Positions 1 through 64,000 of a stretch of 64,000 nt of DNA are shown piece after piece. Position 1 is the first letter of the stretch; each line of letters starts with the position of its first letter. The stretch comes from Aquipluma nitroreducens (lineage in GTDB: Bacteria; Bacteroidota; Bacteroidia; Bacteroidales; Prolixibacteraceae), in NCBI RefSeq assembly GCF_009689585.1, contig NZ_AP018694.1, positions 2,681,001 to 2,745,000 of the forward strand, given 5' to 3'. The notes beneath the pieces are model-generated. The model did no database searches. It had not been told where the DNA came from and worked only from the letters and a program-made list of their open reading frames with translations. A program made the position numbers and the translations under genes.

Positions 1-1
1 G

Positions 2-151
2 GCTCGTCGGATTCTGAAAGATTGTCTGAAACTGAACTCAAGATATAAACCAGCCCTGGAAGCTTTGGCTGATACATACCGGAAATCGAATCCGGAGATT
101 GCACGGAAATATGATGAAATGAGCCAGAAAGTTAGTAACTCAAAAAATTAA
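2..151 (+). CDS. C-terminal end of a gene cut by the window edge (helical, possibly TPR-like)
   Basis: An open frame enters from the left edge and stops with TAA at 149-151, giving the last 49 residues of a protein. The tail is rich in Lys, Glu, Leu and Ala and looks helical, with a spacing (ALEALADTYRK) that resembles the second helix of a tetratricopeptide repeat. No catalytic motif is visible. The start and the rest of the protein lie outside the window, so the family cannot be fixed. Confidence 0.55.
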   Translation, partial: ARRILKDCLKLNSRYKPALEALADTYRKSNPEIARKYDEMSQKVSNSKN

Positions 152-248
152 AATTAATAATCTGGCGAATTCCATCTGGCAATTAAAAAGCAAATTATTA
201 ACACATGAACTGATACTGAAAATAAAATAACTTTTAAAATTTGAAGCA

Positions 249-503
249 ATGAAAAAATCACTAATGTTGGCTCTTGTAAGCCTAATGTTTGTTGGTGGAA
301 TGACAAAATTGTATGCTCAGGAAGATTCGGCTAAGGTCGCCGAAGAACCAAAAGATACTATTTCGATTGACACTATGGATCCAGTTTATTACGAAGATGA
401 AGCAACCAAGGAATCATCAAATACGTTGACTTATGCCATTATTGGCGGAATTGTTGTGATTGGTGGTGCGGCTTTCTTTTACATTAAAAAGAAAAAAAAG
501 TAA
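249..503 (+). CDS. small exported single-pass membrane protein, function unknown
   Basis: The 84-residue product starts with a clear signal peptide (residues 1-23, ending LYAQ). An acidic, Asp/Glu-rich linker follows, then a hydrophobic segment near residues 60-79 and a run of lysines at the C terminus. The arrangement fits a short protein with its acidic part outside the inner membrane and a positive-inside anchor. I do not recognise a family. It stands 97 bases after the preceding gene and is followed by a good terminator, so it is probably a short transcription unit or the end of one. Confidence 0.7.
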   Translation: MKKSLMLALVSLMFVGGMTKLYAQEDSAKVAEEPKDTISIDTMDPVYYEDEATKESSNTLTYAIIGGIVVIGGAAFFYIKKKKK

Positions 504-526
504 TTAATCGGTAAACACCATAAATG

Positions 527-555
527 AAGCTCTTCGGAAACGGGGAGCTTTTTTT
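527..555 (+). terminator. intrinsic terminator after the small membrane protein
   Basis: AAGCTC at 527-532 pairs with GAGCTT at 545-550, with extra G-T pairs inside, and a run of T follows directly. Confidence 0.8.
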
Positions 556-680
556 GTGCTTATTCTGTTTGAAAGTTTAGATCGTCAATCGGTGCCTTAA
601 AATTTTAACTTTCGGGATATTGGTTTTAAAATTTTATTTCAGTAACCTACTTAATTTCTTCTTATTAAATGCATACATTT

Positions 681-702
681 TACTTATTAGTAAGTATATT
701 TG
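681..702 (+). promoter_or_regulatory. promoter with palindromic operator for the TetR gene
   Basis: TATATTTG at 695-702 matches the Bacteroidota -7 box TAnnTTTG. The palindrome TACTTA-TTAG-TAAGTA at 681-696 lies just upstream and overlaps the first bases of the -7 box, which is where a repressor would block polymerase. The nearest gene, 23 bases downstream, is a TetR-family regulator, so autoregulation is a reasonable inference. Confidence 0.6.
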
Positions 703-724
703 TCACGAATAAAACGCATAAACG

Positions 725-1321
725 ATGTCGGTAACACGCGAAAAAATACTGGAACTTGCTGAAGAATTAATACTGAACAAGGGATATAATGGCTTCAGTT
801 ATCAGGACATCTCGACTGTAATGGGAATTAAAAATGCAGCGGTGCATTATTATTTTCCCAGTAAAGATAACCTGGGTGTCAGCATTCTTAAAACCAATGT
901 TCAGCGATTCGAAGAAATGGTTGAGAACATGCAAAACCGCAATTTTGACGAATGGCAGCAGTTGGAATCGTTCATGAAAATATACCTGAAAAGCAACCGC
1001 GAAAACAAGATTTGTCTGATTGGTTCGCTCGGAACTGATATCAATACCCTGAGCGACCCAATGCGCGTTGAGTTACAAAAAATGGTTGACCGAATTATCC
1101 TTTGGCTCGAATCGATTCTGCAAAGTGGCCGTGAAAAAGGACTTTTCCAGTTCAACATTCCGCCGCGTGATCAGGCTCTTTCTATTTTGTCATCGCTGGT
1201 TGCCGGTCTTCAACTGGCGCGTATTCTGAGCAAATCAGATTTTAAGAATATACATCAATCCATTTGGGAAAGTATTACCCCGCCAGGAAATGAAGATAAA
1301 AGCAAGGAGCATGGGGCATAG
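725..1321 (+). CDS. TetR/AcrR family transcriptional regulator
   Basis: The 198-residue product has the length of a TetR regulator. The N-terminal helix-turn-helix (about residues 8-55) shows the family pattern, including GYNGFSYQDIS and the recognition-helix region AAVHYYFPSKDNL. The C-terminal half is an all-helical ligand/dimer domain whose inducer cannot be read from sequence. A palindrome in its own promoter suggests autorepression, and the fabF gene 98 bases downstream could be a target. The last codons lie in a stretch at 1301-1326 that resembles intergenic repeat sequence, so the C terminus may have been rebuilt. Confidence 0.9.
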   Translation: MSVTREKILELAEELILNKGYNGFSYQDISTVMGIKNAAVHYYFPSKDNLGVSILKTNVQRFEEMVENMQNRNFDEWQQLESFMKIYLKSNRENKICLIGSLGTDINTLSDPMRVELQKMVDRIILWLESILQSGREKGLFQFNIPPRDQALSILSSLVAGLQLARILSKSDFKNIHQSIWESITPPGNEDKSKEHGA

Positions 1322-1419
1322 AGCAGAAGGGAGACTGGAACCCAGGAAAGGGAGTTTCCAACTTTAGGCACATCACACTTCTTAAAACAGTAGTTTGTAA
1401 ATCAGTAAAATAGTAAATC

Positions 1420-2664
1420 ATGAGAAGAGTAGTAATTACCGGATTGGGAGCAATTACCCCGCTGGGGAATTCGGTTTCCGAATATTGGAATACACTGACT
1501 CAGGGGAAAAGTGGAGCAGCAACAATCACAAGATTTGATGCTTCCGGATTAAAAACCAGGTTTGCCTGTGAAGTAAAGAATTTCGATCCGCTGCGATACA
1601 TGGAAAAGCAGGAAGCACGAAAAAACGATTTATTTTCGCAATATGCCCTGGCAGCGACCAATGAATGCGTTAACGATTCCGGAATTGACTTTGATAAGGT
1701 TGACCGCAATCGTTGCGGTGTAATCTGGGCAACTGGTATTGGCGGAATAGGGACCTTCGAAAATGAGATTCGGGAATATTTTTCGCCTGAAGCAAAGGGT
1801 CGAATCAGCCCGTTTTTCATTACCAAGATGATTCCCAATATGGCTTCCGGATTAATTTCAATCAAATACGGTTTGCACGGAGCCAGTTATGCTACTGTTT
1901 CAGCCTGTTCTTCTTCGAATCATGCCATCACCGACTCGTATAACCTGATTAAAATGGGGAAGGCCGAAGTTATGTTGGCCGGAGGTTCTGAAGCCCCGAT
2001 AACCATTTCGACAGTTAGTGGGTTTAGTGTAATGAGGGCACTTTCGGAACGAAACGATAGCCCTGAAACGGCTTCGCGCCCCTTTGATGAAGCCCGCGAT
2101 GGCTTTGTTTTGGGCGAAGGTGGAGCGGTTTTGATGCTTGAAGAACTTGAGCATGCGCAACGGCGCGGAGCCAAAATCTATGCTGAAATGACTGGCTATG
2201 GATTGGCATCGGATGCATACCACATCACTGGTTCGCATCCTGACGGGCTGGGCGCTCAATTGGCCATGACCGAAGCCATGCAGGAAGCTGGTTTAAAGCC
2301 GGAAAATATTGATTACATCAATGCCCACGCTACCTCAACACCGGTTGGCGATCTCAGCGAAACAAGAGCGATTTCAGTCATTTTCGATTCTTGTTTGGAT
2401 AAGGTCGCTGTAGGAGGTACCAAATCGATGACCGGGCATTTGCTCGGGGCTGCTGGCGCCATTGAGGCCATGTGTTGTGTATTGGCCGTTAATAACAATG
2501 TGATTCCTCCAACAATCAATTTGCAGAACCGCGATGCTGCTATCGATTCACGGATTCGGGTTGAACAATCGCTTTGCAAACAGCCGGTTAACGCCGCTTT
2601 AAATAATTCATTCGGCTTTGGAGGGCATATTGTAAGTACGCTTTTTCAGAAGTATAAAGAATAA
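1420..2664 (+). CDS. fabF: beta-ketoacyl-ACP synthase II (KAS II)
   Basis: This cytosolic thiolase-fold enzyme condenses acyl-ACP with malonyl-ACP in fatty-acid elongation. The 414-residue length is normal. The active-site Cys is near residue 163 (TVSACSSSNH). The two catalytic histidines are in NAHATSTPVGD (about 303) and GTKSMTGHLLGAAG (about 340). The C-terminal NNSFGFGGHN-type motif is present as NNSFGFGGHI. Serine-rich sequence after the Cys differs slightly from the common TACATG form, so it could be a specialised KAS such as one for aryl-polyene or branched lipids. The neighbouring TetR gene may control it. No acyl carrier protein is adjacent. Confidence 0.88.
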   Translation: MRRVVITGLGAITPLGNSVSEYWNTLTQGKSGAATITRFDASGLKTRFACEVKNFDPLRYMEKQEARKNDLFSQYALAATNECVNDSGIDFDKVDRNRCGVIWATGIGGIGTFENEIREYFSPEAKGRISPFFITKMIPNMASGLISIKYGLHGASYATVSACSSSNHAITDSYNLIKMGKAEVMLAGGSEAPITISTVSGFSVMRALSERNDSPETASRPFDEARDGFVLGEGGAVLMLEELEHAQRRGAKIYAEMTGYGLASDAYHITGSHPDGLGAQLAMTEAMQEAGLKPENIDYINAHATSTPVGDLSETRAISVIFDSCLDKVAVGGTKSMTGHLLGAAGAIEAMCCVLAVNNNVIPPTINLQNRDAAIDSRIRVEQSLCKQPVNAALNNSFGFGGHIVSTLFQKYKE

Positions 2665-2688
2665 GTAACTTCAATCCATAAAATAAAA

Positions 2689-2777
2689 AACCACAGAAGT
2701 TACAAAGTTTCAGGAGAGATCACAGAGATACTTTTCTCTGCGATCTCTCCTTTTTTTCTTTGCTAACTTCTGTGGTT
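2689..2777. terminator. nested palindrome acting as bidirectional terminator
   Basis: Outer arms at 2689-2702 and 2764-2777 are exact inverted copies (AACCACAGAAGTTA). Inner arms at 2713-2721 and 2742-2750 (GGAGAGATC/GATCTCTCC), plus AGAGA/TCTCT, form a second hairpin followed by seven T. It lies between the convergent fabF and permease genes and would stop transcription from both sides. Confidence 0.7.
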
Positions 2778-2800
2778 AATTTTTAAAGGAAATCGCTTAA

Positions 2801-4183
2801 TTAAGAAGCTTCTGTAAGGAATAGATATCTTATTACAACCAGGGCGAAAAGTAAATACATCATCCAATGTACATTCTTTGCTTTCCCGGTAATTACTTTC
2901 AGCAAAGTATAGAAAATGATACCAGCAGCAACACCATTGGCAATACTGTAAGTAAATGGCATCATGACTATACAGATAAATGCAGGTAAGCCTTCAGTAA
3001 AGTCTTCAAAATCGATTTCTTTAATCGCCGAAACCATCAGCAAACCAACAATAATCAGAGCTGGTGCAGTTGCCGCGTTAGGAATTAAAGTAGCCAAAGG
3101 AGCTAAAACCAGAGCCAAAAGGAAAAGTAAACCGGTAGTTACAGCAGTTAAACCGGTACGTCCGCCTTCGCTAATACCTGCAGCACTTTCAACGTATGCA
3201 GTTATAGTGCTGGTTCCCATCAATGCCCCGAAAGAAACACCAAACGCGTCAACCAACATGGCTTTACCTATTTTTGGCGAGTTACCATCTTTGTCAATCA
3301 AACCGGCTTTATTGGCTGTTCCAACAAGCGTTCCGAATGTATCGAACAATTCTACAAAAGTGAAAGTGAACACCACGGTCCAGATCCCCATACTTAAAGC
3401 GCCTTTGATATCGAGTTCGAAAACAGCAAGGTTCGAGAAATCAGGGAGTGAGAAAGGTGAGAAACCTTCGGCAATTTTGGTAACTCCCATGGGGATACCA
3501 ATAATGGTTGTAACAATAATACCGATCAACAATGATCCTTTCACACGCATGGCCATTAAAGCTGAAGTAATGGCAAGTCCAATCAGGCAAAGCAGCATGG
3601 CCGGATTTTTAAGGCTTCCAAGTCCAATATTCCATTCGAAGAACAGTAAGTTCGACTGACCTTTGGTGGCATTTAAATGTTCCAGAGTTGGAGGAATCAC
3701 GTTAGCCGAAACAGCCATGATTTCTGACAATTTCAGGCCAATAATGGTAATAAATAAACCGATACCAACGGTAATCGCAACCTTTAGCGAATGAGGAACT
3801 GCAACAACCAGAATCTGGCGGACTTTCGTAACGGTTAAAAGAATAAAGATCAAACCGGAAATGAACACCGCACCTAAAGCAACACGCCATGGCATTCCAA
3901 CCCCAGCTAAAGCTACAGTGGCAAAGAAGGCATTCAAACCCATTCCAGGAGCCAATGCAATCGGGAAATTGGCAACTAAACCCATTGCGATGGTCACAAA
4001 ACCGGCAGCAATGGCAGTAGCAAAGAAGATAGCATTCTTATCCATTCCGGTAGCCGAAAGAATATTCGGGTTCAGGAAAAGGATGTAAGCCATAGTCATG
4101 AAGGTAGTGATACCTGCAATGATCTCGGTGCGAACAGTCGTTTTGTTCTCCTGCAGCTTAAAAAACTTAGTGATAAATTCCAT
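2801..4183 (-). CDS. NCS2-family (AzgA-type) purine permease
   Basis: The 460-residue product is an inner-membrane protein with about 12-14 hydrophobic segments. It matches the adenine/guanine/hypoxanthine branch of the NCS2 transporters (AzgA/PbuG type). Visible family features are the N-terminal RTEIIAGITTFMTMAYIL, the APGMGLNAFF motif, and TFTFVELFDTFGTLVGTA in the middle. It should import a purine base by proton symport; the exact base cannot be read. The outer-membrane Tsx-like gene 4195-4902 lies just upstream in the same direction with an 11-base gap, which suggests a two-gene uptake unit across both membranes. No purine riboswitch was recognised upstream. Confidence 0.9.
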   Translation of the reverse strand: MEFITKFFKLQENKTTVRTEIIAGITTFMTMAYILFLNPNILSATGMDKNAIFFATAIAAGFVTIAMGLVANFPIALAPGMGLNAFFATVALAGVGMPWRVALGAVFISGLIFILLTVTKVRQILVVAVPHSLKVAITVGIGLFITIIGLKLSEIMAVSANVIPPTLEHLNATKGQSNLLFFEWNIGLGSLKNPAMLLCLIGLAITSALMAMRVKGSLLIGIIVTTIIGIPMGVTKIAEGFSPFSLPDFSNLAVFELDIKGALSMGIWTVVFTFTFVELFDTFGTLVGTANKAGLIDKDGNSPKIGKAMLVDAFGVSFGALMGTSTITAYVESAAGISEGGRTGLTAVTTGLLFLLALVLAPLATLIPNAATAPALIIVGLLMVSAIKEIDFEDFTEGLPAFICIVMMPFTYSIANGVAAGIIFYTLLKVITGKAKNVHWMMYLLFALVVIRYLFLTEAS

Positions 4184-4194
4184 AGAATATCAGA

Positions 4195-4902
4195 TTAGAA
4201 AGTGTATTTCAATGCAGCAGTCGGATTGATCATGAAGCCATCATGACCGGCAAAATTGCTGCTGATTTCAACTTCGCTACCGATAGCAAATTTCTTGGTG
4301 CAGTTGTACCACAATTGAGGTTCAGTCAAGAAGATAAATTTCTTTTCGTTTGCGGTTTTCCATCCATCCGCTGACACCATATGTCCTTCTCTCCAGAAAT
4401 CAGCAAAACCATCAAATCTTAACTTTCCTTTTGCAAAATCAAAATACCAAACTGCTGTTAACTGGAAGTTATTTGGTTTGGAGTCAGTCGTATTTGCAAT
4501 GTTTTTGTATAAAGCTTTTAACGAAAATCCTTTGGAAAAATCTTTTGCATTCCATGAATAATCAACCCCTGTTAACCATGCATTACTGATATTATTAGCT
4601 GCTCCATAAGAATTGAACAAACCGCCATTATACTCGACATGCCAGCTAAAGGGTGATTTTCCTAGCTTGAAGCAACGGGCAATTTCGAAATAGGCCAGCG
4701 ATGGACTATTCTTCACTCCATTCGATCCGTAATCCATGTCGATAAAAAAGAAAGTGTTTCCGGTTTTATCAGGACGGAACATTTCAACAGTTGTGGTTAT
4801 GTAACCACGATCTTTCCCCATGTCGTAATGAGTTTGTAGATTCTGGGCAAATGTGCCCAATGTGAGCAAACTAACAAATAGAACAAGGACTAATTTCTTC
4901 AT
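4195..4902 (-). CDS. DUF5020-type outer-membrane protein, Tsx-like nucleoside channel candidate
   Basis: The 235-residue product has a signal peptide (MKKLVLVLFVSLLTLGTFAQ) and then alternating, aromatic-rich strands ending in a C-terminal Phe (LKYTF), typical of a beta-barrel. The pattern matches DUF5020 proteins, which resemble the nucleoside-specific channel Tsx. The next gene is a purine permease 11 bases downstream, so a role in bringing purine bases or nucleosides across the outer membrane is a fair inference. The family name rests on overall similarity, not on a catalytic motif. Confidence 0.75.
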   Translation of the reverse strand: MKKLVLVLFVSLLTLGTFAQNLQTHYDMGKDRGYITTTVEMFRPDKTGNTFFFIDMDYGSNGVKNSPSLAYFEIARCFKLGKSPFSWHVEYNGGLFNSYGAANNISNAWLTGVDYSWNAKDFSKGFSLKALYKNIANTTDSKPNNFQLTAVWYFDFAKGKLRFDGFADFWREGHMVSADGWKTANEKKFIFLTEPQLWYNCTKKFAIGSEVEISSNFAGHDGFMINPTAALKYTF

Positions 4903-5175
4903 AATGTAATCTTTAAGTTGTAAGTGATTTAAATGCTAAAAATAGTTAAAAAAATATTTCTGATTCTTTATTGTCATTCGTACAGCATAATTTGTTACGA
5001 ACAGGTTTCTAACAATTTTCTTTGGCCTGAAATCCAGTCATTTAACCGTACGTCGAATCAAAACCTGAAAATATTTTCATATCTTCATCGACCAAAAGTT
5101 CCGGTACTGTTGTTATAACCGGAAACAAGCACTGCAAATTCGCTCGTATTTCGATAACCAACTAAACCATTCGAG

Positions 5176-6063
5176 ATGACACAAATTTCAAGAAGGCAGT
5201 TTATTCAAGCTGGGCTGATAGGAGCCGCAGCTGCTTCAACCGGGTTTGCCGGTATGTCATACATCAATCCGACTGATTCGATGATTGATCGTGTGAAACT
5301 GGGGAAAACCGGGTTGATCGTTCCTCATCTGGCGCTTGGAACCGGAACTCACGGAGGAAAACAATCTTCAGACATGACCCGTATGGGCATTCAGAATTGG
5401 TTAAAAATTGCCCGTTATGCTCAGGAAAGGGGAATGACTTTTTACGATGCCGCTGATCTTTATGGTTCGCATCAAAATGTGAAAGAAATCCTGAAAGAAG
5501 TTCCGAGAGAAAAAGCAACTTTGCTTTCGAAAATCTGGACACGCCCTGAAGACTGGAATAAAGACGCCCCCAAGGCAACCATAGATCGGTTCAGGAAAGA
5601 AACCGGATCGGAGTATTTTGATATACTATTGCTGCATTGCATGACCAATGAAAAGTGGAAGGAAGAAAAAAAACCATACATTGAGGCACTTTCGGAAGCC
5701 AAACAAAAAGGGATTGTGAAAGCTGTAGGTCTTTCGTGCCATAGCTTTGAGGCCTTGAAAGTTGCTGCCGATGATCCTTGGGTTGATGTAATTCTGGCGC
5801 GCATTAATCCTGAGGGTGTTATCATGGACGCCAGTCCCGATGAAGTGATGGCTGTACTTAAAAAAGCACACGATCGCGGGAAAGGAATCATTGGAATGAA
5901 AATTTTTGGAGAAGGCAAACTGTCGGAAGAAAGTCAGCGCGAAAAGTCATTGAGGTATGTAATTGGCAGTAAGAATGTTGACTGCATGACCATCGGAATA
6001 ACCTCTGTTGATCAGGTAGAAGATGTGGTAAAACGCATTTCGCGCATTGTAAAAGAAGTATAA
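5176..6063 (+). CDS. Tat-exported aldo/keto reductase
   Basis: The 295-residue product begins with a twin-arginine signal (SRRQFIQAG) and a hydrophobic Ala/Gly-rich segment, so it is probably exported folded to the periplasm. From residue 39 it is an aldo/keto reductase TIM barrel, with FYDAADLYGSH carrying the catalytic Asp and Tyr, SKIW the Lys and LLLHCM the His. The family uses NAD(P)H to reduce carbonyls, and how cofactor would be supplied in the periplasm is unclear. The acyl-CoA ligase gene follows closely, but no shared pathway is obvious. The C-terminal NADP-binding region looks complete. Confidence 0.85.
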   Translation: MTQISRRQFIQAGLIGAAAASTGFAGMSYINPTDSMIDRVKLGKTGLIVPHLALGTGTHGGKQSSDMTRMGIQNWLKIARYAQERGMTFYDAADLYGSHQNVKEILKEVPREKATLLSKIWTRPEDWNKDAPKATIDRFRKETGSEYFDILLLHCMTNEKWKEEKKPYIEALSEAKQKGIVKAVGLSCHSFEALKVAADDPWVDVILARINPEGVIMDASPDEVMAVLKKAHDRGKGIIGMKIFGEGKLSEESQREKSLRYVIGSKNVDCMTIGITSVDQVEDVVKRISRIVKEV

Positions 6064-6095
6064 ATTCCGGAGCCTGAAATTTGAAACAATTTGAT

Positions 6096-7736
6096 ATGAA
6101 AAGAGTTAAACTCATAGAACTTTATGCCGAGGCATTCAAAAAAAACTGGGAATTACCAGCTTTTAGCGACTTTCAGGGTTCTACCTGCACTTACGGTGAA
6201 GCGGCACAAATCATCAGGCAAATTCATGCTTATTTTCGCGAATCCGGAATCCAAAAAGGCGATAAAATAGCTTTACTTGGACGTAATTCTTCCAATTGGG
6301 CAATTTCATTTTTAGCGATTTCAGGATATGGGGCAGTTTCGGTTCCGGTTTTACCCGATTTTAATCCGGAAGACATTCATCACATTCTGAACCATTCCGA
6401 ATCGGTATTTCTTTTTGCTGCCGATGGCCTATTTGAAAAGCTGAGCAGAGAGCAAATTCCTGCAATTACAGGCATAGTAAGCCTGACGGATTTCTCTGCC
6501 CTTTCATTTCTCCGTCAGGAAGAAAAAGATCGCTGGGTCAAATGTTTTACAGTTGATTATGCCGGAAAATCAACTCCGGAGAATTTTGAGTTGGACGAGT
6601 ATCAAGATGAAGACTTAAGCATCATCTCGTATACCAGCGGAACATCAGGTTTCACTAAAGGAGTAATGATTCCTTCGCGAAGCTTACTGTCGAACATCAT
6701 TTATGCACAGGAACATATGCCGTTGCAGGCTGGAGACCGAATTGTCTCTTTTCTGCCGATGGCGCACGTTTTTGGGTTGTTGTTCGAGTTTCTTTTCCCG
6801 GTTTCGGTAGGTTGCCATGTTACTTTTCTTTCGAAAGCACCCACACCGCAACTTATTGTTAAGGCTTTTCAGGAAGTAAAACCCCGGCTCATCCTTTCGG
6901 TACCATTGGTTGTCGAGAAAATTTACCAAAAAAGGATATTGCCTGCTCTCGAAAAACCAATCGTAAAGTTTTTGCTAAAAGTACCTGGAATACAGATGAT
7001 TTTGTATAAAAAAGTGCGTGCCAGCCTGGTTGAAACGTTTGGTGGTCGTTTCCACGAAATCGTTATTGGTGGTGCGCCACTCAATCGCGAAGTGGAGACT
7101 TTCTTCCGGAAAATTAAATTTCCGTTTACGATTGGTTATGGAATGACGGAATGTGGCCCATTGGTTTCGTATGAGCCCTGGTCAAGCTTCCGTCCCTCTT
7201 CTGCAGGGAAACTGGTTGACCGGATGGAAATTCGAATTGACTCACATGATCCTTATAACGAGGTTGGTGAAATACTGGTTAAAGGAAATAATGTGATGCT
7301 TGGCTATTATAAAAACGAGAAGGCAACTGCGGAAACCATTGATAATGAGGGCTGGCTGCGTACAGGCGACCTTGGAATTATTGATCACGACAATTTTATA
7401 TACATCCGGGGACGCAGCAAAAACATGCTACTCGGGCCATCGGGACAGAATATTTACCCTGAAGAAATGGAAGCTAAACTCAGTAATTTTCCGTATGTGC
7501 TTGAATGTGTGATTACTCTGCGCGAAAAGAAGTTGGTCGCATTTGTTTTTCCCGATCCGGAACTGATTGAGAAAGAAAAACCTGGTGAAAAACGACTGAA
7601 TGAAATCATGGCTGATAACTGTAGGCAGGTGAATAAAGTACTTCCTAAATTTGCACAGTTAAACTCAATTATTTTGGTTGATAAAGAATTTGAAAAGACA
7701 CCGAAAAGAAACATCAAACGATATTTATACACTTAG
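6096..7736 (+). CDS. AMP-forming long-chain acyl-CoA ligase family protein
   Basis: The product (546 residues from ATG 6096; an ATG at 6081 would add five) is a member of the ANL adenylating superfamily. The P-loop-like A3 motif is YTSGTSGFTKGV, A5 is GYGMTECGPL and A7 is GWLRTGDLG. The C-terminal subdomain ends PKRNIKRYLYT, including the Lys expected to help adenylation. Such enzymes activate a fatty acid to acyl-AMP and then to acyl-CoA or acyl-ACP. The substrate cannot be read. It lies 32 bases after the aldo/keto reductase and is followed by a strong terminator. Confidence 0.87.
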   Translation: MKRVKLIELYAEAFKKNWELPAFSDFQGSTCTYGEAAQIIRQIHAYFRESGIQKGDKIALLGRNSSNWAISFLAISGYGAVSVPVLPDFNPEDIHHILNHSESVFLFAADGLFEKLSREQIPAITGIVSLTDFSALSFLRQEEKDRWVKCFTVDYAGKSTPENFELDEYQDEDLSIISYTSGTSGFTKGVMIPSRSLLSNIIYAQEHMPLQAGDRIVSFLPMAHVFGLLFEFLFPVSVGCHVTFLSKAPTPQLIVKAFQEVKPRLILSVPLVVEKIYQKRILPALEKPIVKFLLKVPGIQMILYKKVRASLVETFGGRFHEIVIGGAPLNREVETFFRKIKFPFTIGYGMTECGPLVSYEPWSSFRPSSAGKLVDRMEIRIDSHDPYNEVGEILVKGNNVMLGYYKNEKATAETIDNEGWLRTGDLGIIDHDNFIYIRGRSKNMLLGPSGQNIYPEEMEAKLSNFPYVLECVITLREKKLVAFVFPDPELIEKEKPGEKRLNEIMADNCRQVNKVLPKFAQLNSIILVDKEFEKTPKRNIKRYLYT

Positions 7737-7760
7737 CAAATTGGCCATAGCTTAGAAAAC

Positions 7761-7794
7761 AAAAAAGCCAGTCGAGAATCGATTGGCTTTTTTT
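7761..7794 (+). terminator. intrinsic terminator after the acyl-CoA ligase
   Basis: A-rich AAAAAAGCCAGTCGA pairs with TCGATTGGCTTTTTTT around a short loop; the T run completes it. It can also work on the other strand for the DUF2461 gene that ends at 7963. Confidence 0.85.
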
Positions 7795-7962
7795 CTGTTA
7801 CAGAATTTTTGGTGGATGGATGAATATAACTATTCACTACTGTTAATCCTTAAACAAAGTTTTTTGTAACCCTATTTTTAAAATTATTTTGAGTAATGTT
7901 CAAAATTTTACGCGAATGGTCGATGTTTGCATATGAAACGACCAGTTTTGAGAAAATAAGAT

Positions 7963-8622
7963 TTACAACCACTTCTCGATGGCCGTGTTTAGGAACCGGT
8001 TTACAGGCGATAATTCTTTAAATGCAGCTATTATTTTACCCACAAAAGCATCGCCGCTAACATCTGAATCCGAAATTCGTGAAGTGAAGGCATACGATTT
8101 GTATTTGAGCAAATCAATTTCAGGAAAATCCTTCGGAAAACCTTTGGGAGCAGTTTTCAACTTATCGTCGTACATTTCAGGGTACATTGTACGAAATGAA
8201 TTGCTGTTTATAAGATTTTTAAACTCTTCCGGATGATCAAAAATCTCAGTTCGTAAAGCCTTTAGCGAATCGGCAGGTGGACAGTAAGCGCCACCTCCAA
8301 CAAATGAACCTCCGGGTTCGATATGCAGGTAATAACCTGCCCCAACACTTTTCCGGCCTCCTTTGGCAATAAAACTTCCCATATTGATTTTGTAAGGCGT
8401 TTTATCGGGTGAAAAGCGCACATCCCTGAAAATTCGAAAGACACAGTCTTTGGGATTCTGGTTGCCTATTTCAGGATCGAATTTGTTTATTTCGTGAATA
8501 ATCAGTTCGGTAAGAAAAAGAACTTTTTTGCGGCTCTCTTCATATCTTTTGCGGTTTTGGTCAAACCATTCCTTGTTGTTGTTTACTTTCAGTTCCGAAA
8601 GGAAATTCAATACTTCCTGCAT
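7963..8622 (-). CDS. DUF2461 family protein (TIGR02453)
   Basis: The 219-residue product starts at the ATG complement of 8620-8622. A longer reading frame exists upstream, but its extra 23 residues are unlike the family, which begins with a leader of the type MQEVLNFLSELKVNNNKEWF. Family signatures seen are NNNKEWFDQNRKRYEE, FRIFRDVRFSPDKTPYK and the Gly-rich YYLHIEPGGSFVGGG. The biochemical role of DUF2461 is not established. The protein appears soluble, with no signal peptide. No operon partner is evident. Confidence 0.87.
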   Translation of the reverse strand: MQEVLNFLSELKVNNNKEWFDQNRKRYEESRKKVLFLTELIIHEINKFDPEIGNQNPKDCVFRIFRDVRFSPDKTPYKINMGSFIAKGGRKSVGAGYYLHIEPGGSFVGGGAYCPPADSLKALRTEIFDHPEEFKNLINSNSFRTMYPEMYDDKLKTAPKGFPKDFPEIDLLKYKSYAFTSRISDSDVSGDAFVGKIIAAFKELSPVNRFLNTAIEKWL

Positions 8623-8750
8623 ATGATTAGATTTTAAACATTCATTCAAGCCTAAAATATAAATTTCCTGATTAACGCAGATCGTTTGCATTCACATTTC
8701 TGAAAATACAAATCGATTTCGTTTAGATTAAGAAGACGTATTATTAAGGA

Positions 8751-8816
8751 TCGTCATTGCTAGGAATGAAGCTATCTAACAATCAACAGATTGCTTCACT
8801 TTATTCGCAATGACGA
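8751..8816. repeat. dispersed inverted repeat (GTCATTGC...GCAATGAC type)
   Basis: CGTCATTGC at 8752-8760 is the exact inverse of GCAATGACG at 8807-8815, with inner arms related to GAATGAAGC and GCTTCA. It matches the general form of a widespread bacterial intergenic repeat. The remaining 8623-8931 region also holds inverse arms ATTACCAA (8852-8859) and TTGGTAAT (8903-8910) around the palindrome CAACAGCTGTTG (8887-8898). The latter could end the operon to its right. No gene was seen in this 309-base stretch. Confidence 0.65.
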
Positions 8817-8931
8817 CACTACAAAAGTTACGACAATGCGACTATGGCTTAATTACCAATTTTGTATCAATCTGGGTTATTAAAGTCAACAGCTGTTGCT
8901 CTTTGGTAATGAAGTAGTGATGCAATTTCTG

Positions 8932-9132
8932 CTATTTTTTGCCAGTATTAATCCCAAAAGGCCAATATAGGGGGCAAAAACTGATCAGGCTTGTTAACAC
9001 AAACACTACGGCCAGAACCAGAAGGATAATTCCTAAAGTGCCGGTAATTACATTGGTGAAGAATAAAACTGCAAAAACAACTGCAACCAGTATCCTGATC
9101 ACTTTGTCAATGGTACCCATGTTATTTTTCAT
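8932..9132 (-). CDS. DUF2892 small membrane protein (last gene of the sulfur operon)
   Basis: The 66-residue product opens with MGTIDKVIRI (an alternative ATG lies at 9120), followed by two hydrophobic segments separated by a Gly turn and the motif FCPLYWPFGINT. This is the DUF2892 (YgaP membrane part) pattern, a small inner-membrane domain often found with rhodanese proteins. It is the last gene of a leftward operon, 19 bases after a thioredoxin gene. In this context it may anchor or organise the rhodanese-type proteins, but that is inference. Confidence 0.8.
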   Translation of the reverse strand: MKNNMGTIDKVIRILVAVVFAVLFFTNVITGTLGIILLVLAVVFVLTSLISFCPLYWPFGINTGKK

Positions 9133-9151
9133 TTTTGTTTTTTTAGTGTGA

Positions 9152-9451
9152 TTAAAAAATAGTTGTCAATACATTCATTAATTGTTGTTTGGTATGAACC
9201 CCGGGCTGTTTGTATTTGATCTCACCGTTTTTGAAAATCATGAGGGTAGGGACGCTCTGTATTTGGTAACGTGCCGCAATGTCCTGATTTTGATCTACAT
9301 CAATCTTTATAACACGTACCCGTTCGCCAAGTTCATTTGCAACCTCTTTTAAAATGGGCGACTGCACTTTGCATGGGCCACACCACAGTGCATGAAAGTC
9401 GATGATAACCGGTTTTGTATCGCTTATGATTGAATCAAAGTTTGCTTTCAT
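9152..9451 (-). CDS. thioredoxin
   Basis: The 99-residue protein is one thioredoxin domain with the active site WCGPC near residues 23-27 (FHALWCGPCKVQSP) and the cis-Pro in QSVPTLMIF. It has no signal peptide, so it should act in the cytoplasm as a dithiol reductant. It sits in the sulfur operon between a ferredoxin-like membrane protein and DUF2892. Thioredoxins commonly release sulfane sulfur from rhodaneses or reduce protein persulfides, which fits the neighbours. Confidence 0.92.
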   Translation of the reverse strand: MKANFDSIISDTKPVIIDFHALWCGPCKVQSPILKEVANELGERVRVIKIDVDQNQDIAARYQIQSVPTLMIFKNGEIKYKQPGVHTKQQLMNVLTTIF

Positions 9452-9461
9452 AATTGAAAAA

Positions 9462-9962
9462 TTAGACTTTATACGTTAAACTTCCGTTTGGGCATGATGC
9501 TACACACTGCAAACATTTGGAGCAAGTGTAACTGCTTCCGGGTTTTATCATTGCAGGTTTGTACAAGCTGTATTTGGCCGGTTCCATGGCTACGATGTAG
9601 CATTTTTTGTCGCAGATTCCACAATTCTTGCAGGTATCTTCATTCAGTTTAATCCTGAAAATTGAATATTTGTTGAGTAGCCCAGAGATCCAGGCAATCG
9701 GACAACCGATTTTATGATACTGATACATCTGCTTGATTTTGCTGTCTTCGCCGCCCATACTCATCATCATTTCCATGATGAGACCCATGGGGCAAACCCA
9801 CCGGCAAAATACTTTTCCGAATATCACTCCCAGAAAAATGCCGTAGAATAAAATGTACCACAACGAAATGTGAAATTGCGAAATGCCCAGATACAGCGAA
9901 ACTCCCAATATCGTCAGGATGACCATCCTGTTGCGAACCAATTTTTTTAAAACCTTTCTCAT
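9462..9962 (-). CDS. NapH-like 4Fe-4S membrane protein
   Basis: The 166-residue product is read from the ATG at 9962. The same frame runs further upstream, but that part overlaps the SQR-like gene and is not plausible. Two hydrophobic segments come first, then the CRWVCPMG motif of NapH/RnfA-like membrane ferredoxins, and two 4Fe-4S clusters (CKNCGICDKKC and CSKCLQCVASCP). It should pass electrons between quinones and soluble or flavoprotein partners. It begins 17 bases after the SQR-like gene, so the two may form an electron-transfer pair. Confidence 0.85.
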   Translation of the reverse strand: MRKVLKKLVRNRMVILTILGVSLYLGISQFHISLWYILFYGIFLGVIFGKVFCRWVCPMGLIMEMMMSMGGEDSKIKQMYQYHKIGCPIAWISGLLNKYSIFRIKLNEDTCKNCGICDKKCYIVAMEPAKYSLYKPAMIKPGSSYTCSKCLQCVASCPNGSLTYKV

Positions 9963-9979
9963 TTTCTTATTCTGAAGTT

Positions 9980-11146
9980 TTACATTCCGGGCAAACGTGG
10001 AAATTTGCCTACCTTGGTTAATTTCGAATAGGTTCCCCAACCCTTTTTCATCCAGTGGCCAACAACAGGCATCGGGATTAAAAACGATTTTTGGCTGTTT
10101 CTGAAAACAAAGGCAGCCCCATCGCCAGTATCCATCACACACAAGATATTCAGATGTTCCTGATAACCTTTTTTGTTGCTTGTTCCTTTTTCCGATTCGA
10201 TGATGTTGTGAGCAGCATTCCGACCCATAAATTCAGCAATGTGTCCTTGTTTTGCAATCCATTCAGGCCCTTCAATGGCGGCGATATCACCAATTGCATA
10301 CACATCGGGCAATCCGCGAACCTGACAAAAATTATCGATCTGGATAAAACCAGCCTCGGTTAATGGCAAATCGCTGGCTTGTAATACGCTGTGCCCTGCC
10401 GAAGCCGGAATGAACAATATCAGGTCGGCTTCAAGCTTCGATTCGTCTTCAAATACAACCGATCCGGGTTCGAATCCGGTAATCTTTTTACCAAAACGTT
10501 TACCAACCTGGTACCTGTCGAACAATTTATTGAGCATGGGTAGCGCACCTTTACCCATTCTGGCGCCAGGTTCTTCCATCGGGGCAAAGAATGTCAATTC
10601 AAAGTTTTGTCTGATGCTTTTCTTTTTCAGGAGATTGTGAATGTTAAACATCAATTCAAATCCAGGTCCTCCACGAACTGCCGATTTATCTTTCGGATTT
10701 CCTCCAAAGCCAACTGCAATTTTTCCGCTTCCTTTCTGAATTAACGCATCAATTTCGTCGCGAATGGCCAGTGAAACTTCTGGTTTGCCACAAATAGACA
10801 AGGTGTTTTCAATTCCTTTGTGCTTCATTTTGTCGGCGCCAAAAGCAACAACCAAATAATCGTATTTCAGTGTCTGGTTTTCGCACACCACCTGATGATC
10901 GGCAGAATGAATCTCTTTAACCTTATCAATGACCAATTCAAATGGATATTTTCTCCGGATATCTGCCAGCGGTACTTTCACATCGTTGAACTCGGCATTG
11001 CGTACCGGAACCCAAATGGAAATCGGATAGATGTACAGATAATCCCGGTCAGAAACTAAGGTCACTTCAAATTGATTGCTTTTTTGCAATTCAATAGCAG
11101 TTTGTACTCCGGCAAAACCGCCACCAAGAATTAATACTTTCTTCAT
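9980..11146 (-). CDS. SQR-like FAD-dependent oxidoreductase
   Basis: The 388-residue flavoprotein has the FAD-binding GGGFAGVQTAIEL at its N terminus and a second FAD site DVYAIGDIAAI near residue 305. The overall pattern matches the sulfide:quinone oxidoreductase/type II NADH dehydrogenase family. Cysteines occur near residues 125, 290 and 340, which could form the disulfide used by SQRs, but the match to a particular SQR type is not certain. A C-terminal amphipathic tail (PMPVVGHWMKKGWG) could touch the membrane. Neighbours (rhodanese, thioredoxins, NapH-like ferredoxin) support a role in sulfide or persulfide oxidation. Confidence 0.8.
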   Translation of the reverse strand: MKKVLILGGGFAGVQTAIELQKSNQFEVTLVSDRDYLYIYPISIWVPVRNAEFNDVKVPLADIRRKYPFELVIDKVKEIHSADHQVVCENQTLKYDYLVVAFGADKMKHKGIENTLSICGKPEVSLAIRDEIDALIQKGSGKIAVGFGGNPKDKSAVRGGPGFELMFNIHNLLKKKSIRQNFELTFFAPMEEPGARMGKGALPMLNKLFDRYQVGKRFGKKITGFEPGSVVFEDESKLEADLILFIPASAGHSVLQASDLPLTEAGFIQIDNFCQVRGLPDVYAIGDIAAIEGPEWIAKQGHIAEFMGRNAAHNIIESEKGTSNKKGYQEHLNILCVMDTGDGAAFVFRNSQKSFLIPMPVVGHWMKKGWGTYSKLTKVGKFPRLPGM

Positions 11147-11159
11147 CCGAATAGATTTA

Positions 11160-11471
11160 TCAGATTTTATTATTCAGGCTCATCCACCGGCCACCATTGT
11201 GGACATTGCTAAAACCATTTGAAGTCAAAATTCCCTTTGCTGAAGCGCTTCTCATTCCTGATTCACAGCACGTAATGATGGGGCGTTTTTTGTCTTTTAA
11301 CTTGCTCATATTTTTATGCAGTTGCTCAACCGGAATATTGACAGATCCCCTGATGTGCCCCGATCCATATTCACCTTTGGTGCGAACATCTAAAATGATT
11401 GCTCCATCTTTCACTAACTGGGCATAATCGATTGTTTTTACACCTAAAAATTTCTTAATTGATTCAAACAT
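11160..11471 (-). CDS. single-domain rhodanese-like protein
   Basis: The 103-residue product is one rhodanese domain. It shows ILDVRTKGEYGSGHIRGSVNIP and the active-site loop CCESGMRSAS, in which the second Cys is in the catalytic position. There is no signal peptide, so it should act in the cytoplasm. Rhodaneses carry a persulfide on the Cys and transfer sulfane sulfur to thiols such as thioredoxin. It lies 13 bases before the SQR-like gene in the same operon. Confidence 0.9.
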   Translation of the reverse strand: MFESIKKFLGVKTIDYAQLVKDGAIILDVRTKGEYGSGHIRGSVNIPVEQLHKNMSKLKDKKRPIITCCESGMRSASAKGILTSNGFSNVHNGGRWMSLNNKI

Positions 11472-11497
11472 AGTTGTTTATTTATATGGTGTGTTTA

Positions 11498-11821
11498 TTA
11501 ATTTTTACCGGACAAACCATGATCCATCATCGCTTTGAAGTAGTCGCTTTCGTGGCAACCTTCTACCACGTTAACCAGTTCTCCTTTCACAAAAAGTAAC
11601 AACGATGGTTCATTTTCAATACGATAAACCGAATGAATATCGCGTACCTGGCTCACATCAGCAATAAAAACCGAAATGGTTTGGCTTAAGTGCAAGGCTT
11701 CGGTGATACTCCTGAATGCACATCTTGAAAATTCGTTTTCAGGGTTGTGAATCAGTAAGGCTACACGATCGTGCCCTTCCATTTTTTGACTAAAATCGGC
11801 ATAAGAAAAAACGTTTTGCAT
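11498..11821 (-). CDS. thioredoxin-fold protein with a degenerate active site
   Basis: The 107-residue product has the length and secondary-structure rhythm of thioredoxin: VALLIHNPE strand, a helix after the active-site position, a cis-Pro-like EPSLLLFVKGELV, and a C-terminal helix. The usual CxxC is missing. Only one Cys stands near the expected place (SRCAFRS), with another in EGCHES. A monothiol role, such as carrying a persulfide or a mixed disulfide, is possible. It is encoded between the triple-rhodanese CoA-disulfide reductase and the rhodanese, with short gaps. Confidence 0.65.
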   Translation of the reverse strand: MQNVFSYADFSQKMEGHDRVALLIHNPENEFSRCAFRSITEALHLSQTISVFIADVSQVRDIHSVYRIENEPSLLLFVKGELVNVVEGCHESDYFKAMMDHGLSGKN

Positions 11822-11843
11822 AGGTTTAGATTTATTCGTGCGA

Positions 11844-14120
11844 TTATCTCTGTCTCATCATTTGCATAATTCCACCGCCGTTTTTTACTTTCGTAAAACC
11901 GAATTGTTGTAAAACCCGTTGCCCATAAGCAGAGCGTGCTCCTGAAGCGCAGTAGAGGGTAATTTCGCGTGATTTACTTCCTAATTCGCTGATTCGAGCT
12001 TGCAATTCATCCAACGGAATATTGATTGCTCCAGGATATGCACCACCTGCAAATTCTTGTGGTGTGCGAACATCAACCACGATTGGTTCGTTTGAAGTAT
12101 CTGCAGTAGAAGGCTTGGCATTTCGATGAGCCATCATTGCTGCAAGTCCGCCACCATTTGTTACATGTACATAGCCAACCTGCATCAACATGCGTTGCGC
12201 ATAGGCCGAACGTGCTCCTGAAGCGCAGTACACAACAATTTCGCGTGCCGCGTTATCGCCCAATTCTTCAAACCGAACCATCAATTCATCCAGCGGAATG
12301 TTGATTGCACCTGGATAAGCTCCGTCCTCGAATTCTTCAGGAGTGCGAACATCAACCACTATCGGAGAATTTATATCTTTTGCTTTTTCAACTGGTTTTT
12401 CTTCCACTTTCGATGCTTCTTCTTCCAATGATTTCACTTCAACAGAGAGAAGATTTATTTCGAGATTTTTAAATCCAATAGTACGAGCTTGTCGCTGTAG
12501 CGAAGTGTGTCCGCCTGAAATGTTGGTAACATCTGTGAATCCAGCGCCTAACAAAGTCCGAAGTGCCTGATGTCCTTTTTTACCAGTTTCGTCGTAAACA
12601 ATTACAGAGTGTCCAACCGGGATATTTTCAATTTGCTCTGCCAACAATTCCAACGGAATATGAACAGCGCCTTTTATATGGCTTTTCTCGAAAGCGAAAA
12701 CATCGCGAACATCAACAAATACCGGGTTTTTACCTTCAGTGAATGAGTCAAGTTCAGAAACAGTTACAGATGGACTGAATCCTAAAATCCGGTTTTCGGC
12801 GGTATAGGCAGCCATGTTGATTGCATCGTTTGCTGTTCCGATTGGTGGCGAGTAGGCAAAGTCAATATCGGCCAAATCGCTAATTGTCAGCTTTGCCGCT
12901 GCCGCAGTTGCAATTACGTCCAGGCGTTTGTCGGCGCCTTTGTAACCTGCAGTTTGTCCACCTAGAATAATTCCTGTGTTTCGGTCGTATATCAACATAG
13001 CAGTTACGGTTTCGGCACCTGGATAATACGAGGTATGATGTTCTTTGTGAACGACCACTGAATCAGCATCCAATCCTGCAGCACGGGCTTGTTTTAGCGA
13101 GAATCCGGTTATTCCGGCAACTGCCTCGAAAACGCGAACCACCGAAGTTCCGATTGCACCTTTGTACGGGTGACTTCCGCCTAACGCATTTTCAGCGGCA
13201 ATTCGTCCCTGACGGTTTGCTGGTCCGGCCAATGGAATACGTACTTTTTTACCGTTCACACGATGTTCGATTTCGACCATGTCGCCTGCAGCAAAAATAT
13301 CGGGATCGGAAGTTTGCAATTGCGAATTGACGAGCAAACCACCAGCATCACCGATTTCGAGATCAGCGTCTTTTGCCAGTTGCAGGGTAGGACGAACTCC
13401 AATCGAGAGCAAAACCATATCGGAATCAAGCACTTTTCCATTATCGAGTTTCACCGAGCGTGAACCGATTTCAGTAACACCGGCATTTGTATGAATTCCA
13501 ACTCCGTACGAAAGCATTTCAGTTTCAATAAATCCGGCAGTTTCAGCTTCCATAATGCCCATTACATGAGGCATCATTTCCACCACATTCACCTTCAACC
13601 CTCTTTTAACCAGAGCTTCTACCATTTCGAGACCAATAAAACCACCCCCAACAACAACCGCGTTTTTAGGCTTCTTTTCTTCCAGATAGTTCGAAATCTT
13701 ATCCATGTCTTCAAGTGTCCACAGCGTAAAAACATGATTCTGATCGGCTCCGGAAATGGTTGGTTTTATTGGCCGGCCACCTTGCGCCAAAATTAATTTG
13801 GTGTATTCAAATGTTTTTTGCTCACCTGTTTGGCTGTTAGTGGTTTTCACCTGATGCGATTTCTTGTCGATTGACGATACCGCTGTATTTACGTGCACTT
13901 CAACGTCGTATTGTTCTTTGAAACTTTCAGGGCTCTGTAGAATCAGTTTCGAACGGCTTTTGATGTCGCCTCCAATGTAATATGGCAATCCGCAATTGGC
14001 GAACGAAATGTCTGGTCCGGCTTCGAGCATTGTAATTTGTGCTGTCGGAGAAATGCGGCGCACTTTAGCTGCCGCAGTTGCTCCGGCTGCAACTCCCCCT
14101 ATAATGATTATCTTTTCCAT
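11844..14120 (-). CDS. CoA-disulfide reductase fused to three rhodanese domains
   Basis: The 758-residue product starts with a flavin disulfide-reductase domain of the CoA-disulfide/CoA-persulfide reductase type (about 1-445). It shows GGVAAGATAAAKVRR for FAD and the single redox Cys43 in FANCGLPYY. Three rhodanese domains follow. The first (about 460-550) lacks the catalytic Cys (VYDETGKKG). The second (about 580-665) and third (about 675-758) both carry CASGARSAY and are near duplicates with a 276-279-base period. The protein would reduce CoA persulfides or disulfides with NAD(P)H and pass sulfur through its rhodanese arms. Usual family members have one rhodanese domain or none. Confidence 0.88.
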   Translation of the reverse strand: MEKIIIIGGVAAGATAAAKVRRISPTAQITMLEAGPDISFANCGLPYYIGGDIKSRSKLILQSPESFKEQYDVEVHVNTAVSSIDKKSHQVKTTNSQTGEQKTFEYTKLILAQGGRPIKPTISGADQNHVFTLWTLEDMDKISNYLEEKKPKNAVVVGGGFIGLEMVEALVKRGLKVNVVEMMPHVMGIMEAETAGFIETEMLSYGVGIHTNAGVTEIGSRSVKLDNGKVLDSDMVLLSIGVRPTLQLAKDADLEIGDAGGLLVNSQLQTSDPDIFAAGDMVEIEHRVNGKKVRIPLAGPANRQGRIAAENALGGSHPYKGAIGTSVVRVFEAVAGITGFSLKQARAAGLDADSVVVHKEHHTSYYPGAETVTAMLIYDRNTGIILGGQTAGYKGADKRLDVIATAAAAKLTISDLADIDFAYSPPIGTANDAINMAAYTAENRILGFSPSVTVSELDSFTEGKNPVFVDVRDVFAFEKSHIKGAVHIPLELLAEQIENIPVGHSVIVYDETGKKGHQALRTLLGAGFTDVTNISGGHTSLQRQARTIGFKNLEINLLSVEVKSLEEEASKVEEKPVEKAKDINSPIVVDVRTPEEFEDGAYPGAINIPLDELMVRFEELGDNAAREIVVYCASGARSAYAQRMLMQVGYVHVTNGGGLAAMMAHRNAKPSTADTSNEPIVVDVRTPQEFAGGAYPGAINIPLDELQARISELGSKSREITLYCASGARSAYGQRVLQQFGFTKVKNGGGIMQMMRQR

Positions 14121-14170
14121 GTTTTTATCTGTTTTATTTTTATGAATTTTAATTTATTATCTGATTTTTT

Positions 14171-14255
14171 ACCCCAAACCCCTGAAGGGACTTATGCTTC
14201 GAGCATCTGAAAAGTTTATAGATGGACGAAAGTCCCCTTTACGGGATTTAGGGGT
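14171..14255. repeat. dispersed inverted repeat, ACCCCAAACCCC family, copy 1
   Basis: The sequence starts ACCCCAAACCCCTGAAGGGA and ends with the inverse AGTCCCCTTTACGGGATTTA then GGGGT. A second copy is at 60275-60358, and 47807-47935 has a related form. It lies between two genes of the sulfur operon and may form a hairpin in the transcript. Confidence 0.75.
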
Positions 14256-14268
14256 AAACATCAATCGT

Positions 14269-14688
14269 TTATCCCACTTTTGCAATTTCTTTCAGTAAAA
14301 ATTCTTTCGATTTAATTCCTACAAAACGGTTGACCTCTGCTCCATTTTTTAGCAAGATCATGGTTGGGATGTTTCTTACCTTGAATTTATTGGCCAGCGA
14401 CTGGTATTGCTGAATATCAACCTTACCAACATGTGAGTTCCCTTTCAGTTCGGTGGCAACTTCGTTTAAAACAGGCGCCATCATGCGGCAGGGTGCGCAC
14501 CAACTGGCCCAGAAATCGATCAACACCACTTTACCCTTTGTTTGCTGTTGAAAATTCTGTTCGGTAAGCGTTAATACTTTGGCATGGTCGGCTACCAATG
14601 GCGTGTTTTTCATTTGCGCCATCGCGATGTAACGAAAAACAAATACTGCGACTATGATTACTCCGATTACGATAAATGTTGTTTGCAT
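14269..14688 (-). CDS. membrane-anchored thioredoxin
   Basis: The 139-residue product begins with a hydrophobic segment (about residues 3-22, TTFIVIGVIIVAVFVFRYIA), followed by a thioredoxin domain with WCAPC (FWASWCAPCRMMAP) and cis-Pro in RNIPTMILL. The anchor has a short N-terminal tail and a positive residue after it, so the domain may face either side of the membrane. It belongs to the leftward sulfur operon. An 85-base inverted repeat separates it from the next gene. Confidence 0.87.
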   Translation of the reverse strand: MQTTFIVIGVIIVAVFVFRYIAMAQMKNTPLVADHAKVLTLTEQNFQQQTKGKVVLIDFWASWCAPCRMMAPVLNEVATELKGNSHVGKVDIQQYQSLANKFKVRNIPTMILLKNGAEVNRFVGIKSKEFLLKEIAKVG

Positions 14689-14733
14689 TTTATTTTGATT
14701 TAAATTTTTACTTCTTGTATTTGTTATGATATT

Positions 14734-15090
14734 TTATGCGTTAACGGGTGCTGCGAATTCTTTATCGAGAATTGCAATGATTTGATTTTTGGTTTGTAAA
14801 CCTGCAGTAGCTTTTACGACTTCGCCATTTTTGTAATAAATGGTAAATGGAATTTCCATCAGATTCTGCACTTCAGGCAAAGCATGAAAAAAGTACGATT
14901 CAGGATTGTCATATTCCATATCATAAATCTTTACATGACTGTATTTTTGCTCCAATTCTTCAGCAATACGGTAAACCGGAATACACAATGGCCCCATCCG
15001 TCCGCAGATGATAGTGACATTTTCATTTTCGTTGAGGATTCTTGCGTATTCTTCAGCGCTTTCGATGTGATTTAAGTTTGTGTATAACAT
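14734..15090 (-). CDS. thioredoxin-like protein with an atypical Cys pair, first gene of the sulfur operon
   Basis: The 118-residue product is read from the ATG at 15090. A start at 15120 would overlap the predicted -7 box. The fold pattern is thioredoxin-like: a strand before the Cys region (NVTIICGRMGPLC), a helix after it, cis-Pro in EIPFTIYYKNGEVV, and a C-terminal helix. The cysteines are six residues apart (CGRMGPLC) instead of two. I do not know a named family for this. As the first gene of the operon it may be a dedicated sulfur or thiol carrier. Confidence 0.7.
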   Translation of the reverse strand: MLYTNLNHIESAEEYARILNENENVTIICGRMGPLCIPVYRIAEELEQKYSHVKIYDMEYDNPESYFFHALPEVQNLMEIPFTIYYKNGEVVKATAGLQTKNQIIAILDKEFAAPVNA

Positions 15091-15117
15091 GGCTGCTATC
15101 TTGAAATTGTTACGATA

Positions 15118-15144
15118 CAAAATTACATCACCGATAGGGGCAAA
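15118..15144 (-). promoter_or_regulatory. promoter of the leftward sulfur operon
   Basis: On the minus strand TAATTTTG (15118-15125) matches TAnnTTTG, and a TTTG (15141-15144) lies upstream with a 15-base gap, slightly shorter than usual. It faces the divergent Crp/Fnr gene, a candidate regulator. Confidence 0.5.
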
Positions 15145-15248
15145 TAAAGATTTTAAGGCTGAAGCGCATCGACTCCTGAATTGAACTGCGACAACTTTTT
15201 AATTGATATAATTCTAACTTTACAGATATTTGTAATTTGTACTGGATT

Positions 15249-15944
15249 ATGAAACCCATTCTCGAAACCGATCAGGAATTTATATGTGACATACAAGCGC
15301 CTTGTTTTCAAATGCTTTCTCAGGAAGAGGCTGAATTGGTTAGGGCAAGCAAAACTCAGGTATTGTTCCGTAAGGGTGATAATTTGACTAAACAGGGAGC
15401 ATTTGCTTCGTATGCTTTGTTTGTAATCAATGGACTGGCAAAGCAATACATCGAGGGCGACACCTCAAAAAATTTCAACCTAAGAATTATAAAGCCTGGT
15501 GAATTTGTTGGCCTTTCAGCCGTTTTCACAAAAAATACATTTAATTATTCTTCAGTTGCATTGACTGATTGCCAGGTCTTTTTGGTCGAAAAGGAGGCTA
15601 TTATCTCAGTAATAAAGCAAAACGGACAATTTGGGTTCAGTATGATCAAGCGGTATTGCGAGCAGAATGCCAATCTTTTTGATACGCTGCGATCATCGAT
15701 GTATAAACAGATGAACGGAAGAATTGCGGAAACGCTGCTTTATATTGATGGCTTGAAGACAGAGAGTCCGGAAATATTTCAACTCCTTTCAAGAAAAGAT
15801 ATGGCCGACTTTGCTGGTATTTCAACCGAGAGCGCCGTCAAGCTCCTGAAAAGCTTCGAAAAAGATGGTTTAATTGAATTGCATGAGAAAGATATCGTAG
15901 TTGTCAATCACAAAGAATTGGTCGAAATCAGTAAAAAAGGTTAA
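15249..15944 (+). CDS. Crp/Fnr family transcriptional regulator
   Basis: The 231-residue product (from ATG 15249; 15237 is an alternative upstream start) has an N-terminal cyclic-nucleotide-binding-like beta-barrel, seen in VLFRKGDNLTKQGAFASYALFVINGLAKQ, and a C-terminal winged helix with SRKDMADFAGISTESAVKLL as the recognition region. There is no N-terminal cysteine cluster of the Fnr type, so an oxygen-sensing Fe-S cluster is unlikely. It is divergent from the sulfur operon, with about 160 bases between the starts, so it may respond to a redox or sulfur signal and control that operon. Confidence 0.88.
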   Translation: MKPILETDQEFICDIQAPCFQMLSQEEAELVRASKTQVLFRKGDNLTKQGAFASYALFVINGLAKQYIEGDTSKNFNLRIIKPGEFVGLSAVFTKNTFNYSSVALTDCQVFLVEKEAIISVIKQNGQFGFSMIKRYCEQNANLFDTLRSSMYKQMNGRIAETLLYIDGLKTESPEIFQLLSRKDMADFAGISTESAVKLLKSFEKDGLIELHEKDIVVVNHKELVEISKKG

Positions 15945-15959
15945 ATTGTGATTCTTGGT

Positions 15960-15985
15960 GCAAGTTTTCCGAACTTGTGGTGTCA
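15960..15985 (+). promoter_or_regulatory. putative ECF sigma promoter, copy 1 (ahead of the sigma gene)
   Basis: GCAAGTTTT, nine bases, then TGGTGTCA. The same two blocks with the same nine-base spacer recur at 16601-16626 before the anti-sigma gene. A repeated bipartite element before both genes of a sigma/anti-sigma pair suggests the promoter recognised by this sigma factor. Confidence 0.55.
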
Positions 15986-16016
15986 AATAAATCAAATTCA
16001 CATTTGACAAATACGA

Positions 16017-16598
16017 ATGGACGAAGCCCAACTCATTAAAGGTATTCAACAAGGCGATCACAAATCATTTCAAATTCTGGTGGAAACCTACCAGCGAATG
16101 GTTGTGAATACTTGTCTGGGTATTGTCCATAACCAGGCTGATGCCGAAGATCTGGCGCAGGATGTATTTCTGGAAATCTTCCGAACGGCTGAAAAATTTA
16201 GGGGAGATTCTAAACTCTCAACGTGGTTGTACCGGATTGCCACCAACCGGTCGCTCAATCTGATCAGGAATAATAAACGAAAGCGCTTTTTTCAATCCAT
16301 CGAAGAGACTTTTACCGGAGGGAGAAACCGATCCAGTGAAATATCCGAGAACCGTGCCGATCAGCCTGATCAGAACATGGCAGACCAACAGCGATCGGAC
16401 TTGTTACACCGGGCCATTGATCGGCTGCCAGAGAAACAACGTATCGCATTTACCCTGAATAAATACGAAGAACTGCCCTATCAGCAAATTGCTGAGATCA
16501 TGGAAATCTCTTTAGCTTCGGTAGAGTCGTTGATTCACCGGGCAAAGAAAAACCTTCAGGAGCAACTTTTAGATTGTTACAAAAGAAAGTGCGTCTGA
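16017..16598 (+). CDS. ECF-type RNA polymerase sigma factor
   Basis: The 193-residue product has sigma region 2 (about 10-80; DAEDLAQDVFLEIFRTAEKFRGDSKLSTWLYRIA in sections) and region 4 (about 130-185; LPEKQRIAFTLNKYEELPYQ, ending in a helix-turn-helix with SLASVESLIHRAKKNL). The linker is charged and somewhat long. It is followed after 46 bases by an anti-sigma gene. The bipartite element at 15960-15985 suggests autoregulation. The secreted Spy-like and low-complexity proteins downstream suggest an envelope or metal stress response. Confidence 0.93.
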   Translation: MDEAQLIKGIQQGDHKSFQILVETYQRMVVNTCLGIVHNQADAEDLAQDVFLEIFRTAEKFRGDSKLSTWLYRIATNRSLNLIRNNKRKRFFQSIEETFTGGRNRSSEISENRADQPDQNMADQQRSDLLHRAIDRLPEKQRIAFTLNKYEELPYQQIAEIMEISLASVESLIHRAKKNLQEQLLDCYKRKCV

Positions 16599-16600
16599 TT

Positions 16601-16626
16601 GCAAGTTTTTAAAACAAATGGTGTCA
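16601..16626 (+). promoter_or_regulatory. putative ECF sigma promoter, copy 2 (ahead of the anti-sigma gene)
   Basis: GCAAGTTTT-N9-TGGTGTCA, identical in both blocks and spacing to the element at 15960-15985. An ATG at 16618 lies inside it, which argues for the later start at 16645 for the anti-sigma gene. Confidence 0.55.
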
Positions 16627-16644
16627 TACATTAAAAGCAACAAA

Positions 16645-17070
16645 ATGAAAAACGAGTGCATCCATAATGATCTGATTTTTTACATTGACAACGAATTGTC
16701 GGTTGAAAAAAGGACAGCCGTTGAAAAGCATCTGGAGGAATGTGCCGACTGCCGGAGCTTTTTAGCTTTTTTACAGGATGGTATGCAGGTTATTGAAAAG
16801 GAGAAAAATCCGGAGGTGTCGCCGTTCTTTTATACCCGATTAAATGCCCGGCTTGAAGAAAAGGAGGAATCTCGGGTGCAAAATCAGTGGGTTCGATTGG
16901 TGCAGCCTGCCTTCTTTTCGGTTCTGCTTGTTGCCGGAATTTATGGCGGATTAAAATTGGGCAGCAATGCCTCATCCCTTAAATCAGAGCAACATGCGAC
17001 AAGCAGTATTCAAATGCTAAATGACTTTGATGCGGAACCTCTTGAATCATTTTTACTCGACGAATTATGA
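16645..17070 (+). CDS. zinc-finger anti-sigma factor
   Basis: The 141-residue product has the cytoplasmic anti-sigma zinc-binding pattern HLEECADC near residues 32-39, with an upstream His in the first helix (CIHNDLIFYIDNELS). A transmembrane segment follows at about 89-107 (PAFFSVLLVAGIYGGLKLG), with a short outer tail. Such proteins hold the partner ECF sigma factor at the membrane until a signal acts. Its stop overlaps the next start in ATGA at 17067-17070, which shows tight coupling to the Spy-like gene. Confidence 0.87.
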   Translation: MKNECIHNDLIFYIDNELSVEKRTAVEKHLEECADCRSFLAFLQDGMQVIEKEKNPEVSPFFYTRLNARLEEKEESRVQNQWVRLVQPAFFSVLLVAGIYGGLKLGSNASSLKSEQHATSSIQMLNDFDAEPLESFLLDEL

Positions 17071-17600
17071 GCCTGACGAATAAAAACAGAACGCTAATCT
17101 GGATCATCATTATCCTGGTTGCTACCAATCTTTCGACCATCGGTTCTTTCTATTATCACCGATTGACGGAAACGAAAAACGAAGGAACAAAACAGGGAGA
17201 ACAGATGGCAATTCCGGGGGAACAGCGCACCCGATTTTTCAGGGATCAACTGAACCTGACTGCGGAACAGCTCGATCAGTTCCGCGACATTAACCGGACT
17301 TTTAACCGAACAGCCAGAAGCATCGAAATGAATTTAGCTCAATTGCGCGAGGATATGATCACAGAACTGGGAACTCAAAATCCGGATAGTACACGCCTCG
17401 ACCAAATAGCTATTGAGGTAGGAAATAATCATCGCGAACTCAAACAGGTAACAACCACATTTTACCTGAATATGAAAAAGATATGTACCGCTGAACAGCA
17501 AGCAAAACTGCATGAAATATTTCAGTCGATGCTCAACAAAGATAACCAGGTAAACCTTCCCAGGCCGGGAAATCAGGGAGGTCGATGGCGTAACCAATAA
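17067..17600 (+). CDS. membrane-anchored Spy/ZraP-like periplasmic sensor
   Basis: The 177-residue product has an N-terminal anchor (LIWIIIILVATNLSTIGSF) and a helical periplasmic domain. The motif FFRDQLNLTAEQLDQFRDIN resembles the LTxxQ repeats of CpxP/Spy/ZraP proteins and of the heavy-metal-resistance sensors coupled to ECF sigma/anti-sigma pairs. A second motif-like stretch is CTAEQQAKLHEIF. It probably senses misfolding or metal stress outside the membrane and works with the overlapping anti-sigma gene. The C terminus is Asn/Gly/Arg-rich (RPGNQGGRWRNQ). Confidence 0.8.
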   Translation: MSLTNKNRTLIWIIIILVATNLSTIGSFYYHRLTETKNEGTKQGEQMAIPGEQRTRFFRDQLNLTAEQLDQFRDINRTFNRTARSIEMNLAQLREDMITELGTQNPDSTRLDQIAIEVGNNHRELKQVTTTFYLNMKKICTAEQQAKLHEIFQSMLNKDNQVNLPRPGNQGGRWRNQ

Positions 17601-17622
17601 GTAATTTTTGAATGGTTTAATT

Positions 17623-18090
17623 ATGAAAATAAGTCGAATAAATCGGGTTGCAGGGACATTCCTTGCCCTAATCGTAACTGCCGGAGCTGCAGTTTCAAAT
17701 AATAATCCGGATGGAAAAAACCGGAATAATTCTCCTCAGGAGACCTGTGTTAATTCAATTTCAGGATTAAGTGAGTACCAAAAAGATCGGATTGTTGCCA
17801 TGGAAACTCAAAATCAAAAAGTCATGAATGACCTTCGGGAAAGGCAACATTCAGCATCGGGAAAAGCCCAAAGGGAAGAGATCAAAAAACAAATAGACAA
17901 GCAAATTGAGAATCATGGAAATACGATAAAGACTGTGTTGAGCGCCGATCAGCAAAGGCAATACATTCAGTTTCAAAGTAACGGGGGCAATCCGAATCCA
18001 CAGGGGCAAAGGCAAGGTGCCGGTAAAGGTTCTGGCAGGGGAAGTGGTTCAGGTGGTGGCCGTGGAAATGGGAATAAATGCCGGATGTAG
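17623..18090 (+). CDS. secreted Spy-like helical protein with Gly-rich tail
   Basis: The 155-residue product (ATG 17623) has a signal peptide ending near VTAGAAVS. A helical part shows a CpxP/Spy-like pattern (LSEYQKDRIVAMETQNQKV and VLSADQQRQYIQF). The tail, about 35 residues, is rich in Gly, Asn, Ser and Arg and ends GNGNKCRM, with a Cys near the end. The single Cys in QETCVNS stands after the signal peptide. It is the fourth gene of the sigma operon. The specific function is unknown; a periplasmic chaperone or metal buffer is an inference. Confidence 0.65.
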   Translation: MKISRINRVAGTFLALIVTAGAAVSNNNPDGKNRNNSPQETCVNSISGLSEYQKDRIVAMETQNQKVMNDLRERQHSASGKAQREEIKKQIDKQIENHGNTIKTVLSADQQRQYIQFQSNGGNPNPQGQRQGAGKGSGRGSGSGGGRGNGNKCRM

Positions 18091-18162
18091 AATGAAAATA
18101 CGATTACCGAAATAATTCAATTTTTTGAAACACTAAATGTTTAACAATTAAAAACAACAATT

Positions 18163-18486
18163 ATGAAAGCAAAGATTTTTTTAGCAGGATTAGCTCTTGT
18201 GGTAGTAGCAGCTTTAGCAAGCGCCCAAAATCCGGTTGGTAAAAAGGGGAATGGTAATGGAACGTGTAACGGAACTACCAAATGTGCTGCATTTGTCGAT
18301 GCCAACAACAATGGTATTTGTGATACCTATGAGAATCGCACACCAAATGCAACAGGTAAAAAGGGAAATGGAACAGGAACTTGTACTGGCAACGGACAAG
18401 GACAGGGCAAAGGTAAAGGCAAAAACTTTGTTGATGCCAACAATAATGGCGTTTGCGACACTTACGAAGCCCGCACAAAAAAGTAA
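18163..18486 (+). CDS. small secreted protein with two Ca-loop-like DANNNGxCDTYE repeats
   Basis: The 107-residue product has a signal peptide (to ALASAQ) and then two units of a Gly/Lys/Asn-rich segment, GKKGNGNGTC or GKKGNGTGTC, followed by FVDANNNGICDTYE or FVDANNNGVCDTYE. The Asp-Asn-Asn-Asn-Gly-Asp-Glu spacing resembles an EF-hand or dockerin calcium loop, with an added Cys. Calcium or other metal binding is plausible but unproven. It lies in the sigma operon between two other secreted proteins with similar low-complexity tails. I do not recognise a named family. Confidence 0.75.
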   Translation: MKAKIFLAGLALVVVAALASAQNPVGKKGNGNGTCNGTTKCAAFVDANNNGICDTYENRTPNATGKKGNGTGTCTGNGQGQGKGKGKNFVDANNNGVCDTYEARTKK

Positions 18487-18557
18487 ATATTTTCTGAATT
18501 GCAGAATATAAATAACCAATCTTCAATTAACAAAAAACCAGAAAAATGGAAGCAAGT

Positions 18558-19340
18558 ATGAAAAATTTAGTGATTGGCAGCTTTATGGTTGCCTCGTTAT
18601 TCGTGGCAAGTTCGTGCCAGAAAGATAATATGGGAAATGCGCAGTATGCAAGTGTTTTGGCAGTTTCGACCGATGGAACAACATCGGTTATTGAAGCTAA
18701 TCTGAAATCGGCATTGATTACAACTTCAGACTTAACCGATAGTGAATTAGCTTCGATCTTAAAAATGAAGGAGGAGGAAAAATTGGCTCGCGATGTTTAT
18801 TCAGTCCTGGCTCAAAAATGGGGAAGTGTTGTTTTCTCGAACATTTCGGCAGCAGAAAGCAATCACCTGAATGCCATCGTTCTGCTTATGACAAGCTACG
18901 GCGTAACCGATACCTCAATAGGCGAGGTTGGTGTATTTGCCGACCCGGTGGTTCAAGCTTTGTATGACGAGTTGGTTGCAAAAGCCAGCGTATCGGTTGA
19001 AGAGGCCTATAAAACCGGAGCTTTGATCGAAGAAATGGACATTAAAGATCTTGATGAAGTTCTTACAACTACCACCAATGAGAATGTTACCCTGGTGTTC
19101 GAAAATTTACTCAAAGGTTCGCGCAACCATCTCAGAGCATTTAATCTACAGTTGACAAACCTGGGAATTGTGTATACTCCAACCTATATTAGTCAAACTG
19201 ATTATGATCTGATTGTAAATTCTCCAATGGAAAAAGGGAAACAATACCGCATGAATGGACAGGGAAACGGTCAGGGAAATGGTAACGGAAACGGTCAAAA
19301 AGGACAAGGAAATAGGGGCACAGGTACTTGCAACAATTAG
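18558..19340 (+). CDS. DUF2202 ferritin-like lipoprotein
   Basis: The product (260 residues from ATG 18558, or 264 from 18546) has a lipoprotein signal ending VASSC. The middle (about 50-195) is the DUF2202 ferritin-like domain, with EEEKLARDVYSVLAQKWG, NISAAESNHLNAI and ENLLKGSRNHLRAF giving the Glu and His positions of a four-helix metal site. The tail is almost all Gly/Asn/Gln and ends GTGTCNN. A role in metal or peroxide handling at the envelope is suggested by the fold. It ends the sigma operon at a strong terminator. Confidence 0.85.
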   Translation: MKNLVIGSFMVASLFVASSCQKDNMGNAQYASVLAVSTDGTTSVIEANLKSALITTSDLTDSELASILKMKEEEKLARDVYSVLAQKWGSVVFSNISAAESNHLNAIVLLMTSYGVTDTSIGEVGVFADPVVQALYDELVAKASVSVEEAYKTGALIEEMDIKDLDEVLTTTTNENVTLVFENLLKGSRNHLRAFNLQLTNLGIVYTPTYISQTDYDLIVNSPMEKGKQYRMNGQGNGQGNGNGNGQKGQGNRGTGTCNN

Positions 19341-19355
19341 AGATTTCTTAGTAGC

Positions 19356-19409
19356 TTAATCAAATAAAAACCGGCTTATGCTTCATAAGTCGGTTTTTTA
19401 TTTGATTAA
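19356..19409. terminator. long terminator hairpin after the sigma operon
   Basis: TTAATCAAATA pairs with TATTTGATTAA outside, and AAAACCGGCTTATG pairs with CATAAGTCGGTTTT inside around a CTT loop. The T run supports termination on the plus strand; the symmetry can serve the leftward 52-residue gene as well. Confidence 0.85.
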
Positions 19410-19423
19410 AGAATCGCCATTTT

Positions 19424-19582
19424 TCAGGAGTGCCCGCCAACAATAATACGCATGATCTTCAGATTCAAAACAATGAAGCGGCAGGCTTGCCAAATCAGGC
19501 AGCCCCGTAAGAATTTGGTTGATTTGGTGGGTAGTGGTGGATACGATTCGTCGTAATAACCACGTACAATATTTTTAGCCAT
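19424..19582 (-). CDS. 52-residue protein encoded after the SQR-like gene
   Basis: A complete frame runs from ATG (complement of 19580-19582) to TGA (19424-19426), 42 bases downstream of the SQR-like gene on the same strand. The product starts MAKNIVRGYYDESYPPLP, has a central amphipathic or hydrophobic helix (LIWQACRFIVLNLKIMRIIV) with two Cys, and ends GGHS. A purine-rich TTAAAAAG precedes the ATG. It fits a small membrane-associated partner of the flavoprotein. I cannot confirm conservation without a search. Confidence 0.6.
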   Translation of the reverse strand: MAKNIVRGYYDESYPPLPTKSTKFLRGCLIWQACRFIVLNLKIMRIIVGGHS

Positions 19583-19624
19583 CTTTTTAATATTTTGAGT
19601 GTTTATAAAATCAGATTATCTGGT

Positions 19625-21082
19625 TTATTCGGGAATTAGCCACCAGAAAGGATAGCCTTTGGCTTTATGAATAAACATATAATGAAGTACGATCTTGATC
19701 CAGTGTCCGGCCAAACCGGCTTCGCCCACTGTATAAGTAAGGTCGCGTCCCCATTGCGGATATTTCTCCCAATCAGGCACAATCGGGAAAACAGTCATCG
19801 TAGCAGCATTGCCTTTGATCATGCCATATCCGGCCGAAACCACGCAAGCAGCACCCATTTTTCCCATCGAGGCTTTGTGTTTGAAATCGGTTCGTCCAGT
19901 TTTTATTCGGTCAACAATATTCAGAGCCACAATCTTTCCAATTACTCCTGAAGGCATCCCGGTGCGTGGAGGGGCTGGGGTGATCAGTGTTCCATTTGGG
20001 CTTTTCATTGGTTTCGAAATCTGATGAGGCGGAGCAAATGCAATTCCAGTGGCAAAAATATTAGAGAAAGCTGGGTTTTGATACGTTGATGGCCAATCCT
20101 CAACCGACCAGTCCTCGAAAGCTTTTCCTGAATAATCAGCATCCACTTTCATGAAACCGCTTGGCGCAAATAACTGTGGAGTAATATCCTCGCCAGCTTT
20201 GTTGAATGCTTTCAATCCGGCGCCGGCAAAAGCTGGAATTAGCATCGCAAAATCGAAGGCGGCAGTTTTCATTTCGCCATCCAAAGTTTCGTAATGTGCA
20301 ATTCCTTCTTCTATTTTGGTTACTCCGGCACGTTTGATCCAACGAATGCCATATTCAGCAAAAATTGATTCGCTGAAAACTTTGGTCGGAGTTACATAAC
20401 CTCCACGCTTGATAAATGCGCCGCCCATTCCGAAGTCGCCCAATTCGTATTCGTTCGAAATCCAGGTAATTTCGGCTTTATCCTGAAGTCCACGGGCTTT
20501 AATCTGGTGAGCTACATTGAGTGCATACTCAAAAGCTGCGCCTTGACAGGTAGCTCCGGGATGACCTGTACCAATGAGGAAACGAAGTTTTTCGCCTTTT
20601 GCCATTCGATCCATGCAACCTTTCAGGGCATCCCAGGTTGCCACTGCATGATCACAAGAGCAAACCGAATGAGTGAACTTTCCGGGTCCGAGGCCTTCGG
20701 TGGCTGCAAAATTTAACTTGGGGCCTGTGGCATTAACAAGATAGTCGTAGTCAACATTTTCGGTTTGTCCCTGACGGGTTTTGTCGGTGTACTCAATGCT
20801 CACATAAGGTCGTCCCAATCCTTCATCACCTTCAGGATAAATGGCTGTAGCTTTGGCCTGCTTGAAATCAATTTTCCAGCGATCGTAAACCGGTTTAAGT
20901 TTGAACCGAACCTGATCGATGGTCATTTTTCCGACGCCAATCCAGATGTTGGAAGGAATCCATTGGTAATATTCTGCGGGACTAACAACAACGACCTGAT
21001 GTTTCGAGCCTAGTTTCTTTTTTATGAATGCCGCAGCAGTGTGACCTGAGATTCCGGCACCCAATACAACAACTTTTGCCAT
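19625..21082 (-). CDS. sulfide:quinone oxidoreductase-like flavoprotein
   Basis: The 485-residue product is read from ATG 21082, where the FAD motif AKVVVLGAGISGHTAA begins; a longer frame upstream has no family support. It shows the SQR-type segments EYYQWIPSNIWIGVG, SVCSCDHAVATWDAL and TGHPGATCQGAAFEYA, which supply the Cys residues expected for the redox centre, and a second FAD site (NIFATGIAFAPP). The C terminus (HYMFIHKAKGYPFWW) could bind the membrane. It should oxidise sulfide or persulfide and reduce quinone. It differs clearly from the shorter SQR-like protein at 9980-11146. Confidence 0.83.
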   Translation of the reverse strand: MAKVVVLGAGISGHTAAAFIKKKLGSKHQVVVVSPAEYYQWIPSNIWIGVGKMTIDQVRFKLKPVYDRWKIDFKQAKATAIYPEGDEGLGRPYVSIEYTDKTRQGQTENVDYDYLVNATGPKLNFAATEGLGPGKFTHSVCSCDHAVATWDALKGCMDRMAKGEKLRFLIGTGHPGATCQGAAFEYALNVAHQIKARGLQDKAEITWISNEYELGDFGMGGAFIKRGGYVTPTKVFSESIFAEYGIRWIKRAGVTKIEEGIAHYETLDGEMKTAAFDFAMLIPAFAGAGLKAFNKAGEDITPQLFAPSGFMKVDADYSGKAFEDWSVEDWPSTYQNPAFSNIFATGIAFAPPHQISKPMKSPNGTLITPAPPRTGMPSGVIGKIVALNIVDRIKTGRTDFKHKASMGKMGAACVVSAGYGMIKGNAATMTVFPIVPDWEKYPQWGRDLTYTVGEAGLAGHWIKIVLHYMFIHKAKGYPFWWLIPE

Positions 21083-21205
21083 AAAATGAAATTTAAAAGT
21101 CTGAAATGAGGAGAAGTGTATTTTTACTTGTTCTAAAGTTAAAAATAAAGAACTGATAATCTTCGTTTTTAACAACTTATTCTTTATTGTCCTGAATTGA
21201 ATTTT

Positions 21206-22354
21206 CTACATCAGCAACGACAATAAAACACCTCCAACAATTACCCAAATAACATCTACTTTTCGCAGCAACAAACCAAATGCAACAAGTGTAAAGATAA
21301 CATTGGCTAAATCCCAATGGATACCGTCGGTAAAACGATAAGTCACAACAGCCAGCAAACCAACAAAAGAGCACAAAATTCCGTTGATTACTTTATTGAA
21401 TTGCGGATAGGAACTCAGCTTATCGAAAAACGGAATAATACCCATGAGTATCAGAAAAGACGGCGTAAATACACAAATGGTGGCAAGAATGCTTCCAACA
21501 ATGCCAAAGTGCATGTACCCGAAAAAAGTCGCTGCAATGATGATAGAACCCGGAGTAACCTGCCCGAGGATGACTCCGTCCATAAATGTCTTCTCGTCGA
21601 ACCAATGGAACAGTTCAACCAATTCGTGGTACATCATTGGCATAGCGGCTAACCCACCTCCAAACGAAAAAAGGTCGATACGCAGCATCATTGTCGCTAA
21701 AGTGAAGTATTCCCGATTCACAAAAAAGAGTATCGTTGAACAGACGATAACAAACAATAGTAAAATCAGGAAGAATCGAAAGGTTCTGGCTCTTGAAAAT
21801 TTTCCGGAAGGAACAGCCACTTTTTTTGTTAAAACCAGTCCCAGCAAAGATGCAACAAGCAAAACCAACACTGGATTTAATTTGGTCAGGAATAATCCGG
21901 CGGAAATTATGGCAATAATCCAGTCGTTCGTATTCTGGAAATTCCTTTTGCCGAAAACATAAGCCGCATTGGCTACAATGGCCACTATAATGACCCTTAA
22001 TCCACTTAAAACCGCTTCAACTCCTGAAATATTCTTGGATTGTTTGTACAGAACCGAAAGTATGAACATGATCAGAAAGGCAGGTAAACCAAATCCAACA
22101 AAACTTACAATTGCACCTCTAACTCCTTTTAATTTCAGGCCAATATAGGCTGAAAGCTGCATTACAATTGCTCCGGGAATAAGTTGACAAAGAGCCAATC
22201 CTGAATCGAAGGTACTTCCATCCATCCATTTTCTTGTGTCAACAATATGCTTCCGGATGTGGGCTGTCATGGCCAAACCACCAAAGCCAGTTAATCCGAT
22301 CCAAAAGAACGAAAGGAATAATTCGAAATAGGACGGATTTTCTTTGTGCTTCAT
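21206..22354 (-). CDS. CHR-family (ChrA-type) transporter, two-domain
   Basis: The 382-residue product is read from ATG 22354. It contains two homologous membrane halves of the chromate ion transporter family. The N-terminal half carries FFWIGLTGFGGLAMTAHI and the C-terminal half LRIDLFSFGGGLAAMPMM. Family members export chromate, a sulfate analogue, and some may handle sulfate. Here it lies between a YeiH-type putative sulfate exporter and an SQR-like enzyme, so export of a sulfur oxyanion is a possible natural role. About ten hydrophobic segments are seen. Confidence 0.87.
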   Translation of the reverse strand: MKHKENPSYFELFLSFFWIGLTGFGGLAMTAHIRKHIVDTRKWMDGSTFDSGLALCQLIPGAIVMQLSAYIGLKLKGVRGAIVSFVGFGLPAFLIMFILSVLYKQSKNISGVEAVLSGLRVIIVAIVANAAYVFGKRNFQNTNDWIIAIISAGLFLTKLNPVLVLLVASLLGLVLTKKVAVPSGKFSRARTFRFFLILLLFVIVCSTILFFVNREYFTLATMMLRIDLFSFGGGLAAMPMMYHELVELFHWFDEKTFMDGVILGQVTPGSIIIAATFFGYMHFGIVGSILATICVFTPSFLILMGIIPFFDKLSSYPQFNKVINGILCSFVGLLAVVTYRFTDGIHWDLANVIFTLVAFGLLLRKVDVIWVIVGGVLLSLLM

Positions 22355-22397
22355 GGTGAATATCTGTGAAATCAAGTAATACGCACGACACTGCAAT

Positions 22398-23321
22398 TTA
22401 CAAAACAGTATGGATAATTACCACTAGTGATAAAACCGAAATGAAAGCCCAAAGTAAGACTCCCTGGATGAGCGGTTTTATGCCGACTGAAGCAACAAGT
22501 TCTTTTGAAAGACTTGACCCGATTAAAAAGAGTGTAATTTTTAGTCCAATTTTTGAAATCACCACGATTGCTGAAGCTTCGGCATGTATGGCTGGCACAA
22601 ACGTGTTGAGCAGCATGGCCAAAACAAAGAGGAAGATAAAATAGGGGATTTTTACCTTTTTTGACTCGCTTTTAAAAACGAACACTGAGATTATGGCCAA
22701 TGGGATAATCCACAAGGCCCTTTCGAGTTTGATGGTGGTGGCTATTTGCAGCGCCTCGGCTCCATATTGATTGGCTGCACCAACCACCGAGCTGGTATCG
22801 TGAATGGCTATGGCTGCCCACACTCCAAATTGATGCTGTGAAAGATGCAAGAGATGACCAATCCATGGGAATAGAAAAAGAGCGACTGAATTCAGAACAA
22901 AAACAGTTCCTAAAGCAGTTGATATTTGTTTTTCGTTCGACTTGATAATCGAAGAAATTGCGGCAATTGCACTTCCCCCGCAAATGGCTGTTCCAGTCGA
23001 AATCAGGTACGATGTGTTGTTTTCAACTTTCAGTCGTTTACCAATTAACAAGCCTAAAGTGAGTGTGGTGACTATTGAAAAGATGGTAAATAAAAGGCCT
23101 TGTTTACCGGCATCGAGCGCTTGCCAGGCATTCATTCCGAAACCCAAACCAACAACCGAAACCTGCAATAAAATATGAGTTAGTTTTTTGCTCGTTTTGT
23201 GAAACGGATGTTTAATGGTTTGTGCCAGGATAATTCCGATGAGTAAGGCAAATGGTGTATCAATAAAAGGGAAGGCGCATATTAGAATAGCTCCAATGTA
23301 GATAATTTTTGGTACGTTCAT
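22398..23321 (-). CDS. YeiH family putative sulfate exporter (UPF0324)
   Basis: The 307-residue product is read from ATG 23321. It has about ten hydrophobic segments and the family features VVGLGFGMNAWQAL, GTAICGGSAIAAISS and AIHDTSSVVGAANQYG. The family is annotated as putative sulfate exporters, though experimental evidence is thin. It lies directly downstream of a LysR regulator, an arrangement common for YeiH. The ChrA gene follows after 43 bases. Confidence 0.87.
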   Translation of the reverse strand: MNVPKIIYIGAILICAFPFIDTPFALLIGIILAQTIKHPFHKTSKKLTHILLQVSVVGLGFGMNAWQALDAGKQGLLFTIFSIVTTLTLGLLIGKRLKVENNTSYLISTGTAICGGSAIAAISSIIKSNEKQISTALGTVFVLNSVALFLFPWIGHLLHLSQHQFGVWAAIAIHDTSSVVGAANQYGAEALQIATTIKLERALWIIPLAIISVFVFKSESKKVKIPYFIFLFVLAMLLNTFVPAIHAEASAIVVISKIGLKITLFLIGSSLSKELVASVGIKPLIQGVLLWAFISVLSLVVIIHTVL

Positions 23322-23397
23322 TCCGACAGATTTTTGTTGTCGCAAACGTAACTCAAAGAAAATCAGTGGTCAAATTGTAAAAAGTTATGCCTGATAA

Positions 23398-24291
23398 CTA
23401 CAAGTTATAGTGCTGTTGAACGAAATTCAGGAATAGCTTGACAAGCCCAACAGGTTCAGGGCCTTGAGGCGAAATGAAATAAAACTGACGGTCAAATTTT
23501 AGGCCTGAAGTGTTAATTAATCTGAAGATATTGTTTGATAATTCCTGCTCTATTGCAAAGCGCGATACAATTCCAACGCCATTGCCTGTTTTTATAAACG
23601 ATTTAATGGCCTCGGTGCTTCCCAAAAACAGCAATACATTCAACTGTTTCGGGCTAACCTGGCTTTGCAGAAGATTTTTTTCGATGATCTCCAGTGTTCC
23701 TGAACCTCTTTCGCGCAGCACCAGTGGAAGTTTCAGAAATTCGTCGTTTGAAACCGGGTTTGGAAGGATTGTGTTTTGTGCCGAGGTAAAGACCAATAGT
23801 TCGTCGTTCAGGAATGAAGAGTACCTGATGTCGGGATTCGAAGGTTTTCCCTCTACAATTCCAATGTCAATTTCGTTTTTCAGTAGGCGTTTTTCAATAG
23901 CTTCGGTATTCCCGTTAATGAGCGATAGCTTTATTTCAGGAAATCGACGGTTGAACTTTGCCAGAGCGGCTGGGATCACATATTGTGATATCGTAGAACT
24001 TGCCCCTATCCGAAGGGCGCCTTCCGGATTTCCGTTGAGTTGGCCTAATTCAAATTTGATTTCGTTGTGTAGCGAAGTGATGCGCTCAGTATAGGCCAGT
24101 AAAATTTCGCCGGCTGTTGTAAGCGATATTTTATTTCCAGTGCGGTTAAAGAGTTTTACCTCATACTCCGATTCCAGCTCTTTAATGTGCTTCGAAATGG
24201 CTGGCTGAGTAATAAACAACTCGTTCGATGCTTTTGTAAAGCTCAAATTCAGCGCAACACTTTGAAAAACTTTTAGTCGGAAATCAACCAT
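23398..24291 (-). CDS. LysR-type transcriptional regulator
   Basis: The 297-residue product has the N-terminal winged helix-turn-helix of LysR regulators (FRLKVFQSVALNLSFTKASNELFITQPAISKHI, in sections) and a substrate-binding domain from about residue 90 (LRIGASSTISQYVIPAAL). The YeiH gene 76 bases downstream is a likely target, as this pair recurs in bacteria. The domain resembles CysB/CbbR-like proteins in general shape only, and the inducer cannot be read. Its start is 19 bases after the DUF5320-like gene, so it is probably part of the UPF0251-led transcript. Confidence 0.92.
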   Translation of the reverse strand: MVDFRLKVFQSVALNLSFTKASNELFITQPAISKHIKELESEYEVKLFNRTGNKISLTTAGEILLAYTERITSLHNEIKFELGQLNGNPEGALRIGASSTISQYVIPAALAKFNRRFPEIKLSLINGNTEAIEKRLLKNEIDIGIVEGKPSNPDIRYSSFLNDELLVFTSAQNTILPNPVSNDEFLKLPLVLRERGSGTLEIIEKNLLQSQVSPKQLNVLLFLGSTEAIKSFIKTGNGVGIVSRFAIEQELSNNIFRLINTSGLKFDRQFYFISPQGPEPVGLVKLFLNFVQQHYNL

Positions 24292-24310
24292 CCGGATGCT
24301 GTTTTATGGA

Positions 24311-24499
24311 TTATTTAATTTTCAAACCGCTTTGTAAACGTTTCCCACGACCTTGCCCGCCACCGGTTCTCCGGCGCAAACCCATGCCTTTCCCTAACTT
24401 TTCAAGCGCTTCTTCTTTGGGTATAATCTGGCATTTCCCCAGTTTCCTGCCTGTTCCTGAATCCTTTTTTTCAGGACCAGTTCCGTCTAATTGTGGCAT
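24311..24499 (-). CDS. DUF5320-like small basic protein
   Basis: The 62-residue product starts MPQLDGTGPEKKDSGTGRKLG and ends with a Gly/Arg/Lys-rich tail (GLRRRTGGGQGRGKR). The DGTGP beginning and Gly-rich, basic tail match small DUF5320-like proteins that commonly travel with NifX-like and UPF0251 genes. It is only eight bases after the NifX-like gene. Its function is unknown; the single Cys (GKCQIIP) does not define a metal site. Confidence 0.7.
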   Translation of the reverse strand: MPQLDGTGPEKKDSGTGRKLGKCQIIPKEEALEKLGKGMGLRRRTGGGQGRGKRLQSGLKIK

Positions 24500-24506
24500 A
24501 TCAAGA

Positions 24507-24830
24507 TTAATTTTTGTGGTTCAACAATTTTATAATTTCACTGATCTTTTTTTCAGGATTATTGAGTACAACAAGTTGAATTTTAAGACTGTCGAAAATG
24601 GATTTTACTTTTGCGCCGAATTCACCCGACACCACTTTTTCGGCGCCTTTTGAGGCAACTAATTGTACAGATGCCTGTCCTGCGCCTTCAACATTTTCTT
24701 TATTTGGGTTTGGAATAAATTCAATTGACTGGCTTATCGTATCGTAAATCACAAAATAAGAGCAACGGCCAAAATGGCTGTCAAGTTTTGATTCGGCGCT
24801 GTTCCCGGTTGATGTAATTGCTACTTTCAT
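24507..24830 (-). CDS. NifX/NifB-like Fe-Mo cofactor-binding domain protein
   Basis: The 107-residue product is a single dinitrogenase iron-molybdenum-cofactor domain, with MKVAITSTGNSAESKLDSHFGRCSYFVIY and a central GEFGAKVKSIFDSL helix region. These domains bind Fe-S or metal clusters. No nitrogenase genes are in the window, so a general cluster-carrier role is more likely than nitrogen fixation. It is 16 bases downstream of the UPF0251 gene. A second member is encoded at 33102-33476. Confidence 0.88.
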   Translation of the reverse strand: MKVAITSTGNSAESKLDSHFGRCSYFVIYDTISQSIEFIPNPNKENVEGAGQASVQLVASKGAEKVVSGEFGAKVKSIFDSLKIQLVVLNNPEKKISEIIKLLNHKN

Positions 24831-24846
24831 CGCGGTTGATTATTTT

Positions 24847-25422
24847 TTAATTACAATTTTCGTTACTTATTCTATGATTGTGAGGAGTTCCTTTTCGCAC
24901 CATTTGGCAATTACAATCCGGACAAATCTCATTTCTGCACGGAGTTGTTGGCAAATGAACCTTTTCGTATCCACACTTTGGACAAATACAAATATCCTCT
25001 GCTGAATTTAACCTGGGGCTCTCATTGTACTGTTCAATATTGGTAGAGCCACAAAGCGTACAATTCTTGACTTCCAGTTCCTTCTCCGGATGATTAAACC
25101 AGCAGCCACAATTTTTGCACGAATACCACTCGGTGTCGAAATATACCTTACCTCCTTCAAAAACAATTGCTTTGCCGTGAACAAAAGCTTGAGCGACTTT
25201 GCGGCGAGCGCTTTCGTAGATACGGGCAAAAGTAGGTCGTGAAACTTCCATGATTTTAGCAGCTTCCACCTGGCCATTAAGTTCAAAATCACTTAGTCGA
25301 ATGGCTTCATACTCCTCGAAATTAATAACGACGGGGTTATTTTCTTCGGGTAACCCAATAGGCCTGAATCCCTTAAAATGAGGAGGATTATTCATTTTAC
25401 GTATTCGCTTTGGTCTTGGCAT
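24847..25422 (-). CDS. UPF0251/DUF134 DNA-binding protein with fused zinc-ribbon
   Basis: The 191-residue product has an N-terminal UPF0251 domain: RPKRIRKMNNPPHFKGF, then EEYEAIRLSDFELNGQVEAA and a helix-turn-helix with VSRPTFARIYESARRK. A Cys-rich region follows (CKNCGCWF, CTLCGS) and a second ribbon (CICPKCGYEK, CPDCNC). The family is thought to be a DNA-binding regulator. Its own promoter carries the palindrome TGAGCATTTGCTCA. A paralogue at 33638-34060 has its second ribbon encoded as a separate overlapping gene. Confidence 0.88.
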   Translation of the reverse strand: MPRPKRIRKMNNPPHFKGFRPIGLPEENNPVVINFEEYEAIRLSDFELNGQVEAAKIMEVSRPTFARIYESARRKVAQAFVHGKAIVFEGGKVYFDTEWYSCKNCGCWFNHPEKELEVKNCTLCGSTNIEQYNESPRLNSAEDICICPKCGYEKVHLPTTPCRNEICPDCNCQMVRKGTPHNHRISNENCN

Positions 25423-25445
25423 AAGTTATTAGCATTTGATTGAAA

Positions 25446-25492
25446 CAAATATAGTGAGCATTTGCTCATTACGATTATATTTTTTACCTTTG
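25446..25492. promoter_or_regulatory. divergent promoters sharing a UPF0251-type palindrome
   Basis: The leftward -7 box is TATATTTG (minus strand, 25446-25453). The rightward -7 box is TACCTTTG (25485-25492), and its -33 TTTG (25461-25464) lies inside the perfect palindrome TGAGCATTTGCTCA (25455-25468). One bound regulator could therefore act on both directions. Near copies are at 30576-30587 and 34104-34117. Confidence 0.7.
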
Positions 25493-25541
25493 ATTTTATT
25501 CAAATGGATAAGTTGATGAATCTAAGCTAAAATTAATCAAA

Positions 25542-25766
25542 ATGAAACATTCGCTGGTAAAATTGCTGCTCATTATTCCAAGTCTCTTTTTTTTAGATTG
25601 GATAATCATGGTTCTGGTTGGATCTGTTTCAAATATTTTCGGTGCAAATGATAATTTTTTCTGTACCATTTATTGCGATTTTGGTATTGCACTGCTTATT
25701 GCAACGATTTTATTTGTTGTGTATCTGATTATTAATCAGAGTTTTCATCACAAAGTGCAAATCTAA
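25542..25766 (+). CDS. small two-pass membrane protein, function unknown
   Basis: The 74-residue product has two hydrophobic segments (about 8-30 and 45-67) with a short loop holding FCTIYCDFG, which includes two Cys. The C terminus is basic. I do not recognise a family. It is divergent from the UPF0251 gene and shares the palindrome-bearing promoter region with it, and the peroxiredoxin-like gene follows after 14 bases. The Cys pair in the loop could have a redox or metal role, but that is only suggested. Confidence 0.7.
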   Translation: MKHSLVKLLLIIPSLFFLDWIIMVLVGSVSNIFGANDNFFCTIYCDFGIALLIATILFVVYLIINQSFHHKVQI

Positions 25767-25780
25767 TCTTGAAATAAAAG

Positions 25781-26452
25781 ATGGATAACTTCTTTTATCT
25801 TCATGAAATTAAGACTTCTCGCATTGGCGACCAGGCTCCTGCATTTAGATCTGTAACAACGCAAGGTACTATCTATTTTCCTGCCGATTATTTTGGCCGA
25901 TGGGTCATTCTATTCAGCTATTCTCCCGATTTTGCTCCTGAATCTACTTCAGTACTTAAGAGGTTAACTGCTGTGCAGAATGACTTTAAAGCGCTTAATT
26001 GTGAAATTATTGGTGTATCGGTTGATGGACTTCGTAGTCTAAAAGCCACATCGCGATCCTTCAAAGAGCGAACGGAGTACAATGGCAGGAAAGATCCCGA
26101 AATAAAAATTCCGCTCATCGAAGATATTACCATGGAGGTGGCCATAAAATATGGGATGATTCCATCAGACGAGAACCATGTGAAATCGGTTCGCTGGGTA
26201 TTTATTATTGATCCACAGTGCATGATCAGAAGTGTAATTAATTCTCCTTTAGCTGTGGGGCTTAATTTTAATGAATTGAAACGCGTAATTGTAGCCCTTC
26301 AAACAGAAGATGCTTTTTGTGATAAAATTACAGCCGTTGAATACGACATTGCTGGTAAACACATTGAAAACCAAATGTTAGGCACGAAATCTCCGAAGTG
26401 GTTTTTGTGCACCAAAGAATTATCGGAAGAAAAAGTGATGAACTCAAATTAA
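25781..26452 (+). CDS. peroxiredoxin-like protein lacking the peroxidatic cysteine
   Basis: The 223-residue product aligns by eye with Prx6/AhpC-type peroxiredoxins: IGDQAPAFRSVTTQG, FGRWVILFSYSPDFAP, then IIGVSVDGLRSL, and a C-terminal arm. The usual motif DFTPVCTTE reads DFAPESTSV here, so the peroxidatic Cys is replaced by Ser. Cys residues occur only later (NCEIIG, PQCMIRS, AFCDK, FLCTK). A conventional peroxidase reaction is therefore unlikely; a structural, sensing or alternative thiol role is possible. It probably shares the palindrome-bearing promoter with the small membrane gene 14 bases upstream. Confidence 0.83.
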   Translation: MDNFFYLHEIKTSRIGDQAPAFRSVTTQGTIYFPADYFGRWVILFSYSPDFAPESTSVLKRLTAVQNDFKALNCEIIGVSVDGLRSLKATSRSFKERTEYNGRKDPEIKIPLIEDITMEVAIKYGMIPSDENHVKSVRWVFIIDPQCMIRSVINSPLAVGLNFNELKRVIVALQTEDAFCDKITAVEYDIAGKHIENQMLGTKSPKWFLCTKELSEEKVMNSN

Positions 26453-26472
26453 AACCAAATAGTAATTTCTAT

Positions 26473-26523
26473 CAGACAAAAATCGGTTACCTCATAAATT
26501 CTGAGATAACCGATTTTTGTCTG
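26473..26523. terminator. bidirectional terminator between convergent genes
   Basis: CAGACAAAAATCGGTTA pairs with TAACCGATTTTTGTCTG, with an inner CTCA/TGAG stem. A- and T-runs on either side allow use on both strands. Confidence 0.85.
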
Positions 26524-26553
26524 GTCATTTAAGTTTAAACCCATCCTGAAACA

Positions 26554-27750
26554 TTAACACCCACCTTTTATTTTTGATGTTTTCACAATCACTGGTTCAG
26601 TCGAATTTTTAAGCGCTTCAACCAATATTTTCATGTCAGTGGCTGCTTTTTGCCTGAAATTATAAGTGTTCAACTCATTTTTGCTTGCATTCGAATCTGG
26701 AGGTGTCAGGTTGGAAAATAAGTTCTTAAAATCCGACGACGATTCGATGAGAATATAATTTTCAGCTTTGCCCAGAAATTGAGCTTTCAAATATCCTTTC
26801 CTGGCAAGTTGTTGATCGTCAGCATAAAAATAGTTTGTTTTGTGTTTTTGATCCAGAATTGTTTTCCATTGCCTGTCAGTCATCTTGTCAAACGGAATAT
26901 TAATCGCAAAAGGCAAATGATAGGCTTTAAAAGCTTCAGGAGAGCGAACATCGATGATATTGGTGCGGTAATAATTATTTACGATCTCTGTTGCCAGCTT
27001 GTCTGCCGGAACTTCCACCGAAGTCAGATCTGAATGAGCGAATGCCTGATTCATTCGGGATTCCAAACGACTGTAGCGATCGGGCATAACGGCGATGACA
27101 ATTAACACAAAAAATGCAAAACCCACAGCCGATACGTAAGCAAGTATGCGCTTTTTGGGTAGTTTCGACTGATCATTGTTTACTCTTTTTTCGATTAAGC
27201 GGGTGAGAAAAAAGGCGATAAATGCAATTGCAGTCAGGAGGAATCCGAACACAATTTTCGACATTCCCAGTTTTTCGTTAATCAGAACCGGTCCCCAGGC
27301 TTCAGCGAGGTATATCTTTTCGAACATCGGGTATCCTTCAGCAAAAGCAATAACGCCAAGTCCCGATCCGAATACAAAAGCCAGGCCGTCAAGTTTTCCA
27401 ATAGAGGCAGCACAAACACTGGTTCCGGGGCAAAAGCCACCAATAATAAAACCCAGCCCCATGATTGCTCCACCAACGAGCGCGGACCAAAGAAATGTAG
27501 GATTGATATAGATCAGGCACAAATCGAGAATTCCCATCTGGCCGAACAACAAGACTCCAATCATGGCGGTTATTCCGGCGGTAAAAAATACTTTAAGCAC
27601 GGTAAAATCGTAGCCGTAGAATAAACCAACCAATTTTTTTGTTGAAGAAAAGCCTGCCTGCTCAAGAGTAAATCCGAAGCCAATTCCGGCAATTAGTGCA
27701 ACGATCAGATTAAATTCATTGCTGATAATATTTGGTACTAATGGTCCCAT
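26554..27750 (-). CDS. YeeE/YedE sulfur-transport protein with C-terminal rhodanese-like domain
   Basis: The 398-residue product is read from ATG 27750; the longer frame upstream overlaps the next YeeE gene and looks unrelated. Residues 1-230 are a YeeE/YedE membrane domain with the conserved GFCPGTSVCA, whose Cys is used for thiosulfate passage in characterised members. After a membrane-edge linker comes a rhodanese-like domain (about 262-350; NIIDVRSPEAF). Its active-site Cys is missing (YFYADDQQLARKGY). The protein ends KIKGGC, with Cys as the last residue. It probably takes up thiosulfate or related sulfur. Confidence 0.83.
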   Translation of the reverse strand: MGPLVPNIISNEFNLIVALIAGIGFGFTLEQAGFSSTKKLVGLFYGYDFTVLKVFFTAGITAMIGVLLFGQMGILDLCLIYINPTFLWSALVGGAIMGLGFIIGGFCPGTSVCAASIGKLDGLAFVFGSGLGVIAFAEGYPMFEKIYLAEAWGPVLINEKLGMSKIVFGFLLTAIAFIAFFLTRLIEKRVNNDQSKLPKKRILAYVSAVGFAFFVLIVIAVMPDRYSRLESRMNQAFAHSDLTSVEVPADKLATEIVNNYYRTNIIDVRSPEAFKAYHLPFAINIPFDKMTDRQWKTILDQKHKTNYFYADDQQLARKGYLKAQFLGKAENYILIESSSDFKNLFSNLTPPDSNASKNELNTYNFRQKAATDMKILVEALKNSTEPVIVKTSKIKGGC

Positions 27751-27755
27751 GTCAA

Positions 27756-28274
27756 TTATTTTAACCAAAGTTTTCTGAATAAATATGCAAAAGAGTAGGC
27801 CGATCCAAAAATGGCGATCATGGTAATGATCCCTCCGAACGACATTACAGCCATTCCACTTAAAGCTGCTCCGCTGGTGCATCCCCGACCAAGTTGCGAG
27901 CCTAAGCCAAAAAGCGCACCTCCAATAATGGCGGCAATTATGCGAGTGCTGTTGGTAATGTTTGGGCCACGCTCTAATTTAATTCCAACCCGGTTCGAAA
28001 TCACGCCGGAAAAGAAAGAACCTATGACAACTCCAATCACTTCCCAAACAAGCCAATCTTTCAATGGTCCTCCGGGATGCTCTTCGTGATACGATTTGAT
28101 GAAAGGTGTATTGGCCGAATGTTGGGGCGCCACCTCAACAACTGAAGTAACAACCACTCTTTTAATTGCGCCACTGGCTCCCAGGCCTCGCCCGGTCACA
28201 TATATTGTTCCGAGCAAAACCAAGCCAAGTAAAAACCCGGCCATATATGGGTTCATGTATTTATTTGGTTTCAT
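27756..28274 (-). CDS. YeeE/YedE family sulfur-transport protein
   Basis: The 172-residue product starts at ATG 28274, overlapping the end of the cytochrome b gene by 14 bases; an alternative ATG is at 28256. It has four or more hydrophobic segments and the conserved GRGCTSGAALSGMA motif of YeeE/YedE half-proteins. A periplasmic-looking loop holds EEHPGGPLKDWLVWEVIG. The next gene starts five bases later, so the two YeeE proteins likely form one pore. The substrate is most likely thiosulfate or another sulfane-sulfur compound, by family knowledge. Confidence 0.83.
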   Translation of the reverse strand: MKPNKYMNPYMAGFLLGLVLLGTIYVTGRGLGASGAIKRVVVTSVVEVAPQHSANTPFIKSYHEEHPGGPLKDWLVWEVIGVVIGSFFSGVISNRVGIKLERGPNITNSTRIIAAIIGGALFGLGSQLGRGCTSGAALSGMAVMSFGGIITMIAIFGSAYSFAYLFRKLWLK

Positions 28275-28902
28275 GATTCTGTATATTTTCGTTTTCATTT
28301 TCTTCAAGTTCCTCGTAGCCGGTAATCATCGCATTGATATTTGATGTTGGTGTCTTTCCGGTTGTCGTCATATAAACATGAACAACAAGAAATATCATCA
28401 GCAAAATTGCCCCCATCGTATGCCAGAACGCGATACTCGCAAGTGGGTAATCTTCAATAACAATCAGATTGTTTTCATCGATTGTTTTATACAGCATGTA
28501 TAAAATTCCGGAGGTAGTTGTTAAGGGAATAAGAATGATTTTAAACCCAAGATAGACAAGTCGTTGCAAAGGATTTAGTTTGCTAAGTTCTGACTTTTGA
28601 GTCGGATGGTGTTCACCTTTAAATATTCCGGAAATATAGAATTGAATCTGCTCTTTTAATTGTTTCGTGGTGGGGATGTATTGCCGCCATTCGCCCGTTG
28701 TCAGGTGCCAAAAGATGGCAAAAATCAGCAATCCTATTAGCATCCACGAAGCAACGCGGTGATATTCTGTTGCTTTTTCGAACCCAAATATGGAATATGA
28801 ACCATGGACTTCGAATCCGGTTACAGCCAGAAACATGATGAGCGAAGCTTGTGTCCAGTGCCAAAGGCGTTCGAAACCTTTATAAATATATACTTTACGC
28901 AT
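28261..28902 (-). CDS. membrane cytochrome b (FdnI/b561-like) subunit
   Basis: The 213-residue product has four hydrophobic helices with haem-ligand-type histidines: LWHWTQASLIMFLAVTGFEVHG, HRVASWMLIGLL with FWHLTTG, and FWHTMGAILLMIFLVVHVYM. This is the pattern of cytochrome b subunits of formate dehydrogenase, hydrogenase and thiosulfate reductase. It should exchange electrons between quinol and the octaheme cytochrome c encoded 45 bases upstream. Together they could form a quinol-linked tetrathionate or sulfur-oxyanion reductase. Confidence 0.85.
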   Translation of the reverse strand: MRKVYIYKGFERLWHWTQASLIMFLAVTGFEVHGSYSIFGFEKATEYHRVASWMLIGLLIFAIFWHLTTGEWRQYIPTTKQLKEQIQFYISGIFKGEHHPTQKSELSKLNPLQRLVYLGFKIILIPLTTTSGILYMLYKTIDENNLIVIEDYPLASIAFWHTMGAILLMIFLVVHVYMTTTGKTPTSNINAMITGYEELEENENENIQNHETK

Positions 28903-28947
28903 AGCTTATCTATATTATACTAGTAATCTGATAGTTCATTTATTGAG

Positions 28948-30552
28948 TTATTCCGAAGGCTTATCATCGTCATAATTGATGATTTGCTTTTCGTATTTAT
29001 TCCTTCTGATCAATACAAAAATCCGAATCAAAGCATGACCCATTACTGCGGCAAGCGTTAGGAAAAATGCCCAAATCCCTATGCTATCCTGAACAACATT
29101 TCGGTCACGGCCAGGAAGATAAAATCCGGTTAATTTGGCCAGACGACCGTTATCTCTGGTATGACATTCCGCACAACTTACTGATTGTTCTTTTGGAGAA
29201 ACCATGTGGTTTACAGGCCAGTACATCACAGTTTCAACAAAACCGTACTGTCCGCTGTATTTTAGTCCTGATGTTTTCATTCCGGCGGCAACTGCTTTTT
29301 CCCAGTTAAAATCTTTCCAGAATGCGCTATCGCCTTCGGCATCGCCATAAAGTTTGGGCTGCACCAGTCGGTTATAAACCTTGTCGTAGATCTGATCGCC
29401 AACATGAATTTTTACCGGGATGATTTTTGAATGACGATCACTGTATGAGCCATTTAATGTATTCATTTTTACAGGAATCGATTGAATAGTGTCCCCGAGC
29501 AAATAATGGTCGGCCGTGCCGTTAAACCACATATAATCTGGTTTAACATTTCGCTCCCAAACAAACGAACCTTTTATCGACATATAATTGTGGTTGCCCA
29601 GCGAATCCTCTTCTTCGTAAGGTTTGCCATCTTTCAATTTTCCGGCATCAGACCATTTCCACGACATTTTTGTTGAATTTACCTTGGCATACTGCGGAAT
29701 ATGACATGCCTGACACGAAACCCTTGAACCATGGCGATTAAGTACTTCACGAAGGTGTGGGGTTGAAGTATGACATTGCTCGCAGGTGGCTCGATCGGTA
29801 TTGTCAGAGGAAACCGAATATAATTTGCCTATAATTTTGTGATTTTTAGCAGTGTGACAGGCAATGCACTCCATGTTCATACCATTGGCTCCCATGTGAA
29901 CATCGACATCGCGGCTGCAAGAGTTTAATGCAACATCGAGATCTCCATGTTTTACATTGTTTCCACCACCGCCAAACGAGTGGCACGATCCACAATTGCT
30001 TTTGCGAGGAGAACCTACACTTCGTGCCACGTTTTCAAGGTTTACCGTCCGGTCGGGATATCCTGCCATTGAAGCTCCTTTCAGGTATTCCTCGCTGTTG
30101 TCGTGACACACCATGCAATCAACATTCCGTGCATTGTTAAAATCAAATTGGCTGCTGGTCATCCCGTAACCAATGTGGCATTTGGCGCACGACTGTTCGT
30201 TGGAATTCGTCCCGATACAAAAGTTATTCATCACGTTTTTCTTTCCTACCGACGAAATACCACGCCCCTCAACATACGATGCCCGTTCCCAATTCCAATG
30301 CGATGATGCCATTACCTCTTTGTGTGTTTCGGTATGACAGGAAAGGCAAGCTTCTGTTACCTCCTGCGGAGTTTTAAATTCCTTTTGCAGGGCTGGAAGT
30401 TTACTGTGATTAACAGAAGGAACAGCTTTTAATGCATAGTTGTGCTTCAGTTCTTCTAATTTGAGGTTATAATTATCGTCTCTGTGGAGTATGTTTACCA
30501 TTACCAGCGCGATAATGACAACAAAAATTACAAGTATCAGATTCCTTTGCAT
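28948..30552 (-). CDS. octaheme c-type cytochrome, tetrathionate reductase (Otr) type
   Basis: The 534-residue product is read from ATG 30552. An N-terminal hydrophobic anchor or signal (NLILVIFVVIIALVMVNIL) exports it. Eight CxxCH motifs are visible in order: CLSCH, CAKCH, CMVCH, CGSCH, CIACH, CEQCH, CQACH and CAECH. A C-terminal helix (GIWAFFLTLAAVMGHALI) can bind the membrane. The haem number and layout match the octaheme tetrathionate reductase family, which can also reduce nitrite or hydroxylamine in vitro. With the cytochrome b and YeeE genes downstream, a role in sulfur-compound respiration is likely. A UPF0251-type palindrome precedes it. Confidence 0.87.
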   Translation of the reverse strand: MQRNLILVIFVVIIALVMVNILHRDDNYNLKLEELKHNYALKAVPSVNHSKLPALQKEFKTPQEVTEACLSCHTETHKEVMASSHWNWERASYVEGRGISSVGKKNVMNNFCIGTNSNEQSCAKCHIGYGMTSSQFDFNNARNVDCMVCHDNSEEYLKGASMAGYPDRTVNLENVARSVGSPRKSNCGSCHSFGGGGNNVKHGDLDVALNSCSRDVDVHMGANGMNMECIACHTAKNHKIIGKLYSVSSDNTDRATCEQCHTSTPHLREVLNRHGSRVSCQACHIPQYAKVNSTKMSWKWSDAGKLKDGKPYEEEDSLGNHNYMSIKGSFVWERNVKPDYMWFNGTADHYLLGDTIQSIPVKMNTLNGSYSDRHSKIIPVKIHVGDQIYDKVYNRLVQPKLYGDAEGDSAFWKDFNWEKAVAAGMKTSGLKYSGQYGFVETVMYWPVNHMVSPKEQSVSCAECHTRDNGRLAKLTGFYLPGRDRNVVQDSIGIWAFFLTLAAVMGHALIRIFVLIRRNKYEKQIINYDDDKPSE

Positions 30553-30575
30553 AACATTTTTATATTGCAAATAAC

Positions 30576-30611
30576 GAGCATTTGCTCATTATAATTAAAA
30601 ATGCAAATATA
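30576..30611 (-). promoter_or_regulatory. promoter of the octaheme cytochrome operon with UPF0251-type palindrome
   Basis: TATATTTG (minus strand, 30604-30611) is a -7 box. GAGCATTTGCTC at 30576-30587, the core of the palindrome near the UPF0251 gene, lies just downstream of the predicted transcription start and could block elongation. Confidence 0.65.
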
Positions 30612-30772
30612 ATAATATATCAATACATGGAAAGTTAATATTGAAAAATTACCTGTTTTAATAAAAAAAGTTGAGTTTTACTTGTCCATTTACAAATAAG
30701 AATAATTCAGGAAGGATATGGACTTGTTAATTCTAATTGCGGTAATAAATGGTAGTCGCATTGAAAATTAAT

Positions 30773-30826
30773 GCATAAAAAAACTGATCAAATAAATAAA
30801 CGACTGGTTTACTCATTTGATCAGTT
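30773..30826 (-). terminator. terminator after the thioredoxin lipoprotein
   Basis: AACTGATCAAAT (30782-30793) and ATTTGATCAGTT (30815-30826) are exact inverse arms. On the minus strand the hairpin is followed by a T run, so it ends the transcript from the thioredoxin gene and separates it from the cytochrome operon. Apart from this and the promoter, 30588-30875 holds no gene. Confidence 0.75.
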
Positions 30827-30875
30827 GTATGTTTCAGGCTTCTTTCCTGATTATGCTTTTGATTTGCATCTGGTT

Positions 30876-31349
30876 TTAATCAACCAGTAAAACTTCATGA
30901 ATTGCTTTCACAAGTGTTTCTTTTGGCAAGGCGCCCATGGTTGCCTGAGGTTGACCTTTAACGGGAATAAACAATAGGGTTGGCAAACTTTGAATTCCCA
31001 TATTTTGCGCGAGCAATTGTTCGGCATCGGTATCAACTTTATAAACGATGATCTTTCCGGCGTATTCTTTCGCAATTTCCTCTACCCGAGGCGACAGTTG
31101 TCTGCAAGGGCCGCACCAACTGGCATAAAAGTCAATAATTACGGGCAGGTTGCCTTCGAATTTCCATTCTTTATTCACCTCGTAATTAAAAATTTTCTGC
31201 TTAAAAATCTCGTTTGTCAAAATATTCACTGCTCCAACTCCTGTGGTGGATGTGACAGCGTTACTCTTTGTTTTTTCAGGATTACCTGCATTACAGTTGC
31301 TTAGTAATAGCACTAACCCAAGCGATATAAATATTACAACTTTCTTCAT
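30876..31349 (-). CDS. thioredoxin-domain lipoprotein
   Basis: The 157-residue product is read from ATG 31349. A lipoprotein signal ends LLLSNC, and a thioredoxin domain follows with FYASWCGPCRQLSP and cis-Pro in QSLPTLLFI. It should act on the outer face of a membrane, reducing disulfides or maturing cytochromes. The DUF6132 gene lies 26 bases upstream. The nearby octaheme cytochrome c could be a client, since its eight CxxCH sites must be kept reduced for haem attachment. Confidence 0.9.
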   Translation of the reverse strand: MKKVVIFISLGLVLLLSNCNAGNPEKTKSNAVTSTTGVGAVNILTNEIFKQKIFNYEVNKEWKFEGNLPVIIDFYASWCGPCRQLSPRVEEIAKEYAGKIIVYKVDTDAEQLLAQNMGIQSLPTLLFIPVKGQPQATMGALPKETLVKAIHEVLLVD

Positions 31350-31375
31350 GATCTTATTTTTATTGATTTCTTTAA

Positions 31376-31621
31376 TTAGCATCTACCTCTGGCGCAAGGA
31401 CTGTTCACCAAAAAGTAACCCATCGCACCACCCCAGATGGTACTCATATACGGACTGCTTGTAATGGCGCAGGTTCCTGAAGAACATCCAACAAAATGAT
31501 AGTACGAAAATCCGGCGATGGCTCCAATGGTCACACTTAAAAATGGTCTCCAGAATTTCCAGGTTTTAAGATTCTCTTTGAATGTTCCCGGGTTTGGTTT
31601 AATTTCACAATTGTTTTCCAT
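31376..31621 (-). CDS. DUF6132 family small membrane protein
   Basis: The 81-residue product is read from ATG 31621; an upstream extension looks non-native. It has two hydrophobic segments and the Cys-bearing sequence HFVGCSSGTCAITSSPYMS between them, which matches the DUF6132 pattern. It ends GYFLVNSPCARGRC, with two more Cys. The role is unknown, though the family often stands near thioredoxin or YeeE-type sulfur genes, as here. Confidence 0.75.
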   Translation of the reverse strand: MENNCEIKPNPGTFKENLKTWKFWRPFLSVTIGAIAGFSYYHFVGCSSGTCAITSSPYMSTIWGGAMGYFLVNSPCARGRC

Positions 31622-31678
31622 GACACGTTTCTTAATTGTTTGACAGCAAAAATAGTAATAAAACAGATTAAATCGCAT

Positions 31679-31723
31679 TAGTGACACTTAAATCTTTATA
31701 GTGACACTATTTTTTTACATTTG
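31679..31723 (+). promoter_or_regulatory. promoter with paired TAGTGACACT sites ahead of the zinc-ribbon gene
   Basis: TAGTGACACT occurs at 31679-31688 and 31699-31708, 20 bases apart. The second is part of the palindrome ATAGTG-A-CACTAT (31698-31710). TACATTTG at 31716-31723 is a -7 box. Two sites two helical turns apart suggest cooperative binding of a regulator. Confidence 0.55.
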
Positions 31724-31742
31724 CACCGCATAAAATTAATTT

Positions 31743-32177
31743 ATGAGCGTAATATTCAGTAATAGCCTTAGTCCTGAACAGCTTGAAGAGATGTTCAGAA
31801 ATGATGAAAAGTGTCTCGAATTTTTAGCCGGGATAAAATGGGCAAATGGTTTTGTATGCAAAAAATGTGGGAATACGAATTCTTGTGCCGGAAAAGAGCC
31901 GTTTTCGCGACGCTGTACCAAATGTAAGGCCAAAGAAACCGCGACTAATGGCACCGTTTTTCATGGCGTAAAATTTCCGATCAGCAAAGCTTTTTACATC
32001 GCTTATCAGGTTTGCAAAGGGAAGGAGGATGTTTCATCGTATGAGTTTGGCCGCCGACTTTCGTTGCGCCAAATGACATGCTGGAACTTCAAGACCAAAA
32101 TACAGCATGCACTCGAAGAAATGGATTCGCTCACCGAAAATGAACGAAACTCAATGGAGAAGATTTTAACAAGTTGA
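31743..32177 (+). CDS. stand-alone zinc-ribbon/HTH protein related to IS1595-type transposase N termini
   Basis: The 144-residue product has a zinc ribbon (CKKCGNTNSC, then CTKCKAKETATNGTVFHG) followed by a helical region (SLRQMTCWNFKTKIQHALEEM) like the helix-turn-helix of IS1595-family transposases. The catalytic DDE domain is absent, and the gene ends cleanly after the helix. No inverted terminal repeats or target duplication were seen. It may be a transposase-derived DNA-binding regulator; the paired sites in its promoter could be its own. A decayed transposase is the alternative. Confidence 0.7.
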   Translation: MSVIFSNSLSPEQLEEMFRNDEKCLEFLAGIKWANGFVCKKCGNTNSCAGKEPFSRRCTKCKAKETATNGTVFHGVKFPISKAFYIAYQVCKGKEDVSSYEFGRRLSLRQMTCWNFKTKIQHALEEMDSLTENERNSMEKILTS

Positions 32178-32185
32178 TGCCTCTT

Positions 32186-32335
32186 TTACCGAACCGGATA
32201 CACTTCCATACTACCGCACGAAGGGCAAACTTCAACTTTATCGCTTCCGGAGCAAGTATCCACATCTTCCCAGTCGACTTCTTCGGCTGGTCCCTGCCAA
32301 TTGCACTTCTTGCATTTCAGAATAGTTGATTCCAT
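32186..32335 (-). CDS. 49-residue zinc-ribbon protein
   Basis: A complete frame runs from ATG (complement of 32333-32335) to TAA (32186-32188). The product has CKKCNWQG near its start and CPSCGSMEVYPV near its end, a two-knuckle zinc ribbon, with an acidic middle and one extra Cys. It begins nine bases after the methyltransferase gene on the same strand, so the two are probably co-transcribed. A function such as nucleic-acid or protein binding cannot be chosen. Confidence 0.7.
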   Translation of the reverse strand: MESTILKCKKCNWQGPAEEVDWEDVDTCSGSDKVEVCPSCGSMEVYPVR

Positions 32336-32344
32336 GCGGCTGGA

Positions 32345-32944
32345 TTATTTTTGGCCTACCAGTAAAAATACCGGGTATTTGGCGCCCGACTCACGTTTAA
32401 CCTCGAAGCAAGTTTTGTATTGAATATTCTTAAAACCGGTGATTTTCAAGATTTCAGTTAGTTTGTTGGGATCAAAACCCAGGTGAACTTTGACTTCTGG
32501 ACCATGAAACGAACCATCTTCAGGATATAAATCGGCAATGGCCAAATATCCTGATGGATTCAACATGGAATAAAAAGTACCGATAATACTTTCATAATCA
32601 CCCACGTGGTGTAATACCATCTGATTGTAAATGATGTCGAAATTTCCATCATAATCTTTGTGTTCCAGATCGAACCAAATGGGCAGAATGTGATTGGTTT
32701 GGAAGAATTCAGTCTTCTCGGTACACACTTTGATCATTTCCTGGGAATTATCCATCAGGGTAATTTCCGAAAACCGATCTTTCAGCAGAAAACTGAGGAT
32801 TCCTGTCCCTGCTCCATATTCAAGAGCTTTCATGGAAGGGGAGAGGGGGATCATCTTTTCGAGTTCAGCAGCAATGGCTACCGAACGATCCATGTGCATT
32901 TTATCTTTGTCCCACTCACGGGCTCGGGCATCAAATTCGCTCAT
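32345..32944 (-). CDS. class I SAM-dependent methyltransferase
   Basis: The 199-residue product has motif I ALEYGAGTGILSF for SAM binding, an acidic residue after the second strand (ITLMDNSQEM) and FDIIYNQMVLHHV as motif IV, the small-molecule methyltransferase pattern (Methyltransf_11/25). The length is normal. The substrate cannot be read. The N terminus (EFDARAREWDKDKMHMDRS) resembles methyltransferases near arsenic, tellurite or thiol genes, but this is weak. A perfect tandem 17-base repeat lies upstream at 32977-33010. Confidence 0.88.
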   Translation of the reverse strand: MSEFDARAREWDKDKMHMDRSVAIAAELEKMIPLSPSMKALEYGAGTGILSFLLKDRFSEITLMDNSQEMIKVCTEKTEFFQTNHILPIWFDLEHKDYDGNFDIIYNQMVLHHVGDYESIIGTFYSMLNPSGYLAIADLYPEDGSFHGPEVKVHLGFDPNKLTEILKITGFKNIQYKTCFEVKRESGAKYPVFLLVGQK

Positions 32945-32976
32945 TATGTTTTATCTTAATCGGTGAATACAATCAA

Positions 32977-33010
32977 TATCGGTTTTCTTACCTTATCGGT
33001 TTTCTTACCT
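32977..33010. repeat. perfect tandem 17-base repeat upstream of the methyltransferase
   Basis: The unit TATCGGTTTTCTTACCT occurs twice in direct succession (32977-32993 and 32994-33010), between the methyltransferase start (32944) and the NifX-like gene end (33102). It could be a pair of binding sites or a slippage product. Confidence 0.75.
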
Positions 33011-33101
33011 TTTTTACAAGCAATGATAGTAACAGGCGAAACCAATTTTTGATTTCGATAAAGAAAACTAATTTTTGAATCGACTCCACATCAAATCCAT
33101 A

Positions 33102-33476
33102 TTAATGTGAGCACTGATGTTCTTCTCCTTCATGCTCATGATGTGCACAACCTATACCGGAATCGCCTATTTTGCCTTCTAAAAATGACTCGGCTAATAT
33201 ACGCACATTGCCCGAACAACCGCGATAAACATCAATTCCATGTCGGTTAAGTACATTTAATGCACCACCGCCCATGTTTCCTGCAAGCATAACAGTTATC
33301 CCCATTTCTTTCAAGACAGAAGCGATATTGCTTTTACAACCACAACCTTGTGGCGAGGGCAATAATTCGGCTTTTTCAATTTTATTACTTGCATCAACGG
33401 TAAAAATGGTGTATGCTTCGCAATGACCAAAATGGTCATCAACATTATTTCCCCTTGTTGGTACTGCTACTTTCAT
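33102..33476 (-). CDS. NifX/NifB-like cofactor-binding domain protein with His/Cys tail
   Basis: The 124-residue product has the dinitrogenase cofactor-domain pattern (MKVAVPTRGNNVDDHFGHC, CGCKSNIAS, GNMGGGALNVL, YRGCSG). Its C-terminal tail is rich in His, Glu and Cys (CAHHEHEGEEHQCSH), a likely metal-binding end not present in the paralogue at 24507-24830. The start ATG has a good AGGAG upstream. It overlaps the zinc-ribbon gene by 32 bases. A metal- or cluster-carrier role is inferred from the family. Confidence 0.88.
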   Translation of the reverse strand: MKVAVPTRGNNVDDHFGHCEAYTIFTVDASNKIEKAELLPSPQGCGCKSNIASVLKEMGITVMLAGNMGGGALNVLNRHGIDVYRGCSGNVRILAESFLEGKIGDSGIGCAHHEHEGEEHQCSH

Positions 33477-33651
33477 GATTTATTTCTCCTAATTTTTGTA
33501 AATATAACTGGTGGTGATAACTTCCTTCCCTCATCATTTTTTTGCCACATTGCGGGCACAGTGTTTCTCGACACGGAGTCCCTTCTGCATGTAAGAACCT
33601 CGAATTACAATGCACACAAATACAATATCCATTACAATCAGTTTGTTCCAT
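33445..33651 (-). CDS. zinc-ribbon protein, detached C-terminal part of a UPF0251 protein
   Basis: The 68-residue product has CICVHC and CPQCGKK, and matches by eye the second ribbon of the UPF0251 protein at 24847-25422 (CICPKCGYEK, PCRNEICPDC). It starts in a 14-base overlap with the end of the UPF0251 gene upstream, in another frame, and ends in a 32-base overlap with the NifX-like gene. It may be made by translational coupling, as a separate protein, or represent an old frameshift of a once-fused gene. Confidence 0.7.
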   Translation of the reverse strand: MEQTDCNGYCICVHCNSRFLHAEGTPCRETLCPQCGKKMMREGSYHHQLYLQKLGEINHESSSTNKGK

Positions 33652-34060
33652 TGGTCTCGATCGTTTTGTTTAGCCTGCGCAAGGTTTTCGATTGGCAGTA
33701 GTTGCAGGTATTTATTTCGGTCTGGCAAATATTCAATTTCATACAGTTGTCGCATCGGTACCAGCATTCTTCGGTGTGGTAATTTCCACCTTCAATAAAA
33801 ATGGCTTTTCCTTCAACAAATGCCTTCGCAATGGTTCGTCTGGCCTTTTCATAAATTCGGGTAAATGTCGGGCGTGAAACGTTCATGTGTTCAGACGATT
33901 GTTCCTGAGTAAGTCCCTCATAGTCTGATAATCTGATCGATTCATATTCTTCGTACAACAAAATAACCGGCTCTAAATTTGTCATCGGAATCCCGAATGG
34001 TTTAAATCCTTCCATGACGGGAGGATTGACAATCGATCGATTCCGCTTCGGCCTGGCCAT
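33638..34060 (-). CDS. UPF0251/DUF134 DNA-binding protein, second copy
   Basis: The 140-residue product has the UPF0251 start (RPKRNRSIVNPPVMEGFKPFG), EEYESIRLSDYEGLTQEQSSE and the recognition helix VSRPTFTRIYEKARRT. A Cys-rich knuckle pair ends it (CDNC, CNYC). It is parallel to the 191-residue paralogue but lacks the final ribbon, which is encoded separately in the next overlapping frame. Its promoter has a near copy of the same palindrome. The two paralogues may share or compete for sites. Confidence 0.87.
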   Translation of the reverse strand: MARPKRNRSIVNPPVMEGFKPFGIPMTNLEPVILLYEEYESIRLSDYEGLTQEQSSEHMNVSRPTFTRIYEKARRTIAKAFVEGKAIFIEGGNYHTEECWYRCDNCMKLNICQTEINTCNYCQSKTLRRLNKTIETNGTN

Positions 34061-34085
34061 GCTAATTATTTTAATTCTGTCGAAG

Positions 34086-34117
34086 CAAAAGTATAAATAA
34101 TAATGAACAAATGCTCA
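34086..34117 (-). promoter_or_regulatory. promoter of the second UPF0251 operon with palindrome
   Basis: TACTTTTG (minus strand, 34086-34093) is a -7 box. TGAACAAATGCTCA at 34104-34117 differs from the palindrome at 25455-25468 by one arm mismatch (on the minus strand TGAGCATTTGTTCA) and lies in the spacer between -33 and -7. Confidence 0.65.
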
Positions 34118-34272
34118 TAACTATTCAAATTTTTGAAGTTTGTTTGCTAGAATGGACTTTACCGTAAGTTTAGCATGGAGTGCAGACGAATTTGTTGCAT
34201 CAGAAGTCACATCGAAAGTCCTTTGAACTTTCAATGAACGGTATTTTGAACTAATTTCCGGATTTAATTTTC

Positions 34273-35076
34273 TTATTCGCGGTTATAAATATCCTGAATT
34301 ACCAATCCTGCCAGAGTGAACCCATAGATAGCTGTAATGTGGGCAACGGTTCCGTTAATTACAGCTTTCTGGCTGCACCATTCGTGATCGGCCAGATCCG
34401 GATCGCCTGGCGCATTCTTCAATTTGGGGCACAGGCATTTATCGGTTCCGCACGATGCTCCGGCTCCTTTATTTTCAAGCAATTCTTCGCTGTAAACGCA
34501 CATAAATTCTTTAGCCGGAAGGTCGCCTTTGCGAATCTTTTTCCTGACAATGTGCCCCAACCGGCAACCTTTCACTTTCCAGAATTCGGCAACACGAATT
34601 TTGGTTGGATCGAGCTTGAGTGAAGCGCCCATTGACGAAAAGAAAACAGCTTTGGTGCGGGTAGCCTTGCGGATCAAGTCAATTTTGTTGCTCAAACTAT
34701 CGATGGCATCGATGATGAAATCGTACTGATCGAGCTCAAAGAAGTCGGAGCTTTCGGGTTCGTATATTTTCTGGAAAGTTTGAATTTCAGCAGAAGGATT
34801 AATTTCAAGCAACCTTTTTTTCAGGGCATCGGTTTTTACTTCGCCAACAGTTAGCGTGGTAGCATGTAACTGCCGGTTGATGTTGGTAATGCAAACCAGA
34901 TCCGAATCAACAAGAGTTAGTTGACGAATTCCGCTTCGCACAAGGCTTTCGGCGCACCAACTCCCAACACCCCCAATCCCGAATATAATTACTTTCTTCG
35001 ATGCAATCTTCTCCATCACTTCATTGCCCAGCAATAACTCGGTACGCTGAAATATCCCTTTCTCTAAATTTGCCAT
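34273..35076 (-). CDS. tcdA: tRNA threonylcarbamoyladenosine dehydratase
   Basis: The 267-residue product is an E1-like ThiF-family enzyme. It shows the nucleotide-binding IIFGIGGVGSWCAESLVRSG, the ITNINRQLHA Arg/Asn motif, and DAIDSLSNKIDLI. TcdA cyclises t6A in tRNA to ct6A using ATP, and family members of this length with GAGASCGTDKCLCPKL match that branch. The redox Cys region may hold a metal. It is a cytosolic enzyme, encoded alone, with no clear operon partner. Confidence 0.9.
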   Translation of the reverse strand: MANLEKGIFQRTELLLGNEVMEKIASKKVIIFGIGGVGSWCAESLVRSGIRQLTLVDSDLVCITNINRQLHATTLTVGEVKTDALKKRLLEINPSAEIQTFQKIYEPESSDFFELDQYDFIIDAIDSLSNKIDLIRKATRTKAVFFSSMGASLKLDPTKIRVAEFWKVKGCRLGHIVRKKIRKGDLPAKEFMCVYSEELLENKGAGASCGTDKCLCPKLKNAPGDPDLADHEWCSQKAVINGTVAHITAIYGFTLAGLVIQDIYNRE

Positions 35077-35302
35077 CAGCTAAAACGTTTTGAATAGCAG
35101 TTGATTACCTGCTCTCTTTTTTTAATGTTTGGTCGGCGAAAATACAAAAAATACGAAACAAGTGATCCTCTGATTGTATGTCATTGATTTGATGCCAATA
35201 AAAATGTATTTTTCCGCAGATTTGATTGGAAATACCTTTTGTAAACCTATTGAATTTGAAATTGTTTTGGTTAGATCAAACTATTGCTTTAAATTCTTTA
35301 AT

Positions 35303-36526
35303 ATGAATAAATTAAAAGGATTAAATTTTATCGTTCTGCTTGTCGTTCTGTTCGGACTTGCTTCATTTCTGCAAGATTCTAAAACCTTGAAAGAAGGTTT
35401 ATGGAGGGGAGTTTTCGCTGTTCCGGAGAATGAAATACCTTTTTTGTTTGAAATGAAAGACAATTCTGTTTTTCTGATTAATGGAGAAGACCGTTTTCAG
35501 GCTAAAAATATAACTTACCGAAACGATTCGGTTTTTATCCCTTTTGATTTGTACGATGCTGTTTTGAAGTGCAAAATGGAAGGAAACCAACTTCAGGGTA
35601 AACTGGTTAAAACATCTGGGGGAAAGGTGGTAAGTGAAGTTTTGTTTAAAGCTGAATATGGAAACCCAAATCGGTTTCCGCTTAGCAACGAAAAGCCCAC
35701 GATTTCATTGGCCGGAACTTGGGATATCAACATTGGTGAAGGCGCTGGTGCCGAGAAAACGGTTGGAAATTTCAGTCTAAAAGGATCAATACTTACAGGT
35801 TCAATCCTCACCACAACAGGCGATTATCGGTTTCTGGATGGTGTGGCTCACGGGAAAAAATTCGAGTTGTCGGCTTTTGGCGGCTCGTCGCCATACCTCC
35901 TGAAAGGTGAGTTTACAGGCGATAATTCATTTACAGGCGAATTTGTTACTCCACGAAAAGCAATTAAAATTGCCGGGACGCGCAATGCCAAAGCTGCTTT
36001 GCCCGACGCTTATAATGTAACTTATCTGAAACAGGGTTTTTCAACGGTTGCTTTCTCATTCCCGAATCTGGATGGGAAAAAAGTTTCGTTAACCGATGAA
36101 GCGTATAAAGGGAAAGTAGTGATTGTTACAATTTTGGGAAGTTGGTGCCCGAATTGCCTTGACGAAAATAAATTTTTATCCGGATGGTACAAAGAGAATA
36201 AGAACCGGGGAGTTGAAATTATTGGGTTGGGTTTTGAACGGAAAAATGATTTCGAATCAGCCCAAAAATCGCTGACAGCGCTGAAAAACAGGCTTGGTAT
36301 TGATTATCAGATTCTTTTTGCCGGACAATCAGGAACCGAATCGGCATCAAAAGCGCTACCGCAATTAAACGGTATTTCATCGTTCCCAACCACTATTTTT
36401 ATCGACAAAAAAGGAAATGTCCGAAAAATACATTCCGGATTTAGCGGGCCTGCCACAGGTAAATTCTATGAAGAATTTAAAACTGAATTCAACGCTCTGA
36501 TCGATGAATTAGTCGCTGAAAAATAG
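35303..36526 (+). CDS. TlpA-like thioredoxin-domain protein
   Basis: The 407-residue product is read from ATG 35303, where a membrane segment or signal begins (LNFIVLLVVLFGLASF); the frame upstream is unlike a leader. Residues 30-250 form a beta-rich region of unknown family. Residues 255-400 form a TlpA/ResA domain with GSWCPNCLDENKFL (about 280-290) and cis-Pro in SSFPTTIFID. It should reduce disulfides in the periplasm. The gene stands alone and is followed by a strong terminator. Confidence 0.85.
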   Translation: MNKLKGLNFIVLLVVLFGLASFLQDSKTLKEGLWRGVFAVPENEIPFLFEMKDNSVFLINGEDRFQAKNITYRNDSVFIPFDLYDAVLKCKMEGNQLQGKLVKTSGGKVVSEVLFKAEYGNPNRFPLSNEKPTISLAGTWDINIGEGAGAEKTVGNFSLKGSILTGSILTTTGDYRFLDGVAHGKKFELSAFGGSSPYLLKGEFTGDNSFTGEFVTPRKAIKIAGTRNAKAALPDAYNVTYLKQGFSTVAFSFPNLDGKKVSLTDEAYKGKVVIVTILGSWCPNCLDENKFLSGWYKENKNRGVEIIGLGFERKNDFESAQKSLTALKNRLGIDYQILFAGQSGTESASKALPQLNGISSFPTTIFIDKKGNVRKIHSGFSGPATGKFYEEFKTEFNALIDELVAEK

Positions 36527-36554
36527 AACTTCAATTCCCAATCCATTGAGACAC

Positions 36555-36588
36555 AAAAAAAGCAGAATCATTCGGTTCTGCTTTTTTT
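36555..36588. terminator. intrinsic terminator between convergent genes
   Basis: AAAAAAAGCAGAA pairs exactly with TTCTGCTTTTTTT around an eight-base loop (TCATTCGG). It lies between the TlpA-like gene and the DUF4249 gene and can stop both. Confidence 0.87.
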
Positions 36589-36601
36589 ATGAGTTTAAAA
36601 C

Positions 36602-37561
36602 TTATTTCTTCAATTGATCTTCAATTTTTTGGTCAATCAAAACCTGATTTGAAACGGAGACATCGCGGGCTGTGAATATTCCAAGTACGGGTTTGCCATC
36701 GCTGGCCGTAAAATTACTTTCAATGTTGGCCGTTGGAACGCTAAAAAGTGAACCCGTAGAACTTTGGTTAATCATTTGGTAATAAAAGTTATAGGCAAAT
36801 TCAGAGATGGATGTTTGTTTCACCTGCACTTTGTCATTCAACTTCAATTTCCGGTCTTCAGGTTTATTTGTATCGTAGAAATCGGTATAAATTTCGAGCT
36901 TCGAAATGTAATTCCCATCGACAAATTCATCACTTGCAATGGCCATGCGGTCAGCGTCATGTATCAGTGTATCATTCAAATAGATGTCCCATTTGTAATA
37001 ATTGCCCAATCCCTTTGGTTCTTTTCCGTAAGTGAAAACTCCGAGGAACCTTTTTTCGCCACGCTGCGATGGAACAACCTGAATGGAATCAATCGGCTCA
37101 ACTTTAGCGAGTTTGTCTTTTGCTGTGAGTGTTACACCTTCAGTTTGTATGGTCACTGTATATTCACGACCTGTTACCCCCAGATATTCTTTGCCAACCG
37201 GAACAAGGTATTGGCCTGCTTTTGCAGGGTTTTCAGTCAGGATAAGTTGGTTGGCAGGTGTCGCGTTGTCTGAAATTGTAACAACTGCACCACTGATTCC
37301 GGGGTAAGTCACATCCTGATCAACTTTCAGGGTTTTATAAAGGAATACGGTTGGTTGGTCAACAGTTGTAATGCTGGCTTCCACACCTATCAGGTTGAGG
37401 TTTTCGTCGCTCAGTTTTACATCAATTACATCTTCACACGAGGAGAACAGAACGGAGAAGACTATTAGTAAAAGGAGACCGAAGACGGTAGACCGAAGTC
37501 CGAAGGCTAACCCGCAACTCGCAACCCGTATCTCGTAACTATTTTCTATCTGTTTTTTCAT
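36602..37561 (-). CDS. DUF4249 family lipoprotein, partner of a TonB receptor
   Basis: The 319-residue product is a lipoprotein ending its signal with FSSCEDVI, followed by the DUF4249 pattern (IGVEASITTVDQPTVFLYKT, GAVVTISDN). DUF4249 proteins are encoded with TonB-dependent receptors and are thought to help bind or pass the substrate. The first ATG is four bases after the receptor gene. Residues about 8-29 of the signal region are unusual and are encoded by DNA resembling dispersed intergenic repeats (37474-37540), so the export signal has been lengthened, which may or may not affect sorting. Confidence 0.83.
   Translation of the reverse strand: MKKQIENSYEIRVASCGLAFGLRSTVFGLLLLIVFSVLFSSCEDVIDVKLSDENLNLIGVEASITTVDQPTVFLYKTLKVDQDVTYPGISGAVVTISDNATPANQLILTENPAKAGQYLVPVGKEYLGVTGREYTVTIQTEGVTLTAKDKLAKVEPIDSIQVVPSQRGEKRFLGVFTYGKEPKGLGNYYKWDIYLNDTLIHDADRMAIASDEFVDGNYISKLEIYTDFYDTNKPEDRKLKLNDKVQVKQTSISEFAYNFYYQMINQSSTGSLFSVPTANIESNFTASDGKPVLGIFTARDVSVSNQVLIDQKIEDQLKK
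37474..37540. repeat. repeat-like DNA inside the DUF4249 signal-peptide coding region
   Basis: The stretch holds GAAGACGGTAGACCGAAGTC and CGCAACTCGCAACCCGTATC motifs of the kind seen in dispersed Bacteroidota intergenic repeats. A related motif is at 42225-42253. It keeps the reading frame open. Confidence 0.55.
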
Positions 37562-37565
37562 GGCT

Positions 37566-39920
37566 CTAAAAATTGAAATTGTAAGTGACTGATGGAATCA
37601 TGCTACCGATAATCGATAAACGCGTGGCTTCCGAAACATTCGGGTTATCCTCGTTTTGCCTGAAGGTTACTGAATAAGCATTTCGCCGTGCATACAGGTT
37701 GTAAATCGAGAAGTTGAGCGTCTGCTTTACTTTGCGGTGTTCGTTTTTCTTGAAGTCGTAGGTAAACGACACATCGAGGCGATGATAATCAGGAATCCGG
37801 TTGCTGTTGCGGGCGGCATAATAGTAGATTGTATTTCCCTGAACGTCGTATTTCGCAATCGGGTACGAAGTCGGGTTTCCGGTCGCAAAAATCCAACTTG
37901 CCGAGAAATTCCAGCGTTTGCTTAGGTCATAATTCGTCACCAGCGAAACATTGTGTGTTCGGTCGTAACTCGAAGGATATGCTTTACCTTCGTTAATTCC
38001 TGGTATTTTTCGCATCGACCGGGCCAAGGTGTAACTTACCCAACCGGTTAGCCGACCTTCCTGCTTTTTGGCGTAAAGTTCCAATCCGTAGGCATAACCA
38101 CTTCCGTGAAGCAACTCCGTTTCCAGGTTCTCTTTCAGGAACAGTTCGGCGCCGTCGACATAGTCGATTACATTTTTCATTTTTTTGTAATACACTTCGG
38201 CTGAAGTCTCAAACATGTTTTTGTTGAAATTCCTGAAATACCCTAATCCAACCTGATTCGCGATCAGCGGTTTGATGTAAGTACTGCTGGGCAGCCAAAT
38301 GTCAAGCGGGGTAGGAGAGTTGGTGTTCGAAATGAGGTGAAGGTTTTGAACCATCCGGTTGTACGATGCCTTGATCGAACTTTCCGGAGAAAGCATGTAT
38401 TTCAATGCCAATCGTGGTTCCAGATTGTGATAAGCCGGAGGAACCAGTTTGCCTGATCCGTATTCGATTGTACCAATAACTTCTTTTTCGTTTGGCTTGT
38501 CAGGATGAAGATATTCCCTCACTTTTCCTTTGCCTATTTGTTGAAAATAGGAATATCTCAGGCCATATCTCATTGTTAACCGCGAACCAATGGATTGCTC
38601 GTTCGATAAGTACACCGAGTTGTCCAGCGCATTGTAATTGGCTAGTTTTAAGTCGGTGAAATACGATTTTTCGTTGGCATCAACCTGTCCGGGCTCAAAA
38701 TGGTGGTAAATAATGTTTAACCCAAGGGTTAACTTGTTTTTCGAATTCAGGTACCACGAAAAATCTTGTTTGAAATTGTAATCCCTGATTTGCGAAGTCC
38801 AGTCGAATTGATCGGCTCCTGAACCTGGTACTCCAAGGTTGTAGTTATATCGTGAAAAGATAAGCGATGTATTTGAAAATAATTTATCGGTAAACAAATG
38901 GTTCCAGCGGACAGTGGAGGTCAAATTTCCCCATTTCATGTAAATCGATTCGCCAACTTTAAAATAATCGTCGCCAGTATAGGCTGAGAGATATAAGCGA
39001 TTTTTGGCATTGATCTGGGCATTTGTTTTCAGGTTGAGGTCGTAGAAATAGAGCTGGTTTTCTTTTAAAGCTTCAAGGCCCACCATTCGTCCGAGGTAGT
39101 CGGCATAGGTACGGCGTCCCGAAACAATGAAACTCCATTTATCTTTGATGATCGGCGCTTCAACAGTCAGACGGCTCGAAATGTTGCCAATTCCGCCACT
39201 CATTCCCAGTTTTTGTGAGTTACCATCTTTCATCCGGATGTCGATTACTGAGGAGGCTTTTCCGCCATATTCGGCCGGAATTCCACCCTTGTATACCTGA
39301 ACGTCGTTAATGGCATCGGAGTTAAAAACCGAGAAGAATCCAAGCAGGTGTGAAGCATTGTAAACCGGCGCTTCATCCAGGATCATCAGGTTTTCATCGG
39401 GGCCACCGCCGCGTACATAAAGTCCGGAACTGCCTTCTCCTCCATTCTGAATTCCGGGCAACAGCGTGATGCTTTTAATGATGTCGATTTCGCCCATGAA
39501 CGATGGTAGTTTTTTGATCATTTTTACCTGAACTTTCTCCATGCTCATCTGGAGATTTTCCACGTTCCGGTTTTTCTTTTCGCCGGTGACCACCACTTCG
39601 TCAATTTGTTTCGTTTCCTCTTCAAGCATCAAATTGAATTGCTGGCTTGTGGTGAGGTTGATCGACGGTGATTGGGTTTGGTAACCAATGAAAGAAAAGC
39701 TGACAGAATAATTCCCCGGAGCCACCGAAATGGAATAAAATCCGTATGGGTTGGTTATCACACCGGTTTTTAGTTCCGGAATATAAACCGTAGCGCCAAT
39801 CAGTGCTTCGCCGTTGGCTTTGTTTTTAAGGTAGCCGCTTAAGGTTACAACACCGGCCATTTCGGCAATTGCTGGCATTGTAAGTACCCAAAGGAGCAGA
39901 AAGATACTGAACTGTTTCAT
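37566..39920 (-). CDS. TonB-dependent outer-membrane receptor with N-terminal carboxypeptidase-like domain
   Basis: The 784-residue product has a signal peptide, a CarboxypepD_reg-like beta-domain (about 25-105; LSGYLKNKANGEALIGATVY), a plug domain (about 115-230; LPSFMGEIDIIKSITLLPG, YVRGGGPDENLMILDEAPV) and a barrel ending in Phe. The spacing to the DUF4249 gene is four bases, so the two form an uptake pair. The substrate is unknown; no nearby sugar-degradation genes suggest a glycan. It is most like the DUF4249-linked receptors and not a SusC, since no SusD is present. Confidence 0.88.
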   Translation of the reverse strand: MKQFSIFLLLWVLTMPAIAEMAGVVTLSGYLKNKANGEALIGATVYIPELKTGVITNPYGFYSISVAPGNYSVSFSFIGYQTQSPSINLTTSQQFNLMLEEETKQIDEVVVTGEKKNRNVENLQMSMEKVQVKMIKKLPSFMGEIDIIKSITLLPGIQNGGEGSSGLYVRGGGPDENLMILDEAPVYNASHLLGFFSVFNSDAINDVQVYKGGIPAEYGGKASSVIDIRMKDGNSQKLGMSGGIGNISSRLTVEAPIIKDKWSFIVSGRRTYADYLGRMVGLEALKENQLYFYDLNLKTNAQINAKNRLYLSAYTGDDYFKVGESIYMKWGNLTSTVRWNHLFTDKLFSNTSLIFSRYNYNLGVPGSGADQFDWTSQIRDYNFKQDFSWYLNSKNKLTLGLNIIYHHFEPGQVDANEKSYFTDLKLANYNALDNSVYLSNEQSIGSRLTMRYGLRYSYFQQIGKGKVREYLHPDKPNEKEVIGTIEYGSGKLVPPAYHNLEPRLALKYMLSPESSIKASYNRMVQNLHLISNTNSPTPLDIWLPSSTYIKPLIANQVGLGYFRNFNKNMFETSAEVYYKKMKNVIDYVDGAELFLKENLETELLHGSGYAYGLELYAKKQEGRLTGWVSYTLARSMRKIPGINEGKAYPSSYDRTHNVSLVTNYDLSKRWNFSASWIFATGNPTSYPIAKYDVQGNTIYYYAARNSNRIPDYHRLDVSFTYDFKKNEHRKVKQTLNFSIYNLYARRNAYSVTFRQNEDNPNVSEATRLSIIGSMIPSVTYNFNF

Positions 39921-40230
39921 TGTTTGGTTTTCTGTTTTCTGAACTTGTTATTGTTTTATAGACGAATGAGGCGATGTGATATTTTAAAGTACAATTCTCA
40001 ACCATAGATTGACTTTTTCTGGAAAGGTTGCTTTTTACTCCCCAAAATTACTTCAGATAATTGATTTTAACTGTTTTTAATGGCGCAACAAAGGAACAAT
40101 CTTTATGCAAAGTTTGAGAAAATAAATCAGTGAATGCCTGATTTCAGTCGGCGAACGGCTGATTTCTGTTCAATCGACCGGATGACTTCAAGTCATCCAT
40201 TTTGTTCGATTACGAAGCTTCTAAAAGCAA

Positions 40231-40262
40231 GTCAGGGCTTCACTTTGTAGTGAAACCCTGAC
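40231..40262. repeat. dispersed inverted repeat GTCAGGG family, copy 1
   Basis: GTCAGGGCTTCACT and its inverse AGTGAAACCCTGAC, with a short loop; other copies are at 41100-41131, 45246-45278 and part at 54056-54083. The 405-base region 39921-40325 also contains GGATGACTT-C-AAGTCATCC (40180-40198) but no gene. Confidence 0.75.
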
Positions 40263-40325
40263 TGAAAAGTAAATCCAAAACTTTATTATTTGAAATCACC
40301 TTAGTTTAAAAAAATAGATATTTTG

Positions 40326-40913
40326 CTATAGTTCTTTGAAGAGAAATACTTCTCCTTCAGCATTAACCTGTACAACAATTTTCTTTGTATCTTTTGATAG
40401 TTCAACAAAATAGTTATCGGCATCGCTAAACTGAGTATTATAGAAATACATATCCGAGTCATTTGCTTCATTGTCATCAAAGAAAACAACTGTTCCGAAT
40501 TTATAATCTTTATATTTTGCCTTGATCTCTTTTTGAGACTTTATTGGCAGATCTGCAAATGTTTTAAGCATGGTTGTTCCAACTAGTTTGGAATAGAAAT
40601 CGTAATAGGCTTTCATTTCTTTTCCATCTTTGGTGAACACAGCCTCATCTAAATAAACAGCCCTTTTCCACTTTACATTCGGAACCTTGCCAAAATCGGC
40701 ATAGAAGGCAGTTTTTGTCTGTTCCGATACTACATTACCCTCCAGCTTATGGAGCTCTTCCCTTTCCGTTTTTATAGCTTTTTTTTCAACTTTAATGTCC
40801 TTTTTCTCCGTCTTAATTTCAGTCTTAATTTCTTTTTTAACATCCTGGGCTGAAAGTTGTACAAAGGCCAATGCGAACATGGCGGTCATCGATAAAACAG
40901 CTAACTTTTTCAT
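40326..40913 (-). CDS. secreted protein with Lys/Glu coiled coil and PepSY-like repeats
   Basis: The 195-residue product has a signal peptide (to LSAQ) and a charged stretch (about 23-55) of repeating Lys/Glu (KKEIKTEIKTEKK) that should form a coiled coil or extended helix. Two similar beta-rich units follow (ADFGKVPNVKWKRAVYLDEAVF and the later YFVELSKDTKKIVVQV), resembling the PepSY-like BLIP fold of Bacteroidota. Function is unknown; it is probably periplasmic. The gene stands alone between repeat elements. Confidence 0.72.
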   Translation of the reverse strand: MKKLAVLSMTAMFALAFVQLSAQDVKKEIKTEIKTEKKDIKVEKKAIKTEREELHKLEGNVVSEQTKTAFYADFGKVPNVKWKRAVYLDEAVFTKDGKEMKAYYDFYSKLVGTTMLKTFADLPIKSQKEIKAKYKDYKFGTVVFFDDNEANDSDMYFYNTQFSDADNYFVELSKDTKKIVVQVNAEGEVFLFKEL

Positions 40914-41099
40914 GGCTTAATTTTTAATGTTAGTACTAAATAAATTTTTGATATCTGACAATTTAAATCTATAATAGTTTACTGACTGTCAGTATTTTAA
41001 CAAAATTTAAACAGTGTAAACACAATTTAATACACGTGAAATAGAAAGGGTAAAAACGATAGTTGTTTATGAAAGATTATTCAATGCTAGTATAAAAAA

Positions 41100-41131
41100 G
41101 TAAGGGCTTCACTTTGCAGCGAAACCCTTAC
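41100..41131. repeat. dispersed inverted repeat GTCAGGG family, copy 2
   Basis: GTAAGGGCTTCACT and the inverse form CGAAACCCTTAC; the arms carry matching changes relative to copy 1. It lies after trpS and may work as its terminator. Confidence 0.7.
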
Positions 41132-41151
41132 CTCAATTTATATTTTTAAGA

Positions 41152-42153
41152 TTAGAACAGCCTCCTGAATCCAATCACATCTTTTACTTCATTCAATGTT
41201 TTTTGTGCCGATTCGCGGGCACGTTCGGCTCCCATTCGGGCAACTTTACCCAAATAAGCTTCATCCTTCAGGATTTCCAGAATGCTTTCGCGGATTGGCG
41301 AGGTAAAAGCAATTATGTCTTCCGCAAGTTGTTTTTTCAGGTCTCCGTAACGGATGCTGCAATCGTTGTAAGCCGCATCAAAATGGCTGACCACCTCAGG
41401 TGTTGAAACAATTTTCAGCAGGGTGAACAGGTTTTCTACGGCTTCAGCTTTTTTGCTGTTTGGTTCAAGTGGGCCAGCATCAGTTACTGCGCGCATCACC
41501 TTTTTGCGGATGTCTTTCGGGTCTTCAACCAGAAAAATCCCGTTTCCTTCCGACTTGCCCATTTTACCGCTGCCATCGAGTCCCGGAACTTTAATCATGT
41601 CGCCACCATCGAAGGTAAATGGTTGTGGCAATGGGAACAATTCGCAATTATACATGCGGTTGAAACGTCCGGCAAATTTGCGGGCCATTTCCAGGTTTTG
41701 CTCCTGATCTTTTCCTACCGGAACAAACTGGGCTTTATGGATAATGATATCGGCAGCCATTAAAACCGGGTAAGTCAGCAATCCGGCATTCACGTTTTCT
41801 GGATTTTTACGGGCCTTTTCTTTAAACGAAGTGGTGCGTTCCAATTCGCCCAAGTAAGCGTTCATATTCAGGAAAGCGTACAGTTCAGATACTTCAGGCA
41901 CATCGCTCTGGATAAAAATGATTGATTTCTCCGGATCGATTCCGCAAGCCAGGTATTCGGCCAACACCTGTTTTACGCCCGACTGTAAATTTACCGGGGT
42001 CGGATGCGTGGTGAGCGAATGAATATCGGCGATGAAAAAATAGCAGTTGTAATCTTCCTGCATTTTCAAAAAGCTACGCACCGCACCGAAATAATTTCCG
42101 AGGTGCAAATTTCCGGTTGGCCTAATGCCACTGACAACTATCTGTTTGGTCAT
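41152..42153 (-). CDS. trpS: tryptophanyl-tRNA synthetase
   Basis: The 333-residue product is read from ATG 42153; TTG at 42162 is less likely. It has the class I HIGH-type motif in GIRPTGNLHLGNYFGAV and the KMSKS-type loop as KMGKSEGNGIFL. The length is normal. It charges tRNA-Trp in the cytosol and should be essential. It stands alone, flanked by repeats. No T-box or leader peptide was seen upstream. Confidence 0.96.
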   Translation of the reverse strand: MTKQIVVSGIRPTGNLHLGNYFGAVRSFLKMQEDYNCYFFIADIHSLTTHPTPVNLQSGVKQVLAEYLACGIDPEKSIIFIQSDVPEVSELYAFLNMNAYLGELERTTSFKEKARKNPENVNAGLLTYPVLMAADIIIHKAQFVPVGKDQEQNLEMARKFAGRFNRMYNCELFPLPQPFTFDGGDMIKVPGLDGSGKMGKSEGNGIFLVEDPKDIRKKVMRAVTDAGPLEPNSKKAEAVENLFTLLKIVSTPEVVSHFDAAYNDCSIRYGDLKKQLAEDIIAFTSPIRESILEILKDEAYLGKVARMGAERARESAQKTLNEVKDVIGFRRLF

Positions 42154-42224
42154 GATTTTCAATTCAGTTCAATGGGCAGCAAAAATACACGAACTATTTT
42201 CAATTCACAAGAAATGTGGGAAAA

Positions 42225-42253
42225 GTTGCGGGTTTCGGGTTACGAGTTTCGGG
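42225..42253. repeat. dispersed repeat of the CGGGTTTCGGGTTACGAG type
   Basis: The motif GTTGCGGGTTTCGGGTTACG, followed by AGTTTCGGG, lies between trpS and the HicB-like gene. It resembles the reverse of the stretch at 37474-37540 and a segment inside the radical SAM gene at 44987-45010. A second phrase, GCAGAGTTTCGCAGAG, follows at 42269-42284. Confidence 0.55.
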
Positions 42254-42298
42254 ATGTGGGTTTTTACCGCAGAGTTTCGCAGAGGAAACGCAGAGTTT

Positions 42299-42484
42299 TT
42301 ATGAAAACTTATCCTCAATGTGTTCTTCTACCATATACTTGAAAGCCTCTTCAAGTTCATCGATCGTAGTTCCTTCGAAGGTTATCAAATCATTGATTTC
42401 TTCAATTTTACCATAAAACACTTGGTCTTCAGTGCTGAAATTAACTGATCCAACAAAACCTTTGTATTTCAATGTGTTTTTCAT
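42299..42484 (-). CDS. truncated HicB-like antitoxin-type protein
   Basis: The 61-residue product starts at ATG 42484. It matches the N-terminal partial RNase-H-like domain of HicB-family proteins (YKGFVGSVNFSTEDQVFYGKIE, then FEGTTIDELEEAFKYMV). The C-terminal DNA-binding domain typical of HicB is absent. No HicA toxin is adjacent. Instead, the gene is 25 bases after a nuclease-like gene on the same strand. It may be an orphan antitoxin fold, a partner of that nuclease, or a relic. Confidence 0.7.
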   Translation of the reverse strand: MKNTLKYKGFVGSVNFSTEDQVFYGKIEEINDLITFEGTTIDELEEAFKYMVEEHIEDKFS

Positions 42485-42509
42485 AGTAGTCCTATTTTGC
42501 TGAACCTGT

Positions 42510-42932
42510 TTATTCAAAGATTTGCCAATTATCCTTGTATGCTCTGAGAGGCCCATAATTTATTGCGGGCATAGAAGAAACATTCTCCCCAGAATAGCAG
42601 CTTCCGAAAAATTTATTGAGATCAGAAAGAATTTCCGATCCTTTTACGATATAATAGTCTTCATTCTCCTCTGGCTTATTGAGAATTATGAAAACATAAA
42701 TGTGTTCTGGATCAATGGCTTCTCTTTTGATCAGGAAACAATTTCTTTTACGCAATGACTTTACCTGAATATTAAAGTTTTTCCCGTTCCGTGGATTAAG
42801 TGCAAAAATGTCTATTGATTTAGCATTACCTAATGTCAAAGAGGCTTGAATACCTCTTTTAAATAGCTTCCCAACTGTTAAAAATTCTCCAGACATTCCA
42901 GACGTTTGAGAGTCAATTCTTTCCATATTCAT
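42510..42932 (-). CDS. PD-(D/E)XK nuclease-like protein
   Basis: The 140-residue product shows the spacing of a small PD-(D/E)XK fold: MSGEFLTVGKLFKRGIQAS with an early Glu, SIDIFALNPRNG with the Asp, and NIQVKSLR with the Gln-x-Lys. The later part (YVFIILNKPEENEDYYIV) continues the beta-sheet. Such proteins cut DNA or are inactive relatives. The start is ATG 42932 (42926 is an alternative). The HicB-like gene follows, so a toxin-antitoxin-like pair is possible but not shown. Confidence 0.65.
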   Translation of the reverse strand: MNMERIDSQTSGMSGEFLTVGKLFKRGIQASLTLGNAKSIDIFALNPRNGKNFNIQVKSLRKRNCFLIKREAIDPEHIYVFIILNKPEENEDYYIVKGSEILSDLNKFFGSCYSGENVSSMPAINYGPLRAYKDNWQIFE

Positions 42933-42992
42933 CTTTATTTGAGTTAGTTTTCTCTGAGTTAATCTGTGTTCTCTGTGGTTAATATTGAAGTT

Positions 42993-45191
42993 TTACAACA
43001 TCAGCAACCCATTTTCCCGCAATTCCTTCATAGCCGGGCTGTTCCAGAAGAGCACAAAATCTTCACCAGAGTGTTGTTCGAAGCTTTTTTCGAGTTCGCC
43101 AAAGGTAATTTGTGATGAATTTTCAACTGAAAGTGTAGGAATTTGCTCAAATAACCATTCGCCTTCAGCCTGTTTCAACTGAATCACCAAATCATGCTTC
43201 TTGTTGCTGAAGGTGAGTTCGGCCATCTCAAAACTGTGGTTTTTCTTCTTTTTGGTGTATTTTCGGATAGATGGAACTCCGCCCAGCCAAACGATCTTGG
43301 CATTTGGACTGGCTGGTTCATAGGCCTGTTCGTCAATGGATTCCTGAATGTATTTGGGTGCAACTGTGGTTCGAGGTACTTTAAAATCGAACCAGTCCTG
43401 AAGCGGAAAATCGAAGCAAATGCCGTGCATGTAGTTGAATAGCGATTTTTTCAATCCTTCGCTGAATCGTTCGTGATCGGTTCCGGTTGGATCGGTGTGA
43501 ATCAGATCGTTGTTGGCGAATGTACCCGGTTTTTCGTTTTCAATTTTCACTTTGAACTGCTCAGGATTCAGGCCAACCGGACTATGTGCCGTCATGGCAA
43601 ACTGATGCCAGAAGCCCGACTGAACCACTCCGGCTTCGAACAATTGGCGCACCACTTCCAGCGAATCGATGGTTTCCTGGGTGGTTTGGGTTGGGAAACC
43701 GTACATCAGATAAGCATGAACCATGATCCCGGCTCGGGTAAAATTGTCGGTGACTTTGGCCACTTTCGAAACGCTCACACCTTTGTTGATCATTCCCAAC
43801 AAGCGGTCGGAAGCCACTTCCAATCCTCCGGAAACGGCGATGCACCCGGATTCTTTCAGGAGCAAACACAAATCGTATGTAAAACTTTTTTCGAAGCGGA
43901 TGTTCGTCCACCAAACCACGGTTAGTTTGCGGCGAATAATTTCAAGTGCCAAAGCCCGCATTAATGCAGGTGGCGCGGCTTCATCCACAAAATGGAACCC
44001 GATTTGCCCGGTTTGGCGAATCATTTCTTCGATGCGGTCGCACAAATGCTGAACAGTGTTGGGTTCGTAGCGACGGATGTAGTCGAGCGAAGTATCGCAA
44101 AAGGTGCAGCGACCCCAATAGCAACCGTGTGCCAGCGTAAGTTTGTTCCAGCGGCCATCGCTCCAGAGGCGGTGCATAGGGTTCACAATTTCAATCACCG
44201 AAAGGTAGCTGTCCAATTGAAAATCGGAATAATCGGGCGTACCAACTTCGAACTGAGAAAAGTCATTTTGTTGGGAACCGTTCAAGTAAACCACTTCTTG
44301 GTTTTCCAATGCAAAAGTCCGTTTCAAATCGGCTTTTTCGCGTTTTCCGTCAAGGTGTTCTATCAGGTTCAGAATTGGCGCTTCGCCGTCGTCAAGCAAA
44401 ATATAATCGAAGTAGTCGAAAACGCGTGGATCGCTCAGCGAGCGTAGTTCGGTATTTGGGAAACCGCCGCCCATGGCGATTTTCACTTCAGGATAATGCT
44501 TTTTGAGGTACTGGGCGCACTTAAAAGCGCTGTACAAATTTCCGGGGAAAGGAACAGAAAATGCCACCAAGGTTGGATTGGAAAGTTCGATTTTCTCCTG
44601 AAGTAATTTCAGCAAAATGCGATCGATAAAACTTTCGGGCTTTTGCAGTTCGGTATGCAATTCGTCGAAAGTTGCTGCTGATCTTCCCAAACGTTCGGCA
44701 TAGCGGCTAAAGCCAAAATGCGGGTCGATGGCTTCCACAATCAAATCCGACAAATCTTCGAGGTAAAGTGTCGCCAGATGTTTGGCTTTATCGCGGGTTC
44801 CCATCGTTCCGAAAGCCCATTCCAAATCTTCGGTTTGGGCAAAGCGCGAGGCTTCAGGCAAATAATTTCCTTCACAAATCACGTGAGCAAGCGTCACATT
44901 CTTTTCCTGCAAAAAAGCGATTACTTGATCAATAGTTTGAATATAGCTTTCGCGCAGATTGAAAATGCGCTGAGCATTAGACGAAAGTTGCGGGTTGCAT
45001 GTTTCGAGTTCCTGAAAAAGCGCTTTCAGACCTTCCGAAGAAAACAGTTTCAGGATAACTTCCATACCTAAATCGCACTGAAACGAATCTATATGCTGCG
45101 TATTCAGAAACCCTTTCAGGTAGGCCGTTGCCGGATACGGCGTATTCAACTGGGTAAACGGTGGCGTGATAAGAAGTACTTTTTGACTCAC
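42993..45191 (-). CDS. B12-binding radical SAM protein
   Basis: The 732-residue product uses a GTG start at 45191. The N-terminal region (about 1-300) resembles a B12-binding domain (LLITPPFTQLNTPYPATAYL). A radical SAM domain follows with HGCYWGRCTFCD near residues 355-365, in which the Cys spacing is CX4CX2C, wider than the usual CX3CX2C. The substrate cannot be read. Later segments (GGLEVASDRLLGMINKGV, MVHAYLMYGFPTQT) are typical radical SAM strands. It depends on cobalamin if the N-terminal domain is active, which fits the cobalamin locus about 2 kb downstream. The coding DNA at 44987-45010 looks like an intergenic repeat. Confidence 0.82.
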   Translation of the reverse strand: MSQKVLLITPPFTQLNTPYPATAYLKGFLNTQHIDSFQCDLGMEVILKLFSSEGLKALFQELETCNPQLSSNAQRIFNLRESYIQTIDQVIAFLQEKNVTLAHVICEGNYLPEASRFAQTEDLEWAFGTMGTRDKAKHLATLYLEDLSDLIVEAIDPHFGFSRYAERLGRSAATFDELHTELQKPESFIDRILLKLLQEKIELSNPTLVAFSVPFPGNLYSAFKCAQYLKKHYPEVKIAMGGGFPNTELRSLSDPRVFDYFDYILLDDGEAPILNLIEHLDGKREKADLKRTFALENQEVVYLNGSQQNDFSQFEVGTPDYSDFQLDSYLSVIEIVNPMHRLWSDGRWNKLTLAHGCYWGRCTFCDTSLDYIRRYEPNTVQHLCDRIEEMIRQTGQIGFHFVDEAAPPALMRALALEIIRRKLTVVWWTNIRFEKSFTYDLCLLLKESGCIAVSGGLEVASDRLLGMINKGVSVSKVAKVTDNFTRAGIMVHAYLMYGFPTQTTQETIDSLEVVRQLFEAGVVQSGFWHQFAMTAHSPVGLNPEQFKVKIENEKPGTFANNDLIHTDPTGTDHERFSEGLKKSLFNYMHGICFDFPLQDWFDFKVPRTTVAPKYIQESIDEQAYEPASPNAKIVWLGGVPSIRKYTKKKKNHSFEMAELTFSNKKHDLVIQLKQAEGEWLFEQIPTLSVENSSQITFGELEKSFEQHSGEDFVLFWNSPAMKELRENGLLML

Positions 45192-45245
45192 AATTCAAAA
45201 TTTGTTTCAGGTAAAAGTACAATAAAAGATGTAATCTGATTGAAT

Positions 45246-45278
45246 AGTCAGGGTTTCACTCAAAGAGAAGCCCTGACT
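45246..45278. repeat. dispersed inverted repeat GTCAGGG family, copy 3
   Basis: AGTCAGGGTTTCACT and its inverse AGAGAAGCCCTGACT, between the radical SAM gene and the NAD(P)-binding gene. Confidence 0.7.
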
Positions 45279-45285
45279 AAGTATT

Positions 45286-45924
45286 TTATACATTTGCAAT
45301 AAAAGGCGATTTCCTGAAATAGGTTTCATCGGTGAGTTGCGCAACCAGAAAATCGGCAATGTTACCGGCACAGATCTTATTCCCAGGGCAATCTTCCAGA
45401 TTTACGGCCAATTCGCCTGAAGATTCTGAAAATTCAATGAAAGGAACCCGAACAAAGGTCCAATTTAGCTCACTTGCCGACAAAATAGAATATGCTTTTT
45501 GCCTGTCGGCTTGAATTTCGGGGAAGTTCGCTTTCATCCATTCGGTTGCCAGACTGGTTTCTTTTCCTTTTTTGTCGAACGGCGTATCGATGTTTATCCC
45601 GGCCAGCGAGATAAAACGATTGATTCCCGATTTATTCATGGCTTCCAACACATTTGTCACTGTGCGGCTGGCTACAAGCGGCTCGCCTGGACGTTGTCCA
45701 ACTGTGCTGATTACCGCTTGACAACCTTGAACCAGATTACTGATATCTTCAGGATTGATGGCATCACCTTTGATAATCTCGATTAACGAACTTTTGATTT
45801 GGAATTCTTCAGGTTTCCGGAGTAGTAGCTTGATTTGGAATCCCCGAGCGATTAATTTATTTACCAGATATTTACCAGTTCGGCCACCGCCGCCAAGAAC
45901 TGCAATTTTTATTTCTTGTTTCAT
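45286..45924 (-). CDS. NAD(P)-binding SDR/NmrA-like protein
   Basis: The 212-residue product has a Rossmann fold with IAVLGGGGRTGKYLVNKLI and a basic residue after the second strand (LLLRKPEEF) that favours NADP. The middle holds NLVQGCQAVISTVGQRPGEP, the atypical-SDR pattern. The Tyr-Lys pair of classical SDRs is not clear, so it may act as a redox sensor or an epimerase-like protein. The gene stands alone. Confidence 0.82.
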   Translation of the reverse strand: MKQEIKIAVLGGGGRTGKYLVNKLIARGFQIKLLLRKPEEFQIKSSLIEIIKGDAINPEDISNLVQGCQAVISTVGQRPGEPLVASRTVTNVLEAMNKSGINRFISLAGINIDTPFDKKGKETSLATEWMKANFPEIQADRQKAYSILSASELNWTFVRVPFIEFSESSGELAVNLEDCPGNKICAGNIADFLVAQLTDETYFRKSPFIANV

Positions 45925-46041
45925 AATTCTTCTTTATAAATTTTTGACAATAATCGAACATTCGTTCCACTTTTCGTGAAATGAAATCAGCAGAATGAAT
46001 TTGGTCTGCTGCCTGAAATCAATATTTATAAAGAGAGTTTA

Positions 46042-46176
46042 ATGGCACAAAACTACGATAAATTTTTACAGGAAGAGTATTCAAGAAAAGGATCAGAAGA
46101 AATTGAGATTTTGATGAATGAACTGGAGAGGCGGAAGCAAGAAACAACATCTTCTAAAATCTCTGAACTTTCCTAA
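46042..46176 (+). CDS. 44-residue charged peptide, candidate small gene
   Basis: A complete frame with ATG at 46042 and TAA at 46174-46176 encodes a Glu/Lys-rich helix (DKFLQEEYSRKGSEEIE) with no Cys. AAGAGAG eight bases upstream could serve as a ribosome site. It lies 29 bases before the marC gene, on the same strand. No family is recognised. Confidence 0.4.
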   Translation: MAQNYDKFLQEEYSRKGSEEIEILMNELERRKQETTSSKISELS

Positions 46177-46205
46177 CTTTACCGGAAATCATTAAAAATT
46201 GCCCC

Positions 46206-46841
46206 ATGAACGATGCTCTTTCCTTCGGTCTTTTGTGTTTTACCTCCTTCTTCACATTGATCAATCCACTAAGCACCATGCCGGTTTTTATGACCATGAC
46301 CGCCGGTTTGAGCGAAAAAGAACGAACCTACACTGCACGGAAAGCATCCATCGTTGCCTTAATCACCATTATTATTTTTGCACTGTCTGGTCAATTGCTC
46401 TTCAAGTTTTTCGGTATTTCGGTTAACAGCTTTCGGGTAGTTGGCGGCGTTATCTTTTTTATCATGGGAATGGATATGCTTCAGGCACGGCTCGGGCAGG
46501 TGAAAATTAAAGATTCGGAAGTAAAAACTTACGTGAATGACATTTCGGTGACGCCGCTGGCCATCCCGATGATTTGTGGTCCCGGCGCGATTACCAACTC
46601 TATCGTTCTGATGGAAGATGCCTCGACCCTGACCCGAAAGATTGTTCTTTTTGGTATGATAGTATTGGTCATGTTCATCACCTACCTGGTTTTTTACAGC
46701 TCGTCGCGCATCCTGAAGTTACTCGGGCAAACCGGAATCAATGTGATGATGCGCCTGATGGGATTGATTGTCATGGTAATCGCCGTCGAGTTTTTTTTCA
46801 GCGGATTAAAACCCATTATTCTCGATATGATTAAAGGTTAA
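46206..46841 (+). CDS. MarC family membrane protein
   Basis: The 211-residue product has six hydrophobic segments and the family motifs TLINPLSTMPVFMTMT and TPLAIPMICGPGAITN. MarC-type proteins are of unknown transport function; the old link to multiple antibiotic resistance is not supported for them. The length is normal. It ends just before the promoter of the first cobalamin riboswitch. Confidence 0.9.
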   Translation: MNDALSFGLLCFTSFFTLINPLSTMPVFMTMTAGLSEKERTYTARKASIVALITIIIFALSGQLLFKFFGISVNSFRVVGGVIFFIMGMDMLQARLGQVKIKDSEVKTYVNDISVTPLAIPMICGPGAITNSIVLMEDASTLTRKIVLFGMIVLVMFITYLVFYSSSRILKLLGQTGINVMMRLMGLIVMVIAVEFFFSGLKPIILDMIKG

Positions 46842-46867
46842 CGCACCGATTCGTCCGGAATATTTTC

Positions 46868-47060
46868 TACTTTTGCAGCGATTTGGTTGACGATCTTCCT
46901 GTTTCGGAAGTGAGTCAAAAAAAGGGAATCCGGTGCAATACCGGAGCTGTACCCGCAGCTGTAAGCCTTTGTAAAAACTTTTTGTAATCCCTGCCACTGC
47001 CCTGAGCACTCGGGGCGGGAAGGCCGCAAAAAGCGAGGTGAGCCAGAAGACCTGCCAATT
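46868..47060 (+). promoter_or_regulatory. cobalamin riboswitch 1, with promoter
   Basis: The promoter -7 box TACTTTTG is at 46868-46875. The aptamer (about 46885-47060) contains the conserved core GGGAATCCGGTG, ACCGGAGCTGTACCCGCAGC and TGTAAGCC, and the B12 box AGCCAGAAGACCTGCC at 47041-47056. It should turn down expression of the genes from 47156 when adenosylcobalamin is abundant. The leader to the next ATG is about 95 bases. Confidence 0.93.
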
Positions 47061-47155
47061 CGAAATCAATGTAAGTCGAATCTTCGGGAAAAAAGATCGG
47101 TGAGAGGGCAACTGCTGTTTCCATTTCATTTCTTCCGGAATAACATTTTTGTAGA

Positions 47156-47803
47156 ATGCAATTATTTTCGTCGTGGAGTGGCGGCAAAGACTGTATGTTA
47201 GCGCTTTACCGCATTCAGAAATCTAAAAATCATCAGGTTAAAGTTCTCCTGAACATGTGTGATGCCGATTCGGATTTTTCGCGTTCTCATGGAATTCATC
47301 AGGATTTGGTAGTCCGGCAAGCTGAGGCATTGGGTCTCGAACTGCTTCAACCGAAAACAGATCGGGCTGGTTATGAGCAGAATTTTAAAGCTGCCATCCT
47401 GAAACTGAAAGATCGGGGAATTACGGGTGGCGTGTTTGGAGATATTTACCTTTGGGAACATCGTCACTGGATTGAGCGGGTGTGCAACGAGTGCGGCGTC
47501 GAGGCCATTTTCCCTTTGTGGGACAATCCGGTTAACGAGCTGGCTGCTGAAATTATCGATGAAGGTTTTAAAACCCTGACTGTTTCGGTAAATGCCAAAC
47601 AACTGACCGAAGATTTTCTGGGGCGGGTGTACGATTCGGCATTCGTTGAAGAACTTTCGAAAATTGAAGGCGTTGACGTTTGCGCCGAGTTGGGCGAATT
47701 TCACACTTTTGTGTACGATGGGCCTAACTTTCATCATCCGGTTTCGTTTCAAAAAGGAGCCGTTAGTTTTCGCAACAACCATTGGTTTCTGGAGATCATC
47801 TAA
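47156..47803 (+). CDS. PP-loop ATPase of the Dph6/COG2102 type, riboswitch-controlled
   Basis: The 215-residue product has the PP-loop SSWSGGKDCMLALYR at its start and GEFHTFVYDGP near its end, the signature of the diphthine-ammonia ligase-like family (COG2102). These proteins use ATP to form an amide or related bond. Bacteria do not make diphthamide, so the substrate is unknown here. It is the first gene after a cobalamin riboswitch and precedes btuF, so a role in corrinoid uptake, amidation or remodelling is a testable inference. Confidence 0.85.
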   Translation: MQLFSSWSGGKDCMLALYRIQKSKNHQVKVLLNMCDADSDFSRSHGIHQDLVVRQAEALGLELLQPKTDRAGYEQNFKAAILKLKDRGITGGVFGDIYLWEHRHWIERVCNECGVEAIFPLWDNPVNELAAEIIDEGFKTLTVSVNAKQLTEDFLGRVYDSAFVEELSKIEGVDVCAELGEFHTFVYDGPNFHHPVSFQKGAVSFRNNHWFLEII

Positions 47804-47806
47804 AGA

Positions 47807-47935
47807 AGCCCCCTCTGACTCCCCAAAGGGGAAGAACTGTCATTAATTGATTTATATACTTTTTGTTATACAATAAGAACTCCCTCCTTTCGAAAGGTTT
47901 TTTATTCCTCCCCTTTGGGGAGGCTAGGTGGGGCT
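47807..47935. repeat. intergenic inverted repeat, CCCCTTTGGGG type
   Basis: AGCCCCCTCTGACTCCCCAA with AGGGGAAG at the left, and the inverse CTCCCCTTTGGGGAGGC with TAGGTGGGGCT at the right. It resembles the ACCCCAAACCCC family at 14171 and 60275 in its design. It sits between the PP-loop gene and btuF. Confidence 0.65.
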
Positions 47936-47947
47936 AATAAGCTATGT

Positions 47948-48757
47948 ATGAAAAAGACATATTTTCTCAGTGTTCTATTAATTTTTTGTTTGTTCGTTCA
48001 GGCACAGCAAGCCAAACGTATCGTTTCGCTGGTTCCGTGGGTAACCAAAAGCATTTACCTGATGGGCGAACAAGATAAACTGGTGGGTTGTACCAGTTAT
48101 TGCCCGGTTGAGGCTTCCGACAATATTCCGGTAGTGGCCTCGGCAATGAGCGTTAACATCGAAAAAACGCTGACATTGCGGCCTGACGTTGTTATCGCGT
48201 CGTCGTTAATCAAACCTGAAACCATCGACAATCTGAAAAAGCTCGGACTGAAAGTCGTTTACCTGCCTTATCCGAAATCGTTTGAAGAAATATGCTCGTA
48301 TTTTATTCAGGTTGGTGAGCTGATTGGAAAACCTGAAAAAGCGCGCGAAATTGTGTCTCAGCAAAGGGCGCGGTTGGCCAAACTAATTTCAAAAGTTCCT
48401 GTCGGGAAAAATCCAAAGGAGTTCTTCCAGATTGGGGCCAAACCTCTATTTTGCGCGGTACCCAATACGTTTCAGGACGATTTTATTCGCTTTTCAGGAG
48501 GTAAAAACATCGCTTCGGGATTAAAAATGGGTGGTGTCACCCGCGAATTTGTGCTTACACAGAATCCTGATGTTATTTTCATTGTGACGATGGGAATTGT
48601 GGCTGAGGAAGAAAAAGATACCTGGATGGGCTATTCGGTGCTTTCGGCTAGCAAGGATAAGAAAATTTTTGTTCTCGATGCCGATAAAACCTGCAGCCCG
48701 ACTCCTGTTTTGTTTCTGGATGCGCTGGAGGAAATCATCAAACTGATTTATGAGTAA
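47948..48757 (+). CDS. btuF: cobalamin ABC transporter substrate-binding protein
   Basis: The 269-residue product is read from ATG 47948, where a signal peptide starts (KKTYFLSVLLIFCLFVQAQ). It is a class III periplasmic binding protein with RIVSLVPWVTKSIYLMGEQDKLVG at the start, as in BtuF, and a helix bridging two lobes. It should pass cobalamin or a cobinamide to BtuCD (60518-62355), which is encoded some 12 kb further on. It is downstream of the first riboswitch. Confidence 0.85.
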   Translation: MKKTYFLSVLLIFCLFVQAQQAKRIVSLVPWVTKSIYLMGEQDKLVGCTSYCPVEASDNIPVVASAMSVNIEKTLTLRPDVVIASSLIKPETIDNLKKLGLKVVYLPYPKSFEEICSYFIQVGELIGKPEKAREIVSQQRARLAKLISKVPVGKNPKEFFQIGAKPLFCAVPNTFQDDFIRFSGGKNIASGLKMGGVTREFVLTQNPDVIFIVTMGIVAEEEKDTWMGYSVLSASKDKKIFVLDADKTCSPTPVLFLDALEEIIKLIYE

Positions 48758-48771
48758 AAGTTTCTTGTCTC

Positions 48772-49797
48772 ATGATTAACGGACATGGCGACGACAGTCA
48801 TTGCCTGAATGTACCAATTAGGGCTGACTTCAGTTCAAACGTTTGGTTCGAAGGTACTCCTCCCGAACTAATTTGTTATTTACAACAAAAACTGCATTTG
48901 ATTGGGAATTATCCCGAACCAGATGCGGCTGGTTTATGCCAGGGAATTGCAAATTTTCATGAGGTAAATTCGGAACAGGTATTGGCTTTTAACGGCTCGG
49001 TCGAGGCATTTTATACGGTTGCCTTGGCTTTTCGGAAGGCTGTTTCGGCCATCCTGTATCCGGCTTTTTCGGAGTACGGGGATGCCTGTCGGTTGCATCG
49101 GCATGTCCCTTCATTTTTCAGGAGCGATGAAGCGAAGCAAGCCCTAAATTCGGGAGCAAACCTGTTTTGGATTGGGACCCCGAACAATCCGGATGGGCAT
49201 TTTTTCAGTTTTCGGGAAATTGTGGAATGGCTAAACAGATTTCCAAATACCATTTTTGTAATTGATGAGGCCTATGCCGCGTTTATTCCCGATTTTCAGT
49301 CGGTCATTCCGTTGACCCAAAAATATCCGAACCTGATTGTCATCCGTTCGCTCACGAAATGCTGCGCTATTCCGGGTTTGCGATTGGGCTATGTGGTCAC
49401 TTCGGCGAAACTGGCAGAACGGCTTCGGAAGTTTCAGCAACCTTGGTCGGTAAACGCCTTGGCGCAGGAAGCCGGCAAATTCCTGATGGAACATTTGAAA
49501 GTTCATTCTTTTGATGCCCAGTCTATTCAGCAATTGTCGATGAAGCTTCAACAATCGATTGGTGAAATTTCCGGATTTAAAGTGATTCCTGCCAAAACTC
49601 CATATTTCCTGGTTGAGATGCAATTGGGAACGGCTGCCGAACTGAAAAAATTCCTGGTTCAGGAACACGGCATTCTGATTCGGGACGCTTCGAATTTCAA
49701 CGGACTGGATGAACGGTATTTCAGGGTTTGTACCCGAAACGAATCCGATAATCAATTGCTGATTGATGGTTTGAAAAGCTATACGCAATGGAAATGA
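48772..49797 (+). CDS. cobD: threonine-phosphate decarboxylase-like aminotransferase
   Basis: The 341-residue product is a PLP fold-type I enzyme. It has NYPEPDAAGL near the start and the PLP-lysine in RSLTKCCAIPGLRLGY. Family CobD decarboxylates threonine phosphate to aminopropanol phosphate for the nucleotide loop. The length is slightly short for CobD, and histidinol-phosphate aminotransferase is a related alternative, but the neighbours (btuF, cbiB) support CobD. It overlaps cbiB by 10 bases. Confidence 0.85.
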   Translation: MINGHGDDSHCLNVPIRADFSSNVWFEGTPPELICYLQQKLHLIGNYPEPDAAGLCQGIANFHEVNSEQVLAFNGSVEAFYTVALAFRKAVSAILYPAFSEYGDACRLHRHVPSFFRSDEAKQALNSGANLFWIGTPNNPDGHFFSFREIVEWLNRFPNTIFVIDEAYAAFIPDFQSVIPLTQKYPNLIVIRSLTKCCAIPGLRLGYVVTSAKLAERLRKFQQPWSVNALAQEAGKFLMEHLKVHSFDAQSIQQLSMKLQQSIGEISGFKVIPAKTPYFLVEMQLGTAAELKKFLVQEHGILIRDASNFNGLDERYFRVCTRNESDNQLLIDGLKSYTQWK

Positions 49798-50735
49798 CGC
49801 ACGAACAGTTGATTATATCTTCACTATTGATTGGTTTTTTGCTCGATTGCCTGTTGGGCGATCCGCTTTGGTTGCCCCACCCCATCAGGCTTTTTGGCAA
49901 CAGCATCTCGTTTTTTACTGAAAAGCTGAATCGCGGTAAAAACCGCAAATGGAAAGGAGCAGCAACGGCATTTGTTCTTATTGCGACCACTTTCTGGAGC
50001 TTTTGGTTAGTCCTAAAACTGGCCGAAAACAACGAAATGCTGTATGTTGTTTTGGCAAGCTTAGGTGTTTTTTACGGCCTGGCTAACCGTAGCCTCATTC
50101 AGGAAGCCTACAAAGTGATTTCGGCCTTGGAAAAGAACGGTCTGGAAGCCGGACGCGAACAGCTGAGCTACATTGTTGGTCGCGAAACCCGAAACCTTAA
50201 CGAACAGCAAATCCGCATGGCAGTAATTGAGACAATGGCCGAGAATTTAAGCGATGGGGTAATTGCCCCGCTATTTTTTTATGCCCTGGGCGGCGTTCCG
50301 GCCATGCTGGCTTATAAAATGGCCAACACGCTCGATTCGATGATTGGCTATAAAAGTGAGAAGTACCGCGATTTCGGTTGGTTTGCAGCGCGGTTCGACG
50401 ATGTGATTAATTTCATTCCGGCACGAATTACTGCCTTGCTAATGGTTATTCTCAGCTTTAGCTGGCGCGGACTGGTATATATTTTCCGCTACGGACATCA
50501 GCACAGTAGCCCCAATGCCGGATACCCCGAAGCTGCGCTGGCCGGAATCCTGAATTGCCGGTTTGGCGGCCCGAATGTTTATCACGGTACTTTGGTCGAG
50601 AAACCATACATTGGAAAGAACGTCAGGGAAATTACGAACCGCGATTTTTACAAGACCTGCGTTTTAAATTTCTTTACCTGTTTGGTGTTTGTCGGACTGA
50701 TCTGTGTCAGTATAATATTTTTATACCACGGATAA
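49788..50735 (+). CDS. cbiB: adenosylcobinamide-phosphate synthase
   Basis: The 315-residue product is a polytopic membrane protein with LIGFLLDCLLGDPLWLPHPIRLFG, the CbiB/CobD2 opening, and NLSDGVIAPLFFYALGG with NTLDSMIGYKSEKY in the middle. It attaches aminopropanol or its phosphate to adenosylcobyric acid. It starts inside the cobD gene (ATG 49788, or 49794 with an ATGA overlap), so the two are translationally coupled. Confidence 0.93.
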   Translation: MEMTHEQLIISSLLIGFLLDCLLGDPLWLPHPIRLFGNSISFFTEKLNRGKNRKWKGAATAFVLIATTFWSFWLVLKLAENNEMLYVVLASLGVFYGLANRSLIQEAYKVISALEKNGLEAGREQLSYIVGRETRNLNEQQIRMAVIETMAENLSDGVIAPLFFYALGGVPAMLAYKMANTLDSMIGYKSEKYRDFGWFAARFDDVINFIPARITALLMVILSFSWRGLVYIFRYGHQHSSPNAGYPEAALAGILNCRFGGPNVYHGTLVEKPYIGKNVREITNRDFYKTCVLNFFTCLVFVGLICVSIIFLYHG

Positions 50736-50810
50736 TGCAGATTTTCACTGCTATATGAATAAGTTGGATTTTAATCTGTATTTATCTGTGTAATCTGTGT
50801 TGAAAAACTT

Positions 50811-51002
50811 TACTTTTGCCTCCGGAAATGGTTCCAGAGTTGGTTGACAAGCCAACAAGGAATAATAGGGAATCCGGTGAAATACCGGAGCTGTACCCGC
50901 AGCTGTAAGCCTTAATTCAAACTTTTTGAAACTCCTGCCACTGTCCCGGTTTTGGGATGGGAAGGCCTCAAAAAGCAAGGCGAGCCAGAAGACCTGCCAG
51001 TT
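50811..51002 (+). promoter_or_regulatory. cobalamin riboswitch 2, with promoter
   Basis: The -7 box TACTTTTG (50811-50818) is the same as for riboswitch 1. The aptamer (about 50830-51002) shares the core GGGAATCCGGTGAAATACCG and GCTGTACCCGCAGCTGTAAG almost base for base, and the B12 box at 50983-50998. It precedes the BtuB-like receptor. The two aptamers are clearly related copies. Confidence 0.93.
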
Positions 51003-51161
51003 CCATGCACGTTAATCATAGCTTTCGGGATAAAAGCAATGGGGTGATCGTTTTCATCTGATTTATCCATTTGTTCCTTTTTTGTCAGCCCGGGATGTAT
51101 CGGGAACATGTTGAAAGTTTATGGTCGACATTTTTTAATGTTTAACCATAAAAGAAGTGTT

Positions 51162-53267
51162 ATGAATTTTAAACAAATGACCTTTGTTTGTATGGGATTG
51201 CTCTACTCGTTAGGCGCCGCAGCCGACCTGCTCGACTCAACCAAAGTGTATCCAATTCAGGAAGTTACTGTTCACGCGTCGCACATGGAACGCAAACTAA
51301 AAGACCTTCCTCAAAAAGTTGAGATTATTTCGCAAAGCCTCATCAAATCGTTGCCGTGCGAAAACCTTGCCGAAGTGCTTAAACGCACCACAAACCTCGA
51401 CATTATTCAGTACCCCGGATTATCTGCTGCTGTTGGAATGCGTGGTTTTTCTCCAAGCGCCCACTCGCGCAGTTACACCTTATTGCTCATCGACGGAAAA
51501 CCTGCCGGAACGACTAACCTGGCAACCATCGACCTGAACAACGTAGAGCAAATCGAAATCGTGAAAGGGTCGTATTCGGTGCTTTACGGCTCGGATGCGA
51601 TGGGCGGCGTGGTCAACATCATTACCAAAAAGGGAGGCGCAATTCCTGAAGTGTACGTTTCGGTTGAATCCGGAAGTTTTGGTTACCGCAAATTTTCAGG
51701 AAATTTCACCGGAAATTCAGGAACGAAACTTACGTATGGCTTGGGATACAGCCGTCAAGAACAAACCAAAGATTACCGCATCGGACAGAAAAACCTGCTG
51801 AAAATTTCGGATGTCGATAAACTGATTCTCGATAAAGCTTCGTATGGCGATGCCATGGACAACTCGCAGTACGAGATGAATTCGGCCAATGCGTTTGTGA
51901 ATTACGACATCAGTAAACAGTGGAAAATTAGTGCTGAAGGTGCCTACACCTTTGCTTACGATGTGGAAACTGCCGGAAATTACTGGGGAACCTATGGGCA
52001 AAGCAAGAAGGATGTGAACCGCCTGAATTTGTATGTGACACTGGAACAAAACAATGCGAAAAACCATTTCAGGTTTAGCCCATATTACACCGATGACCAG
52101 AACCCGAATTATTCGGACAATACCGATGATGGCTTCATCAGCTTTACAAGTACGGTGAAAGAGTCTGGATATCAGCTTCAGGATAATTACAAACTGGGCA
52201 ATTTCGATGTGCTTTTGGGAACCGATTTGAAGGTTTACGATTATCAGTCGAACCGATTCTCATCCATAGGAACACCTGCCGATCCGTACAAGCCAAACAA
52301 TAAATTCACGAATGTGGCTGCGTTCACGCAACTGGCTTATTCGGTGAAAAACCTGAACTTGAATGCTGGCGTCCGCTACGATCATTTCACGTACCACATC
52401 GATGCTAACGACGGGTTGAAAGCTCCGGAAGCCAATGCCGATTACAACACAGTGAATCCATCGGTGGGTGCACAATACCAGTTCCTGAAAAATTTCAAGG
52501 CTCACAGTTCTTTTGGAACTGCATTTTCGGTTCCGGATGCCTTTAAAGTGGCCGGTAAATATACCGTTTCAGGAAAATCGTACGTTGGAAATCCTGACCT
52601 TGATCCGGAGAAATCGCGCACAACCGACTTTGGTATTGGCTATTCTTCTGCAAAAAACAGCCTGAGACTTGATGTTTCGTACTTCCAGACTTTGCACGAC
52701 CATAAAATTGTGGAAGAAAAGCTGGCGTCGGGCGAATACACGTACGCCAATGCCAACAAATCGACAATGAAAGGAATTGAAGCAATGTTGTCCTACAATC
52801 TGGGACAATTCCTTCCGGAAAAACCAGAACTGGAGGTTTACGCCAACTTTACCTGGATCCTGAAAAACGATTTTACCCAGCTGGTGGGTACCGAAATGCT
52901 GACCCGTGACATGCAATATGTGCGGAAAGCCAACGGAAACTTCGGATTGAATTACCGGCACGATAAAATCAACATGCGCCTGAACGGCCGGTTCATCGGT
53001 TCGCGTCTCGAAAAAGACTCGTTCAGTTCCATTCGTACTGGAATTACTTCAGCAGATTACTACACGAAAGGTGGATACGTGGCTTCGGATAAAGTTCTAC
53101 AGCATCCTGAATATTTGCTGTTCGACTATTCGATTGGCTACGCATTCAGCGAGAAGGTGAATTTTGGCATTACTATTTCGAATCTTTTGGATGAAAACTA
53201 TTCGGAAAAAGATGGTTACAACATGCCCGGACGAAGCATTGTAGCCAAACTGGGGTACTCGTTCTAA
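51162..53267 (+). CDS. btuB: BtuB-like TonB-dependent corrinoid receptor
   Basis: The 701-residue product is read from ATG 51162. A signal peptide (MTFVCMGLLYSLGAAA) and TonB box-like YPIQEVTVHAS precede a plug domain (LPQKVEIISQSLIKS, GMRGFSPSAHSR) and a barrel that ends GRSIVAKLGYSF. There is no CarboxypepD_reg domain, unlike the receptor at 37566-39920. It should take up cobalamin or cobinamide across the outer membrane. Control by the second riboswitch supports this. A hairpin terminator at 53280-53312 follows, with cobU 61 bases on. Confidence 0.87.
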   Translation: MNFKQMTFVCMGLLYSLGAAADLLDSTKVYPIQEVTVHASHMERKLKDLPQKVEIISQSLIKSLPCENLAEVLKRTTNLDIIQYPGLSAAVGMRGFSPSAHSRSYTLLLIDGKPAGTTNLATIDLNNVEQIEIVKGSYSVLYGSDAMGGVVNIITKKGGAIPEVYVSVESGSFGYRKFSGNFTGNSGTKLTYGLGYSRQEQTKDYRIGQKNLLKISDVDKLILDKASYGDAMDNSQYEMNSANAFVNYDISKQWKISAEGAYTFAYDVETAGNYWGTYGQSKKDVNRLNLYVTLEQNNAKNHFRFSPYYTDDQNPNYSDNTDDGFISFTSTVKESGYQLQDNYKLGNFDVLLGTDLKVYDYQSNRFSSIGTPADPYKPNNKFTNVAAFTQLAYSVKNLNLNAGVRYDHFTYHIDANDGLKAPEANADYNTVNPSVGAQYQFLKNFKAHSSFGTAFSVPDAFKVAGKYTVSGKSYVGNPDLDPEKSRTTDFGIGYSSAKNSLRLDVSYFQTLHDHKIVEEKLASGEYTYANANKSTMKGIEAMLSYNLGQFLPEKPELEVYANFTWILKNDFTQLVGTEMLTRDMQYVRKANGNFGLNYRHDKINMRLNGRFIGSRLEKDSFSSIRTGITSADYYTKGGYVASDKVLQHPEYLLFDYSIGYAFSEKVNFGITISNLLDENYSEKDGYNMPGRSIVAKLGYSF

Positions 53268-53279
53268 GTAAATCATCAT

Positions 53280-53312
53280 AGTGAGCGGGTGACTTTGAGT
53301 CACCCGCTCACT
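53280..53312 (+). terminator. strong hairpin after btuB
   Basis: AGTGAGCGGGTGACT and AGTCACCCGCTCACT are exact inverse arms around TTG. There is no T run longer than two, so it may be an mRNA-stability or attenuating structure between btuB and cobU. Confidence 0.65.
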
Positions 53313-53328
53313 TAATAAACAACAAAAT

Positions 53329-53838
53329 ATGGCTCAAATCACATTCATTACCGGGGGCGCCCGTTCAGGAAAAAGCAGTTACGCCCAGCAAATGGCTGAA
53401 GCACAAAGCCCGAATCCGGTTTATTTGGCCACCGCCCGGGTGTGGGACGAAGATTTTCGGCTTCGTATCGAACGGCACCAAAACGATCGTGGCGCACACT
53501 GGATCAACATCGAAGAAGAAAAGCAACTTTCGGCTTGCGCGGTTGAAGGCCAAACCGTTTTGCTCGACTGCATCACCCTGTGGCTGACCAATATTTTTTT
53601 CGACAATCAGTTCGAACTGGAACGTTCGCTCGAAGAAGCCAAAGCCGAATGGAACCGCTTTGTGGAAAAGGAAATGAACCTGATTGTGGTGAGCAATGAA
53701 CTAGGAATGGGCGTTCATCCGGTAGAAGAATCGGCACGTAAATTTGCCGACCTGCAAGGCTGGATGAACCAACACATCGCCCAACAAGCCAGCGAGGTTT
53801 TCCTGATGATCTCGGGAATTCCGGTGAAAATTAAGTGA
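53329..53838 (+). CDS. cobU: adenosylcobinamide kinase/guanylyltransferase
   Basis: The 169-residue product has the P-loop ITGGARSGKSSYAQ and the guanylylation region RIERHQNDRGAHW, whose His is the expected GMP acceptor. It phosphorylates adenosylcobinamide and then transfers GMP. The length fits CobU. It is the first of the nucleotide-loop genes after the receptor. Confidence 0.93.
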   Translation: MAQITFITGGARSGKSSYAQQMAEAQSPNPVYLATARVWDEDFRLRIERHQNDRGAHWINIEEEKQLSACAVEGQTVLLDCITLWLTNIFFDNQFELERSLEEAKAEWNRFVEKEMNLIVVSNELGMGVHPVEESARKFADLQGWMNQHIAQQASEVFLMISGIPVKIK

Positions 53839-53920
53839 TCAGTAGCAGTGATCAGTTGGCAGAAATTTGAACCACATAGGACACATAGAAACAAATAAAA
53901 TACCCTGAAAGGGTTAAATA

Positions 53921-54083
53921 TCAATAACCCGGGGTAACCGACGAAGGAGTGCCACCCCGGGAAATGAAGAAAAAAGATTTCCGTCCGCGCGATGAAGATT
54001 AGAGAGGAGAGAATCATCTTTCGGACGGAAGGGCGAGAACATATTGGGTTATTCACGCCTTCACTTTGAGTGAAACCCTGACT
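53921..54083. repeat. composite repeat region between cobU and cobT
   Basis: The 301-base gap 53839-54139 holds no gene. It contains CCCGGGGT (53928-53935) with its inverse ACCCCGGG (53954-53961), a hairpin with arms TTCCGTCCG and CGGACGGAA (53979-54030), and a broken copy of the GTCAGGG repeat (54056-54083). Several repeat types appear stacked here. Confidence 0.65.
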
Positions 54084-54139
54084 ACAACCGACAACTTTGA
54101 CAACAATTACAACAACAATAACATTTTATCCATCAACCC

Positions 54140-55144
54140 ATGACCCTAGAAGAACAACTCAAACACAAAATCGATTTCAAGACCAAACCGTTGGGTGCGC
54201 TTGGATTACTCGAAAGCCTTGCCCTACAGGTTGGCCAGATCCAGAACACGCTGACCCCGGAGTTAAAAAAGCCAACTATTTTAGTCTTTGCTGCCGATCA
54301 CGGTTTGGCCGACGAAGGCGTGAGCCCTTACCCGAAAGAAGTTACCTGGCAAATGGTGATGAATTTTGTGGCCGGAGGCGCTGCCATCAACGTGTTTTGC
54401 CGCCAGAACGGCATCAACCTGAAAGTGGTGGATGCCGGTGTCGATTTCGATTTTCCGGCTGATGCGCCAATTGTCAATGCGAAAGTGGCTCGTGGAAGCC
54501 GTAACATGCGCCGTGAACCGGCCATGACTTCCGAAGAATGTTCTCTTGCCGTTCAAAAAGGTTGCGAACTGGTCAAACAGGAAGCCGCGAACGGTTGCAA
54601 CATCATTGGTTTTGGCGAAATGGGCATCGGAAATACCTCGGCTTCGTCGCTGCTGATGCACCGTTTCCTGAACATCCCGATTGAAGAATGTACCGGTGCC
54701 GGAACGGGTTCGCACGGCGAACAGTTGACTCGTAAAATGCAAATCCTGAAAGAAGTATCGGAAAAATACGATCCGAAAACACCCGAAGAGACTTTGGCGA
54801 CTTTTGGCGGTCTGGAAATCGCGATGATGGTTGGTTCCATGCTCGAAGCCCGTGAACAAGGCATGATTCTGCTGATCGATGGTTTTATTGCAACTGCTGC
54901 GGCATTGACAGCTATCCGTATGAATCCTGAAGTACGTGATAATTGCGTATTTTGCCATTCGTCAGACGAGCGCGGGCACAAGCAGATGCTCGAACAGTTG
55001 GATGCCCGGCCAATGCTTCATCTCGATTTGCGGTTGGGCGAAGGAACCGGAGCTGCATTGGCATTGCCTTTGGTGCAGGCAGCCGTCAATTTTTTGAACG
55101 AAATGTCGAGCTTCGAATCAGCCGGAGTGGCGAATAAAGAGTAA
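54140..55144 (+). CDS. cobT: nicotinate-nucleotide:DMB phosphoribosyltransferase
   Basis: The 334-residue product has TKPLGALGLLESLALQVG at its start and GEMGIGNTSASSLLMHR and LDLRLGEGTGAALALPL near the active site, with the catalytic Glu expected in the last. It makes alpha-ribazole phosphate from 5,6-dimethylbenzimidazole or another base. No gene for making dimethylbenzimidazole is seen, so the base may be taken up or made elsewhere. The lower ligand could be something else. Confidence 0.94.
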   Translation: MTLEEQLKHKIDFKTKPLGALGLLESLALQVGQIQNTLTPELKKPTILVFAADHGLADEGVSPYPKEVTWQMVMNFVAGGAAINVFCRQNGINLKVVDAGVDFDFPADAPIVNAKVARGSRNMRREPAMTSEECSLAVQKGCELVKQEAANGCNIIGFGEMGIGNTSASSLLMHRFLNIPIEECTGAGTGSHGEQLTRKMQILKEVSEKYDPKTPEETLATFGGLEIAMMVGSMLEAREQGMILLIDGFIATAAALTAIRMNPEVRDNCVFCHSSDERGHKQMLEQLDARPMLHLDLRLGEGTGAALALPLVQAAVNFLNEMSSFESAGVANKE

Positions 55145-55155
55145 AATACTGAAAA

Positions 55156-55260
55156 TGTCCGTCAGCTAAAGCAGACGGCAAAGGATAACAGTTTTTCAAT
55201 TAAGGGATTTACTGTTTAAACACAGTCCTATCCTTTGCCGTTCACTTCAGTGAACGGACA
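55156..55260. repeat. intergenic inverted repeat between cobT and cobS
   Basis: TGTCCGT (55156-55162) pairs with ACGGACA (55254-55260), and ACGGCAAAGGATA (55175-55187) with TATCCTTTGCCGT (55229-55241). Inside lie TTCACTTCAGTGAA-type arms. It may form a long stem in the operon transcript. Confidence 0.7.
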
Positions 55261-55285
55261 CATTGTTGCATTTATAAAATAAACC

Positions 55286-56050
55286 ATGCGAAAACAACTG
55301 CATATATTTCTGAATGCCATCATGTTTTACACGCGCATTCCGGTGCCAAAAAACCTGCCGTATTCTGACGAAATACTGAACCGCTCAACGCGGTATTTTC
55401 CTTTCATCGGCTGGATTGTAGGTGGGATTGGCGCGACAGTTTTTTATGGGTTGCAGTTTGTTCTTCCTCCTGAATTGGCTATTCTGTTGAGTATGCTGGC
55501 TACCATTTTTGTCACCGGAGCTTTTCACGAAGATGGCTTTGCCGATTTTTGCGATGGCTTTGGTGGCGGTTACACCCGCGACCGTATCCTCACCATCATG
55601 AAAGACAGCCGTATCGGCACTTACGGAAGCGTTGGCCTGATTGGTATGTTGGCCACCAAATTTATGAGCTTGCATGCCATCGATGTCACCCAGATTCCGG
55701 TAATTCTTTTAGCCGGACATTCGCTTAGCCGGCTGATGCCCATTCTGGTCATTTATACTTCGGAATATTCGCGCGAGGATGCCACCAGCAAAACCAAGCC
55801 GATTGGCAAAAAAGGCAAAGGGTTCGATTTTTTGCTGGCACTGATCTTTGGTACTTTATTGTTGGTTTTCATTCCAATTTTCTATTCGCTGATTATTTTG
55901 CCAGCGCTTTTGTTTACCACATTCGTTTTCAGGCGATACATCACCAGCAAACTTGGCGGCTACACCGGCGACTGCCTGGGCGCTTTGCAGCAAATTGCCG
56001 AAGTGGAATTTTACATCGGGTTTGTCATCTTTCAAACACTTCAGGCATGA
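55286..56050 (+). CDS. cobS: adenosylcobinamide-GDP ribazoletransferase (cobalamin synthase)
   Basis: The 254-residue product is a polytopic membrane enzyme of the CDP-alcohol-phosphatidyltransferase-like CobS family. It shows FYTRIPVPKNLPYS near the start and the metal-binding FHEDGFADFCDGFGGG, then GTYGSVGL. It joins adenosylcobinamide-GDP to alpha-ribazole (phosphate). Its stop overlaps the cobC start in ATGA at 56047-56050. Confidence 0.94.
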   Translation: MRKQLHIFLNAIMFYTRIPVPKNLPYSDEILNRSTRYFPFIGWIVGGIGATVFYGLQFVLPPELAILLSMLATIFVTGAFHEDGFADFCDGFGGGYTRDRILTIMKDSRIGTYGSVGLIGMLATKFMSLHAIDVTQIPVILLAGHSLSRLMPILVIYTSEYSREDATSKTKPIGKKGKGFDFLLALIFGTLLLVFIPIFYSLIILPALLFTTFVFRRYITSKLGGYTGDCLGALQQIAEVEFYIGFVIFQTLQA

Positions 56051-56589
56051 AACTTACTTTGATCCGACACACATCCGTTGATGTGCCCAAAGGCATTTGC
56101 TACGGAATAACCGATGTTCCGCTGGCTTCGTCGTTCCCCGAGGAATTGAAAACAGTCAGACAAAAACTGGTTTATAAGAAGTTCGACGTAGTATATTCCA
56201 GTCCATTGAAGCGGTGTACCAGTCTTGCTCGCGAAATTATTTCTGATCAGCCAATTCATACCGATAGTCGTTTGACTGAACTCGACTTTGGTGATTGGGA
56301 AATGGCGACCTGGAAGTCTATCTACGAATCGGAGGCTGGGAAAGAATGGTTTGCCAATTACGTCAACGCCCGTTGCCCTGGTGGTGAATCGTTTATTGAA
56401 CTTATTAATCGCGGGGAATCGTTTCTCAACGAGATGAAAAGTAAAAACTTACGAAACGCAGCAATTTTTACCCACGCCGGAATCATTCGCGCGATGATGT
56501 GCCTGCTTCAGGATAAAACCCCGGAAGAGGCTTTTGAGACACCGTTGGAATACGGGAAAATGATCACTTTTAATCTTGAACACGAATGA
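56047..56589 (+). CDS. cobC: alpha-ribazole phosphatase (histidine phosphatase)
   Basis: The 180-residue product has the RHG-type motif LIRHTSVDVPKGICYG with the catalytic His, SSPLKRCTSLA with the second Arg, and a later THAGIIRAM with the second His. It removes the phosphate of alpha-ribazole phosphate or of adenosylcobalamin phosphate. It overlaps both neighbours by four bases (ATGA), so translation is coupled. Confidence 0.92.
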   Translation: MKLTLIRHTSVDVPKGICYGITDVPLASSFPEELKTVRQKLVYKKFDVVYSSPLKRCTSLAREIISDQPIHTDSRLTELDFGDWEMATWKSIYESEAGKEWFANYVNARCPGGESFIELINRGESFLNEMKSKNLRNAAIFTHAGIIRAMMCLLQDKTPEEAFETPLEYGKMITFNLEHE

Positions 56590-58064
56590 AACAAAAACTT
56601 CGTCCAATCATGTTTGTCGGAACCGGTTCCGATGTGGGGAAAAGCATCATCAATGCTGGATTCTGCCGCATTTTTAAGCAGGATGGCTATTCGCCCGCGC
56701 CGTTTAAGGCGCAAAACATGTCGCTTAATTCGTTCGCGGGCATCGATGGGCTGGAGCTTGGTCGTGCGCAGGCTGTTCAGGCTGAGGCTTGCGGCATTGA
56801 ACCGCTGAGCGAGATGAATCCCATTTTGTTGAAGCCAACCAGCAATCAAAATGCACAGGTGGTTTTGAACGGAAAGCCCATGGGAAACCAGTCGGCTAAA
56901 GAATATTTCCTGGGAACCGACCGCGATGCCCTTTTTGCCGAAGCAATGAAAGCCTACAAAAAACTGGCTGGTCAATACAATCCGATGGTGATTGAGGGCG
57001 CCGGAAGCATTTCGGAAATCAACCTGCGTGAGAAAGACATCGTGAATATGCGGGTTGCGCTGGCGGTGAATGCTGCTGTAATCCTGATAGCCGACATCGA
57101 CCGGGGAGGTGTTTTTGGAAGTGTTTATGGAACGTTGGAGTTGCTTCCTCCGGAAGAAAGAGCATTGGTAAATGGAATTCTGATCAATAAATTCCGGGGC
57201 GATATTGATTTATTTACCGAAGGACGGAAAATGCTGGAGCAACTCACCGGAGTGTCCGTTGTGGGTGTGGTTCCGTATTTCCGGGATATTCATATTGACG
57301 ATGAAGATTCTGTTGTATTGGATCACAAATCAGGAAAAACCCGAGATGGATTGGTCAATGTGGCGGTGGTTTTACTTCGGCACATGTCGAATTTTACCGA
57401 TTTTAATGTGCTGGAACGTGTGCCTGAAATCAACTTGTTTTATACGGCCAATCCCGACGAAATCGAAAAAGCGGATGTTGTGATCCTTCCCGGATCTAAA
57501 AACACCATAGCCGATTTGGAAATTCTTCGGAAAAGCGGATTGGCAAAGGCGATCCTGAATAGTCAGCAAAAAGGAAATGCGGTTTATGGCATTTGTGGCG
57601 GCTACCAGATGATGGGCCGCGAAATTCACGATCCACAGCATGTTGAAGGCGAAATTGATTTTATGCCGGGGCTCGGGCTTTTACCTGTTGTTACTACGCT
57701 AACGGGCGAAAAGCGAACAGTGCAAAGCGAATTCACTTTCAGGAATGAAACAGGTTTGTGCAATGGCTACGAAATTCACATGGGACAAACCGAGTTGCTC
57801 GATGGTTCGCCGCTGGCAAGCCTGAGCGACGGATCGACGGACGGCTGTTTCCTGAACGGGAAAACCTGGGGGACATACCTGCACGGCATTTTCGATAATT
57901 TGCCTGTTATTCAGGCTATCCTGAAAAGCTGCGGAAAAGAAATCCGGCTTCAGGAATTTAACCTTCAGGAATACAAAAACGGGCAGTACGATAAGTTAGC
58001 TGATCACATCCGCAAAAGCTGTGATTTGGAATACATTTATGGAGTGATCTCAAATGGTGAATAA
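56586..58064 (+). CDS. cobQ: cobyric acid synthase
   Basis: The 492-residue product has an N-terminal dethiobiotin-synthetase-like ATPase domain (FVGTGSDVGKSIINAGFCR, APFKAQNMSLNSF) and a C-terminal type I glutamine amidotransferase domain with YGICGGYQMMG holding the catalytic Cys and a later LHGIFDN His. It amidates four carboxylates of the corrin ring. The gene ends about 130 bases before a metallophosphoesterase gene. This is the last strict cobalamin gene before a two-gene interruption. Confidence 0.94.
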   Translation: MKQKLRPIMFVGTGSDVGKSIINAGFCRIFKQDGYSPAPFKAQNMSLNSFAGIDGLELGRAQAVQAEACGIEPLSEMNPILLKPTSNQNAQVVLNGKPMGNQSAKEYFLGTDRDALFAEAMKAYKKLAGQYNPMVIEGAGSISEINLREKDIVNMRVALAVNAAVILIADIDRGGVFGSVYGTLELLPPEERALVNGILINKFRGDIDLFTEGRKMLEQLTGVSVVGVVPYFRDIHIDDEDSVVLDHKSGKTRDGLVNVAVVLLRHMSNFTDFNVLERVPEINLFYTANPDEIEKADVVILPGSKNTIADLEILRKSGLAKAILNSQQKGNAVYGICGGYQMMGREIHDPQHVEGEIDFMPGLGLLPVVTTLTGEKRTVQSEFTFRNETGLCNGYEIHMGQTELLDGSPLASLSDGSTDGCFLNGKTWGTYLHGIFDNLPVIQAILKSCGKEIRLQEFNLQEYKNGQYDKLADHIRKSCDLEYIYGVISNGE

Positions 58065-58193
58065 TAACAAGAGTGAGTGTCCGGTTATTTATCTGTTAAA
58101 AAAAACGATATGCAAGGGTCAGAATCCTCATTTTCTTTCGAGGTTGTTTTTTTCGACTAATTTCGCATCCTGTTAGAAACTGAAAACAATGAC

Positions 58194-59015
58194 ATGAAAA
58201 CAATTTATTGGCGGCAAGTGGGAATTGCTCAATTCCTGCTGCTAGTCTTACTTTTAGCGTCGTGCAATCTGATCGAATATCATCCTTATGATTTGAATTC
58301 TAAGAACCAGCCATCGAACCTGAATGAAACTTACATTTCCCGGATTGAAGCATTGAGTGACGAAAAAGATACGATTCGGTTTGTTTTTATGGGCGATACT
58401 CAGCGCTATTACGATGAAACCAGCGATTTTGTGAATAGCGTAAATAAACGCAGCGATATTGACTTTGTTATTCACGGAGGCGATATTACCGATTTCGGAA
58501 TGAGCAAAGAGTATCTGTGGATTCATGACATCATGAAAAACCTGAAGGTTCCTTACGTTGCCCTGATTGGAAATCATGACGTTTTGGGCCATGGGAAAGA
58601 AGTATATAATAAGATTTATGGCGATTTTAACTTCTCATTCAAATTCAGGAAAACACGTTTTATTTGCCTGAATACAAATGCTCTTGAGTTCGATTATTCA
58701 ACGCCTGTTCCTGATTTTGATTATATGGCTGGCTTTTTAAACGATACGGCATCAATTGACCGGACTGTGGTTGTGATGCACTCACCACCGTTTGACGATC
58801 AGTTCAATAACAATTCGGGATCAATGTTTAACTACCTTCTTGAACATTACAATAACCTGCTGTTTTGCCTCCATGCCCACCGCCATGAGCTTAGTGTAAA
58901 CGATTATTATAAAAACGGGATACTGTATTATGGATGCGACGACATATCTGGCCGTAATTACCTTTTATTCACTCTCGTTGGAAATTCATATTCTTATCGT
59001 GTCGTCAATTTTTAA
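58194..59015 (+). CDS. calcineurin-like metallophosphoesterase lipoprotein
   Basis: The 273-residue product has a lipoprotein signal (LLLASC) and the metallophosphoesterase motifs GDTQRYY, GGDITDFG, GNHDVLG, MHSPPF and HAHRHEL, which supply the two-metal site. It acts outside the inner membrane on an unknown phosphate ester. It lies between cobQ and cobO but has no evident tie to cobalamin. A small secreted protein gene follows ten bases later. Confidence 0.85.
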   Translation: MKTIYWRQVGIAQFLLLVLLLASCNLIEYHPYDLNSKNQPSNLNETYISRIEALSDEKDTIRFVFMGDTQRYYDETSDFVNSVNKRSDIDFVIHGGDITDFGMSKEYLWIHDIMKNLKVPYVALIGNHDVLGHGKEVYNKIYGDFNFSFKFRKTRFICLNTNALEFDYSTPVPDFDYMAGFLNDTASIDRTVVVMHSPPFDDQFNNNSGSMFNYLLEHYNNLLFCLHAHRHELSVNDYYKNGILYYGCDDISGRNYLLFTLVGNSYSYRVVNF

Positions 59016-59025
59016 CTGCTGATTC

Positions 59026-59649
59026 ATGAAGTTTTTTTCTTGTATTTTTTTGCTCGTATCTATTCTTTGTATAGCTCAGCTTCACGCCAATCCACCGCAC
59101 GACGAAAAACTTACGTTGTATAAAAAAAGATGGGATAGGCTGATGCCCAACCAATCAAAGCTACAATTTGCCGGATCGATGGGAATGTTTTCTGGCGGAC
59201 CCGGGTGGAGTTATGGAAAACGGGATCAATGGGAAACCGATTTGTATCTTGGTTTTATTCCGGAAATTGATGAGATTGAGGGACACATGACCACCACGCT
59301 CAAACAAACTTATACCCCTTTCAGATTTCGCTTGAATGAGTTTATCAGCGTGGAACCTGTTACTACTGGCATTTATATCACCAAAATCTTCGGTGAGTAT
59401 TTTTGGAGTAAATTGCCGGAAAGGTATCCGAAAAATTATTATTTCTGGGCAGTAAATACGCGGTTCAATATTTTTGTTGGGCAATCGTTTGTTTTTAAAA
59501 TGGGAACTAAAACATTGGGCAAAGAGTTGTCGTTTTTTTACGAGTTTAACACGAATGACCTCTATTTAATAAGCGCTTTTGGAAATAAAACGATTGGATT
59601 AAAAGATATTGTTGGGCTTTCTTTTGGGATACGATACCGCGTCTTTTGA
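59026..59649 (+). CDS. secreted beta-rich protein, probable outer-membrane protein
   Basis: The 207-residue product has a signal peptide (to QLHA) and aromatic-rich alternating segments, ending FGIRYRVF with a C-terminal Phe, so a small beta-barrel is likely. It has no catalytic motif I can name. It follows the metallophosphoesterase gene by ten bases and probably acts with it at the cell envelope. Confidence 0.65.
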   Translation: MKFFSCIFLLVSILCIAQLHANPPHDEKLTLYKKRWDRLMPNQSKLQFAGSMGMFSGGPGWSYGKRDQWETDLYLGFIPEIDEIEGHMTTTLKQTYTPFRFRLNEFISVEPVTTGIYITKIFGEYFWSKLPERYPKNYYFWAVNTRFNIFVGQSFVFKMGTKTLGKELSFFYEFNTNDLYLISAFGNKTIGLKDIVGLSFGIRYRVF

Positions 59650-59699
59650 GTTGAGTAACGAATTGGTTTCGAAACAGATATTTATAAAACAAAATAAAA

Positions 59700-60227
59700 A
59701 TGAATACAGGATTAGTTCACATTTATACAGGAGAAGGAAAAGGTAAAACCACTGCTGCGGTTGGGTTGGCAGTTCGTGCATTAGGTCACGGAATGACTGT
59801 TTGCTATGCTCATTTTAATAAGCGGCCTGAGTTGTATGGTTACCACGAAATTCAGAGTTTGCAGAAACTGGGTGCCACAATCCTCGGATTTACCGAAGGA
59901 CATTGGTCGTTTAACCCAAAAGTTACCCGCGAGAGTAGTCGCGAAGATGTTAAAAACGGACTGATTCAACTGACCGGATTTATCCAGGGGAAAACCCCCG
60001 ATTTGCTGATCTTAGACGAGATTCTGATTTCGGTGCGCGATGGCATTTTGGCTGAAGACGAATTGCTCGAATTTATTGCGCAAAAGCCAGCCAAGCTCGA
60101 ACTGGTATTGACTGGTCGGTGCGCCACTGATGGACTGATTGAGGTGGCCGATTACGTGAGCAACATTCAAAAAGTAAAGCATCCGTTCGACCGAAAAATT
60201 TACAGCCGCGAAGGAATCGAGTTTTAA
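59700..60227 (+). CDS. cobO: cob(I)yrinic acid a,c-diamide adenosyltransferase
   Basis: The 175-residue product has the P-loop IYTGEGKGKTTAAVGLAVRALGHG (in sections) and DLLILDEILISVRDGIL of the CobA/CobO/BtuR family. It transfers adenosine from ATP to cob(I)alamin or its precursors. The length is normal. It resumes the cobalamin locus after the two envelope genes. Confidence 0.94.
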   Translation: MNTGLVHIYTGEGKGKTTAAVGLAVRALGHGMTVCYAHFNKRPELYGYHEIQSLQKLGATILGFTEGHWSFNPKVTRESSREDVKNGLIQLTGFIQGKTPDLLILDEILISVRDGILAEDELLEFIAQKPAKLELVLTGRCATDGLIEVADYVSNIQKVKHPFDRKIYSREGIEF

Positions 60228-60274
60228 TTGGGTGACTTAAGTTCTGCAAAATCTATATTGTCGTCTTTCTTTTC

Positions 60275-60358
60275 ACCCCAAACCCCTGAAGGGGCTTTGA
60301 TCACAAACATCGCAATCGACTGTAGCTGAGACAAGTCCCCTTTAGGGGATTTAGGGGT
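60275..60358. repeat. dispersed inverted repeat, ACCCCAAACCCC family, copy 2
   Basis: ACCCCAAACCCCTGAAGGGG at the left and CCCCTTTAGGGGATTTAGGG at the right, matching copy 1 at 14171-14255 in both arms. The 281-base gap 60228-60508 otherwise shows nothing. Confidence 0.75.
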
Positions 60359-60517
60359 TGTTAATAAAGCGAACACGACATTGTTTCTTTCTCATTACTT
60401 AAATAGACCGGAACAATCAAAAAATGTTGAGATTCTGGCTCAAAGTAGTATCGAATGGTTACGAATGACTAATTTTGACCGATTTTAAACCGAAAATAAC
60501 AGCGCCGCGTGATTGAA

Positions 60518-61540
60518 ATGCAACAAAAATACCTTCGGTGGGCTTTTTATTTAGCCGGATTATTGATCCTGCTTGTTGCTTCGGTGGTTTTATCGCTGTC
60601 GGTTGGCGAAATGAACCTCGGCTTCATGGACATTTTCAGCATTCTTGGGAAAGGACATGAAAGCATGGAATACACAATCCTGAGCCAGATTCGCATACCA
60701 CGAGTTTTGCTCGGAGTTGCGGTTGGTGGATCGCTCAGCCTTTCAGGAATATTGTTGCAGGGTATTTACCGCAATCCACTGGTTGAACCTTACACGCTGG
60801 GCATTTCGGGAGGAGCGTCGCTGGGCGTGGCCTTTGTTATTGTGTTCGGACTGCATCAATTGGTAGGTTCGTTTGTGTTGCCATTGGCCGGTTTTGCTGG
60901 TTCTTTCCTGATTATTTTTCTGGTTTACACCATCAGCACCCGCAGTGGTCGCGTCAATATTCAAAGCATGCTGCTTACCGGGGTAATGATCAGTTTTATT
61001 GCTTCATCGTCGATGATGCTTTTGATGGCAACAACCAGCTCCGAAAACCTGCACGGTATCATTTTCTGGATCATGGGCTCGCTCGATGAACCCGACATGT
61101 CGCTGATATACATTACACTGATCATTTCGGTGGGTGCGCTTATTGTTTCGTATTTGTTTGTACAACCGCTCAATGCGTTACGGCTTGGAGAAGAAAAAGC
61201 CAAACATCTCGGAATTAACACCGATTTGTCGATCAAGCTCCTGTTTTTGCTGGCATCGCTGCTTGCCGGAGTCTCGGTAGCTGTTGCCGGGGTCATTGGT
61301 TTTGTTGGGTTGATCATTCCTCACCTGATGCGCCTTTTGGTGGGTTCCGATTACCGTATTTTGCTGATCAGTTCCTTTTTGTCGGGCTCTATTTTTTTGG
61401 TGCTTTCGGACGTGATTGCCCGCACCATTATATCGCCCAACGAGCTTCCCATCGGTGTGATCACCGGAATCGTTGGTGGAATTGCATTTTTACTGATGAT
61501 CAGCCGTTCGTCGTACCGTTCACTCAATAAAAGCCGATGA
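60518..61540 (+). CDS. btuC: cobalamin/iron-type ABC transporter permease
   Basis: The 340-residue product (ATG 60518; a GTG at 60509 would add three) has about ten hydrophobic helices of the FecCD/BtuC family, with RIPRVLLGVAVGGSLSLSGILLQGIYRNPL and FVGLIIPHLMRLLVG. The family includes iron-siderophore and cobalamin permeases. The locus and the partner BtuF gene favour cobalamin. It overlaps the ATPase gene by four bases. Confidence 0.87.
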   Translation: MQQKYLRWAFYLAGLLILLVASVVLSLSVGEMNLGFMDIFSILGKGHESMEYTILSQIRIPRVLLGVAVGGSLSLSGILLQGIYRNPLVEPYTLGISGGASLGVAFVIVFGLHQLVGSFVLPLAGFAGSFLIIFLVYTISTRSGRVNIQSMLLTGVMISFIASSSMMLLMATTSSENLHGIIFWIMGSLDEPDMSLIYITLIISVGALIVSYLFVQPLNALRLGEEKAKHLGINTDLSIKLLFLLASLLAGVSVAVAGVIGFVGLIIPHLMRLLVGSDYRILLISSFLSGSIFLVLSDVIARTIISPNELPIGVITGIVGGIAFLLMISRSSYRSLNKSR

Positions 61541-62355
61541 GTAATATCCTGAACATTCAAAACCTGTGTTGCGGGTATCCAAAATTTCAATTGTTGGATA
61601 TTAACATCGACATTCCCAAGGGTTCATTCGCCGGAATTATCGGGCCAAACGGTTCAGGAAAAACCACGCTTTTCCGCGCCATCACCGGAACGCTTGGCCT
61701 GAAATCAGGAAAAATATTGCTTTCGGATAAGAACCTGAAGTCATTTTCATTGCGCGATCGGGCGCAAAACATTGCCATTGTCAGCCAGTTTATCGAAGCA
61801 GGCGACATGACAGTAGAAGATTACGTGCTGATGGGACGGATTCCGTATCACAGCCGGTTCAATTTTTTCGAGACTGACGACGATTTTGAGATTGCCCGCA
61901 AATACATGGAAATGACTGATACCTGGCGTTTCAAGGATCAACTGATGTCGGAGTTGAGCGGCGGGGAACAGCAGTTGGCCGGGATAGCCCGCGCCCTGAC
62001 ACAGCAGCCACAACTGCTTTTGCTCGACGAACCTACTTCGCACCTCGATATCACACACCAGGTGCATATTCTGAATGTGTTGCAGCAGCTCAATCAGGAA
62101 ATGGGGCTATCGGTTTTGATGGTCATTCACGACCTGAATTTAGCTTCGGAATATTGCGATTGGCTTATCCTTGTTAATCAAGGGAAAATTCATACTCAGG
62201 GCACTCCGGAAGAAGTGCTGACTTTCCAAAACATCGAGGATGTTTATCAAACCGTGGTGGTCACCCAGAACAACCCGCTTTCTGGAAAACCCGCTATTTT
62301 TCTGGCATCGCAAAAGGTACTGAAAGAAATTCAGGAGAAATTGGCGAAAAAGTGA
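61537..62355 (+). CDS. btuD: cobalamin/iron-type ABC transporter ATP-binding protein
   Basis: The 272-residue product has the Walker A GPNGSGKTTLFRAITG, the signature LSGGEQQLAGIARAL and the Walker B LLLLDEPTSHLDI, followed by the switch VMVIHDLN. It powers the permease above. Its start overlaps the end of btuC. It completes the cobalamin locus. Confidence 0.9.
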   Translation: MSNILNIQNLCCGYPKFQLLDINIDIPKGSFAGIIGPNGSGKTTLFRAITGTLGLKSGKILLSDKNLKSFSLRDRAQNIAIVSQFIEAGDMTVEDYVLMGRIPYHSRFNFFETDDDFEIARKYMEMTDTWRFKDQLMSELSGGEQQLAGIARALTQQPQLLLLDEPTSHLDITHQVHILNVLQQLNQEMGLSVLMVIHDLNLASEYCDWLILVNQGKIHTQGTPEEVLTFQNIEDVYQTVVVTQNNPLSGKPAIFLASQKVLKEIQEKLAKK

Positions 62356-62413
62356 TTTAGCGTCTTGTGTTTTAATGTCGTAAAGGCTAATTCTTTTGTC
62401 AATTTTTCAATAG

Positions 62414-62471
62414 TTCAAAAATTGTATGTAAAATTTGAAGTATAATTCAAAAATTGTATGTAAAATTTGAA
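62414..62471. repeat. two direct 26-base repeats upstream of the DUF4143 ATPase gene
   Basis: Copies at 62414-62439 and 62446-62471 are identical, each starting TTCAAAAATTGTATG and ending AAAATTTGAA, separated by six bases (32-base period, about three helical turns). Each copy has TTCAAA/TTTGAA ends that pair. The position, 57 bases before the ATG, fits a regulator site. Confidence 0.75.
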
Positions 62472-62527
62472 TTACATCGAAACTTTATTTGTAGATTTGT
62501 TTCTGAATTTAAGTAAAAACTTCCTGA

Positions 62528-63661
62528 ATGATACTGATAAAAAGAGATTTACAGGAAATTATCGAAGGAAACCTGTTTAAGCGGAAAGCGATTATCCTTT
62601 TGGGAGCCCGGCAGGTTGGAAAAACTACGCTTTGTAAACAGGTAGCAGATAAACTGGGTTTACCCACCCTTTTCTTGAACTGCGATGAACCAGAACCCCG
62701 AAGCCTGTTGACTGACACCAATTTATTGCGATTGAAGCAGTTAATCGGTTCTTCAAAACTAATTATAATTGACGAGGCCCAGCGGGTAAAAAACATAGGA
62801 TTAACTTTAAAAATTATTATCGACAACATCGCTGAAGTGCAGGTAATTGTTACTGGGTCGTCATCGTTGGATATTGCCAATGAAATAAACGAGCCGCTCA
62901 CGGGAAGAAAGTATGAATACAATGTTTTTCCTTTTTCTACCAGCGAACTAGTTCAAAACAGTAGTTTTCTTTCCGAACGTCAACTGCTTGAGCAACGTCT
63001 TATTTACGGGCAATACCCTGAGGTAGTGAATAATCCGGCCGAAGCCCGGGAAACGCTGATAAACAATCTGAATAGTTATTTGTACAAAGATTTGCTCGCC
63101 ATCAATGATGTGAGAAAGTCATCACAACTCGAAAAACTTGTCGAGGCGTTGGCCTTACAGATTGGAAGTGAGGTGTCGTACAACGAACTGGCCCAATTAC
63201 TTCATTCCAATCCGCATACGATTGAGCGGTATATCGATCTGTTGGAGCAAAGCTTTGTGTTGTTCAGGTTACAAGCCTATAGCGGGAATGTGAGAAATGA
63301 GATTAAGAAGGGCAGAAAGATTTATTTTTGCGACACAGGCATACGGAATGCAATTATTGGAAACTTTAACAGTTTGAATCTGAGGCAAGACGTTGGTGCT
63401 TTGTGGGAGAATTTTTTCATAGCCGAACGAATAAAGTACCACCATTATCGGCGAAATTTTGTTAAGAGTTATTTCTGGAGAAGTTTTCAGCAGCAAGAAA
63501 TTGATTTTATTGAGGTAGAGAACGCTGAAATTACCACTTTTGAAATGAAATGGAACAAAAATAAAAGGGGAAGTTTGCCGGCAACTTTTGCCAACGCCTA
63601 TACTGTAAAGAACAGTCATACAGTAACTCCTGAAAATTATACCGATTTTTTATTGGCGTAA
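62528..63661 (+). CDS. DUF4143 ATP-binding protein (AAA_14-type)
   Basis: The 377-residue product has the Walker A LLGARQVGKTTLCKQV, Walker B LIIIDEAQRV and sensor VTGSSSLDIAN of the AAA_14 ATPases. A helical middle holds a winged-helix-like part (ALQIGSEVSYNELAQLL), and the C-terminal DUF4143 part ends in a nuclease-like KSYFWRSFQQQEIDFIEVEN segment with FEMKWNK. Function is unknown; members occur as stand-alone accessory genes and vary between strains. It has no evident tie to the cobalamin locus. Confidence 0.87.
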   Translation: MILIKRDLQEIIEGNLFKRKAIILLGARQVGKTTLCKQVADKLGLPTLFLNCDEPEPRSLLTDTNLLRLKQLIGSSKLIIIDEAQRVKNIGLTLKIIIDNIAEVQVIVTGSSSLDIANEINEPLTGRKYEYNVFPFSTSELVQNSSFLSERQLLEQRLIYGQYPEVVNNPAEARETLINNLNSYLYKDLLAINDVRKSSQLEKLVEALALQIGSEVSYNELAQLLHSNPHTIERYIDLLEQSFVLFRLQAYSGNVRNEIKKGRKIYFCDTGIRNAIIGNFNSLNLRQDVGALWENFFIAERIKYHHYRRNFVKSYFWRSFQQQEIDFIEVENAEITTFEMKWNKNKRGSLPATFANAYTVKNSHTVTPENYTDFLLA

Positions 63662-63717
63662 TTTCATTTGTATTTGCCCCAAAAGCCGTAAATTCACCAA
63701 ACTTTAAAACTCACCCA

Positions 63718-64000
63718 ATGAATCCTTTGATTGATAATTTTGTGAGCTCAAAACGTATCGCAGTGATTGGTATGTCCCGTTCAGGTAAGAAATTTGGCAA
63801 CATGGCTGCAAAAGAGTTGAAAACAAAAGGCTATGAAATTTTTCCAATTCACCCCGAAGCCCAGGAGATTGAAGGAATGAACTGTTTCCCTAACCTTAAA
63901 AGTTTAAGTGGGAAGGTGGATGGTGTATGGATTTCGATACCGCCCAGGAATGTTTCATCGGTTTTGGAAGAAGCCGCTCTTATTGGCCTGAAAAACATAT
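63718..64000 (+). CDS. CoA-binding domain protein, cut by the window edge
   Basis: A frame opens with ATG 63718 and runs off the end, giving 94 residues. The Rossmann-type start RIAVIGMSRSGKKFGNMAAKELK (in sections) and the segment YEIFPIHPEAQEIEGMNCFPNLKSL match the CoA-binding (YccU-like) family, which is about 120-140 residues long. So only the last part is missing. Its role is not established. Confidence 0.83.
   Translation, partial: MNPLIDNFVSSKRIAVIGMSRSGKKFGNMAAKELKTKGYEIFPIHPEAQEIEGMNCFPNLKSLSGKVDGVWISIPPRNVSSVLEEAALIGLKNI

Follow-up and report, generated by a model that had tools for sequence, protein, structure and literature searches.

Three palindromes in the 64,000-nucleotide stretch of the Aquipluma nitroreducens genome that we analyzed (henceforth the window) are real rather than chance sequences, and they are very probably the binding sites of the UPF0251 (DUF134) proteins themselves, two of which are encoded in it. 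We consider it likely, with considerable confidence, that ATAATGARCANNTGYTCATTAT is the DUF134/UPF0251 operator and that the DUF134 proteins are autoregulatory repressors, which in this organism would also repress an operon coding for an octaheme cytochrome, a b561-type subunit and YeeE-type proteins. In the partly accessible literature on this family (PF02001; COG1342), we found no account of its operator, regulon or autoregulation.

Both DUF134 genes lie on the minus strand, each with a nearby gene for a NifX-like (Nitro_FeMo-Co) protein. The first, DUF134-1 (24847–25422; PF02001, 6.6e-23), has a Cys-rich C-terminal part and is accompanied by a NifX-like protein (24507–24830, minus; PF02579, 8.9e-16) and an open reading frame for a small protein that by eye is DUF5320-like (24311–24499, minus). 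Divergent from it, on the plus strand, are genes for a small hydrophobic protein without a Pfam match (25542–25766) and a peroxiredoxin-like protein (25781–26452; PF00578, 1.5e-21). The second, DUF134-2 (33638–34060; PF02001, 2.4e-24), is accompanied by an open reading frame for a small Cys-rich protein, zinc-ribbon-like by eye (33445–33651, minus), and a NifX-like protein (33102–33476, minus; PF02579, 2.7e-20). The two DUF134 proteins (191 and 140 residues) score 81.6 and 86.2 bits against a curated PF02001 cut-off of 27, and PF02001 is the only domain found in them with Pfam profiles. Between the two loci, again on the minus strand, lie the genes for an octaheme c-type cytochrome of the tetrathionate reductase family (28948–30555; TIGR04315, 5e-173, 576 bits against a cut-off of 375; 1sp3, 4.3e-123) with eight CxxCH motifs counted by eye in the translation, a cytochrome b561-type membrane subunit (28261–28902; PF01292, 9.6e-24), a YeeE/YedE-type sulfur transport protein (27756–28274; PF04143, 1.1e-18) and a YeeE-type protein with a fused rhodanese domain (26554–27750; PF04143 and PF00581).

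A first-pass annotation had described three palindromes near −7 boxes of the form TAnnTTTG, two in front of UPF0251 genes and one in front of the octaheme operon; direct reading of the sequence bore out the sites, the boxes and their placement. None of the palindromes is assigned a strand. Operator 1, TGAGCATTTGCTCA (25455–25468, within a 22-bp site at 25451–25472), is by its position common to DUF134-1, whose −7 box TATATTTG (25446–25453, minus) is 1 nt away, and the divergent membrane protein/peroxiredoxin-like pair, whose −7 box is TACCTTTG (25485–25492, plus). Operator 2, CGAGCATTTGCTCA (30575–30588), precedes the octaheme operon and is conserved in its orthologues; its core GAGCATTTGCTC (30576–30587) has the coordinates given in that annotation, and the −7 box TATATTTG (30604–30611, minus) is situated 15 nt upstream of the operator. 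Operator 3, TGAACAAATGCTCA (34104–34117), stands 10 nt from the −7 box TACTTTTG of DUF134-2 (34086–34093, minus). An operator directly before the gene, the feature that we propose for DUF134/UPF0251, is present at both DUF134 genes of the window.

We scored these sites with a 22-bp matrix built on 21 distinct sites taken from other genomes, which ranked operators 3, 2 and 1 as the top three of the window (28.1, 27.9 and 26.1 bits), followed by a fourth site at 8.2 bits; this ranking is not fully independent, since the training sites were chosen for closeness to the reported consensus. The very presence of such sites upstream of DUF134 genes is independent of that choice: of the 60 DUF134 genes of other genomes that are not linked to aroC, 25 have a sequence differing from TGARCANNTGYTCA at no more than one position in their 110 nt of upstream DNA, against a mean of 0.06 in 60 for shuffles and none for the reversed pattern. 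This count, together with positions that are fixed across genera and a best score of 18.8 in 6.4 Mb of random sequence (none reaching 20 bits), makes it exceedingly improbable that the sites are chance palindromes or products of promoter composition without a dedicated protein, even though promoter regions are A+T-rich and the window shows no enrichment of the loose pattern with two mismatches (13 occurrences versus 10.45 expected). It was on account of this last result that closer matches and the matrix were used instead.

The distribution across the family is broad and uneven. Upstream DNA was available for 98 DUF134 genes. Of these, 36 come after aroC and form a single clade, in which no gene has a site within one mismatch of TGARCANNTGYTCA; none of the 34 regions read upstream of aroC itself reached 13 bits, and five of the clade's regions (G062, G029, G077, G008 and G010) carry a TGATWATNNGTTCA-like stretch of 9.1–10.8 bits. 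The other 62 genes include 47 with a matrix site of at least 13 bits or TGAGAATATTCTCA, sorted into 36 of class A and 11 of class B (G031:C31 and G012:C155 being class B by sequence), and 15 that fall below these thresholds. The operator was absent in 16 of the 17 DUF134 genes read in genomes of family f16; in the phylum survey the palindrome was present at 10 of the 26 loci read and absent at 16. In other phyla, a palindrome with a CANNTG core was found at 10 of the 12 plasmid-borne DUF134 genes read. Overall, the palindrome or a variant is found ahead of DUF134 genes across large parts of the family and the phylum, as well as in Clostridia, Negativicutes, Treponema and Proteobacteria. The lack of conservation near UPF0251 orthologues that the first-pass annotation had named as evidence against its proposal was not borne out, the aroC-linked and f16 genes being two exceptional groups. 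In phage and viral collections we found no relatives of DUF134.

Genome-wide, GAGCANNTGCTC occurs at 7 places versus 1 for its reversed control, five of them not at DUF134 genes, and TGARCAWWTGYTCA at 3 versus 0 (operators 1 and 3, and one at 5590473). Close matches are thus rare in this genome rather than scattered at random, but over 100 genomes of the family 42 of the 69 exact TGARCAWWTGYTCA sites (10 for the reversed control) are away from any DUF134 gene, where about 10 would be expected from that control. These many sites could suggest that the palindrome belongs to another regulator, be it a protein of the GAACNNNNGTTC-type box, one of the SorC/DeoR type or the neighboring LysR. The GAACNNNNGTTC-type box is that of LexA-like proteins in Gram-positive bacteria, and TGAACATATGTTCA resembles it; the right half-operator of DeoR, in turn, contains TTTACATATGTTCAA (PMC11229326). 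We nevertheless regard such an owner as very unlikely. The window sites have the form GAGC...GCTC or are mixed, and no other site of the window exceeds 8.2 bits, so that none stands before the LysR or YeiH genes. Further, the predicted targets elsewhere, named with Pfam for ten proteins only, are not repair genes and also include NifX-like, ferritin-like and peroxiredoxin genes. The variants TGAGAATATTCTCA, TTGACATATGTCAA and TTGGCATATGCCA shift with the type of DUF134 protein while remaining in front of DUF134.

This covariation points to the DUF134 proteins as the owners of the site, with the outer operator base following one arginine of the predicted recognition helix. Across 136 DUF134 proteins, those with the arginine have 27 G-type sites and 1 T-type site and those without it 0 and 11, respectively, with sites of neither type in 97; the rule coincides in large part with the division between phyla, and we formulated its T-type pattern with the sites already in view. 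A simpler rule, in which SRPT denotes class A and SRAT denotes class B, did not hold: SRPT goes with a class B site in G001:C33, G037:C23 and L257, and SRAT goes with TGAGCATATGCTCA in L254, L256, L258 and L259.

The helix NVSRPTFTR of DUF134-2 aligns with NISRPTVSR of Bacillus subtilis DeoR (SorC/DeoR family), and both helix arginines are kept (R34/R39 in DeoR, R62/R67 in DUF134-1). In DeoR, R39 contacts G4 of the half-site TTGAACA (structures 7bhy and 8r7y; PMC11229326), and the arginine that tracks the outer base in DUF134 would be the counterpart of the one contacting the matching G. In the left half-operator of DeoR, by our own count, a 14-bp frame is bounded by TGAA and TTCA, as it is in the window sites. 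The sequence likeness is weak and confined to the HTH: DeoR matched the HTH part of DUF134-2 over a 36-residue local alignment (E 0.023) and was not found with the whole of DUF134-1 as query. A Foldseek comparison of DUF134 with the DeoR-type HTH gave an rmsd of 0.7 over 40 columns, but an E of 0.12, and DeoR is absent among the 50 VIA matches listed; sigma-70 region 4 and ECF sigma domain 4 also count among the closest known systems. The AlphaFold model of DUF134 (mean pLDDT 66, pTM 0.38) is good for the HTH core only, and a sequence search found no solved structure of the family. Unlike DeoR, DUF134 proteins have no C-terminal sugar-phosphate effector domain; instead they have a Cys-rich tail and are paired with a NifX-like gene.

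At the DUF134 promoters the operator is directly upstream of the −7 box, which is compatible with DUF134 binding the palindrome as an activator, e.g., in the manner of MerR, from an operator in the spacer that separates the −33 box from the −7 box. We deem this unlikely given the geometry elsewhere. Eleven of 12 close orthologues of the octaheme cytochrome keep the operator, which in most of them follows the −7 box at a distance of 15 nt; at 10 of 11 octaheme loci it starts 11–17 nt past that box. Moreover, where sites are paired, they lie on either side of the −7 box or of the promoter: a weak second site in the window (25429–25442, no strand; 3.8 bits, L010) is set off from operator 1 by exactly 26 bp toward the DUF134-1 start, across the −7 box; a 26-bp partner is seen again in relatives, and a second operator occurs 64 bp upstream at 4 octaheme loci. 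The downstream octaheme site and the straddling pairs together form a repressor geometry. In genomes with an assembled DUF134 of the PKRIR[KR]M type, all 10 octaheme loci score 18.1–31.3 bits. G007 has 29.9 bits before its octaheme gene, yet no DUF134 of this type was found in it. G018 reaches only 6.6 bits ahead of its octaheme gene although it carries a DUF134 gene; the idea that this genome had lost the regulator was dropped when that gene was found to be split over two contig ends.

We accordingly favor repression by DUF134 as a working model, in which a dimer would sit on ATAATGARCANNTGYTCATTAT with the helix SRPTxxR of each monomer reading one TGARCA half-site. Each protein, probably co-transcribed with its NifX-like partner, would repress itself through the operator just upstream of its own −7 box; some genomes have a further copy at a distance of 26 bp, which places one copy on either side of the box. 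In this genome, the two proteins may share three promoters within 8.7 kb, namely their own two, one of which also serves the divergent pair, and that of the octaheme/b561/YeeE operon. At the latter, the operator would lie just past the predicted start, at roughly +10 to +25, and might act like a roadblock. As to the signal, our guess is a redox, metal, Fe–S or sulfur state that the Cys-rich tail, the NifX-like partner or both would sense.

The earlier proposal of UPF0251 autoregulation and control of the octaheme operon is thus strengthened by conservation across genera and phyla, operator geometry and the residue–base match with DeoR. Its further suggestion of sulfur-compound respiration stays conjectural: membership in the TIGR04315/1sp3 family makes the octaheme protein a putative tetrathionate reductase, and with the YeeE-type neighbors and the rhodanese domain this suggests that the operon may serve such respiration, while other octaheme cytochromes reduce nitrite (PMC12142623) and the predicted targets elsewhere extend to NifX-like, ferritin-like and peroxiredoxin genes.

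With these results, a conserved family annotated as of unknown function, widespread and occurring in anaerobes and on enterobacterial plasmids, gains a directly testable function, an operator and a partial regulon, and the octaheme/b561/YeeE operon of these Bacteroidota is tied to a defined candidate regulator. More tentatively, and as a possibility that we hold with somewhat less than even confidence, DUF134/UPF0251 may be a bacteria-wide family of autoregulatory repressors, with archaeal members too, that has a readable protein–DNA code: the arginine ending the SRxTxxR helix would read the outer G (TGARCA, TGAGAA, TGTGCA), and proteins without it would read TTGRCA. Together with NifX-like cluster-binding proteins, such repressors might sense the Fe–S, sulfur or redox state and govern cytochrome, NifX-like, ferritin-like and peroxiredoxin genes.

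Direct reading of the sequence placed the three palindromes (25455–25468, 30575–30588 and 34104–34117) and their −7 boxes (promoter elements of the TAnnTTTG type) where the first-pass annotation had put them: before DUF134-1 (24847–25422, minus strand), the octaheme/b561/YeeE operon and DUF134-2 (33638–34060, minus strand). Both flanking regulators belong to DUF134/UPF0251 (PF02001), and we found only these two copies in the 5.71-Mb genome. Genome-wide, GAGCANNTGCTC occurs at 7 places versus 1 for the reversed control, and one-mismatch matches to TGARCANNTGYTCA at 52 versus 16 for the control. We then scored sites with a 22-bp operator matrix trained on 21 distinct sites that precede DUF134 genes in other genomes and differ from the consensus at no more than one position; because these were picked by closeness to the consensus, only the matrix flanks and the presence of the sites are independent of the finding. 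Within the window, the three sites rank 1–3 (28.1, 27.9 and 26.1 bits) and the fourth scores 8.2; 6.4 Mb of first-order random sequence gave 33 sites of at least 13 bits, none of at least 20 and a maximum of 18.8.

Among the 40 of the 52 one-mismatch places covered by matrix scoring, the window sites came top (26.1–28.1 bits), followed by L265 (22.6 bits, inside a 918-codon frame past its first ATG), L288 (15.4 bits, without a long frame), L013 and L012 (15.1 and 15.0 bits, both inside long frames) and L295 (13.8 bits, without a long frame), the remainder lying below 13.8 bits. As visible by a search allowing at most one mismatch to TGARCANNTGYTCA, the regulon is local, with three promoters within 8.7 kb. 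The L265 site (G000:C1:2824471, exact TGAACACTTGTTCA) and that of L266 (G000:C1:5590473, exact TGAACATATGTTCA, 10.2 bits), the latter also within a long open frame past the first ATG, are presumed to be non-functional.

Across the family-level set, DUF134 is present in 82 of 100 genomes (80 above the cut-off); we used 118 of the 127 match rows, omitting the nine weakest, and had upstream DNA for 98. Two operator classes precede these genes, class A (TGARCANNTGYTCA-like) and class B (TGAGAATATTCTCA), and in many clades the palindrome begins 18–69 nt ahead of the start codon and a short distance upstream of a TAnnTTTG box. Conservation near UPF0251 orthologues, on which the first-pass proposal had been staked, held for part of the family: with both window genes set aside, 25 of 60 upstream regions not linked to aroC contain a match with at most one mismatch (dinucleotide shuffles, 0.06 of 60; reversed pattern, 0), whereas none of the 36 aroC-linked regions does. 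Under wider criteria (a matrix score of at least 13 bits, or class B with no more than one mismatch), a site precedes 47 of the 62 genes not linked to aroC; some of the 15 below these criteria show visible variants, left out of the count. The genes directly behind aroC (36 of 98), without an operator of their own, form one clade (SH-aLRT 95, in a tree of few columns with many open forks). At L131, L134, L137, L139 and L123, one intergenic region is common to two divergent DUF134 genes and holds one class A-like operator (TGAACATATGTTCA or a variant) and one class B operator (TGAGAATATTCTCA), an arrangement suggesting paralogues that each have a specificity of their own.

We looked for second sites scoring more than 5 bits near the main site at 40 DUF134 promoters. 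They fall at offset +26 in 10 of 39 and at −26 in 3 of 40; −29, among the other leading offsets, has one. The 26-bp pair flanks the −7 box, and the partner site in the window (25429–25442) is weak, at 3.8 bits.

The octaheme cytochrome (28948–30555), of the tetrathionate-reductase family, occurs in 36 of the 100 family genomes (40 loci, 31 examined). All 10 loci (nine genomes) with an assembled PKRIR[KR]M-type DUF134 score 18.1–31.3 bits. The G007 locus scores 29.9 bits, and a DUF134 of this type was not found in that genome; in G018, where two contig ends divide the DUF134 gene, the locus scores 6.6 bits. The 19 more distant loci include one at 19.2 bits (G072), four at 12.6–14.5 and 14 lower. 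Because all these loci share descent, none of these counts is independent. In 10 of 11 operator-bearing loci, a TA(T/C)ATTTG box lies 11–17 nt ahead of the operator's start, with a spacing of 15 nt at seven loci; the nearest −7-type box in G007 is poorer. Four loci carry another operator 64 bp upstream of the first. Since the operator lies downstream of the −7 box and such pairs straddle the promoter, this geometry favours repression.

Sites of at least 13 bits were also found at 22 of 748 control gene starts within the loci read, including octaheme cytochromes, NifX-like, DUF5320 and 1-Cys peroxiredoxin genes and three mis-started DUF134 genes; these form a list rather than a rate, because the loci had been selected by presence of the motif or of DUF134. 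Ten candidate-target proteins were named by Pfam: NifX-like (L058, L080), DUF5320 (L069), ARMT1-like (L167), 1-Cys peroxiredoxin (L049), ferritin-like (L051, divergent, site 155 nt away), 4HBT (L084), ferredoxin domain (L176), glyoxalase-like (L165) and the window's own gene at 19625–21079. The 69 exact sites in the 100 genomes comprise 16 right upstream of DUF134, 11 within 15 kb of one and 42 elsewhere. By eye, the peroxiredoxin-like protein of the window (25781–26452) reads PDFAPESTSVL versus ADFTPVCTSEF in a relative (L049:7001–7714), and so seems to have serine in place of the peroxidatic cysteine. LysR, YeiH, DUF134 and NifX-like genes cluster both in L146 (Peptoclostridium) and at 22398–25422 of the window, and anion or sulfite exporter genes (TauE/SafE, SLAC1) lie near DUF134 in L152, L153 and L156.

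Beyond the family, a phylum survey gave DUF134 matches in 28 of 80 genomes (26 above the cut-off). Of 26 loci read, some second copies in genomes of one family (f16) being left out, 10 carry such a palindrome: TGAGCATATGCTCA four times, TGAGCATACGCTCA, TGAACATAAGTTCA, TGTGCATATGCACA twice, TGAGAATATTCTCA and TTGGCATATGCTAA. The remaining 16, which all belong to f16 genomes (L237–L241, L243–L253), have none upstream, L249 and L251 showing unrelated palindromes instead. A second DUF134 in one f16 genome (L264) carries TTGGCATATGCTAA. On plasmids, where 189 records match DUF134, 10 of the 12 genes read have such a palindrome: TTGACATATGTCAA-like in Clostridia and Negativicutes, with an internal TTGACA that may be a −35 box; TGACAAATGTCA, twice, in Treponema; TGGCATATGCCA-like, paired in most, in Gammaproteobacteria; and, in Parabacteroides, TGAGCATTTGCTCA, the same sequence as in the window. 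The Acetoanaerobium site is imperfect, and the Salinivibrio upstream region is without a palindrome of this kind.

Only the HTH core of the DUF134 structure model has good confidence. It resembles sigma region 4 and, by Foldseek comparison, the DNA-binding domain of DeoR. By sequence, the sole match of the DUF134-2 HTH part among solved structures is B. subtilis DeoR (NISRPTVSRLL; weak, E 0.023). In the DeoR study (PMC11229326), TTGAACA forms the left half-site, ATTGAACAAAATTTCAAT is the half-operator that was crystallised and, at limited resolution, R39 is in contact with T14 and G4. Allowing for a six-residue tag, R34 and R39 there are both arginines of SRPTVSR and match R62 and R67 of DUF134-1, neither of which varies in alignment A1. 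Among 136 DUF134 proteins, presence of the second arginine goes with an outer G (27 G-type, 1 T-type, 96 unclassified) and its absence with TTGRCA-like sites (11 T-type, 0 G-type, 1 none). This arginine–outer base rule counts as a strong lead, not as a test, because the T-type pattern was defined after the plasmid-borne sites had been inspected and the split follows phyla, except at L264.

The open-access literature searched yielded no paper on a DUF134/UPF0251 operator, and the papers with a matching passage contained none of six operator strings. Autoregulated HTH repressors are familiar as a type of system; the DUF134 operator and its protein–DNA code, as read from sequence, appear to be new.
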